Source: Pseudomonadota bacterium (GTDB lineage Bacteria > Desulfobacterota > WTBG01 > JAPLJA01). From it: 33,896 nt of DNA. The position numbers were made by a program, and so were the translations under genes. Below, piece by piece: positions 1 through 33,896 of the stretch (the first letter of the stretch is position 1; every line of letters begins with the position of its first letter). The stretch spans positions 1 to 33,896 of the forward strand of contig JAPLJA010000141.1 in NCBI GenBank assembly GCA_026388815.1, written 5' to 3'. Under the pieces are notes generated by a model. That model had not been told where the DNA came from and ran no database searches. It saw only the letters and a program-made list of their open reading frames with translations.

Positions 1-80
1 GAATTCTCTTACGACCTGTTATACTCTCTAAGGAAATTTTCTTTCTGAAAAGAGTAGGAGGCTTAAGAGAAGGGGGTAAG

Positions 81-124
81 CCCCATCTTCCCGGACGTCA
101 TTCAGGAGGAAGATGGGGTTTTTT
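81..124 (+). terminator. Rho-independent terminator
   Basis: An 11-bp perfect stem (CCCCATCTTCC at 81-91 with GGAAGATGGGG at 108-118) is followed by six T residues. It probably ends the transcript of a gene that lies mostly outside the window; positions 1-48 could be its last codons, but I cannot identify it. The ATG at 113 lies inside the right arm of this stem, which argues against using it as the start of the next gene. Confidence 0.85.
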
Positions 125-148
125 CATCTAAAAGGGGTTCATGAAGAT

Positions 149-1132
149 ATGAAGAGCAAGTGGATATTCCTGCTGCTTATCCTGGGTGTTATGGGGATTG
201 TTGCTCTCTTCCTCTTTAAACAGAGTGAGAGGATGAAGATGAAGAGGCTCCTGGTCTACGGTAATATCGAAGCCACGGAGGTTGATATCAGCTTCAAGAT
301 ACCAGGCAGGGTGATCCGCCGCGCTGTGGATGAAGGAGACTTTGTCAAAAAGGGAAGCGAGGTAGCAACACTCGAGGATGAAGATCTGAAGCGCCAGGCA
401 GAAGAAGCCAGAGCCAGTGTCCGGGTAGCAGAGGCCAGATTGAGAGAAGCACTGGCAGGCTCTCGCTCCCAGGAGATCAAACAGGCATGGGCGACTGTTG
501 AGAAGGCGCGGTCAGACAGGGATCAGCTCAAGAGCGACTATGAGAGGTCAGAGGCACTCTTCAAGGATGGGGTAGTACCCACCCAGTCCAGAGACCAGGC
601 ATTTACCGCTTACCAAATGGCAATTGCCGCTTACAAAGAGGCAATGGAACACTATGACTTGGTGAAAGAAGGGCCGAGAAAAGAGGATATTGATGCCCTG
701 CGGGCATCATTTGAAGAGGCAAAGGCCGTCCTTACCCTAAGGGAGGTTCAACTGGGGTATGCCACAGTAGCCTCTCCCGTTTCAGGAGTGGTACTGGTGA
801 AAAACATTGAACCGGGAGAGATGGTTGCTGCCGGCACCCCGGTCGTTACCATAGCTGATCTGAATGATGTGTGGCTCAAGGCGTATATATCAGAGACTGA
901 CCTGGGCCGGGTGAAGTACAATCAGAAAGTCAAGGTAAAAACTGACACCTATCCTGACAAGAACTACTGGGGAAGGATTTCCTTCATCTCATCAGAGGCA
1001 GAGTTTACACCCAAGAATATCCAGACCCATGAAGAGCGGGTAAAGCTGGTCTACCGTATTAAGGTAACGCTTGAGAATCCTGAGATGGAATTAAAGCCCG
1101 GGATGCCTGCCGATGGTGAAATCATCTTTTAG
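149..1132 (+). CDS. HlyD-family periplasmic adaptor (YbhG-like)
   Basis: A membrane fusion protein of about 327 residues that should link an inner-membrane ABC exporter to an outer-membrane channel. It has one N-terminal membrane anchor (WIFLLLILGVMGIVALFLF), a biotinyl-lipoyl-like half (VDISFKIPGRVIRRAVDEGD), a long alpha-helical hairpin at about residues 65-190 rich in A, E, K and R, the second lipoyl half (VASPVSGVVLVKNIEPGEMV) and a C-terminal beta-barrel domain. I chose the ATG at 149 because the in-frame ATG at 113 sits in a terminator stem; AAGGGG lies about 11 nt upstream of 149. It heads an operon with one ATPase and two ABC-2 permeases, the layout of E. coli ybhG-F-S-R. Its TAG stop is formed by the first bases of a repeat element. 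Confidence 0.9.
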   Translation: MKSKWIFLLLILGVMGIVALFLFKQSERMKMKRLLVYGNIEATEVDISFKIPGRVIRRAVDEGDFVKKGSEVATLEDEDLKRQAEEARASVRVAEARLREALAGSRSQEIKQAWATVEKARSDRDQLKSDYERSEALFKDGVVPTQSRDQAFTAYQMAIAAYKEAMEHYDLVKEGPRKEDIDALRASFEEAKAVLTLREVQLGYATVASPVSGVVLVKNIEPGEMVAAGTPVVTIADLNDVWLKAYISETDLGRVKYNQKVKVKTDTYPDKNYWGRISFISSEAEFTPKNIQTHEERVKLVYRIKVTLENPEMELKPGMPADGEIIF

Positions 1133-1287
1133 CAGGCTGCTGAAAAATGCCCATCTGCGTCGTTCCCCTCGTCCTTCGTCGTTGCAGCGTACGTCTAAGT
1201 ACGCCTCACTCCTCAGGATTTCGGGCGCCTTGCATCTGGACATTTTTGATCAGCCTTATAATAAGTTGCTTTTTCAGCAAACTGTTA
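1130..1287 (+). repeat. 158-bp MITE-like element, copy 1
   Basis: The terminal inverted repeats are TAGCAGGCTGCTGAAAAA at the left and the complement of TAACAGTTTGCTGAAAAA at the right (15 of 18 match). Subterminal inverted arms follow (ATGCCCATCTGC near the left, GCATCTGGACAT near the right), with a central hairpin GCGTAC-6 nt-GTACGC. Both ends carry TA, as expected for insertion at TA by an IS630/Tc1-type transposase. The element lies inside the exporter operon, and its first bases make the hlyD stop codon. Another 158-bp copy in inverted orientation lies at 26989-27146. There is no coding capacity. Confidence 0.85.
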
Positions 1288-1304
1288 GTTCCTCATAGAG
1301 ATCA

Positions 1305-2237
1305 ATGAACGAAGACAATACCATTGAAGTGGTGGATCTGACCAAGAAATTTGGAGATCTGGTGGCAGTGGACCACCTGAATCTTACGGTGAAGAAGGGG
1401 GAAATCTTTGGCTTCCTCGGTCCCAATGGTGCAGGGAAGAGCACAACCATCAGGATGCTCTGCGGTATCCTTGCCCCTACTTCAGGCGGGGGGAGCGTAG
1501 GCGGCTATGATGTTGTGAAAGAGCCGGAGGGGATCAAGAAAGTTATTGGATACATGTCCCAGCAGTTTGGCCTCTACAGTGACCTTACCATAGAAGAGAA
1601 CATCGATTTCTATTCCCGCCTCTACCTGACTGATCGCAAGGAGGCGAGAAACATGAGGGAAGAGGTGATCAGGCTGGTGGAGTTAGAGCGATACCGCCAT
1701 TTTCAGGCTGCCCACCTCTCAGGCGGCTGGAAACAGAGGCTTGCTCTTGCCTGCTCCATCGTCCACAAACCGAGCATCCTCTTCCTGGATGAGCCCACAG
1801 CCGGAATAGACCCGGTTTCACGGCGGACGCTCTGGGATATCCTCTATGACCTGGCAAGTAAAGAGATTACCCTGTTTGTTACCACCCACTACATGGAAGA
1901 GGCGGAGCGATGCAATCACATCGGCTTCATCTGGAAAGGGAAGCTGGTAGCATACGGTACCCCCACAGCGATACGAAAGGATCTGATGGAGAATGAGATC
2001 ATGACCATCCGCTGCCGTCCTCTCCAGGCAGCCTTCGGCCTCCTCAAACAGCATCCGCAGATCCTGGATGTGAATATTTATGGAGATGAGCTCCACCTTG
2101 TGGTTGAAAAGGCTGACCCTCTTATTCACGCCCTGTCAGAGTATTTACAGGGGAAAGGGATAACCGTGGATAAGATAGAGAAGATTGAACCTTCCATTGA
2201 AGATGTCTTCGTGGCCATGTCACGGGAAGATAAGTGA
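1305..2237 (+). CDS. ABC exporter ATP-binding protein (YbhF/CcmA type)
   Basis: A 310-residue ATPase that powers the two permeases encoded next. Walker A is GPNGAGKST, the Q-loop lies in YMSQQFGLY, the ABC signature is LSGGWKQRLALA, Walker B is ILFLDEPTAGIDP, and the switch histidine is in VTTHYMEEAERC. About 80 further residues at the C-terminus resemble the DUF4162-like tail seen in drug and polysaccharide export ATPases. E. coli YbhF has two ATPase domains in one chain; this protein has one, so it probably acts as a homodimer. The stop TGA shares one base with the next ATG (TGATG), which indicates translational coupling. The MITE copy ends 17 bp before the start, so the ribosome-binding region lies next to the element. 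Confidence 0.94.
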   Translation: MNEDNTIEVVDLTKKFGDLVAVDHLNLTVKKGEIFGFLGPNGAGKSTTIRMLCGILAPTSGGGSVGGYDVVKEPEGIKKVIGYMSQQFGLYSDLTIEENIDFYSRLYLTDRKEARNMREEVIRLVELERYRHFQAAHLSGGWKQRLALACSIVHKPSILFLDEPTAGIDPVSRRTLWDILYDLASKEITLFVTTHYMEEAERCNHIGFIWKGKLVAYGTPTAIRKDLMENEIMTIRCRPLQAAFGLLKQHPQILDVNIYGDELHLVVEKADPLIHALSEYLQGKGITVDKIEKIEPSIEDVFVAMSREDK

Positions 2238-3370
2238 TGAGAAGGGTACCGGCTTTTATTTATAAAGAGTTTATCCATATCTACCGTGACCCCCGCACCC
2301 TGATTATGGTCTTTGTCCTGCCTGTTTTCATGCTTATCATCATGGGATCAGCCATTACGATGGATGTAAAGAACATTGCGCTGGGCGTCCTGGATCTGGA
2401 CAATTCACAGGACTCCCGCGAGATAAGAGACATGATGGTGCGTTCAGGATACTTTCAGCTCAAGGCAACCCCTTCTGATGATCGTGAGCTTGAAGATTTA
2501 ATCCGCTCCGGGAAAGTGGATGTAGGCATAAAATTCAATCATAGCTTCTCCCGCAAATTAAAAGGAGGAAAGGCATCCCCAATTCAGCTCATAGTAGATG
2601 GAGCGGACAGCAACACTGCCACGGTTATCATTGGCTACTGTGAATCAATCCTGCAGAGATTTTCCCTTGCCCGGCTCTCTTCTCTCATCAAAGGGAGGGG
2701 AGGAGCAGGTTCTCCCGCGATCCCTCCTGTTGATCCTGAAATCAGGATCTGGTTCAACCCCGACCTGAAGAGCACAAACTTTCTGGTTCCGGGGCTTGTC
2801 GGCCTGGTCATGATGATCACCCTCGTCCCCCTGACGTCGATGTCAGTCGTCAAGGAAAAGGAGCAGGGGACAATCGAAGGCATCATGGTAGCACCCATAT
2901 CTCCCCTCGAATTCATTGTGGGGAAATTGACTCCCTATATGTTCATAGCCTACGGGGATCTCTTCCTCGTGATTGTATGTGGGATCTTTATCTTTGATGT
3001 TCCCTTCCGGGGAAGCTATCTACTCCTCTTCGGTCTTTCATTCATCTTTATTCTCTGTGCCTTAAGTCTCGGGCTCCTCATCTCAACCGTTGCCGGTTCT
3101 CAGAGGATAGCCTGGCAGCTCAGCATCCTGACCTCAATCCTCCCCTCTATCTTTCTCTCCGGCTTTACCTTTCCTGTTGAGAGTATGCCGGTTGCCCTCC
3201 AGGTTATCTGTTCTCTTTTCCCGGTGCGGTATTACCTGGTAATCCTGCAGGGGATCATCCTGAAAGGTGTAGGGTTCTCGGCACTAATCCCGGAGACCGT
3301 TATTCTCGCAATTTTTGCCTCTGCTCTCATCACGATCAGCGTATCCCGGTTCAAGAAGAGGATCAGCTGA
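2237..3370 (+). CDS. ABC-2 type permease (YbhS-like)
   Basis: An inner-membrane transport subunit of 377 residues. It has an N-terminal membrane helix after FIYKEFIHIYRDPRTL, a large periplasmic domain (about residues 45-180, including VDGADSNTATVI), then five hydrophobic segments starting near FLVPGLVGLVMMITLV. The VKEKEQGTIEGIMVAPI segment is the typical cytoplasmic loop of this family. The start is ATG 2237, overlapping the ATPase stop; an in-frame GTG lies immediately before it. It is paired with a second, clearly homologous permease, so the exporter is probably a heterodimer. The substrate is unknown; YbhFSR relatives are linked to drug and cation export. Confidence 0.92.
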   Translation: MRRVPAFIYKEFIHIYRDPRTLIMVFVLPVFMLIIMGSAITMDVKNIALGVLDLDNSQDSREIRDMMVRSGYFQLKATPSDDRELEDLIRSGKVDVGIKFNHSFSRKLKGGKASPIQLIVDGADSNTATVIIGYCESILQRFSLARLSSLIKGRGGAGSPAIPPVDPEIRIWFNPDLKSTNFLVPGLVGLVMMITLVPLTSMSVVKEKEQGTIEGIMVAPISPLEFIVGKLTPYMFIAYGDLFLVIVCGIFIFDVPFRGSYLLLFGLSFIFILCALSLGLLISTVAGSQRIAWQLSILTSILPSIFLSGFTFPVESMPVALQVICSLFPVRYYLVILQGIILKGVGFSALIPETVILAIFASALITISVSRFKKRIS

Positions 3371-3371
3371 T

Positions 3372-4505
3372 ATGAAGGAGATATGGGGGAGAATCATCAC
3401 TATTGCCTGGAAAGAGGTGGTCCAGATGCGCAGGGACAAGGGTATGTTCCCCCTGATCTTTATCGCTCCCATTATCCAGCTCCTCATGTTTGGGTATGCG
3501 GCAACCCTGGATGTGGAGAATCTCCCCACGGCAGTCTATGATCAGGACGAGACGCCGGCCAGCCGGGAATATATCGGCAGGTTTCAGTACACCCGGTATT
3601 TCCATGTCCGTTATCACGTGAAGCAGTACGCTGAGATTGAGGACCTCATTGACAGGAATAAAGTCAAGGTTGCCCTGGTCATCCCCGTCGGCTTTGAGAA
3701 GAAGATCAAGCAGGGGCAGAGAAGCCCGGTACAGATCATCATGGACGGGACGAATTCGAATACCGCCACCATTGCCTTTAATTATGCCGGGAATATCTCC
3801 CAGCAGTATTCAGTTGATCTCCTCCTCAAGCAACAAGGTGCTTCAGGTGCGGTTAAATCTTCTGTGCTGGAGGATCGCCTGAGGGTATGGTACAACCCGG
3901 AATTAAAAAGCCAGGTCTTCATGATCCCCGGCGTACTGGTGATGATCCTCCTCATCATGACGATGATCTTTTCAGGGCTTTCCATTGTCAGGGAGAAGGA
4001 GATCGGGACCATGGAACAGCTCATGGTAACCCCGATCCGTCCGGGGGAACTGATCATCGGGAAGCTGCTGCCCTTCGTTGTCATCGGTTTTTTTGACGTT
4101 GCCCTGGTTACCTCGATTGCCGTATTCTGGTTCAGGCTGCCGCTCAAGGGGGATGTTTTCCTCCTCTTCGGGCTCGCAGGAATTTTCATCATGTGCACCC
4201 TCGGCCTGGGCATATTCGTCTCTACCATCTCACGCACCCAGCAGCAGGCGGTGCTTACGAATTTCTTCATCACCTTCCCTTCGATCATCCTCTCCGGTTT
4301 CATGTTTCCTATTGAAAATATGCCTCAGGTGATTCAATATATTACCTACCTGATACCCATCAGGTATTTTCTGGTGATTGTGAGAGGTATCTTTCTGAAA
4401 GGAAACGGACTGGATGTCCTCTGGCCTCAGGCCCTTGTCCTTTTTCTCTTTGGCGTTACCCTTCTCACCATGAGTTCTCTGAGGTTCAGGAAGAGGATAA
4501 AGTAG
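3372..4505 (+). CDS. ABC-2 type permease (YbhR-like)
   Basis: The second permease has 377 residues and is similar in length and layout to its neighbour. The shared features are an N-terminal helix after WKEVVQMRRDKGM, a periplasmic domain with MDGTNSNTATIAFNYA, and five C-terminal membrane segments with the loop VREKEIGTMEQLMVTPI. The start ATG lies 1 nt after the upstream stop. An extended in-frame reading from 3315 overlaps the first permease and lacks support. It closes the operon; the 177 bp that follow are repeat-like and contain no clear terminator. Confidence 0.92.
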   Translation: MKEIWGRIITIAWKEVVQMRRDKGMFPLIFIAPIIQLLMFGYAATLDVENLPTAVYDQDETPASREYIGRFQYTRYFHVRYHVKQYAEIEDLIDRNKVKVALVIPVGFEKKIKQGQRSPVQIIMDGTNSNTATIAFNYAGNISQQYSVDLLLKQQGASGAVKSSVLEDRLRVWYNPELKSQVFMIPGVLVMILLIMTMIFSGLSIVREKEIGTMEQLMVTPIRPGELIIGKLLPFVVIGFFDVALVTSIAVFWFRLPLKGDVFLLFGLAGIFIMCTLGLGIFVSTISRTQQQAVLTNFFITFPSIILSGFMFPIENMPQVIQYITYLIPIRYFLVIVRGIFLKGNGLDVLWPQALVLFLFGVTLLTMSSLRFRKRIK

Positions 4506-4682
4506 AAAATCCAAATGCCAAAATCCAAATTTCAAATGAAGATTAGAAGTCAGCAGTCAGGAGTCAGAAGCCAGAAGGTATTTATTCTGTCTCCTGAATT
4601 CTGTCTCCTGTCTTCACACGTTTCTTCTGAGGGCTTTGACATTTGACATTCTTCTTCGGCTCTGAAAAAGTGAGGGTAAGAA
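4506..4682. repeat. Intergenic low-complexity repeats before purSL
   Basis: There are two kinds of repeat here. First, short direct repeats of the type AATCCAAATGCC and AAATCCAAATTTC. Second, an inverted array, with GTCAGCAGTCAGGAGTCAGA on the left and TTCTGTCTCCTGAATTC plus CTGTCTCCTGTCTTC on the right, able to fold into a long imperfect hairpin. Similar intergenic stretches are common in deltaproteobacterial and related genomes. GAGGG sits 7 nt before the purSL ATG and is its likely ribosome-binding site. Confidence 0.6.
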
Positions 4683-7661
4683 ATGCCGCACAGAATTGAA
4701 GTTGGATTTAAACCTGGAGTGAGAGACGCCCTGGGGGAGAAGATAAAGAGGAGGATCCATGAAGACCTCCATATCGCCGGGGTCTCGGAAGTAAGGACTA
4801 TAGAGGTCTATACCTTGGACTTTTCCCTCTCACCTGAAGATCTGACTGCCGTCGCAGCAGGACCATTTTCCGATCCAATTATTCAGGACTACTCCATTGA
4901 CCGCCCCCTTGCATCGGGGTTTGACTGGCTGGTTGAGGTAGGGTTCAGACCAGGGGTAACGGATAATGTAGGGAGGACTGCCAGAGAGGCAGTGGAACTC
5001 AGGATTTCCCGCACTCTCAGGCCGGAAGAGAAGGTCTATACCTCGAGGCAGTATCTGATGAGGGGAAATCTGGATGAAAGGGTTATAAGGGAGATTGCCA
5101 CCGGTCTCCTTGCGAATGAACTGATCCAGACCTACCGTATCTTCTCCTGGACTTCTTGGGATAAGGAAAAAGGAGCAGGGATCAGTATCCCCCGGGTAAA
5201 GGAAGATCAGGAGATCAGGGTGGAGAAGGTTGATCTGAACGTTCCAGATGATGAACTCATGCAAATCAGCAGGGACAGGGTCTTGGTGCTGAGCCTGGAT
5301 GAGATGAAGACAATACAGAGGTACGTCAGAGATGAGAAGGTGAAAGGTGAAAGGACAAAGAAGGGTCTTGGATCCAGACTCACCGATTGCGAGATCGAAG
5401 CCCTTGCTCAGACCTGGTCAGAGCACTGCAAGCACAAGATATTCAATGCCATCATCGAGTATAGAGAGGATGGGAAGAAGAAGCTCATAAAAAGTCTCTT
5501 TAACACCTTTATCAGGAGATCAACGGAAAAGATCCGCAGGTCGCTCGGGAGAAAAGATTTCTGCCTTTCTGTATTTAAGGATAATGCCGGGGTCATCCGT
5601 TTTAATGGAGACTATAATCTGGTGATGAAGGTGGAGACTCATAACACTCCATCTGCTTTGGATCCCTACGGCGGTGCCCTGACCGGTATCGTGGGAGTGA
5701 ACCGCGATCCCTTCGGGACCGGGAAAGGAGCAAAATTAATCTTCAATACCGATGTCTTCTGCTTTGCTTCACCCTTTTATTCCAAGCCCCTGCCTCCGCG
5801 GATCCTTCATCCCAAGAGGGTCTATGAAGGGGTACGGGAAGGGGTGGAGCACGGAGGGAATAAGAGCGGCATCCCTACCGTTAACGGGAGCATTGTCTTT
5901 GATGACCGTTTCCTGGGGAAACCACTGGTTTACTGCGGGACTGCCGGGATCATGCCCCGCAAGATGAAGGGTGAACCTTCTGAAGTTAAGACAGCGCTGC
6001 CCGGCGACCTCATTGTCATGACCGGCGGAAGGATCGGAAAGGACGGGATTCACGGTGCCACCTTCTCTTCAGAGGAACTCCACGAAGGTTCTCCGGTCAC
6101 TGCCGTGCAGATCGGCGATCCCATTGTCCAGAAGAAGATGACTGATTTCCTCCTGAAGGCAAGGAATCTCGGCCTTTACCGCTGTATCACCGATAACGGC
6201 GCTGGCGGGCTTTCCTCGTCGGTAGGAGAGATGGCGGAGTTCAGCGGAGGCTGTGAACTTCACCTCGACAAAGCGCCCCTGAAGTACCACGGTTTAAACC
6301 CCTGGGAGATCCTCCTTTCAGAGGCACAGGAGAGGATGACCCTGTCAGTAGATCCGGGGCGCATCAATGAATTTCTGAAGCTCGCTGAGAAGATGGGGGT
6401 AGAGGCTACGGTACTGGGGAGATTTACTGATTCGGGGAAATTCCACTGCCTCTATGACGGAAAGACGGTTGCCTACCTGGACATGAAATTTCTCCATGAC
6501 GGTGTCCCCCGTATGAGGCTCAAAGCTTCCTGGAAGCAGAAGAAGTTTGAGGAACCCAAATTCTCCGAACCTGGTGATCTGAATTCAACTTTAAGAGAGA
6601 TGCTCTCCCGGCTGAATATCTGCAGTAAGGAGTCAGTGGTGAGGCAGTACGACCATGAGGTGCAGGGCGGCAGTGTCGTGAAGCCCCTCGTGGGAAAAGA
6701 GAACAATGGCCCGAGTGATGCTGGGGTGATCCGTCCCATCCTGGGGAACACAGAGGGTGTGGTGGTGAGCCACGGGATCTGCCCCCGCTACAGCGACATT
6801 GATACCTACCACATGATGGCCTGCGCCATTGATGAAGGAATACGGAACTATATTGCAGTTGGAGGTGATCCTGACCACATGGCCGGCCTGGACAACTTCT
6901 GCTGGTGCGACCCTGTCCAATCGGAAAAGACACCGGACGGTGAATACAAGCTGGCACAGCTTATCCGGGCTAACCAGGCGCTCTATCACTATACCGTTAC
7001 CTTCGGCATTCCCTGTATCTCAGGAAAAGACAGCATGAAAAATGATTACCAGATAGGGACCACGAAGATATCCATTCCTCCCACGGTCCTCTTCTCGGTC
7101 ATCGGGGAAATCAGGGACGTGAGGAAGGCCGTGACCATGGATGTCAAGGTGCCCGGCGATCCTGTCTACGTGCTGGGGCGTACCTGTGATGAACTGGGCG
7201 CATCAGAATACTATGCCTTAAAGGGATTCATCGGGAATGCCTGCCCGAAGGTGAATGCGAAAAGTGCAATGAAGTTATATCGGGCATTGAGCAGCGCCAT
7301 GGAGAAAGGACTAGTTCAATCCTGCCACGACTGCTCAGATGGAGGACTGGGCGTGGCCCTCGCTGAATCTTCTTTTGCCGGAGGGCTGGGTATGGAGATC
7401 GACTTAAGGAAGGTTCCCTCGTATAAAGTCTATCGTAATGACTACCTCCTCTTCTCTGAATCACAGAGCCGCTTCGTTGTTACCGTGAGCAGAGCAAAGA
7501 GCAAGAAGTTTGAGTCCGTAATGAAAGGAAATGTTTTCTCCCGTGTCGGGGTGGTCAGGAAGGATGAAAGAATTCTCGTAACCGGGCTTCAGGGGAAGAT
7601 AGTGATTGATGCGGACATCAATGAACTGCAGGAGGCCTGGCAGAAACCGCTACGATTTTAG
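4683..7661 (+). CDS. purL: Phosphoribosylformylglycinamidine synthase, PurS-PurS-PurL fusion
   Basis: This enzyme catalyses the ATP-dependent conversion of FGAR to FGAM, the fourth step of purine synthesis, using ammonia delivered by PurQ. It has 992 residues. Residues 1-75 and 82-155 are two PurS-like units, both built around VGF-[KR]-PGV (VGFKPGVRD and VGFRPGVTD). The PurL body follows: TWSEHCKHKIF (245-255, active-site histidine region), VETHNTPSALDPYGGA (317-332, nucleotide binding), DNGAGGLSSSVGEMAE and SCHDCSDGGLGVALAE (the two glycine-rich PurM-like motifs). There is no fused glutaminase domain; the glutaminase is the separate downstream gene. The architecture is intermediate between small PurL with free PurS and the fully fused large PurL. 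Confidence 0.95.
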   Translation: MPHRIEVGFKPGVRDALGEKIKRRIHEDLHIAGVSEVRTIEVYTLDFSLSPEDLTAVAAGPFSDPIIQDYSIDRPLASGFDWLVEVGFRPGVTDNVGRTAREAVELRISRTLRPEEKVYTSRQYLMRGNLDERVIREIATGLLANELIQTYRIFSWTSWDKEKGAGISIPRVKEDQEIRVEKVDLNVPDDELMQISRDRVLVLSLDEMKTIQRYVRDEKVKGERTKKGLGSRLTDCEIEALAQTWSEHCKHKIFNAIIEYREDGKKKLIKSLFNTFIRRSTEKIRRSLGRKDFCLSVFKDNAGVIRFNGDYNLVMKVETHNTPSALDPYGGALTGIVGVNRDPFGTGKGAKLIFNTDVFCFASPFYSKPLPPRILHPKRVYEGVREGVEHGGNKSGIPTVNGSIVFDDRFLGKPLVYCGTAGIMPRKMKGEPSEVKTALPGDLIVMTGGRIGKDGIHGATFSSEELHEGSPVTAVQIGDPIVQKKMTDFLLKARNLGLYRCITDNGAGGLSSSVGEMAEFSGGCELHLDKAPLKYHGLNPWEILLSEAQERMTLSVDPGRINEFLKLAEKMGVEATVLGRFTDSGKFHCLYDGKTVAYLDMKFLHDGVPRMRLKASWKQKKFEEPKFSEPGDLNSTLREMLSRLNICSKESVVRQYDHEVQGGSVVKPLVGKENNGPSDAGVIRPILGNTEGVVVSHGICPRYSDIDTYHMMACAIDEGIRNYIAVGGDPDHMAGLDNFCWCDPVQSEKTPDGEYKLAQLIRANQALYHYTVTFGIPCISGKDSMKNDYQIGTTKISIPPTVLFSVIGEIRDVRKAVTMDVKVPGDPVYVLGRTCDELGASEYYALKGFIGNACPKVNAKSAMKLYRALSSAMEKGLVQSCHDCSDGGLGVALAESSFAGGLGMEIDLRKVPSYKVYRNDYLLFSESQSRFVVTVSRAKSKKFESVMKGNVFSRVGVVRKDERILVTGLQGKIVIDADINELQEAWQKPLRF

Positions 7662-7867
7662 ATTGCGGAATGCGGATTGCGGAGTGATGAATAAAAGACC
7701 TACCCGCAAGGCGGGCCTCCGGCCTGTGGTCTTATGCAGGGGTCAAGGGTTCAAGGGGTCGAGTGAAATAATTATTAAAAAAGAAATCCTCATTCCTCAC
7801 TTGAACCCTCGAATCCTTGAATCCTCGAACCCTTTGAGGCAGATATATTCAGAGAAAGCCGAAAAAC
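7662..7867. repeat. purSL-purQ intergenic repeats
   Basis: Three elements are packed in 206 bp. At 7662-7690 there are near-tandem ATTGCGGAATGCGG words. At 7695-7733 is a three-arm structure (AAGACC with GGTCTT as the outer stem, CCGC-AAG-GCGG and GGCC-TCC-GGCC as the arms). At 7739-7838 is an imperfect hairpin with G-rich GGGTTCAAGGGGTCGAG on the left, an AT-rich centre, and CTTGAACCCTCGAATCC on the right. The last is related to the repeat at 33404-33488. No gene is supported. Confidence 0.6.
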
Positions 7868-8689
7868 ATGAAGAAAAGGGTTAAATCCATAGTATTATCC
7901 GGCAATGGAGTCAACTGTGAGATGGAGATGGCTCATGCCTGCAAGCTTGCCGGTTCCGACGAGGTGGACATCTGCCATATCAGTGAACTGATTTACGGGG
8001 AGAAGAACTTAAACGACTATCACTTTCTCAATCTCCCCGGTGGATTCCTGGATGGAGATGACCTCGGTTCAGCCAAGGCCAATGCCAACCGTCTCCGCTA
8101 TATCAAGATGAAAGGGACGAAGGAGACTATATACGAGCAGATCTTGAATTTCATCAACCAGGGAAAACTGATTCTCGGTGTCTGCAACGGATTCCAGCTT
8201 ATGGTGAAGCTCGGCCTGCTCCCCGGCTTTGACGGTGATTACCAGACCCAGCAGGTAACTCTCACCTTCAATGACTCAGGAAGGTTTGAATCCCGGTGGG
8301 TATATCTCAGGGTCGAGAAGAATACCCCCTGTGTATTTACCAGGGGCATTGAGAAGCTCTACCTGCCGGTGAGGCATGGAGAAGGAAAATTTTATCCCGC
8401 GAACACCCCTGTTTTAAAGAGACTTCGCCAGAGGCATCATGTGGTACTCCAGTATGCGACGACAGACTTTACACCCACTCATGAGTATCCCCTTAATCCG
8501 AATGGTGCAGTCGACGCCATCGCCGGCATCTGTGACGAGACGGGCAGGCTCTTCGGCCTCATGCCCCACCCCGAAGGCTATCTCCACTATACCAACCATC
8601 CTCGCTGGACACGCGAGAAACTGCCCAAGGAAGGCATGGGCCTCGCTATCTTCCGGAATGCGGTGGAGTATATCAGGAAGAACCTGTAG
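7868..8689 (+). CDS. purQ: FGAM synthase glutaminase subunit PurQ
   Basis: A class I glutamine amidotransferase of 273 residues that supplies ammonia to PurSL. The catalytic Cys106 is in ILGVCNGFQLM, the oxyanion region is LNLPGGFLDGDD, and the His-Glu pair of the triad is in LMPHPEGYLHY. The PGGF...NGFQ...HPEG pattern identifies PurQ rather than other GATase family members. It follows purSL after a repeat-filled gap. Its last codons (FRNAVEYIRKNL, 8651-8689) recur as fragments at 17228-17276, 17694-17726 and 18429-18449, which suggests the 3' end has been an integration site. The true gene here is intact. Confidence 0.95.
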   Translation: MKKRVKSIVLSGNGVNCEMEMAHACKLAGSDEVDICHISELIYGEKNLNDYHFLNLPGGFLDGDDLGSAKANANRLRYIKMKGTKETIYEQILNFINQGKLILGVCNGFQLMVKLGLLPGFDGDYQTQQVTLTFNDSGRFESRWVYLRVEKNTPCVFTRGIEKLYLPVRHGEGKFYPANTPVLKRLRQRHHVVLQYATTDFTPTHEYPLNPNGAVDAIAGICDETGRLFGLMPHPEGYLHYTNHPRWTREKLPKEGMGLAIFRNAVEYIRKNL

Positions 8690-8745
8690 GGGGATCCTTC
8701 TCGAGTTGCCAAACTGCACACAATGTGATAACTTAAAATATATAG

Positions 8746-9030
8746 ATGAAAAACATAAACTGGAATACGGAGAAAAGCCTGGCACTCAAAGAATCAAGGG
8801 GAATCTGTTTTGAGGATGTGGTTTTTCATATTGAAAAAGGCGACATATTGGATGACTATCAACATCCCAACCAGCAGAAATACGCCGGTCAGCGCATAAT
8901 GGTCGTTGGCATTAACAATTACGCGTATCTTGTTCCTTATGTGGAGAATAAGGATGAAGTGTTCCTGAAAACAATTATCCCGAGCAGGAAGGAAACGGAA
9001 AGATATTTTGGAGAAAAACATGAAGACTAA
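8746..9030 (+). CDS. BrnT-like toxin of a type II toxin-antitoxin pair
   Basis: A 94-residue protein. The pattern FEDVVFHIEKGDILDD, QKYAGQRIMVVGI, YLVPYV and IIPSRKETERYF follows the order seen in BrnT-family ribonuclease-like toxins, which cleave RNA and are neutralised by a DNA-binding partner. The next gene overlaps its end and encodes a CopG-type antitoxin, the usual gene order for this group. A possible promoter lies upstream (TTGCCA, 17-nt spacer, TAACTT at 8709-8737). It is the first gene of the accessory island after purQ. The BrnT assignment rests on motif order by eye; a related small toxin fold is possible. Confidence 0.65.
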   Translation: MKNINWNTEKSLALKESRGICFEDVVFHIEKGDILDDYQHPNQQKYAGQRIMVVGINNYAYLVPYVENKDEVFLKTIIPSRKETERYFGEKHED

Positions 9031-9298
9031 ATTAACAAAAGAAGAGAAGGAAATAGTTAAGAGCTTTGAGAAAGGAGAATGGATTCCTGTGACAGACCTT
9101 TCAAGAAGAAAGAAGGAGTTGATGCAATATGCGCGGGATACCTTAAAAAAAGACAAGAGACTCAACATACGGATTTCCGAAAGAGATCTTACAGAATTAC
9201 AGAGAAAGGCGGTCAGGGAAGGATTGCCGTATCAGACGTTTGTTTCCAGCATAATTCATAAGTTCATTAATGGGACATTGGTCGAAGAAAAGAAATAA
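9020..9298 (+). CDS. CopG-family antitoxin
   Basis: A 92-residue partner of the preceding toxin. The N-terminus (LTKEEKEIVKSFEKGEWIPV) is the typical opening of the CopG_antitoxin family, and the C-terminal part (RLNIRISERDLTELQRKA, then LPYQTFVSSIIHKFING) is a ribbon-helix-helix DNA-binding domain. The start ATG at 9020 has GGAG 6 nt upstream and overlaps the toxin gene by 11 nt, so the two are translated together. RHH antitoxins of this kind normally autorepress their operon. Confidence 0.78.
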   Translation: MKTKLTKEEKEIVKSFEKGEWIPVTDLSRRKKELMQYARDTLKKDKRLNIRISERDLTELQRKAVREGLPYQTFVSSIIHKFINGTLVEEKK

Positions 9299-9400
9299 CG
9301 GGATTACAAACGGCTCCATAGGATTGCCTGGAAATCAGTTTCCCAGTGAGCCGCAAGAAATAGGTGCCTATCCATAGTTTACACATACAGTTATAACAAT

Positions 9401-9625
9401 ATGCCCAGAAAAAAAACGAAGATTATTCTTTTAAACAAGGCAGAATCGACGGGAAAGGTCATCATCCGCCGAAAGGATGGAAGAACCTTTGCGTTGATCC
9501 CTGAGAAGTCACGTTGCTCCCCTTTGGATGTTCCCTCGATCCGGGCAGATGTTTCTACGGAAGAACTCGTTGAGATTGTGAGGAAGGAGAGGGGGAGAAC
9601 AAGAGGTCTGAAGCGGCGCGTCTAA
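9401..9625 (+). CDS. Small antitoxin-like protein, no toxin partner
   Basis: A 74-residue basic protein. The order VIIRRKDGRTFALIPE, SPLDVPSI, VSTEELVEIVRKERGR resembles small antitoxins that are usually encoded just before PIN-domain toxins. No toxin follows: the downstream 368 bp holds repeats and operator-like palindromes. It may be an orphan antitoxin left after loss of its partner, or a solitary regulator. Upstream, 9299-9400 contains only a weak CGGCTC/GAGCCG hairpin. Confidence 0.55.
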   Translation: MPRKKTKIILLNKAESTGKVIIRRKDGRTFALIPEKSRCSPLDVPSIRADVSTEELVEIVRKERGRTRGLKRRV

Positions 9626-9636
9626 AGCTGCCCCCC

Positions 9637-9745
9637 AGAACCTGTAAAATCTTGACAGGGAATTCGATACCGTATATTCTGAGCCGCAATAATCCATAGA
9701 AGTAGTAATTTGAGACTTTGGCAAATTGCCTAAGTCTTGGTGAGA
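9637..9745 (+). repeat. Promoter-bearing repeat, third copy (9.6 kb)
   Basis: AGAACCTGTA (9637-9646), matching the last codons of purQ, is followed by TTGACA (9652-9657), a 17-nt spacer and TATTCT (9675-9680). The sequence then continues as CTGAGCCGCAATAATCC and runs to TTGGTGAGAA near 9745. Two related copies lie at 17285-17510 and 17511-17700. The copy at 17524 shares GCCGCAATAATCC, AATTTGAGACTT and TTGGTGA in the same order. The promoter would read towards the zinc-ribbon gene at 9994. Confidence 0.65.
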
Positions 9746-9823
9746 ATAACAAGACTCTATACGCACGTTCTTCATAAAAGAGGCCACGGCGTGCGCAGTC
9801 CTATTGACAGGCTGTAAGCTGTC

Positions 9824-9971
9824 TTATACAGTCTGTATAAACCCAACGCTCATGAAGCAGCGATAGGAGATATGTTATTGATATTTTGGGATTTAGACGA
9901 CTGAACTCTAAAAGGCCCAAGATTCATCTGCAGAAGGAAACAGTCTGTCTTTGATATTTTATGCAGACTGT
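9824..9971. promoter_or_regulatory. Operator-like palindromes upstream of the zinc-ribbon gene
   Basis: TTATACAG-T-CTGTATAA at 9824-9840 is a perfect 8-bp palindrome. It overlaps the -10 position of a promoter formed by TTGACA at 9804-9809 (17-nt spacer, TACAGT). The core ACAGTCTG recurs at 9940-9947 and, inverted, at 9964-9971, just before the gene start at 9994. Three copies of one 8-mer in 150 bp, one of them on a promoter, suggest sites for a dimeric repressor. The regulator is unknown. Confidence 0.5.
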
Positions 9972-9993
9972 ATATTCATTGTTAGGATAAAAA

Positions 9994-10377
9994 ATGGGAA
10001 AAGATACTGAATGCAAAACATGTGGTTGTCAGTTCCAATTTGATGTATCAAAAGGAATCAATTTATGTCCTCAATGCGGATCAAATGAATTGGTGCGCAA
10101 AGTATTTCTTCAAGAAAAAATTGCTGCGCACGAAACCCTTAAAGGGAAAATAAAGGATAAAAAATTCTCTTCTAAGAAAAATCCCCGTAAGGAATTTATT
10201 ACTGGTGCAGAACTACGGAAGGCTGACGGAAAATGGATGCAAAAAGAAAGGTTGATCGATAAAGATAATAATCTTTACAAAGAAACAGTTATCGACCCCG
10301 AAACGGGTAAAATCATACATCAATGCAAGGAATCGTTAGATAATCATATGGGACACGGATCAGCAAAGAAAAAATAA
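9994..10377 (+). CDS. Zinc-ribbon protein of unknown function
   Basis: A 127-residue protein that opens with a four-cysteine zinc ribbon (CKTCGCQFQF, then CPQCGSNE). A lysine-rich linker follows, then a region with KNPRKEFITGAELRKADGKW and ERLIDKDNNLYKETVIDP-[ETG]-KIIHQCKE. I do not recognise a named family. The start is ATG 9994, 7 nt after GTTAGGA. It is followed at once by an integron attC-like site, so it looks like a gene cassette. It is AT-rich compared with purSL. Confidence 0.75.
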   Translation: MGKDTECKTCGCQFQFDVSKGINLCPQCGSNELVRKVFLQEKIAAHETLKGKIKDKKFSSKKNPRKEFITGAELRKADGKWMQKERLIDKDNNLYKETVIDPETGKIIHQCKESLDNHMGHGSAKKK

Positions 10378-10379
10378 TT

Positions 10380-10452
10380 TCCTAACTAGCAAATCCAGCC
10401 GACCTTTCCACCGCTTAAAGCGGCTTCAAGGCGGCTGATTATTGTGTTAAAT
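10380..10452 (+). other. Integron attC-like recombination site
   Basis: R'' is TCCTAAC (10380-10386; consensus RYYYAAC) and R' is GTTAAAT (10446-10452; consensus GTTRRRY). Between them, L'' CAGCCG-A-CC (10396-10404) pairs with L' GG-CGGCTG (10430-10437), leaving one unpaired A, as in known attC sites. An inner stem CCGCTT-A-AAGCGG (10411-10423) caps it. The spacers are symmetrical (9 and 8 nt outside, 6 and 6 nt inside). The site lies 3 nt after the zinc-ribbon gene, and R' overlaps the start codon of the HEPN gene. No integron integrase is in the window. Confidence 0.7.
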
Positions 10453-10942
10453 GAAGAAAAAGAAAAATTATTCAAGACAAGATGGCTTTTCCGAAAGTGA
10501 GTTGCTTCATTGGGCAACTGACCATTTGGCCTCTGCAAAAATTCTTTTTAAAGCAAATTATAGATGTTATGATTCCGCTGGTTATCTAAGTCATCTTGGG
10601 GTTGAACTTGTTTTGAAAGCTATACTTCTGAACCAACGTAATGAATTTCCTAATGAACATTCTCTTGCCAAGTTGAGTAATTTAATCGTAAACAGCGGAG
10701 TGAAACTGAAGTATACAATAGGTCATGAAGAAACTTTAAAAACATTAGATGGTTTTTATGAACTCAGATATCCAAAAGCGGTAAACCCAATTGAAATTGG
10801 TGATGATGACTGGTCAAATATTGATGCTTTATTTGAGCATTTGATTCTTATATTACCTGATAAGATACAACAGGATTTACGACAAATAAATCATACTGAA
10901 AAAGGGGACAGAATACTTATGAGGTGGAAAAAGAACATTTGA
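10451..10942 (+). CDS. HEPN-domain protein
   Basis: A 163-residue, mostly helical protein. The pattern LLHWATDHLASAKILFK, YDSAGYLSHLGVELVLKAILL, NEFPNEHSLAKLSNLI and YELRYP fits the HEPN domain (helices 1-4) found in toxins, abortive-infection proteins and RNA-binding modules. The usual minimal nucleotidyltransferase partner is absent. Its ATG overlaps R' of the attC-like site, so it has no leader of its own and may be expressed from the upstream cassette. The Rx4-6H ribonuclease motif is not obvious; YELRYPKAVNP is the nearest arginine-containing segment. Function is open: defence or stress is the common theme for this family. Confidence 0.7.
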   Translation: MKKKKNYSRQDGFSESELLHWATDHLASAKILFKANYRCYDSAGYLSHLGVELVLKAILLNQRNEFPNEHSLAKLSNLIVNSGVKLKYTIGHEETLKTLDGFYELRYPKAVNPIEIGDDDWSNIDALFEHLILILPDKIQQDLRQINHTEKGDRILMRWKKNI

Positions 10943-10949
10943 AAATAAT

Positions 10950-11167
10950 GGGCGCTGTGTGTCTGTTGAAAAACCTGAAAAAGGGAGATCTGAGCGCGAA
11001 TCCAAGGTTTTTTCGGGCAACCGTTCTTAACGAGTGAAGCGGCCGCAAATTCACGTGTTTGAGCCCTTAGGGCGAGTTGTGAATTTGCAGCGGAGCGAGT
11101 CTTAGAACGGTCGAAAAAATCTTGTTGAGCAGCGAAGAGCGGACTTTTTCAACAACCCCGCTGTCCC
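10950..11167. repeat. Large fold-back (palindromic) repeat, 218 bp
   Basis: This is a nested inverted repeat. The outer arms are GTTGAAAAA (10965-10973) with TTTTTCAAC (11145-11153); the middle arms are CCGTTCT (11021-11027) with AGAACGG (11104-11110); the inner arms are GCAAATTCAC (11045-11054) with GTGAATTTGC (11079-11088); the tip is GCCC-TTA-GGGC (11063-11073). The right-hand 50 bp recurs in inverted orientation at 13618-13663, next to a RAYT transposase remnant. It contains no open frame of note and looks like a non-autonomous REP/MITE element. Confidence 0.8.
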
Positions 11168-11192
11168 TATTATTCAGTGCTGAGGAGGTCAA

Positions 11193-11723
11193 ATGATCAA
11201 TCTTAGAGCCATGTACGGCAACAAAATCTTTGACAGGAAAGTATCTTATAGAAATGCACAATACATTCCATATATAGCCAGTCTCTCTCTCGATATAATA
11301 ATTGCTTGGGCTATAGTAAGAATTTTTGACGTTAGGTGGGACTATGCCTTTATCAAAGTGTACGCGATTCTGTTACTATATGAGATCTTGAAATATATTT
11401 TCTCATCTTCGATTGACTTCTTGAATTACAAGCTTACCATCAAGTCTGCCATGTCCTCCGAAATAAGACATTACCTGAACTTATTCAATAACAGCGTCAA
11501 CTGGGATGAAGTGGGAACTTACGACGATTTCTTGTTAGAGGTAGCCTTCAATGAAACGCTGTCTACTGATTTGAGAGTATTGGCAGCCATTAACTACGGC
11601 ACAATTGTAGACGCGATGTCATTAAGCCCACATTTTGAAAACAGGTCCTATAAACTATTCTACCAGATTGTGCCTGATTATATTAAAAGCGGCGATTATG
11701 AAAAAGGGGATGGCTCTAATTAG
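11193..11723 (+). CDS. Two-helix membrane protein of unknown function
   Basis: A 176-residue protein with two hydrophobic segments near residues 25-45 (YIPYIASLSLDIIIAWAIV) and 50-70 (FIKVYAILLLYEILKYIFS). A soluble acidic C-terminal part follows, with SSEIRHYLNLFNNSVNWDEV and VLAAINYGTIVDAM. The start ATG has AGGAGG 4 nt upstream. Its last codons (GDGSN) and stop are supplied by the first copy of the GGACGGTTCTAAT repeat, so the native C-terminus may have been altered by that insertion. I do not recognise a family. Confidence 0.65.
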   Translation: MINLRAMYGNKIFDRKVSYRNAQYIPYIASLSLDIIIAWAIVRIFDVRWDYAFIKVYAILLLYEILKYIFSSSIDFLNYKLTIKSAMSSEIRHYLNLFNNSVNWDEVGTYDDFLLEVAFNETLSTDLRVLAAINYGTIVDAMSLSPHFENRSYKLFYQIVPDYIKSGDYEKGDGSN

Positions 11724-11807
11724 TTGATGAATATAGAGATAAAGGGGACGGTTCTAATAAGTTGATGAGTATTAATGAAAGGCTATAAATAGAACCGTCC
11801 CATTAAA
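11704..11807. repeat. GGGACGGTTCTA stem-loop repeat, partial plus full copy
   Basis: A partial copy at about 11704-11733 (GGGGATGGCTCTAATTAG) is followed in tandem by a full copy at 11741-11807. In the full copy, GGGACGGTTCTA (11745-11756) pairs perfectly with TAGAACCGTCCC (11790-11801) around a 33-nt loop that contains AGTTGATGAGTATTAATGAA. A third copy is at 12866-12936. It lies between the membrane protein and the HNH gene. Confidence 0.75.
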
Positions 11808-11826
11808 ATATGAATAAAGGACAAAT

Positions 11827-12345
11827 ATGACATCACGTCCGAAGATTCCCACTGAGATCAAGCGACGCATACTACTTGAGTCTGGATACCGTTGTGCAAT
11901 TCCCACCTGTCGGTTCCCGCTTACCGAGAATGCGCATATAGAATCTTGGGCAAGGACAAAAAAATATGAATACGAAACTATGATCGCGCTCTGTCCAAAC
12001 TGCCATACCATGTACGATTCGAAAAAAATTGATAAAAAGGCTTTGATCGCATACAAGAAGAAATTGATATTCTTGAATGATGTCTTCAGTCGTTTTGAAA
12101 TAGATGTTTTAGAGCATTTAAAAATACGGAAACGAGCTATTATTCCTGGAGATATTTTAATAAAAAGATTGCTGGATGAAGGACTTGTCAAACATGAAGA
12201 AGAAATAATGCTTCACGGATTTGGCGATGGTGAAGATATTTTGGGCATATTTTCTGTTGTGCTGACGGAAATAGGAAAAAGATTGCTCGACGATTGGGCT
12301 AAAGTTGACGATTCATTGACTATTGATCAGGTTGTAAAGAGCTGA
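11827..12345 (+). CDS. HNH endonuclease
   Basis: A 172-residue protein. The HNH module is in the N-terminal third: CAIPTC zinc ligands, AHIESWA with the first catalytic histidine, then ALCPNCHTMYD with the second cysteine pair and the final histidine. Residues beyond about 90 (FEIDVLEHLKIRKRAIIPG, and later EDILGIFSVVLTEIGKRLLDD) form a helical domain that I do not recognise. No methylase or restriction partner is adjacent. It may be a defence or mobile-element nuclease. There is no strong ribosome-binding site before the ATG. Confidence 0.8.
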   Translation: MTSRPKIPTEIKRRILLESGYRCAIPTCRFPLTENAHIESWARTKKYEYETMIALCPNCHTMYDSKKIDKKALIAYKKKLIFLNDVFSRFEIDVLEHLKIRKRAIIPGDILIKRLLDEGLVKHEEEIMLHGFGDGEDILGIFSVVLTEIGKRLLDDWAKVDDSLTIDQVVKS

Positions 12346-12401
12346 AACTACCTATCTTTAAATAGAGACACATCCCAATTATCTTGTGACGAAGGGTGAA
12401 A

Positions 12402-12836
12402 ATGAACCAGGCTCGCCTACAGTTCGAGAAGATCAAAAGAAGCTTCGACCGCATTAAAGCCCACGGTGCCGACGATCATGCTCATGACGATCTTATGCAC
12501 TTCTTCGAAGATTGCTGGCACCTCAAAGACCACATTAAGTTCTGCCTTGCTACGTCCCAGCAGGCCCAACTCGAGAAGGATGTCGAAAGCTCCACATACT
12601 TGAAGATAGTTGCCGACCTCGCAAACAAGTCCAAACACGTTGTCCTCAATAAAAAGAACCGAGTCGATGCTACGATTACTCATAAGCATATTCACGCATA
12701 CGACGGAAAATACTCACCACCAGCCACGGCTAAGTACACGGTCACGCTTAAAGACGGCGCAACTTATGACGCTCACGACATCGCACGGGAAGCGATGGCA
12801 GAATGGCAAGCCATCCTTGCGAAGTACAATTTGTAA
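12402..12836 (+). CDS. Unknown helical protein, possibly HEPN-like
   Basis: A 144-residue protein. LMHFFEDCWHLKDHIKF and YLKIVADLANKSKHVVL recall helical proteins of the AbiV/HEPN-like type, but the match is by eye and weak. The C-terminal part (TAKYTVTLKDGATYDAHDIA) looks like beta strands. I placed the start at ATG 12402 with GAAGGG 5 nt upstream; an in-frame GTG lies two codons earlier. It sits between the HNH gene and a repeat copy and is AT-richer than the core genes. Confidence 0.5.
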   Translation: MNQARLQFEKIKRSFDRIKAHGADDHAHDDLMHFFEDCWHLKDHIKFCLATSQQAQLEKDVESSTYLKIVADLANKSKHVVLNKKNRVDATITHKHIHAYDGKYSPPATAKYTVTLKDGATYDAHDIAREAMAEWQAILAKYNL

Positions 12837-12865
12837 TATGAAGGATGAGAGACAGTTTCCTCGGA

Positions 12866-12936
12866 GAGATAAAGAGGACGATTCTAATTAGTTGATGAAT
12901 ATTAACGAAAAGCTATAGATAGAACCATCCATTAAA
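12866..12936. repeat. GGGACGGTTCTA stem-loop repeat, second full copy
   Basis: This copy has the same order of words as the one at 11741: GAGGACGATTCTAATTAG, GTTGATGAATATTAACGAA, GCTATAGATAGAACCATCC. The stem carries two mismatches relative to the perfect copy. It sits in the gap between the unknown helical protein and the methyltransferase. Confidence 0.75.
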
Positions 12937-12955
12937 TCCTGAAAAAATAGAAACT

Positions 12956-13546
12956 ATGTCAGAAGATTTTAACAAATGGTCATGCACCTATGAGCAGTCC
13001 TTTCTGCAACGCATATTCTTTGACCGGGTGCATCAAACTGTGCTGGATACAGTCTCCTTTGTGTCTGAGCCGCGAACTATCCTCGATGTAGGTTGTGGTA
13101 CGGGCCGGCTTTTGCGCTCTGCACAAAAACGCTGGCCGAAGGCAAGCCTGATTGGCGTGGACCCAGCGACAGGGATGATAGAAGTTGCGAGGCATCTGAA
13201 CCCTCATGCCACTTTCTACCTTGCTTCTGCAGAAGCAATGCCGATCCCTGACGCTTCAATTGACATTGCCCTGAGCACACTCTCATCCCATCACTGGTCT
13301 GATCAGGCGGCCGGCATCCGCGAGATTGCCCGGGTATTACGATCTGACGGGTGTTTTGTTCTTGCTGATCATATCTGGCCAACCTGGGTTCGCAGGCTAT
13401 TCCACGGCCGCCATACCCCGCCTCAGTCAGCATCGACAACTTCGACACTAAAGGAGATATTTGAAAGCTCTGGCCTCCGTGTTTCAAAGCAAATAAGAAT
13501 CTTCACCGCTTTCGTCGTGGTTATCTTGGGCATTCGCAAAGGTTGA
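12956..13546 (+). CDS. Class I SAM-dependent methyltransferase (UbiE-like)
   Basis: A 196-residue protein. Motif I is ILDVGCGTGRLL, the acidic residue after strand 2 is in LIGVDPATGMI, motif II/III corresponds to YLASAEAMPIPDASIDIALS, and HWSDQAAGIREIARVLRSDG is the usual UbiE/Methyltransf_11 continuation. The substrate cannot be read from sequence. The ATG has no clear Shine-Dalgarno sequence. Codon usage is closer to the core genome than its AT-rich neighbours. It may be a cassette-like passenger. Confidence 0.85.
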   Translation: MSEDFNKWSCTYEQSFLQRIFFDRVHQTVLDTVSFVSEPRTILDVGCGTGRLLRSAQKRWPKASLIGVDPATGMIEVARHLNPHATFYLASAEAMPIPDASIDIALSTLSSHHWSDQAAGIREIARVLRSDGCFVLADHIWPTWVRRLFHGRHTPPQSASTTSTLKEIFESSGLRVSKQIRIFTAFVVVILGIRKG

Positions 13547-13617
13547 TCGAAAGGAAGTCCGAAGAAGTACTTTTTGTACTTGATCTGGGACGTAAAGGGG
13601 ACGGTTGCCCCCCCGAT

Positions 13618-13663
13618 AATAGGGACAGCGGGGTTGTTGAGAAAGTTCACTCCTCGCTGCTCG
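13618..13663 (-). repeat. Half copy of the fold-back repeat, inverted
   Basis: AATAGGGACAGCGGGGTTG and the following bases match the reverse complement of 11122-11173, with 23 identical bases first and then diverged similarity to CGCTGCTC. It runs straight into the RAYT transposase remnant, so this end of the fold-back element is probably the REP sequence associated with that transposase. Confidence 0.75.
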
Positions 13664-13665
13664 CC

Positions 13666-13725
13666 AGGTCACGGCCTCTCCGGGTAGAATCTTCCGGAGA
13701 GGTCTATCACATTACTTCACGCTGA
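13666..13725 (+). pseudogene. N-terminal remnant of a REP-associated (RAYT) transposase, copy A
   Basis: The reading SRPLRVESSGEVYHITSR followed by TGA matches the well-known N-terminus of Y1 RAYT transposases (ARPLR-x-E-x(3)-VYH[VI]TSRGN). Everything beyond TSR, including the catalytic tyrosine domain, is missing. Homology to the second remnant at 18551 continues at the DNA level for about 30 bp past the stop. The rest of 13547-13852 holds a GGGGACGGTT word (near 13597) and the fold-back half copy, and otherwise nothing I can support. Confidence 0.75.
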
Positions 13726-13852
13726 CGTGCGATGCTGTCAGTTGTTCACTGCTATTTCCAGTTTTTTCTGTTGACAGAGATGACACAAGAACTTAATACT
13801 ACATAATGAATAAATAGGGACATATGTGTACCCTTTAAAAGGAGATACAGTG

Positions 13853-15745
13853 ATGCAGAATATAAAAGGAAAATCAAAAAGAACAGGCGAGCTTCTTTTT
13901 GAAGCCGGACTCATTACTGAGGCACAACTGAATCAAGCACTTGAGAAACAGAAAGAAGGCAAGAAAAAAATTGGAGAAGCCTTAGTTGAAATGGGCTTTG
14001 TCTCAGAAAAAGACATTGTCACGGTTTTGTCAGTCCAGCTTGGCATTCCCTTAATAGATTTCTCTACGGTATCTGCTGAACCTGAGGCTTTCCAGATTGT
14101 TCCTGAAACCATCTGCCGGAAACATACCGTAGTGCCAATAAGTCTTGACAAAGATACAATTCAAGTTGTTTTTGCAGACCCCCTTGACTTTGAAGCTATT
14201 GATGCTGTGAGGTTTGTAACAGGCAAATCAGTTCAGCCTGCCATTTCAACTTCTAAAGAGATTAAAGAAAGCATTTCCCATTACTATCACATGGTTACGC
14301 CTTTACAGAACCTGGTTGATAATTTGCACCTCCAAAGTTCTGTAGAGGTTGTCTATGGAGAAAAACAGGCTGAAATAGAAGCCTCAGAGCTTATTAAAAG
14401 AAGTGAAGCCCCACCAGTCGTAAAAATGGTAAATGGTATGATAGTAAATGCTTTTGAAAACAGGGCAAGTGATGCCCATATTGAGCCCCAGCAAAAAATC
14501 ATTAAGCTGAGAGAACGGATTGATGGATTATTGAGAGATGTAATGACCCTGCCAAAATGGGTTCAGGGTCTGGTAACATCTCGGATTAAGATAATGGCTG
14601 GAATGGACATTACTGAAAAGAGGATTCCTCAGGATGGGAAAATAAAAATACGCATACGAGACAGAGAATTGGATCTAAGGGTTTCTACCCTTCCAGCACA
14701 CTATGGTGAAAATATTGTCATCAGGATTCTGGATGCCCAGTCCCGGCCTTCTCAGCTGGAGCAGATTGGTTTTTCTGATGAGGACCTGGCAAAGGTAAAA
14801 TCTCTGATAGAAAGACCGCAGGGTTTAGTTCTGATTACAGGCCCTACTGGGAGTGGCAAGACCTCTACCCAGTACGCTATGATAAACCACATTAAGTCAG
14901 AAGCTATACATATTGTTACTCTTGAAGACCCGGTTGAGTATGAAGTGCCGGGGGCTACTCAGGTGCAGATTAACGAAAAGGTAGGATTGACCTTTCCCTT
15001 TAGCCTTAGGTCAGTGCTTCGCCAGGACCCTGATGTGATTCTTGTTGGTGAGATCAGGGATATTGATACAGCTTTTATCTCAATGCAGGCTTCAATTACC
15101 GGACATCTTGTTCTCAGCTCTATCCATACCTTAAACGCTATAAGTACTATTGCACGGCTAAAAAATATGGGAATTTTACCTTATCTCATTTCCCCATCTT
15201 TAAATGGAATAATTGCCCAAAGACTTGTAAGATTAATTTGCCCGCATTGTAAAACCAGCTATAAACTGGAGACTGAAGAAATTGTTAAAGTAGGCATTGT
15301 GAGCAAGGCTGAAGATGCAAAGGGCTTGAAGTTTTACAAGGGCAAAGGATGCGAGAAGTGTGGCAATACAGGTTATAGGGGAAGAACAGGCATTTATGAG
15401 GTTTTTGTAGTCAATCAGCAGATAAGAGACCTGATAGCCTCAGATGCGCCTGAAGAAGCCATTTCTAAGGCAGCTCTGTCTTCGGGGATGAAAACTCTGT
15501 GGTATGATGGTTTGAAAAAAGTCAAGGAGGGTTTTACTACCATAGAAGAACTCAACAGAGTACTTACTCTTGAAGAAGAAGAGATGACAGTATTCTGCCC
15601 ATCCTGTAATGCCTCCATAAAGTCTGAATTCATAAGTTGTCCTTACTGCGGATATGCAATCGCAAGTGTATGCCACTCATGCGGGAAAGCAAAGGAAGCA
15701 GGATGGAATTACTGTCCCTATTGCAAAGCTGAGTTTACCGAGTAA
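13853..15745 (+). CDS. GspE/PilB-type secretion ATPase with C-terminal zinc ribbons
   Basis: A 630-residue hexameric ATPase of the type IV pilus / type II secretion class. The N-terminal MshEN-like domain includes KRTGELLFEAGLITEAQL and IGEALVEMGFVSEKDI. Walker A is GPTGSGKTS (about residue 330), the Walker B region is DPDVILVGEIRD (about 392), the His box is ITGHLVLSSIHTLNA, and a tetracysteine zinc motif is formed by CPHCKTSY and CEKCGNTGYRGR. About 45 extra residues at the C-terminus carry two more zinc ribbons (CPSCNAS...CPYCGYA and CHSCGKA...CPYCKAE), which is unusual. I set the start at ATG 13853, with AAGGAG 8 nt upstream. No pilC, pilT or pilin gene is near, so it is an orphan within the island. 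It is AT-rich. Confidence 0.88.
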   Translation: MQNIKGKSKRTGELLFEAGLITEAQLNQALEKQKEGKKKIGEALVEMGFVSEKDIVTVLSVQLGIPLIDFSTVSAEPEAFQIVPETICRKHTVVPISLDKDTIQVVFADPLDFEAIDAVRFVTGKSVQPAISTSKEIKESISHYYHMVTPLQNLVDNLHLQSSVEVVYGEKQAEIEASELIKRSEAPPVVKMVNGMIVNAFENRASDAHIEPQQKIIKLRERIDGLLRDVMTLPKWVQGLVTSRIKIMAGMDITEKRIPQDGKIKIRIRDRELDLRVSTLPAHYGENIVIRILDAQSRPSQLEQIGFSDEDLAKVKSLIERPQGLVLITGPTGSGKTSTQYAMINHIKSEAIHIVTLEDPVEYEVPGATQVQINEKVGLTFPFSLRSVLRQDPDVILVGEIRDIDTAFISMQASITGHLVLSSIHTLNAISTIARLKNMGILPYLISPSLNGIIAQRLVRLICPHCKTSYKLETEEIVKVGIVSKAEDAKGLKFYKGKGCEKCGNTGYRGRTGIYEVFVVNQQIRDLIASDAPEEAISKAALSSGMKTLWYDGLKKVKEGFTTIEELNRVLTLEEEEMTVFCPSCNASIKSEFISCPYCGYAIASVCHSCGKAKEAGWNYCPYCKAEFTE

Positions 15746-15762
15746 TAGATGCCCTTTCATCA

Positions 15763-16545
15763 ATGAGGGCAAAAATGCAATCGAGATTTGATAGAATAGA
15801 TGCAGCACGTTCTGCCTTGGCCTTCAAAATAATTTCTGCAAACTCCTTTCTATCTTTCTTAATGATCGGTGCCGTTTATTTTGTCTATCTCGTTGGTTTA
15901 TTTCATACCCAGTACATTCTGCTTATTTTACTGCTGACCAGCTTGTTATCATACTGGGGAGCACCTCTTGTGCTCATCCTTCTATCCGACAGGTACAAAA
16001 CCAATAGAAATAGGATTAAGGCCCTTACTAAGGAAATCCGGGCATTGCGGGCTAAGGCGCTGACTCTCTACAATTCAATGCCACGAAGGGCAAAGGGCCG
16101 GCATTTCAAATCACATTACGACTTAAGTGGTTCGACCATAGAAGATTTTGAAAAAGCCATAGCAATAGGTATGTTGCATGAACAAAAGGAGGTCTGGGTC
16201 ACAGCGTTCTGTAGGTTCGAAAATGTTCTCAAAGTGACTTCTACCATAGGTTCAAAGTTCATATGCAGGCCGTCGGACAGCGTTACCAGCTGGCACAAGA
16301 ATGCTTTGAGACTTCAATGTAATGAAGTTCGACAGTATCACAATCACCTGACAAGCAGGAACTTCACAAGACCGTCGCCACAGGACATTAAAACAACCAA
16401 ATCCCTTGAAGAGTCGCTTAATAAGCTGGGCCTGCAATTTCAATCATACATTGTTTATTGGAACAAAATTCTTGAGTATAAGATACTCGAATACCATGGG
16501 GATGGTACACACAAGATAGTAAAAGCCCTCGATGTATCCGCCTGA
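15763..16545 (+). CDS. Two-helix membrane protein, unknown
   Basis: A 260-residue protein beginning 17 nt after the ATPase stop, so probably co-transcribed with it. Two hydrophobic segments lie near residues 25-50 (FLSFLMIGAVYFVYLVGLF) and 53-75 (ILLILLLTSLLSYWGAPLVL). A basic coiled-coil-like stretch follows (RNRIKALTKEIRALRAKA), then a soluble domain with no motif that I recognise. It may anchor or partner the PilB-like ATPase, but that is inferred from position only. Confidence 0.6.
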   Translation: MRAKMQSRFDRIDAARSALAFKIISANSFLSFLMIGAVYFVYLVGLFHTQYILLILLLTSLLSYWGAPLVLILLSDRYKTNRNRIKALTKEIRALRAKALTLYNSMPRRAKGRHFKSHYDLSGSTIEDFEKAIAIGMLHEQKEVWVTAFCRFENVLKVTSTIGSKFICRPSDSVTSWHKNALRLQCNEVRQYHNHLTSRNFTRPSPQDIKTTKSLEESLNKLGLQFQSYIVYWNKILEYKILEYHGDGTHKIVKALDVSA

Positions 16546-16663
16546 TCATGCAGAGATGGGTTTACACCCGGCGGAAAAGAATGTGTTCTGTCACCTGTCA
16601 GGACCAGGCATCATGAGCTGCTCCCGAGGTAATTTTTGGTAGAGAAGAAAGGACTAAAAGTTT

Positions 16664-17170
16664 ATGGCTCACAAAAAATTCGCTATGGAACATGACAAGA
16701 AAGTCGCCCTTGTTGCGCACGACAATAAGAAATAGGATCTGGTGGAATGGGCACAGTATAACCGTGATCTCCTGGCGCACCACAAAGTGTATGCTACCGG
16801 CACCACCGGCAAGATACTGGAACACGCACTGGGCTTTGCAGTCATGAAACTTCAAAGCGGACCACTGGGCGGTGACCTGCAGATAGGCGCCAAGATTGCT
16901 GACGGCGAAATCGATTTTCTGATCTTTTTCTGGGACCCGCTCGAGCCGGTGCCCCATGATCCCGATGTCAAGGCACTCCTGCGGATGGCGGTGGTGTGGA
17001 ACATCCCGATTGCCTGCAATCGGGCTTCTGCTGATTTCATGATCTTATCTCCCTTAATGGATGGGGAATATGACCGTCTGGTTCCTGATTATGAGGGGTA
17101 TCGCACCCGGAAGATAGCGGGAGACAAAGGGGCAGGGCATGGCGCAGGGAACTCTGCCGAGCGAAAATAG
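16664..17170 (+). pseudogene. mgsA: Methylglyoxal synthase, interrupted by an in-frame amber codon
   Basis: The reading gives KKVALVAHDNKK, then TAG at 16733-16735, then DLVEWAQ and a complete MgsA body: YATGTTGKILE (phosphate loop), SGPLGGD-x-QIGA with the catalytic Asp, and FFWDPLEPVPHDPDVKALLR with the active-site Asp/His cluster. MgsA turns dihydroxyacetone phosphate into methylglyoxal. The E. coli protein has Gln at the position of the TAG (HDHCKQMLM), so a single CAG-to-TAG change explains it. Restarting at the GTG at 16742 would lose the first strand and its His-Asp pair. It could be a recent pseudogene, a read error, or a suppressed amber. An AAAGGA lies about 10 nt before ATG 16664. 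Confidence 0.88.
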
Positions 17171-17227
17171 CCGCTCTCCTTATGACAGTTCAAAGAATTG
17201 AATAATAGCAAAATCATAACCCACAGC

Positions 17228-17276
17228 CCTTGCCGTATTCCGGAATGCGGTGGAGTACAGCAAGAAGAATCTGTAG
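17228..17276 (+). repeat. purQ 3'-end fragment T1
   Basis: It reads LAVFRNAVEYSKKNL and a stop, against LAIFRNAVEYIRKNL in purQ. In the last 33 bases, 29 match purQ 8657-8689. Most differences are synonymous or conservative, so this tail diverged under coding constraint before it was stranded here. There is no purQ body upstream: the previous bases are the end of mgsA and filler. Confidence 0.8.
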
Positions 17277-17284
17277 AAGAGGGA

Positions 17285-17700
17285 TTGACAGAGAAAACGG
17301 TAACGTATATATCTGAGCATGTAACAGCCAATCACGTAACAACGTAAGACCGCTCTATTGCCAACGTTTTGGTGAAGTTAGGCCATTGTCATAAGCACGA
17401 CCGTTAAGGCTGTGCGTAAGGGAAAAGCAGGAGGGGTGAGAAAAAGTGATATTGCAAGACCTGACCCTTCCATTCCTCCCTTCCATTCCTCCTGACCCTT
17501 CCATTCCTCCCGATACTGTATATCCTGTGCCGCAATAATCCGCAGAAGTAAAATTTGAGACTTCGGCAATATGCCTCATTTGTTGGTGAAGATAGACTAT
17601 CGTCATGAAGTCGACGGTTTTAGATATGCAGTAAGGGAAAAGCGGTTGGGGTGAAAAAGTGATATTGCAAGACCTGAGCCCTTCCATTCGTGCAATGCAT
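17285..17700 (+). repeat. Tandem repeat pair with embedded promoter and minisatellite
   Basis: The first unit (17285-17510) begins with a promoter: TTGACA at 17285, a 17-nt spacer and TATATC at 17308. It then runs through TTTTGGTGAAG, TAAGGGAAAAGCAG and AAAAAGTGATATTGCAAGAC. The second unit (17511-17700) repeats the order: GATACTGTATATCCTG, GTTGGTGAAGATAG, TAAGGGAAAAGCGG and AAAAAGTGATATTGCAAGAC. Between them CTTCCATTCCTCC occurs three times (17465-17512). A third relative is at 9637-9745. No gene is supported in 17171-17783. Confidence 0.7.
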
Positions 17701-17726
17701 TGGAGTATGTGAGGAAGAACCTGTAG
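17694..17726 (+). repeat. purQ 3'-end fragment T2
   Basis: AATGCATTGGAGTATGTGAG and the bases after it read NALEYVRKNL and a stop; 29 of 33 bases match purQ 8657-8689, including the final AGGAAGAACCTGTAG without change. It is followed after 7 nt by TTGACA of the promoter of the AbrB/PIN pair. Confidence 0.8.
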
Positions 17727-17733
17727 CAGTTGT

Positions 17734-17762
17734 TTGACAGAGCAACATCGATATGCTATCTG
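17734..17762 (+). promoter_or_regulatory. Promoter of the AbrB/PIN pair
   Basis: TTGACA at 17734-17739, a 17-nt spacer and TATCTG at 17757-17762 lie 21 nt before the antitoxin start. The sequence TTGACAGAG is shared with the promoter at 17285 (and TTGACAGGG at 9652), so these promoters appear to have spread with the purQ-tail repeats. Confidence 0.5.
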
Positions 17763-17783
17763 TATTACAGAAAGGAGATCGAT

Positions 17784-17999
17784 ATGGCTATCGATACAGT
17801 AACAATCTCACCGAAGTTTCAAGTTGTATTGCCGCAGCGTGTCAGGGAGCGCATACGCCTTCGTCCTGGAGAGAAGCTGCAGGTGATCAGCTTCGATGAT
17901 CGCATCGAACTCATTCCCATCCGTCCAATGTCTAAGATGAAAGGATTTCTTAAAGGATTAGACCCTACATTCAAAAGGGACAGAGACGACAGGGTATGA
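17784..17999 (+). CDS. AbrB/MazE-type antitoxin
   Basis: A 71-residue swapped-hairpin DNA-binding protein. VTISPKFQVVLPQRVRERI and RLRPGEKLQVISFDDRIELI are the classic SpoVT-AbrB signature. The start ATG has AAGGAG 7 nt upstream. Its stop overlaps the start of the PIN gene by 4 nt (ATGA), a typical toxin-antitoxin arrangement. It should bind and neutralise the PIN toxin and repress the operon. Because the toxin reading frame is broken, this antitoxin may now act alone. Confidence 0.85.
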   Translation: MAIDTVTISPKFQVVLPQRVRERIRLRPGEKLQVISFDDRIELIPIRPMSKMKGFLKGLDPTFKRDRDDRV

Positions 18000-18386
18000 A
18001 CCTTGTTGACACTTCAGGCTGGATCGAATACTTCTTCAGTGGGGAGAATGTTTCTTTCTTCGCAAAACCCATAGAAAACACTGCCGAACTCATCGTACCT
18101 GTAGTTTGTTTGTATGAAGTCTTTAAGAAAGTTAACCAGGTTGCCGATGAGGCAAGAGCTCTAAAGGCGATCGCTCATATGAAACAAGGACGCATTATTG
18201 AGCTGAGGGGAAGAGATTGCCCTTCGGGCTGCTCTCATCAGCTTGAAGTACAAACTCCCCATGGCTGATAGTTTTGTCTACGCAACAGGCCTTATGGAGG
18301 GAGCGGAAATCTGGACACAGGATGCAGATTTTAAAAATCTTCCTGGAGTCAGATACAAAGAAGCCCGAGTCAGCAGTCGCCCCTGA
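17996..18386 (+). pseudogene. PIN-domain (VapC-like) toxin, frameshifted
   Basis: The first frame reads MNLVDTSGWIEYF (first acidic residue) through VCLYEVFKKV (second) to RIIELR, then runs into nonsense. Dropping one G from the GGGG run at 18207-18210 restores EEIALRAALISLKYKLP, MADSFVYATG (third acid), WTQDADFKNLPGV (fourth) and a stop at 18386. All four PIN acidic residues are present across the two frames. Hence a single-base insertion in a homopolymer is the only visible lesion: either a recent inactivation or an assembly or read error. Confidence 0.85.
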
Positions 18387-18428
18387 TCGGGTATGTTGCA
18401 CAAGAATAAGGAACATAGATCCTTTACT

Positions 18429-18460
18429 GGTGGAGTATATCAGGAAGAATCAGGGGGGAT
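18429..18460 (+). repeat. purQ 3'-end fragment T3 (right edge of island)
   Basis: GTGGAGTATATCAGGAAGAA is identical to purQ 8663-8682 (21 bases with the preceding G), and the match resumes just beyond the purQ stop at GGGGGAT. Of the three fragments this is the one whose downstream flank also resembles that of purQ, as expected for the displaced original end of the gene (attR-like). Confidence 0.75.
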
Positions 18461-18550
18461 AGAAAAGGTCACATTCTTCAAATGTCAATTAAGTGAGACA
18501 AAGGGTCAGATCGTGCACAATTACAGATTAACTGCTACAAACTGCTCACC

Positions 18551-18610
18551 ATGTCACGGCTTCTACGGATAGAATCTCCCTGAGCGGTGTATCACATCAC
18601 TTCACGCTGA
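18551..18610 (+). pseudogene. N-terminal remnant of a RAYT transposase, copy B
   Basis: It reads MSRLLRIESP, a stop, then AVYHITSR and TGA, colinear with copy A at 13666. Both copies end the similarity to active RAYTs at TSR followed by the same CGCTGA. Similarity at the DNA level continues to about 18645. Otherwise 18461-18639 holds nothing I can identify. Confidence 0.7.
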
Positions 18611-18639
18611 AGTGCGAGGCAGGCAGATGTTGCCTGCTA

Positions 18640-19536
18640 TTATTTATCCTTTAACTCCACCTGCACGTTCCAGAACCCATCCAGCCAGTATTTCCTGAAA
18701 TGCTCTTTGAATATTTTCCTCCCCAGTGAGATGGCAATGTCATTCTTGTAGAGCGCCAGGACGAGCTCGCGTGTTTTTTCTTCATGCCGCTGTGCGTAGG
18801 CGGGTTCAGGCTGAAGCTTGTACAGGCTCTTCAGGTAGGCGGAGAGGTAGAGCTTGATAGCGCCCTGCGCTGTCTCGTAGTATTCCCTGCGCACCGTTTC
18901 ATCCCGGGTGGGCGGCTCTTTCAGCTCAATGCGATACGTGCTTTTCCACGGATCGAGGTATTTGGTGATTCTCCCCCTGCCTTCTTTAATTGTGCGCTGG
19001 TACTTCTCCACCATCGATAATGCCTTCTGCATGTTTTCAAGTTCGCTGCCGAAGAACGTTTCCAGAGAGATATTCCCGGTGTCCACATTAAAGAAGTCCG
19101 CCGTGCACAGGCCGGGCACGCCCGGCGAAGGCTTCATGAAATCGATGTGAAACACCGGTGCCCTGTATTCATAGCGGGGCCGTGTGTTCAGGGTAAAGTC
19201 GCGGCAGTATCCGGATTTAGGGGGAACCTCGAACTGGCTAATGGTGGCAACGGATATTCTGTCGGTTTCAAAAGATGCCAGGGGAATACCGACGACGTTG
19301 TTGCCAAACACCTTGCTGAAGAGAAAAGACAGGTTGAGAGTGAACCCCTGGAAATCCTTAGTAACGGGCCGCTCAGTTGCCCGGTACTCTTTTAAGACCG
19401 TGAGAACGTGGCTGCGGAGGTCTGCAAACACGCCAAAATCAGAATACTTTTCAGGCTGGTAGGCCATGATAAAGATGGCAGCTCCTGCGATGATAATAAG
19501 GAGTACTACTCCCAGTATCTTGAATATTCTTTTCAT
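18640..19536 (-). CDS. Membrane-anchored protein of unknown function
   Basis: A 298-residue protein with one N-terminal hydrophobic segment (ILGVVLLIIIAGAAIFIMA), so it is anchored or exported. The rest is soluble. Notable stretches are GNNVVGIPLASFETDR, VPPKSGYCRDF, RAPVFHIDFMKPSPGVPGL and FFGSELENMQKAL. I do not recognise a family. It is the first minus-strand gene after the island, and its 3' end abuts RAYT remnant B. Confidence 0.7.
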   Translation of the reverse strand: MKRIFKILGVVLLIIIAGAAIFIMAYQPEKYSDFGVFADLRSHVLTVLKEYRATERPVTKDFQGFTLNLSFLFSKVFGNNVVGIPLASFETDRISVATISQFEVPPKSGYCRDFTLNTRPRYEYRAPVFHIDFMKPSPGVPGLCTADFFNVDTGNISLETFFGSELENMQKALSMVEKYQRTIKEGRGRITKYLDPWKSTYRIELKEPPTRDETVRREYYETAQGAIKLYLSAYLKSLYKLQPEPAYAQRHEEKTRELVLALYKNDIAISLGRKIFKEHFRKYWLDGFWNVQVELKDK

Positions 19537-19607
19537 AGGTTAAAGCCCTCCTTTTCTGAATGGGTGATTGAGATAACCACTATAGAAAAAACCGTTTAGG
19601 GTGTCAA

Positions 19608-19669
19608 TAAAGCAGGTAAAAAAAACGTTTGGTCGTTCTTACGATAATGCTTTTTTAAGCAAACTGCTC
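19608..19669. repeat. Short derivative of the MITE-like element
   Basis: The left end TAAAGCAGGTAAAAAAAA and the right end TTTTTTAAGCAAACTGCT resemble the termini of the 158-bp element. The centre contains CGTTTGGTCGTTCTTACGAT, part of a 25-base word also found inside MITE copy 2 (22433-22457). It lies between two divergent genes. Confidence 0.55.
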
Positions 19670-19760
19670 AATGTTTTCCTGTTGACACCCCGCGTTTAAA
19701 GCCTTCATACTGAGTAGCCAGGTTACCCGTATCTTTCTCTTGCTTTTTAGGGAATCTTGT

Positions 19761-20255
19761 ATGAAGTACTGCCCTCTCTGCAAATCACTCCTAACGAACA
19801 AAATGATTGAAGGCATTGAGCGGCTGGCGTGCTCTTTTGAAACGTGCACCTATGTGTTTTACAATAACCCGACGCCGGTTGTTGCTGCCATCGTGGAGTA
19901 TGACGGCAAAGTAGTGCTTGCCCGCAAAAAGGGATGGCCTGAATCTATGTTTGGCGTTGTTGCGGGGTTTCTTGAGAAAGGGGAGACGCCGGAGCAGGCA
20001 GTGCTGCGCGAGGTGGAAGAAGAGGTGGGGCTCAAGGGTGAGATTGCCGGGTTCATCGGGCATTATTCATTCTTCATGGCAAACCAGCTGATCCTGGCAT
20101 TCCATGTTAATGCCCAGGGCACCATAACGATTGGCAGCGAGCTCGATGCGGTGAAGCTGGTTCTGCCGGAGGAGATTACGCCATGGCCGCACGGAACAGG
20201 CCCTGCGGTGAAGGACTGGCTTGATAGGAGAAAGGCGCGAAAAAGAATTGATTGA
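19761..20255 (+). CDS. Zinc-ribbon Nudix hydrolase
   Basis: A 164-residue protein. An N-terminal zinc ribbon (CPLC at 4-7, CSFETC at 24-29) precedes a Nudix fold whose box is GFLEKGETPEQAVLREV followed by EEEVGL (69-91), a full match to GX5EX7REUXEEXGU. Such proteins hydrolyse nucleoside diphosphate derivatives such as NADH or ADP-ribose. It lacks the SQPWPFPxS hallmark of NudC, so NADH specificity is not supported. The start is ATG 19761 with AGGGA 7 nt upstream. Confidence 0.9.
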   Translation: MKYCPLCKSLLTNKMIEGIERLACSFETCTYVFYNNPTPVVAAIVEYDGKVVLARKKGWPESMFGVVAGFLEKGETPEQAVLREVEEEVGLKGEIAGFIGHYSFFMANQLILAFHVNAQGTITIGSELDAVKLVLPEEITPWPHGTGPAVKDWLDRRKARKRID

Positions 20256-20310
20256 GGGTGTACCCTAAAGAGGGACAGTTTTCCCTATTTTTGCAAAGGA
20301 GCTTGATTCT

Positions 20311-20886
20311 GTGAAAGGATTGGTACGGTACGCCGCCGCGCTCGTGATCGCTATTGTTCTGGGCATCGGTTCTGCCGTTGGCTTAATCAATCTGATCGGA
20401 TCAGCCAGCGCAGTAAAGAACGGGCCGTGGCGCACGGATCTTACGGCTGGAAGCCACGCCGACAATATCTACTCGCGTGCACTGGTCGCGATGCGAGGTT
20501 TACTGGCACTGAGCAAGTCTGAGACGATTTATTTTACTGCCTTTACTGATGACCATGGCCATCGGTTGAGAGACAAATGCTCCTATATCATCGAAGGCCG
20601 TCCACTTGCCGCACGGTGGTGGAGTATTACGCTCTATGGTCAGGACAACTTCCTGGTACCGAACCAGATCAACCGGTACTCCTACTCCATAACAACTGTC
20701 AGGTGGAACCCGGATGGCACGTACACAATCCGTGTATCGCCGGAAGCCAGGGAAGGCAACTGGCTTCCGTCTGCCGGCAGCCGGCACTTTACGTTAACCA
20801 TTCGGCTCTACAATCCAGATCCTTCTGTCTATGAATATCCCGAATCAACGCCGTTGCCGCGCATCGTGAAGGAGAACTGCCCGTGA
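20311..20886 (+). CDS. DUF1214 protein
   Basis: A 191-residue protein starting at GTG with AAAGGAG 9 nt upstream. An N-terminal hydrophobic segment (ALVIAIVLGIGSAVGLINLI) suggests export or anchoring. RWWSITLYGQDNFLVPNQ, NRYSY and FTLTIRLYNPDPSVYE are typical of DUF1214, a beta-rich domain of unknown biochemical role. It is translationally coupled to the DUF1254 gene by a 4-nt overlap. In many bacteria the two domains occur together as one chain or an operon, as here. Confidence 0.85.
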   Translation: MKGLVRYAAALVIAIVLGIGSAVGLINLIGSASAVKNGPWRTDLTAGSHADNIYSRALVAMRGLLALSKSETIYFTAFTDDHGHRLRDKCSYIIEGRPLAARWWSITLYGQDNFLVPNQINRYSYSITTVRWNPDGTYTIRVSPEAREGNWLPSAGSRHFTLTIRLYNPDPSVYEYPESTPLPRIVKENCP

Positions 20887-21422
20887 AGAGGTCTGCCCGA
20901 TGGGTTGTATGTACCATGGCACTCGCGGCTTTGATCCATCTGATGACAATAGTCGTCATGCCACGCTTGCTCATGGCCAGGGCGATGGCCAAGCTGGCGG
21001 CAGGGACTGGCTATAACGTTTTGACCCATCCTGCCCGGGCTGACGCCTCAGCCCGTGCTATCGTCCGCCCAAGCCCTGATCTCGCCTATTCAGTCTGTGT
21101 TTTCGACGTCTCACATCATCCGCTGCGTATTACGGTACCTGTGCATCGGGGGTATATGTCGCTTTCCCTGTTTGCCGATAACACGGACAATTTTTTCGTC
21201 GTCAACGACCAACAGGTTGCCGAAGGGAGAATTGATATCGTGCTGGCAGGGCCGAGCAGTCCGACGGACGATGTATCGGGCGGCGCGCAGGTGGTCCGGG
21301 CACCAAGCAATAAAGGTGTCATCTTGTTCCGTCGCGTGATCCCGGGCGATGAGGAGTATGCGCGGATTGATGCAGAGCGGCGGGAAGCGAGGTGTGTGCC
21401 CATCACCTTGTCAATGCAGTAA
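20883..21422 (+). CDS. DUF1254 protein
   Basis: A 179-residue protein with a GTG start overlapping the DUF1214 stop (GTGA). It has an N-terminal hydrophobic stretch (MALAALIHLMTIVVMPRLLM), then RPSPDLAYSVCVFDVSHHPL and YMSLSLFADNTDNFFVVND, the DUF1254 pattern. The partner and the shared exported character suggest the two form one envelope complex. The stop lies 8 bp from the convergent TPR gene, with no terminator between. Confidence 0.85.
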   Translation: MKRSARWVVCTMALAALIHLMTIVVMPRLLMARAMAKLAAGTGYNVLTHPARADASARAIVRPSPDLAYSVCVFDVSHHPLRITVPVHRGYMSLSLFADNTDNFFVVNDQQVAEGRIDIVLAGPSSPTDDVSGGAQVVRAPSNKGVILFRRVIPGDEEYARIDAERREARCVPITLSMQ

Positions 21423-21430
21423 TGAAACTC

Positions 21431-22315
21431 TTAGCGTGAGATCATCGCCTTGAGCTGATTGAGCAGGGGGTGGTTGGGGGCAATCCTTTCAAGGATTTCA
21501 CATTCCCTCTCTGCCGACGCCATATCCCCCTGCGTTATGTAGGCGTTTGCGAGGTTGATGTGGATCTCGACAATGGAGGGGTTTGCCCGCAGAGCCTCCT
21601 GATAGGTGAGAATAGCCCTCGATATGTCCCCCCGTATTTTATACATGTTCCCCAGATTGTTGTAAGCCTCCGCATACCCTGGCTTGTATCGGATAGCCGT
21701 CTCGTAAGAGCTTACTGCCTTCTCATTCTCTCCCTGGACGCGGTAGAGGTTCCCGAGATTGTTATACGCCTCCGCATAATCAGGCTTTAACTCAATTGCC
21801 CGCTGATATGCTTTCAGGCTCTCCTGCGCACGTCCTTGTTGATACAGCACGTTCCCCAGGTTCATCCAGGCGGTATAATGCCCCGGTTTAGAGGAAATCG
21901 CCTTTCTGAACTCCTGCTCAGCCAGGTCATATCTCCCCATTCCTTTCAGAGCGTTTCCCAGGTTGCTGTGTGCGTCAGCATAGGAAGGCCAGATCTGCAA
22001 GGCCACTTCAAGCTCATGCAGGGCTTCCCCGTATCTGCCCAGTTCATTCAAGAGGCTTGCCAGGTTGTTGTGGGGTTCGGCAAGATTGGGATTGAGCCTG
22101 ATCGCTTCCCTGAATTCATCGAAGGCCCATTTCTTTGACACCCCGAGGCATACTGTTCCCAGATTATTGTGGATTCGTGCCTTGCCCGGTGATTTCTTGA
22201 CTGTATCCTTCCAGAGGGAGAGGTCATCCTGCCAGATGGTATTTCGATTGAGTGAGGTAATAGATTCAAAAAGGATGAAGATAATTAAAAAAGATAGTTT
22301 GAAGATTAAGGACAT
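21431..22315 (-). CDS. TPR protein, probably 5'-truncated by a repeat element
   Basis: A 294-residue protein with one N-terminal hydrophobic helix (LIFKLSFLIIFILFESI), the segment NRNTIWQDDLSLWKDTVKKS, and then seven tetratricopeptide repeats (NNLGTV, NNLASL, SNLGNA, MNLGNV, NNLGNL, NNLGNM, INLANA at regular 34-residue spacing). The WQDDLSLWKDTVKKSP linker is typical of the junction between a multi-helix membrane domain and the TPR array in larger envelope proteins. Here only the last helix remains, and a MITE copy starts 5 bp upstream of the ATG. I infer that the membrane domain was lost. The ATG has AAGGA immediately before it, too close for good initiation. Confidence 0.8.
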   Translation of the reverse strand: MSLIFKLSFLIIFILFESITSLNRNTIWQDDLSLWKDTVKKSPGKARIHNNLGTVCLGVSKKWAFDEFREAIRLNPNLAEPHNNLASLLNELGRYGEALHELEVALQIWPSYADAHSNLGNALKGMGRYDLAEQEFRKAISSKPGHYTAWMNLGNVLYQQGRAQESLKAYQRAIELKPDYAEAYNNLGNLYRVQGENEKAVSSYETAIRYKPGYAEAYNNLGNMYKIRGDISRAILTYQEALRANPSIVEIHINLANAYITQGDMASAERECEILERIAPNHPLLNQLKAMISR

Positions 22316-22319
22316 TCCT

Positions 22320-22518
22320 TAAAAGTTTGGTGAAAAAGTGACTTTTGTAAGGCTGATCAAAAATGTCTCCGCCTGTGGCGGACAAGGCGCCCGAAGTCCT
22401 GAGGAGTATAAAACCTTGGGCCGCTCCTGAATAAAACGTTTGGTCGTTCTTACGATAGAATTTACCGCAAGAGCGGGCTTCGCGTTTATGCAGATGGGCA
22501 TTTTTCAGCAGCCTGCTA
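22320..22518. repeat. MITE-like element, copy 2 (199 bp, with internal insert)
   Basis: It is in the same orientation as copy 3, with TA at both ends and AAAAATGTC, CTGAGGAGT and GCAGATGGGCATTTTTCAGC in the conserved order. The centre differs: it has TCCGCC-TGT-GGCGGA and the 25-base word shared with 19622-19646 in place of the GCGTAC hairpin. Its right end supplies the TAG stop of thiC (reverse strand), and its left end abuts the TPR gene. Confidence 0.8.
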
Positions 22519-23805
22519 AAAGTTCCACCTCTCCTCCTCATTCAGGAGCTTGATCGCACAGAACTCACCGCACATGGTGCAGACCTTTTTATCCTCGGGC
22601 CGCCTGCTCTTTCGGAGTTCTCTGGATCTCTCCGGATCGAGGGAAAGGCGAAACTGACTCTCCCAGTCCATGCTCTTTCGCGCCCTGGCCATCTTGATGT
22701 CCTGATCGAGTGCGCCAGTGACCCCTTTGGCGATATCAGCGGCATGGGCAGCAATCCGGGAGGCGATTACCCCTTCCCGCACGTCGTGAATGGTGGGGAG
22801 CCGCAAGTGTTCCGAGGGAGTCACATAACAGAGGAAATCTGCCCCGCAGGCGCCGGCAATGGCGCCGCCAATGGCAGAGGTGATATGGTCATAACCGGGC
22901 GCGATGTCTGTAACCAGAGGTCCAAGCACGTAGAATGGCGCTCCGTGACAGAGGTGTTTCTCCAACTTTACGTTGGTCTCAATCTGGTTAATCGGTACGT
23001 GGCCGGGCCCTTCGATCATGACCTGTATCCCCTTTGCCCATGCCCGTTCAGCCAGTTCTCCCAGGATGATAAGTTCCTGAACCTGTCCCCGGTCAGTGGC
23101 GTCAGCGAGGCACCCTGGACGCAGCCCGTCACCCAAGCTTAACACTACGTCATACGCCCTGGCGATTTCAAGGAGGCGGTCGTAGTGCTCGAAGAGAGGG
23201 TTCTCTTTTTTATTATAAGCCATCCATTCCACGGTAAAGGCGCCGCCCCTGCTCACGATGTCCAGGAGCCTCCCCTCGTCCCTGAGCCTTCGTGCCGATT
23301 CCCTGGTCAGCCCGCAGTGCACCGTGATAAAGTCAACGCCGTCCTCGACCTGTTTTTCGATCACCCTGAATATATCCTCAACCTCCATGTTGACGATGGA
23401 CTTTTTCTTTTTAACGGTCTCCACTGCTGCCTGGTAGATGGGGACAGTTCCCAGCGGGACAGTTGACTCGCTCAAGATGGTTTTTCTGATTTTATCCAGA
23501 TCGCCGCCGGTGCTCAGGTCCATGATGGTGTCAGCGCCGTATTCGATGGCAACCCTCATCTTTTTGATTTCTTCTTTCAGGTTCTGGTGATCCTTTGAGG
23601 TGCCGATGTTGGCATTGATCTTGGTCCTGAGACCTTTGCCGATGGCCAGCGTCTTAATCTTCCGGCGCCTCAGGTTTTTTACCAGGGTAATCTCCCCCCG
23701 TGCAATCCCTTCCCGGAGGAACTCTGCCTGCACGCCTTCGCTCCGGGCGACCTTCTTTATCTCTTCCGTGATGATTCCCTTTTTCGCTTTTTCCAGCCTG
23801 GTCAT
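22516..23805 (-). CDS. thiC: Phosphomethylpyrimidine synthase ThiC
   Basis: A radical-SAM enzyme of 429 residues that converts aminoimidazole ribotide into the HMP phosphate of thiamine. The [4Fe-4S] motif CTMCGEFC is at the C-terminus. Other family marks are KINANIGTS, EYGADTIMDLSTGGD, STVPLGTVPIYQA, IEGPGHVPI and DIAPGYDHI. It lacks the long N-terminal extension of proteobacterial ThiC, as in many anaerobes. Its start overlaps the thiDN stop (ATGA), so they are coupled. Its stop codon lies in the end of MITE copy 2. No TPP riboswitch is evident upstream of the operon. Confidence 0.96.
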   Translation of the reverse strand: MTRLEKAKKGIITEEIKKVARSEGVQAEFLREGIARGEITLVKNLRRRKIKTLAIGKGLRTKINANIGTSKDHQNLKEEIKKMRVAIEYGADTIMDLSTGGDLDKIRKTILSESTVPLGTVPIYQAAVETVKKKKSIVNMEVEDIFRVIEKQVEDGVDFITVHCGLTRESARRLRDEGRLLDIVSRGGAFTVEWMAYNKKENPLFEHYDRLLEIARAYDVVLSLGDGLRPGCLADATDRGQVQELIILGELAERAWAKGIQVMIEGPGHVPINQIETNVKLEKHLCHGAPFYVLGPLVTDIAPGYDHITSAIGGAIAGACGADFLCYVTPSEHLRLPTIHDVREGVIASRIAAHAADIAKGVTGALDQDIKMARARKSMDWESQFRLSLDPERSRELRKSRRPEDKKVCTMCGEFCAIKLLNEEERWNF

Positions 23806-25136
23806 TGTTTTCCTGCAATCTGTATGATTTTTTCAGAGACCTCAAGGGGTGTCCTCCCGATAACCCGGATCATTGCCTCCTTGCCCACGTCTCCGTAATC
23901 ATAGATGATATCTGGTATCTTCTTCATTCCATGTAAAACCTTTGCCACGCCCCACGATAAACTCGCCCCTTCTTTTGCCTTTGTCCTCTTCGGTTCGTCT
24001 TCACGTTTGAAGCCCTTTACGGTAAATCCAAGCCTTCTGCACAGCGTTACAATCTCCGGAGCGAAGCGGATGTTCATGGCTGAACGGAATTCAGGGTTGC
24101 TCCTCATAACGGTAAGAATGACTGAACTGATATGCTGTGATGCCCCTGCTTCGGGATCGGCAACGGTTACGATGCTGTCCTTGCAACGAATGATCCTCCC
24201 CGGGAAGGCAAATACCTGGTCGGGGCTTATTGCAGAAGTTAGGGCGTAGCCGAGATTGGACTGTACCTCCGGGATGAGACTCCCGATGCGGGCTGATGCA
24301 AGCCTTCCGAGCGCAGCCTTCAGGTCCTTGACAACGTTAGCCCGCTCCATCTCGCCGCTGATTGCGGCATAGGGATTCGCGGGGCCCTGTCCTTTGCCCA
24401 CATTCAGACCGAATCGGATGGACTCCGTCACGAAGCGTTTTGCCTTCTCGACCGCTTCATAGACGGTGAACCCCTGGCCGAGAAAGGTTGCAATGGCAGC
24501 AGACAGTGTGCAGCCGGTGCCGTGAGTATTTTTTGTCTTGATCCTTTCCGAGGAGAATTCAAAGAATTCTCTGCCGTCGAAAAGAAGGTCTGTTGCTTTC
24601 CCTTTCAGGTGTCCGCCTTTGATGAGCACGTGGCGGGCTCCCATCTCCTTTATTACCTGCGCCGCTTCCTTCATGCCGTCAAGGTCAACGACCTGCCGGC
24701 GGCAGAGCACGCTCGCCTCGGAGAGGTTCGGAGTAATGAGACTGGCAAGGGGGATGAGCTCTTTTTTTAAAAAGGCCCGTCCTTCTTCGTTTAAGAGGGA
24801 GTCACCGCTCTTTGCAAGCATTACCGGATCGATCACCACCCTGGTAAGGTCATACTGCCGTATCTTTCGTGCCACCGCCCTGACAACCTGGGCATTGACG
24901 AGCATACCGGTCTTGACGGCATCCGCTCCGATGTCAGAAAGGACGGTATCTATCTGGAGCTCGATAAACTCGGGGGGTATCTCCTGGATGCCCTTAACCC
25001 CTCTCGTGTTCTGGGCGGTAAGCGCAGTGAGAGCACTCATCCCGTAGGCGCCGAGCAGGGTGATGGTTTTTATATCTGCCTGGATCCCGGCGCCTCCTCC
25101 GGAATCAGAGGCAGCGATAGTTAAAATGCGTTTCAT
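23802..25136 (-). CDS. thiDN: Bifunctional HMP(-P) kinase / thiamine-phosphate synthase ThiD-ThiN
   Basis: A 444-residue fusion. Residues 1-265 are ThiD: IAASDSGGGAGIQADIKTI, VVIDPVMLAKSGDSLL, ITPNLSEASVL and the catalytic NTHGTGCTLSAAIA. Residues from about 270 on are ThiN (GRIIRCKDSIVTVADPEAG, RFAPEIVTLCRRLGFTV, PDIIYDYGDVGKEAMIRV), the alternative to ThiE that joins HMP-PP and thiazole phosphate. With thiC downstream it gives the pyrimidine branch and the coupling step; no thiazole genes are in the window. The 120-bp gap to the divergent RodZ-like gene must hold its promoter. Confidence 0.94.
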   Translation of the reverse strand: MKRILTIAASDSGGGAGIQADIKTITLLGAYGMSALTALTAQNTRGVKGIQEIPPEFIELQIDTVLSDIGADAVKTGMLVNAQVVRAVARKIRQYDLTRVVIDPVMLAKSGDSLLNEEGRAFLKKELIPLASLITPNLSEASVLCRRQVVDLDGMKEAAQVIKEMGARHVLIKGGHLKGKATDLLFDGREFFEFSSERIKTKNTHGTGCTLSAAIATFLGQGFTVYEAVEKAKRFVTESIRFGLNVGKGQGPANPYAAISGEMERANVVKDLKAALGRLASARIGSLIPEVQSNLGYALTSAISPDQVFAFPGRIIRCKDSIVTVADPEAGASQHISSVILTVMRSNPEFRSAMNIRFAPEIVTLCRRLGFTVKGFKREDEPKRTKAKEGASLSWGVAKVLHGMKKIPDIIYDYGDVGKEAMIRVIGRTPLEVSEKIIQIAGKQ

Positions 25137-25262
25137 ATATTAAATATATCAGAAGAGAGCTTTATTTTCAAGGAACTTGGATATGTCTAAAATCCTTGTC
25201 AAAAATCCTTGTATGCAGGAAAGTTTTGTGATATTGAAGTTTTAAATAGGAGAGAGGGAATA

Positions 25263-26084
25263 GTGGAAACACTGGGAAGCTACCTGAGAAAGGAGCGGGA
25301 GGCACGAAATTTCTCCCTGGAGGAGATTTCCTCTGCCATCAAGATCCGCAAAGGGATTCTTTCAGCAATCGAAAATGATGACTACACCCTTCTTCCTCCG
25401 CCGGTATTTGTGAAGGGGTTTTTAAGGGCCTACGCAAACCACATCGGCCTTGATTGCGGCGAGGTCATGAAGAAGTACAAAGAGGTTGCCGGCAGATATG
25501 CCGAGGAAGAAGAAGAGGCAGGTCAGCAAAAACGGGGAAGGCCTTTCCTTAAGGCATTTTTGATCCCCCTTGCTGCTATAGGCATTGTCCTGCTCGTTAT
25601 TGTGTACCTTATCTCCACGAGGCCGTCTCCATCGGCGAAAAAGGAAGAAGCTGTTTCCCCGCCTCAGAGCGCTGCCGTATCAGAAAAAAAGAATGCAGAG
25701 ATCCCGGCAGAGCCGGTCTCTGTTCCCGAGAAAGTAAAAGAGCAGGAGCCGCCGTCTGTATTTTCTCAGAAGGAGAGCGGCATGGCAATTGCTGAAGGCT
25801 CTGAGGTCAAGAAGTTAAACCTCGTGTTCAAGGCACGAGAGGAGACCTGGGTGGGCTTCAGGTCAGATGATGAAAAATCTTCCCAGGTCCTGCTGCAGGC
25901 AGGTGATACCTACGTTTTGAGAGCAGACCGTATTATCAGGCTGAAGATTGGAAATGCCGGTGGCGTGGCGCTCTTTTTTAATGAGAAAGAACTCCCCGGT
26001 CAGGGCACGTCAGGTGAGGTGGTAAGGCTAACATTAACTGAAGAAGGTGTATCGAAACAGGCAAACTATGAGCAGCTCTATTGA
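25263..26084 (+). CDS. RodZ-like HTH/DUF4115 membrane protein
   Basis: A protein of about 273 residues. The N-terminal HTH domain (LGSYLRKEREARNFSLEEIS through PPPVFVKGFLRAYANHIGL) is followed by one membrane helix (AFLIPLAAIGIVLLVIVYLI), a Pro/Glu/Lys-rich periplasmic linker and a beta-rich DUF4115 domain (EETWVGFRSDDEK to LFFNEKELPGQG). This is the layout of the cytoskeletal morphogen RodZ, although rod-shape genes are not nearby. I chose GTG 25263 with AGGAG 10 nt upstream; an in-frame reading from 25209 has no ribosome-binding site. The last 17 nt overlap the PfkB gene. Confidence 0.85.
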   Translation: METLGSYLRKEREARNFSLEEISSAIKIRKGILSAIENDDYTLLPPPVFVKGFLRAYANHIGLDCGEVMKKYKEVAGRYAEEEEEAGQQKRGRPFLKAFLIPLAAIGIVLLVIVYLISTRPSPSAKKEEAVSPPQSAAVSEKKNAEIPAEPVSVPEKVKEQEPPSVFSQKESGMAIAEGSEVKKLNLVFKAREETWVGFRSDDEKSSQVLLQAGDTYVLRADRIIRLKIGNAGGVALFFNEKELPGQGTSGEVVRLTLTEEGVSKQANYEQLY

Positions 26085-26991
26085 TATTCTGGTAGTTGGT
26101 TCCGTGGCATTTGATTCAGTAGAGACACCCTTTGGCAAGGTCGAGGATGTCCTGGGTGGTTCAGCCATCTACTTTTCTGTTGCAGCCAGTTTTTTTTCGA
26201 AAGTAGGAATAGTTGCGGTGGTGGGAGAGGATTTCCCCTCCCTCTACCTCGAATTTTTAAAAGAAAAGAATATTGACATCGGGGGCCTGAAGAAGGTGAA
26301 GGGCAGTACCTTCCGGTGGAAGGGCAAGTATGGATTTGACCTCAATGAGGCATTGACTCTCGATACGAGGCTCAATGTATTCCAGGATTTCCGCCCAGAG
26401 ATACCGGAGAGGTACCGTGACGCCGAATATGTCTTCTTAGCCAATATTGATCCGGAACTTCAGCTCCGGGTATTAGATCAGGTGGAAAATCCGAAACTGG
26501 TTGCCCTCGATACGATGAACTTCTGGATTGAAGGCAAGCCGGATAAACTCAAGGAAGCAGTTGCCAGGGTTGATATCTTTGTTATCAATGAGGCTGAGGC
26601 ACGGGAGTTTATGCAGGAGCCCAATTTGGTCAAGGCGGCAAAGAAGATTCTCTCCCTGGGGCCGAAGACCCTGATCGTAAAGCGGGGGGAGTATGGGGCA
26701 CTCATGTTCCATGGCGACTCGGTTTTTTCAGCCCCGGCCTATCCACTTGAATTCATCTACGACCCGACCGGTGCCGGTGATAGCTTTGCCGGCGGGTTCA
26801 TGGGCTATCTCGCCAATACGCGGAATGCAGAAGACGGGGTGATCAGGCAGGCAATGATCTTCGGAAGTGTCATGGCCTCCTTTAACGTCGAGGACTTCAG
26901 TCTGAACCGGATGAAGTACCTTACCTACCCGGAGATTGAGAGGAGATTTCGGGAATTCAAAAAGCTCTGCACCTTTGAAGATATAACGTAA
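26068..26991 (+). CDS. PfkB-family carbohydrate/nucleoside kinase
   Basis: A 307-residue kinase. The N-terminal part DILVVGSVAFDSVETPFG and VLGGSAIYFSVAAS is the PfkB substrate-binding start; the catalytic motif DPTGAGDSFAGGF contains the general base Asp; LIVKRGEYGALMF is the usual ATP-side strand. The specific sugar or nucleoside is not evident; adenosine or ribose are possibilities. It is followed by the DUF62 SAM hydrolase, which produces adenosine, a context that favours a nucleoside kinase role, but this is inference. Its TAA stop is the first bases of MITE copy 3. Confidence 0.9.
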   Translation: MSSSIDILVVGSVAFDSVETPFGKVEDVLGGSAIYFSVAASFFSKVGIVAVVGEDFPSLYLEFLKEKNIDIGGLKKVKGSTFRWKGKYGFDLNEALTLDTRLNVFQDFRPEIPERYRDAEYVFLANIDPELQLRVLDQVENPKLVALDTMNFWIEGKPDKLKEAVARVDIFVINEAEAREFMQEPNLVKAAKKILSLGPKTLIVKRGEYGALMFHGDSVFSAPAYPLEFIYDPTGAGDSFAGGFMGYLANTRNAEDGVIRQAMIFGSVMASFNVEDFSLNRMKYLTYPEIERRFREFKKLCTFEDIT

Positions 26992-27146
26992 CAGTTTGCT
27001 GAGAAAGCAACTGTTTGTAAGGGTGATCAAAAATGTCCAGATGCAAGGCGCCTGAAATCCTGAGGAGTGAGGCGTACTGGAACGTACGCTGCAACGACGA
27101 AGGATGAGGGGAACGATGCAGATGGGCGTTTTTGATCACCCTGCTA
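26989..27146. repeat. 158-bp MITE-like element, copy 3
   Basis: It has the same length as copy 1 and lies in the opposite orientation relative to it, with visibly high identity throughout. The centre is GCGTAC-TGGAAC-GTACGC. It starts with TAACAGTTTGCTGAG, which supplies the stop of the PfkB gene, and ends CACCCTGCTA, 7 bp before the ATG of the DUF62 gene. The element thus separates two likely operon partners and contributes the bases just before the second gene. Confidence 0.85.
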
Positions 27147-27153
27147 AGGTGTG

Positions 27154-27969
27154 ATGAGGCAAAGGATTATAACCCTTATCACCGACTTCGGGGAGAGAGA
27201 TGAATACGCCGGAGTTATGAAAGGGGTGATCCTCAGGTTAAATCCTTCCTGCCAGGTAGTAGATGTAGCCCACCAAATTTCTCCTCAGGGCATTACCGAG
27301 GCTTCCTTCATCCTCGGTAATGCCTATCCCTATTTTCCTCAGGGCACCATCCATGTCGTTGTGGTTGATCCTGGCGTGGGGAGTTCCCGCAGACCGATAG
27401 TCCTTTCGGCAGATGGCCATCTTTTTGTCGGACCGGATAACGGGGTGTTCACCACGGTCTATCTGAAAGAAGGAGAGAAGCATACCTTTGAGCTGACGAA
27501 CAAACAATATTTCCTCCCCCGTATCAGCTCGACCTTCCAGGGCAGGGATGTATTCGCGCCCGTTGCCGCTCACCTTTCCCTGGGCCTTGACCCCGGCGAG
27601 TTGGGGAGAGAAATAAGTGACCCGGTGATCCTTGACGATTTCACGCCCGAGATTTCAAGAAATCAGATCAAGGGCAAGGTAATCCACATTGACCGCTTCG
27701 GAAATCTCATCACCAATATATCACGTCAGACATTTATCTCGTTTACCCGCGATAAAAGATTTGCCATACGCGTGGCTTACCTCGTGGTTAACAGGGTCTC
27801 TGATGCCTACTACGAAGGGAAGGAAGGTGATCTCCTGGCCCTGTTCAGCAGTTCAGACTGGCTGGAGATTTCGATGAAGAACGGGAACGCAAAAGAACTG
27901 CTGAAGGTAGGGAAGGGGGAAGAAATAGTAGTGACGGAGTGCGAGCCGGGGAGGTGCGGGCTGCTGTAA
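27154..27969 (+). CDS. SAM hydroxide adenosyltransferase (DUF62 family)
   Basis: A 271-residue enzyme that hydrolyses S-adenosylmethionine to adenosine and methionine, related to fluorinase and chlorinase. ITLITDFGERDEYAGVMKG, VVVDPGVGSSRRPIV, FVGPDNGVF and IDRFGNLITNI are the family landmarks. Halogenases have an additional insertion near residue 100 that I do not see, so the hydrolase is the better call. The start is ATG 27154; a GTG just before it is also in frame. MITE copy 3 ends 7 bp upstream, and AAGG at its edge is the only ribosome-binding candidate. Confidence 0.92.
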   Translation: MRQRIITLITDFGERDEYAGVMKGVILRLNPSCQVVDVAHQISPQGITEASFILGNAYPYFPQGTIHVVVVDPGVGSSRRPIVLSADGHLFVGPDNGVFTTVYLKEGEKHTFELTNKQYFLPRISSTFQGRDVFAPVAAHLSLGLDPGELGREISDPVILDDFTPEISRNQIKGKVIHIDRFGNLITNISRQTFISFTRDKRFAIRVAYLVVNRVSDAYYEGKEGDLLALFSSSDWLEISMKNGNAKELLKVGKGEEIVVTECEPGRCGLL

Positions 27970-28047
27970 TAGATTGCGGAATGGGGATTGCAGAATTCGG
28001 AATGAACGAATATCTCTCAGAGAGAGATGACGGAAAAGAGGTAAGCA

Positions 28048-28431
28048 ATGACGCCCATCGAGATTTTAGCTGTCGTTTTCGCGGTCCTGGTTTTGCTCAA
28101 GCTGTTATTTGTTGCTGTTAATCCAAAAGTCTGGATGAAGGGAGTCGATTCAATAGTGAGCAACTACGCATTTACGACAATAGTGTATGTACTCCTGACA
28201 GTTATTATTGGCTACATTATTTTCAAGAGCTTGAGTATCGTACAAGTGGCTGCGGTGATGTTGTTTACCTCGGTGTTAATAGGATTGACCATGGTTCCCT
28301 ATTTAGACAAATTGCTTGCCTTGGGGAAGGAAATAGTCGGCACACGATCGGAGATGTTCCGCAGGGCTTGGTTAGCCATAGTAATCTGGGCAGGAATAGC
28401 GGTCTGGACGCTGTATGCAGTGTTTGCTTGA
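28048..28431 (+). CDS. Small integral membrane protein, unknown
   Basis: A 127-residue protein with four predicted membrane helices at about residues 5-25 (EILAVVFAVLVLLKLLFVAV), 42-60 (TTIVYVLLTVIIGYIIF), 65-85 (VQVAAVMLFTSVLIGLTMV) and 106-126 (AWLAIVIWAGIAVWTLYAVF). GAGG lies 6 nt before the ATG. No catalytic motif is visible. The upstream gap (27970-28047) contains a word array of the ATTGCGGAATG type. Confidence 0.75.
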   Translation: MTPIEILAVVFAVLVLLKLLFVAVNPKVWMKGVDSIVSNYAFTTIVYVLLTVIIGYIIFKSLSIVQVAAVMLFTSVLIGLTMVPYLDKLLALGKEIVGTRSEMFRRAWLAIVIWAGIAVWTLYAVFA

Positions 28432-28488
28432 CGGCCTTTTTCATAGGTAACCCTTATTATACTCATCCTTTTTTAAAACAGGAAGATC

Positions 28489-28523
28489 GACCGCCTCTTC
28501 AGCCCTGTGCTTCTGAGGCGGTC
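28489..28523. terminator. Bidirectional hairpin between convergent genes
   Basis: GACCGCCTC (28489-28497) and GAGGCGGTC (28515-28523) form a 9-bp perfect stem, extended by AGAT/ATCT across one mismatch, with a 17-nt loop. It separates the small membrane protein from the convergent tail-collar gene. The T-run is weak on both strands, so termination is likely but not certain. Confidence 0.55.
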
Positions 28524-28540
28524 AATCTAGACCATGTCAG

Positions 28541-29161
28541 CTATTCGCGCGGAGGGTAGTATCCATCAGTCGTGCATATACAAACGGTGAGGCCGGTAAA
28601 CGGCGGCATTATGGAGATCGGCTGGCCGGTGCCTGTCTGCCCGATCGACAGCGGATCCATCGCTGCCGAGGGATCCTTAGTGCTGTAAGATTGAATGTTC
28701 GGGTCGGTCCCGTCGGCGTCGTTGCCTTGAGGCCGGGCCAGCGACTTATTAGTCACGCTGTTTGTGTTGCCGGGCCCCGGGAATGCCAAAAGAGCATGAT
28801 TGTGTGCAGGAAGCTGGACGACACTTAGGGTTGTGGTTTCTGCGCCGCCCTTATCGCCTACAAGGCGCGGAGTAAGGTTGGCGCCGTTTCCTGTGCCCAG
28901 CGCAAAGCGTCCCTGCAGATCAGGCAGACCGAATGTCGTGTACCCCTCGCCTCCATAATAGTTCCCAAGCAGGGAATACAGAGCCGAGTATTGCGAGACC
29001 TGGAGCAATTGTCCGTTCGCCTGCATCCAGCCCGCGGGGCAGAAGTTAAAAGCGAAGTACCGGATTTCTCCTATATAAGCTTCCTGACTCAGTGCGGCTT
29101 GCGGGTAGCCAATAAACAAGAGTGAGAACACTATGCCGATCGTAAAAATATGTTTTTTCAT
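28541..29161 (-). CDS. Exported phage tail-collar (microcystin-dependent) domain protein
   Basis: A 206-residue protein. An N-terminal signal peptide (IFTIGIVFSLLFIGYPQAAL, then SQ) is followed by the tail-collar fold: YIGEIRYFAFNFCPAGWMQA, GQLLQVSQYSALYSLLGNYY, GEGYTTFGLPDLQGRFALG, LPAHNHAL and PFTGLTVCI. Such proteins (MdpB type) occur singly in many bacteria; their role is uncertain, possibly a surface adhesin or sugar-binding tip. GGAGGG precedes the ATG. No other phage genes are close, so this is not a prophage signal. Confidence 0.9.
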   Translation of the reverse strand: MKKHIFTIGIVFSLLFIGYPQAALSQEAYIGEIRYFAFNFCPAGWMQANGQLLQVSQYSALYSLLGNYYGGEGYTTFGLPDLQGRFALGTGNGANLTPRLVGDKGGAETTTLSVVQLPAHNHALLAFPGPGNTNSVTNKSLARPQGNDADGTDPNIQSYSTKDPSAAMDPLSIGQTGTGQPISIMPPFTGLTVCICTTDGYYPPRE

Positions 29162-29327
29162 CTTCCCTCCTAAACTGTGGGTTTAATAATATTCTTCTTT
29201 TCTCTGTTTCTTTGTATCCATGATGGGAACGAATGTCAATAAAAAAACCCCCCATGATGTAGCCAACACCCCATTCGAATTTCATCTGCAAGAATAATTA
29301 TTGACAAGCAGGACTTTTTTTTAAATT

Positions 29328-29584
29328 ATTGCCATCATCGGGTTCGACTGGACCATCAATCTGGCGGACGGGATCAAGCGAATCGACGGGAAGAAAACCG
29401 TCCCGGGAAATATGGAGCCTTATCTCCTCTTTGGGTCGGATGCAGTGATTAAGAAGAGGGTGCAGGAGATTGTAGTAGAGGGGAAAGATGCTCCTGCCCC
29501 ATCTTCAGCCTCGGTGGCTGGGTAATCCTGGACACTCCGTTTGAAAAGCTGAAGTACCTTGTGGACCTGGTCCACAGCCTGTAA
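29328..29584 (+). pseudogene. C-terminal fragment of a uroporphyrinogen decarboxylase-family protein
   Basis: It reads IGFDWTINLADGIKRIDGK, KTVPGNMEPYLLFGSDAVI and KKRVQEIVVEGKDAP, then needs a one-base shift near 29495 to continue IFSLGGWVILDTPFEKLKYL and VDLVHSL with a stop. This is the C-terminal quarter of the UroD fold (GN-[LM]-[DE]-P, then the Ile-Leu-x-Asp-Thr-Pro region). There is no start and most of the gene is missing. A T-run and a TTGACA (29301) precede it. The rest of 29162-29327 shows only an AT-rich promoter-like region for the tail-collar gene. Confidence 0.8.
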
Positions 29585-29619
29585 AATGATAAATGATACT
29601 GTGAATTGCGGAATGAGGA

Positions 29620-30294
29620 ATGAGTCAGACTTTAGGAAATAGTAGTGCTCCATTCTTCTGCTCGTGGAGCGGGGGGAAGGATTCGTGCCTTGCACTGTAT
29701 CACGCCCTCAGGGAAGGGGGTAGGCCGCGGCTCCTGCTGACCATGCTGACAGAAGGCGGTGAACGGAGCAGGTCACACGGCCTTCATATCACCGTCATAG
29801 AAAAGCAGGCCGAGGAACTCGGTATTCCCCTTGTTACGCGTGCAGCAACGTGGGACGATTATGAGAGAGAATTTATCTCCGCCCTCCGGGAATTGAAAAA
29901 AGATGGGATTGAGATCGGGGTGTTCGGTGATATCGACATGGATGATCATCGTAAGTGGGTAGAGCGTGTATGTTCATCTGTCGCTCTTCAATCGCACCTC
30001 CCCCTCTGGAAGAAGGCCCGGCGCGATTTACTTGAAGAGCTGCTCGGGGCCGGCTTTACGGCAACGATCGTCACCGTCAAGGATGGCGTGCTGGACAGAC
30101 GATTTCTGGGCAAGGTACTCAATGCGAGTGTGATTGAAGAGATTGAACGTGAGGGGATCGATGCATCAGGGGAGGAAGGAGAGTACCACACGGTGGTTAC
30201 CGATGGTTCGATCTTCTCTCATCCGATTCAGCTTGAGATGGGAAAGCAGGTTCTGCGGGATGGTTACTGGTTCTTAGATGTTTCTGTAAAATGA
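29620..30294 (+). CDS. Dph6-like ATP-grasp / PP-loop ATPase (DUF71)
   Basis: A 224-residue protein. The PP-loop SWSGGKDSCLALY at the N-terminus binds ATP, RSHGLHITVIEKQAEELGIP follows, and the DUF71 hallmark GEEGEYHTVVTDG is near residue 190. In archaea and eukaryotes this family amidates diphthine on EF2; bacterial copies probably form another amide, and their substrate is unknown. Bacteria lack diphthamide, so I avoid a gene symbol. The ATG follows a GAGGA directly, and the start may be slightly different. It lies 35 bp after the UroD fragment. Confidence 0.9.
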   Translation: MSQTLGNSSAPFFCSWSGGKDSCLALYHALREGGRPRLLLTMLTEGGERSRSHGLHITVIEKQAEELGIPLVTRAATWDDYEREFISALRELKKDGIEIGVFGDIDMDDHRKWVERVCSSVALQSHLPLWKKARRDLLEELLGAGFTATIVTVKDGVLDRRFLGKVLNASVIEEIEREGIDASGEEGEYHTVVTDGSIFSHPIQLEMGKQVLRDGYWFLDVSVK

Positions 30295-30324
30295 GCTTAG
30301 ATTAAAATGAAAATGGAGTCGCAT

Positions 30325-30750
30325 ATGAAAAAGACCGGAGTAATTTTAGCTCTCATTGTGATGTTGCAGTGGTTCTCGGGGTGTGCAACAAAGAGTGACG
30401 TATTGACGGCCGAAGATGAGGGTACGAGTAAGGTCTATTCCGTAGATGCTGACCAGGCATGGGAAATCGCGAGGACTGTTTTCATCTGGGAAGGTGCAGA
30501 CTCTATAGAGGTACACCGGACGAAAGGTTATCTATTAGCAAGCAGTGAGCAGGCCTTGGGAGGGACATTAATGGGAGCCTGGATAGAACCCGTTGACAAA
30601 AATGACACACGGGTTACCGTTGTTACAAAACGGAGAATTTCTATGAGCATTACAACGGCGCTGACTGAAACAACCTTCCACAAACGTTTCGCCCAGGCGG
30701 TTGCTATTATTAAAGAAGGAAATCGTCTGCCTGCCACACCGCCGGAATAA
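30325..30750 (+). CDS. Lipoprotein (DUF3568-like)
   Basis: A 141-residue protein with a type II signal peptide: MKKTGVILALIVMLQWFSG and the lipobox cysteine. The mature part has YSVDADQAWEIARTVFIWEG, RTKGYLLASSEQALGGTLMG and TRVTVVTKRR, which resembles the DUF3568/YajI-like small lipoprotein fold. I chose ATG 30325 because GGAG lies 6 nt upstream and the signal peptide starts there; an in-frame ATG at 30307 would add six residues. Role unknown, cell-envelope location likely. Confidence 0.75.
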   Translation: MKKTGVILALIVMLQWFSGCATKSDVLTAEDEGTSKVYSVDADQAWEIARTVFIWEGADSIEVHRTKGYLLASSEQALGGTLMGAWIEPVDKNDTRVTVVTKRRISMSITTALTETTFHKRFAQAVAIIKEGNRLPATPPE

Positions 30751-30853
30751 AATAAAGAAAGGGTCTGTTTATGTCTGTACTACAGATACAAAGCACAAAA
30801 CTTTAATCTTGTGCGGAAGGATTTAAAAATCATTATCAAGGAAGGAGAGTAAA

Positions 30854-31426
30854 ATGATACTTGGAATATGCGGAAGCGGCAGAAAAGAGGGGAATACTGG
30901 TGCCCTCGTTGAGGAAGTTTTAAAAGCAACAGGAATGCAATCAGAACTTGTATGGCTGTATGACATCAACGTGGGTTACTGTGACGGGTGCATGAGGTGC
31001 GCTCGCGAGGGCAACTGCTGGCAGAAGGACGGGATGGCCGATCTCTATAAAAAGATGATAGGGTGCGAAGCCATGGTCATAGGCTCTCCCTGCTATTATG
31101 GAGATGTATCAGGGCTGGTAAAGAGCATGATGGACAGGAGCATTGCCCTCGGCTACATGGGGATCGGGAAGGAATCTGAAATGCCCGGGCATGGCAGGAA
31201 ACCCCTCGCAGGCAAACCTGCTGCCATCGTGTCAGCAGTCGCAGGCCATGGGGTGGAACGGGCCCTGGAAACGATGGAGAGCTTCGTAGGTTTCGGTGAT
31301 ATGAATCTCGTTGGAAAGCTCGGGGCAATTGCTGGGATGGGGGATGTCAGAGAGAAGAAAGATGTCATGGATGAGGCAAGGGGCCTCGGCGTCAAGATTA
31401 AAGAAGCACTCAGCGTTAAAAAATAA
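30854..31426 (+). CDS. Flavodoxin-fold NADPH-dependent FMN reductase family protein
   Basis: A 190-residue protein. GICGSGRKEGNTGALVEEVL is the FMN phosphate-binding loop, and VIGSPCYYGDVSGLVKSMMD is the isoalloxazine-binding segment. Between them a cysteine cluster CDGCMRCAREGNC resembles that of iron-sulfur flavoproteins (Isf family), so it may bind a [4Fe-4S] cluster and act in electron transfer or oxygen protection in an anaerobe. GGAGAG lies just upstream. A small GCACAA/TTGTGC hairpin (30793-30814) lies in the leader. It converges on the C45-type gene with 4 bp between the stops. Confidence 0.88.
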   Translation: MILGICGSGRKEGNTGALVEEVLKATGMQSELVWLYDINVGYCDGCMRCAREGNCWQKDGMADLYKKMIGCEAMVIGSPCYYGDVSGLVKSMMDRSIALGYMGIGKESEMPGHGRKPLAGKPAAIVSAVAGHGVERALETMESFVGFGDMNLVGKLGAIAGMGDVREKKDVMDEARGLGVKIKEALSVKK

Positions 31427-31430
31427 TCTC

Positions 31431-32546
31431 TCACCTTTCCTTCCACCTTACTACCTGTAGCACGGACGGATCTTTCCAGTATTGACAGGGATTGCCGAGA
31501 ATGTAGTAGAGAACAAACTTGTCATCAAAGAAGAGAGAGCTGTTCGTCCCCACATTCAGGTTCTTGTGGCGGCAGATGGTGTGATCAGTGCCGGGATTTT
31601 TACCGTCATGGTCAGTTAATATTTTCATAATGCCTTTCATCGAGAGATCGCTTTCCATTTTCAGGAGCATCCTGCACCGCTCATAGCGTGCATAGGAACT
31701 GGTATTGAAATCTTCCCGGTCGTTCCGTTCAGGCATGAGGCGGTAATGGTTGGTGGCAACAACAAAATGTTTATCCCCCTCTGTCACGCCATAGTCAACC
31801 TCAACCCTGTCTGGGGTAACCTCGACCCGTGCCATCTTACGTGCCTTGAAATCCATGAAGGTGAAAATAGCCCCGTTGTGGGCAAAGCGGCCACCCTTTT
31901 TCAGAAATGACCGGAAGGCCTCGACGGCCTCTTCCAGGGAACCGCACTCCTGCATGACTTTTCTCACAAACATCTCAGGCGGAAGGCCGTAATTCCTCTT
32001 GCTCGGGTAGGCAGCATTAAAGACTACAGCCAGACCCGCGGAATTCTCTCCCAGTGCTACTCCTGTATAACCTGGTTGGTAGAAGGAGACGAATGAATAC
32101 CCCATGCCTGGATTCGGCTTGAAAATGATGATAGAGCCTCCGAGGGCGTAGAGATAGTTCACATCAGTGTTGTGAGCGAGGAACGAGCCGTCTTTCGATG
32201 TCACGGCAAAGTCGGTGCAGCCTTTCCTCTCTTTCATGTAGGTACTGGTTACAAAGAAGTTCCAGATGAGCACATCCTTCCAGGCCTCTCCAGAGGAAAT
32301 GCCGAGCGCTTTAACCTCACCCCTGGCAAGCCCCTTCATCTGGCCGAGGATGCTCTGGGGTATGAGGTGTTTTACCCTGTCAAAATAATAAGCTGCCTTC
32401 TCAGGGGGGAAGGGCCTTTTCAGGAACAATGCTGTCCGGTGGATGCCCTTTGCAAACTCCGGCCTTGAGCCCACCTGGTATCCCATCTCCTCCCAAGTGC
32501 CGGAGACGACGACAACCGGATAGCTCTTCGTACTGAAGAGGGACAT
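31431..32546 (-). CDS. C45 / acyltransferase-type Ntn hydrolase
   Basis: A 371-residue protein related to acyl-CoA:6-aminopenicillanic acid acyltransferase and the phospholipase B-like group. Cys110 in KGCTDFAV is the candidate nucleophile exposed by autocleavage after Gly109. FLAHNTDVNY, SFYQPGYTGVALGENSAGLA, HFVVATNHY and SYARYERCRMLL are the conserved strands and arginine regions of the fold. The substrate is unknown: an acyl amide or peptide is likely. The start ATG shares one base with the stop of a 38-residue membrane ORF upstream (TGATG), so the two are coupled, and that ORF may supply the membrane anchor. Confidence 0.85.
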   Translation of the reverse strand: MSLFSTKSYPVVVVSGTWEEMGYQVGSRPEFAKGIHRTALFLKRPFPPEKAAYYFDRVKHLIPQSILGQMKGLARGEVKALGISSGEAWKDVLIWNFFVTSTYMKERKGCTDFAVTSKDGSFLAHNTDVNYLYALGGSIIIFKPNPGMGYSFVSFYQPGYTGVALGENSAGLAVVFNAAYPSKRNYGLPPEMFVRKVMQECGSLEEAVEAFRSFLKKGGRFAHNGAIFTFMDFKARKMARVEVTPDRVEVDYGVTEGDKHFVVATNHYRLMPERNDREDFNTSSYARYERCRMLLKMESDLSMKGIMKILTDHDGKNPGTDHTICRHKNLNVGTNSSLFFDDKFVLYYILGNPCQYWKDPSVLQVVRWKER

Positions 32547-32662
32547 CAAGACAGGTGTGCGGAAGTAGTAAGTCCACAGAGAAAAATCCCCAGCACGAGA
32601 ATAACGAGCAGGGGGATAAAAAATACCTTACTGCGGTAAAAACGGGTTTTTTGTTCAGCCAT
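32546..32662 (-). CDS. Tiny single-helix membrane protein coupled to the C45-type gene
   Basis: A 38-residue product with a basic head and one hydrophobic helix (VFFIPLLVILVLGIFLCGL). The start ATG has GAGGTC 7 nt upstream. Its TGA overlaps the next ATG. It could be a small partner protein, or the original signal anchor of the C45-type hydrolase separated by a frameshift. The translational coupling suggests a functional link either way. Confidence 0.6.
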   Translation of the reverse strand: MAEQKTRFYRSKVFFIPLLVILVLGIFLCGLTTSAHLS

Positions 32663-32784
32663 TGTTTGACCTCTTTTGAGGTTAAAGATGGGGAGAAATG
32701 TATTGCGAGTATACCTTATGTTGTACGAAAAATGAAGGGCAGTCCAGGATTTCTGGCAACAAGGAAATATATACGCTTTTAACA

Positions 32785-32813
32785 TTGACAACGATCGTAG
32801 CTTTTGTTATTGT
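32785..32813 (+). promoter_or_regulatory. Promoter of the RRM gene
   Basis: TTGACA (32785-32790), a 17-nt spacer and TATTGT (32808-32813) form a good housekeeping promoter. It gives a leader of about 115 nt before the RRM start codon, containing the terminator-like hairpin at 32853. Confidence 0.65.
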
Positions 32814-32852
32814 GCCGATATCGCTGAATGCTTTTGCGGTGCGCGTGTACAT

Positions 32853-32890
32853 AACCCCAAAGGCTTTCTTAAGCCGCGGGGTTTTATTTT
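32853..32890 (+). terminator. Terminator/attenuator hairpin in the leader of the RRM gene
   Basis: AACCCC (32853-32858) pairs with GGGGTT (32878-32883), inside it GGCTT pairs with AAGCC, and TTATTTTT follows. It lies between a strong promoter and the coding region, with no gene in between, so it may act as an attenuator. The RRM product could bind its own leader; that is inference. Confidence 0.6.
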
Positions 32891-32933
32891 TATGGCAGGC
32901 GTAAAACGTTCAGCCGGAAGAAAGGAGAAGAGT

Positions 32934-33248
32934 ATGGGACGCAAGTTATACGTAGGGAATCTTTCGTATGCAGTTACGAAAGAAATGCTGGAGGAACTCT
33001 TTGGTAAGGTAGGAAAGGTTGAATCTGTTAACATCGTGACGGACAGATATTCAGGACAGTCCCGGGGATTCGGTTTTGTTGAAATGGCCAATCCAAACGA
33101 AGCAAACGAAGCCATTAAGCAGCTCAATGGCCAGACTGTTGCTGAGCGGCAGATCATCGTGAATGAAGCGAGGAGTGACGGGAAGAAAGGTGGCGACGGT
33201 GGGGGCAGGCGGTTTGGCGGAGGCGGAGGCGGGAAGCGAAGGTATTAG
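32934..33248 (+). CDS. RRM-domain RNA-binding protein
   Basis: A 104-residue protein with one RNA-recognition motif. RNP2 is KLYVGNLSY (4-12) and RNP1 is RGFGFVEM (about 44-51), followed by a Gly/Arg-rich tail (RRFGGGGGGKRRY). Bacterial Rbp proteins of this type bind mRNA and are often cold-inducible. The start is ATG 32934 with AAGGAG close upstream; an in-frame ATG at 32892 sits at the end of the leader hairpin. It is the only intact gene in the last kilobase. Confidence 0.92.
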   Translation: MGRKLYVGNLSYAVTKEMLEELFGKVGKVESVNIVTDRYSGQSRGFGFVEMANPNEANEAIKQLNGQTVAERQIIVNEARSDGKKGGDGGGRRFGGGGGGKRRY

Positions 33249-33264
33249 AAATCTGGATGCTACT

Positions 33265-33420
33265 ATGAGAATACAGCCAGGAAAAGTTGTTACCATGGAT
33301 TATACTCTGCGACTTGAGAACGGAGAAGAGATTGAGTCTACCCTTGGCAAGTCGCCTTTTGCATTCTCGTATGGAGAAGGTACCATTATTTCCGGCCTTG
33401 AAAAGGGTTCGAGGGTTTAA
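33265..33420 (+). pseudogene. Truncated FKBP/SlyD-type peptidyl-prolyl isomerase
   Basis: It encodes only 51 residues: VVTMDYTLRLENGEEIES, PFAFSYGEGTIISGLEKG, then a stop. This is the first third of an SlyD-like isomerase (normally 140 residues or more); the flap insert and the rest are absent. The break point falls at GGGTTCGAGGGTTTAAG, the start of a repeat also found between purSL and purQ, so insertion or recombination at the repeat probably removed the remainder. Confidence 0.8.
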
Positions 33421-33488
33421 GTATAGATAAAATTAAAAAATTCATTTCATCACTTGAATCCCAGACCCCTCGGCCCCTGGAACCCTCT
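33404..33488. repeat. G-rich/AT-rich/C-rich hairpin repeat, second copy
   Basis: GGGTTCGAGGGTTTAAG, an AT-rich centre, then CACTTGAATCCCAGACCCC and GGAACCCT. The order and words match the repeat at 7739-7838. It forms the end of the truncated FKBP gene. Confidence 0.55.
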
Positions 33489-33522
33489 ATTTTAGTTTTC
33501 CCTAAACGTAATCTTTATATCA

Positions 33523-33794
33523 TCAACGTAATACATCTTTGTTGTTTCCCAGGTTCTCCACTACCCCCCCCATCACCAGCAGCGCCATGATGGTGATTCC
33601 CAACCGAGTTTCTTAAACGATTCAGGGAGCAGGTGAATAAAGGCATCTCCAAAGAGTCCCCCGGCTGCAAAACTGACGAGGAAGAGCAGTATCTTTTGCA
33701 GTTTATCTCTCGCAAGAGCAAGCGAAAAGACACCGATTAACGATATCAGGCTGATGATACAAACGCTGAGGATGGTGTATGTCCAGACCGTCAC
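33523..33794 (-). pseudogene. Truncated and frameshifted ZIP-family metal transporter
   Basis: From a GTG at 33794 the frame reads TILSVCIISLISLIGVFSLA, LARDKLQKILLFLVSFAAGG, LFGDAFIHLLPESFKKLGW, the N-terminal region of ZIP transporters (helices I-II and the HLLPE motif). A frameshift after GWE then continues TIMALLVMGGVVENLGN and stops. Full-length ZIP proteins have about 250 residues and eight helices. A GGAGG about 11 nt upstream of the start remains. The last 100 bp of the window would be its promoter region. Confidence 0.75.
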
Positions 33795-33896
33795 GGTAAT
33801 TCAATCCTCCATTCAGTAACCTGTTCTGTGGTGAAAGTATGTTGATGTAATTATCTTATTCTGATAATAAAACTATTAAACCTTGCCCGACAAGTC

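Follow-up and report, generated by a model that had tools for sequence, protein, structure and literature searches.

A putative transcription attenuator with mutually exclusive predicted hairpins ahead of a bacterial RRM-protein gene

Introduction

Among described systems, the idea nearest to the locus analysed here is the Chlorobi-RRM motif (RF01697), whose name ties it to RRM genes. Table 1 of PMC2864571 rates the motif as a probable RNA, likely to act as a cis-regulator and unlikely to be a riboswitch, and the listing in that paper, the only one that a search of the literature by the name of the motif brought up, gives it for the Chlorobi only. Our comparison with it is one of match scores.

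TRAP, which binds repeated triplets, differs from the regulator considered here in that the latter, a candidate, would be an RRM protein that controls the gene encoding it. The likeness lies in the layout: as set out in PMC4347634, antiterminator and terminator are mutually exclusive, and binding of the protein lets the terminator form. CspA, CspC and CspE, as portrayed in the same source, are also small RNA-binding proteins that act on terminators in the context of cold shock; however, they carry a cold-shock domain instead of an RRM and they prevent terminator formation (PMC4347634). The cyanobacterial rbp genes are alike in another respect, encoding single-RRM proteins, some of them with a glycine-rich tail, and conserved boxes in their 5′ UTRs are linked to the cold response, but the available portion of that report makes no mention of a terminator/antiterminator pair (PMC9333190).

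As for the RNA that such proteins recognise, the bacterial RRM protein AB-Elavl is reported to bind AU-rich RNA at nanomolar strength (PMC9313427). CLIP-seq of RbpB is reported to point to AU-rich sequences, with a preference for single-stranded regions, and to place a site on RbpB's own mRNA, in which the authors see potential autoregulation (PMC11697453). The control of bacterial RRM genes seems little described in the literature that we searched, though in the phylum studied here 205 of 345 genomes contain an RRM match at E<=1e-14. Among the matches listed from open-licence literature, no title or abstract opening presented a terminator/antiterminator leader for an RRM gene, and these matches likewise included no example of an RRM-controlled transcription attenuator, which does not establish its absence from print.

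Results

The window (the whole stretch of DNA analysed, 33,896 nt in length) carries on its plus strand, at 32934..33248, a gene for a protein of 104 amino acids that consists of one RRM and a Gly/Arg-rich tail. The RRM_1 profile (PF00076) covers residues 5-74 with an E value of 3.5e-24, which places the protein in the RRM family, and we take the motifs KLYVGNLS and RGFGFVEM to be RNP2 and RNP1, respectively. Relatives of solved structure were sought by sequence, and the best 60 of 302 include HuD (1fxl), the cold-inducible RNA-binding protein (1x5s) and an RNA-binding protein of Acinetobacter baumannii (7qzp). The good ribosome-binding site that the original prediction had ascribed to the gene is in place, with a Shine-Dalgarno sequence, AAGGAG, at 32922..32927 on the plus strand and the ATG at 32934.

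Further upstream, a sigma-70-type promoter can be proposed on the plus strand at 32785..32813. Its -35 element, TTGACA (32785-32790), is separated by a spacer of 17 nt from a -10 element, TATTGT (32808-32813), that is extended by TG at 32805-32806; the promoter that had been claimed for this leader is thus present, with a match of 10/12. Judging from its position, transcription would be expected to start near 32818-32820, and the distance from promoter to ATG is 149 nt. In the 3.9 kb scanned there are four promoter-like sites, this one being the sole 10/12 site, whereas shuffles yield 4.3; by itself, its score is at the chance level for the region, and the support for the promoter comes from its position and from the f12 leaders described below rather than from the score. 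The earlier description of the interval between promoter and terminator as free of genes is a fair one, as the ORF at 32828 comprises just 8 codons (MLLRCACT, with the stop ending at 32854) and has no Shine-Dalgarno sequence. For a 47-residue part (32761-32901) of a longer ORF (32698-32904), 0 matches at E<=1 were found in 16 other genomes of the class, and its own genome returned one weak second place (E 0.63).

The hairpin of the leader occupies 32853..32883 on the plus strand (AACCCC-AAA-GGCUU-UCUU-AAGCC-GC-GGGGUU) and is followed at 32884..32891 by a U-rich tract, TTATTTTT, which agrees with the stable hairpin and T-rich run originally predicted. Its folding energy is -16.5 kcal/mol (z -3.5), a value that 2 of 200 shuffles attain. 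Because the AAT-family gene upstream of the leader is divergent, lying on the minus strand, this hairpin is not the end of that gene. A simple terminator scan did not list it, probably owing to the internal loop in its stem. The distance from the U tract to the ATG is 42 nt, within which the promoter scan lists 0 promoter-like sites. The AAT-family gene itself (31431-32549, minus strand) appears by eye to begin with a signal peptide encoded in a different frame, at 32546-32663 of the window, and this frame break suggests a frameshift or an assembly error near 32575.

Of the original proposal of a possible attenuator, the hairpin, the promoter and the gene stand, and to these we add an element that it did not contain, namely an antiterminator. 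A U-rich strand at 32830..32840 (GCUUUUGCGGU), which we regard as the antiterminator 5′ strand and as a candidate regulator site, is predicted to pair with 32854..32864, both on the plus strand, in a duplex of 10 pairs with one C-C mismatch and a loop of 13 nt. Since 32854-32864 lies within the 5′ arm of the terminator, the two structures are mutually exclusive. When growing transcripts were folded end by end and either structure was read from each MFE fold, the antiterminator was the MFE fold at transcript ends 32866, 32870, 32874 and 32878 (-10.9 to -15.1 kcal/mol), and the terminator was within the MFE fold at each of six later ends, from 32882 onward (-21.2 kcal/mol and lower); the antiterminator is thus the predicted fold until the 3′ arm of the terminator has been transcribed.

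The antiterminator duplex has an energy of -13.6 kcal/mol versus a mean of -5.4 for dinucleotide shuffles of the upstream stretch, 0 of 5000 of which reach it, and with a slightly shifted arm the duplex (-12.7 kcal/mol) is reached by 2 of 5000. It also ranks first, with the lowest shuffle fraction (0/1000), among 142 terminator-like hairpins (29 of RRM genes and 113 of controls, at <=-12 kcal/mol and with the T run 10-150 nt before the start), as it does in another comparison of 24 RRM and 83 control hairpins. The folding energy of the whole stretch from 32820 to 32866-32868 is, on the other hand, ordinary (in two framings, shuffle fractions of 0.10 and 0.22 with 2000 shuffles), and what the evidence favours is therefore a specific pairing rather than structure in general. 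Leader DNA matched only itself among 58 genomes searched, with 0 matches in the 57 others, and hence the window antiterminator offers no test by covariation.

In the read-through RNA, an outer helix is predicted on the plus strand within 32823..32914, formed by approximately 32823-32847 with 32893-32914; it would enclose the terminator hairpin, take up the antiterminator strand and leave the Shine-Dalgarno sequence unpaired. This fold reaches -41.1 kcal/mol (z -2.0), and the shuffle fraction of the outer-helix duplex is 0.026. Such inverted arms in 32823-32914 might hint at a mobile element of the MITE kind, a reading that we rejected because the leader is single-copy in its genome.

Several of the nearest RRM genes belong to f12, a Syntrophaceae-like family of the same phylum. 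Its leaders are strongly conserved, with promoter, antiterminator, terminator, Shine-Dalgarno sequence and ATG ahead of a close RRM homologue, and one of them (L172, from the f12 genome G095) is identical to a leader of a Syntrophaceae bacterium (L051). A promoter with TTGACA and a match of 10-11 of 12 stands 119-152 nt before the ATG in 12 of 13 f12 leaders, L128 being without it, and in 11 of these 12 no ATG occurs before the terminator (L234 has one). The consensus block reads TAAAAAGUUUUUGGG-AACCCCCAGAGRCUCUUUAGAAAGUCYUGGGGGUUUU and is followed by the Shine-Dalgarno sequence and the ATG; in this block, the 5′ arm of the terminator contains CCCAGAGRC, the pairing partner of the conserved GUUUUUGGG.

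For the 13 f12 leaders, the RNAalifold consensus is the antiterminator, with 3 of 10 pairs compensated. In the alignment 93.3% of its cells are paired, and its three doubly changed pairs are reached by 0 of 500 shuffles, each compensated pair resting on one sequence only; slid by 1-3 columns, it still shows 0-2 doubly changed pairs. Before the 3′ arm has been transcribed, 12 of 13 leaders are predicted to have at least 8 of 9 core antiterminator pairs in place (L236 has 6); once the leader is complete, the best fold gives the 5′ arm to the terminator in 11 of 13, the exceptions being L231 and L238. Taken singly, the leaders give antiterminator shuffle fractions of 0.001-0.14 for the best five listed and of 0.003-0.37 for four leaders in a separate test. 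The terminator helix is paired in 87.6% of cells and contains two compensated pairs, a number not above that of shuffles (123/500), and its U-run is short, with 4-5 U followed by AAAUU.

A covariance model built from the f12 leaders (R1) matches 14 of the 23 genomes of the f12 class, that is 14 of 17 within f12 and 0 of 6 outside it; under stricter filters it matches 11 of 345 genomes of the phylum, all of them f12. There is one sense match per genome in the 14 f12 genomes, and a further weak match, in G266, falls on the opposite strand of the same palindrome. Thirteen of the 14 sense matches end 6-14 nt before a close RRM orthologue, and the fourteenth (L263, G023:C10:76382-76445) lies before an RRM remnant whose match to the orthologue is confined to residues 59-98. 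In the three f12 genomes that lack the R1 element, a close RRM orthologue is lacking as well. The positions of the matches, and the absence of the element along with the orthologue, indicate that it is tied to one gene and is not a scattered repeat.

The window leader and the f12 leaders share the order of their parts, the promoter-ATG distance (149 vs 119-152 nt), a C-rich/G-rich stem and a U-rich antiterminator strand. Nevertheless, R1 gave 0 matches at E<=10 in the window genome, and in a 401-base search of the window it scored 8.6 bits (E 0.1), the opposite strand of that palindrome scoring 6.9 bits, so that by this test the window leader, lacking a convincing match, is not a member of the f12 element. 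Homology with f12, with the Nitrospirae leader L052 or with others, suggested by hairpins that look alike by eye, is likewise not supported, for want of a convincing R1 match. We therefore read the window and f12 leaders as instances of the same design, and it is this shared design alone that we claim for them.

Elsewhere, R1 found nothing better than E 1.1 in 12 other loci, and this away from the RRM leaders. L052 and L076 each have a promoter-like site and a hairpin, and the antiterminator of L052 is no better than shuffles (0.157). In L006, from G003 of the same class, a hairpin of -24.7 kcal/mol follows a TTGACA site, its T run lying 102 nt before the RRM start, and the candidate antiterminator there is not significant (0.097). 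A general enrichment of terminator-like hairpins at RRM genes was sought among hairpins whose T run lies 10-40 nt upstream of the start, in sets with a small number of duplicates (of 234 upstream stretches of RRM genes 230 are distinct, and of 854 of controls 847), and none is clear: 20/234 versus 57/854 controls at -9 kcal/mol, 14 versus 31 at -12 and 8 versus 20 at -15. A leader hairpin is thus not a class property of RRM genes. By eye, RRM leaders seem conserved within two further genome groups (L157, L176 and L169; L193 and L014), and L046 (Candidatus Binatus soli), L206, L210 and L146 share a different hairpin, AAGCCCGGGAATTAGCCCGGGTTTTCTG or close variants, with a T run 43-45 nt before the RRM gene.

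Chlorobi-RRM is below the Rfam cut-off in the window and in 11 loci including f12, and even the sub-cut-off matches obtained for the window leader, L259, L261 and L052 do not include it. Across 148 genomes of the phylum it exceeds the cut-off in 0 and gives weak matches (E<=1) in 12, none of them in the window genome; one weak, sub-cut-off match, in G156, lies approximately 20-30 nt upstream of the RRM match of that genome. No other family of Rfam release 15 attains its cut-off in the 11 loci including f12, and a permissive search of L259, L261 and L052 gave weak matches only. We regard as chance His_leader over the f12 element of L261 (25.8 bits vs a cut-off of 49, E 0.75), mir-5429 overlapping the same element below the cut-off, and DUF2815 at 32736-32775 of the window (E 7.1, below the cut-off).

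Discussion

We argue that the window leader is a transcription attenuator of the RRM gene whose regulator would most likely be the RRM protein itself, a reading to which we assign a probability of about 0.6. That the gene is subject to attenuation of some kind is likely on the strength of the predicted folds. Control by read-through, as envisaged in the original prediction, is supported, and the case for it has become stronger with the exclusive antiterminator and with the same conserved design in f12.

According to this attenuation model, RNA polymerase would start near 32820, and the U-rich stretch 32830-32840 would pair first with 32854-32864 to form the antiterminator. As long as the latter persists, the terminator would be blocked and the RRM gene read; displacement or blocking of the antiterminator would free the 5′ arm, whereupon the terminator at 32853-32883 would form and transcription would stop at the U-rich tract. 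Abundant RRM protein could hold the U-rich strand single-stranded, so that the terminator forms and the protein limits its own synthesis in a negative feedback. By analogy, the U-rich antiterminator strand would be a natural target for an RRM protein, and binding would favour termination, as with TRAP; given this strand and the two bacterial RRM proteins that bind AU-rich RNA, autoregulation is plausible. A wider proposal, in which the RRM protein would regulate its gene in the manner of TRAP and two or more lineages of the phylum would have acquired or retained a two-state leader independently, we put forward only tentatively.

The main rival to control by the RRM protein is a thermal switch, a protein-free kinetic cold sensor in which the antiterminator would refold to the terminator too slowly in the cold, and the gene would consequently be read at low temperature. 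Temperature control would have its basis in the modelled refolding barrier of the window leader (8.3 kcal/mol at 4 C, 6.8 at 37 C and 5.9 at 60 C), with a modelled relative refolding rate that rises from 2.8e-7 at 4 C to 1.4e-4 at 60 C. These barriers are, however, findpath estimates, polymerase slows in the cold too, and the barrier of an f12 leader (L230), 13.0 kcal/mol at 37 C, is high for a simple thermal switch; all in all, we hold the cold sensor to be unlikely. On the calculated barriers, it would seem that the window leader could refold unaided, whereas f12 would need help. Far less probable is ribosome-mediated attenuation through the 8-codon ORF at 32828, the translation of which would cover the antiterminator strand. 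Even though this ORF overlaps the entire antiterminator 5′ strand, with its stop ending at 32854, it begins only approximately 8 nt from the expected start, and its lack of a Shine-Dalgarno sequence, together with the absence of an ATG before the terminator in 11 of the 12 f12 leaders whose promoter has TTGACA, makes a leader peptide very improbable.

The hairpin could also be a constitutive partial terminator that sets a fixed low expression, the antiterminator pairing of the window being fortuitous. The window leader is without relatives among the genomes searched, its antiterminator has a C-C mismatch and a 13-nt loop, and its whole-stretch fold is not unusual, all of which would suit such an explanation, but a duplex that 0 of 5000 shuffles reach and that ranks 1 of 142 would be hard to reconcile with it, as would the recurrence of the two-state design in f12, where pairs are compensated; we judge it slightly less likely than the cold sensor. 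More doubtful again is a separate small RNA of approximately 70 nt, with the RRM gene read only by leakage. A promoter, some 65 nt and a terminator, uninterrupted by any gene, are a small-RNA layout too; against this, just 42 nt free of promoter-like sites in our scan separate the U tract from the ATG, and in all 13 f12 cases with an intact gene the RRM start follows the end of the element by 6-14 nt.

As an attenuator, the leader would probably be of a known general kind, in a setting that is little described in the literature searched. If the RRM protein is indeed the regulator, it would be a case of an RRM domain steering transcription termination in bacteria. The two-state leader also makes a concrete and easily testable circuit of three components, the leader, polymerase and the RRM protein, and the f12 element adds a conserved leader that stays below every cut-off of Rfam release 15.

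Two observations concern the surroundings of the gene and its paralogue. Beyond the 3′ end of the RRM gene, close to where the contig ends, partial profile matches mark short fragments of an FKBP (PF00254, 33265-33420) and of a ZIP transporter (PF02535, 33573-33794), which suggests decay or misassembly. In the RRM paralogue of the same genome (L002, G000:C304, 1785-1895, minus strand), the Shine-Dalgarno sequence and the ATG are buried in a long predicted hairpin (z -1.4, with 20 of 200 shuffles as good), and the leader of this paralogue is a possible translational thermometer.
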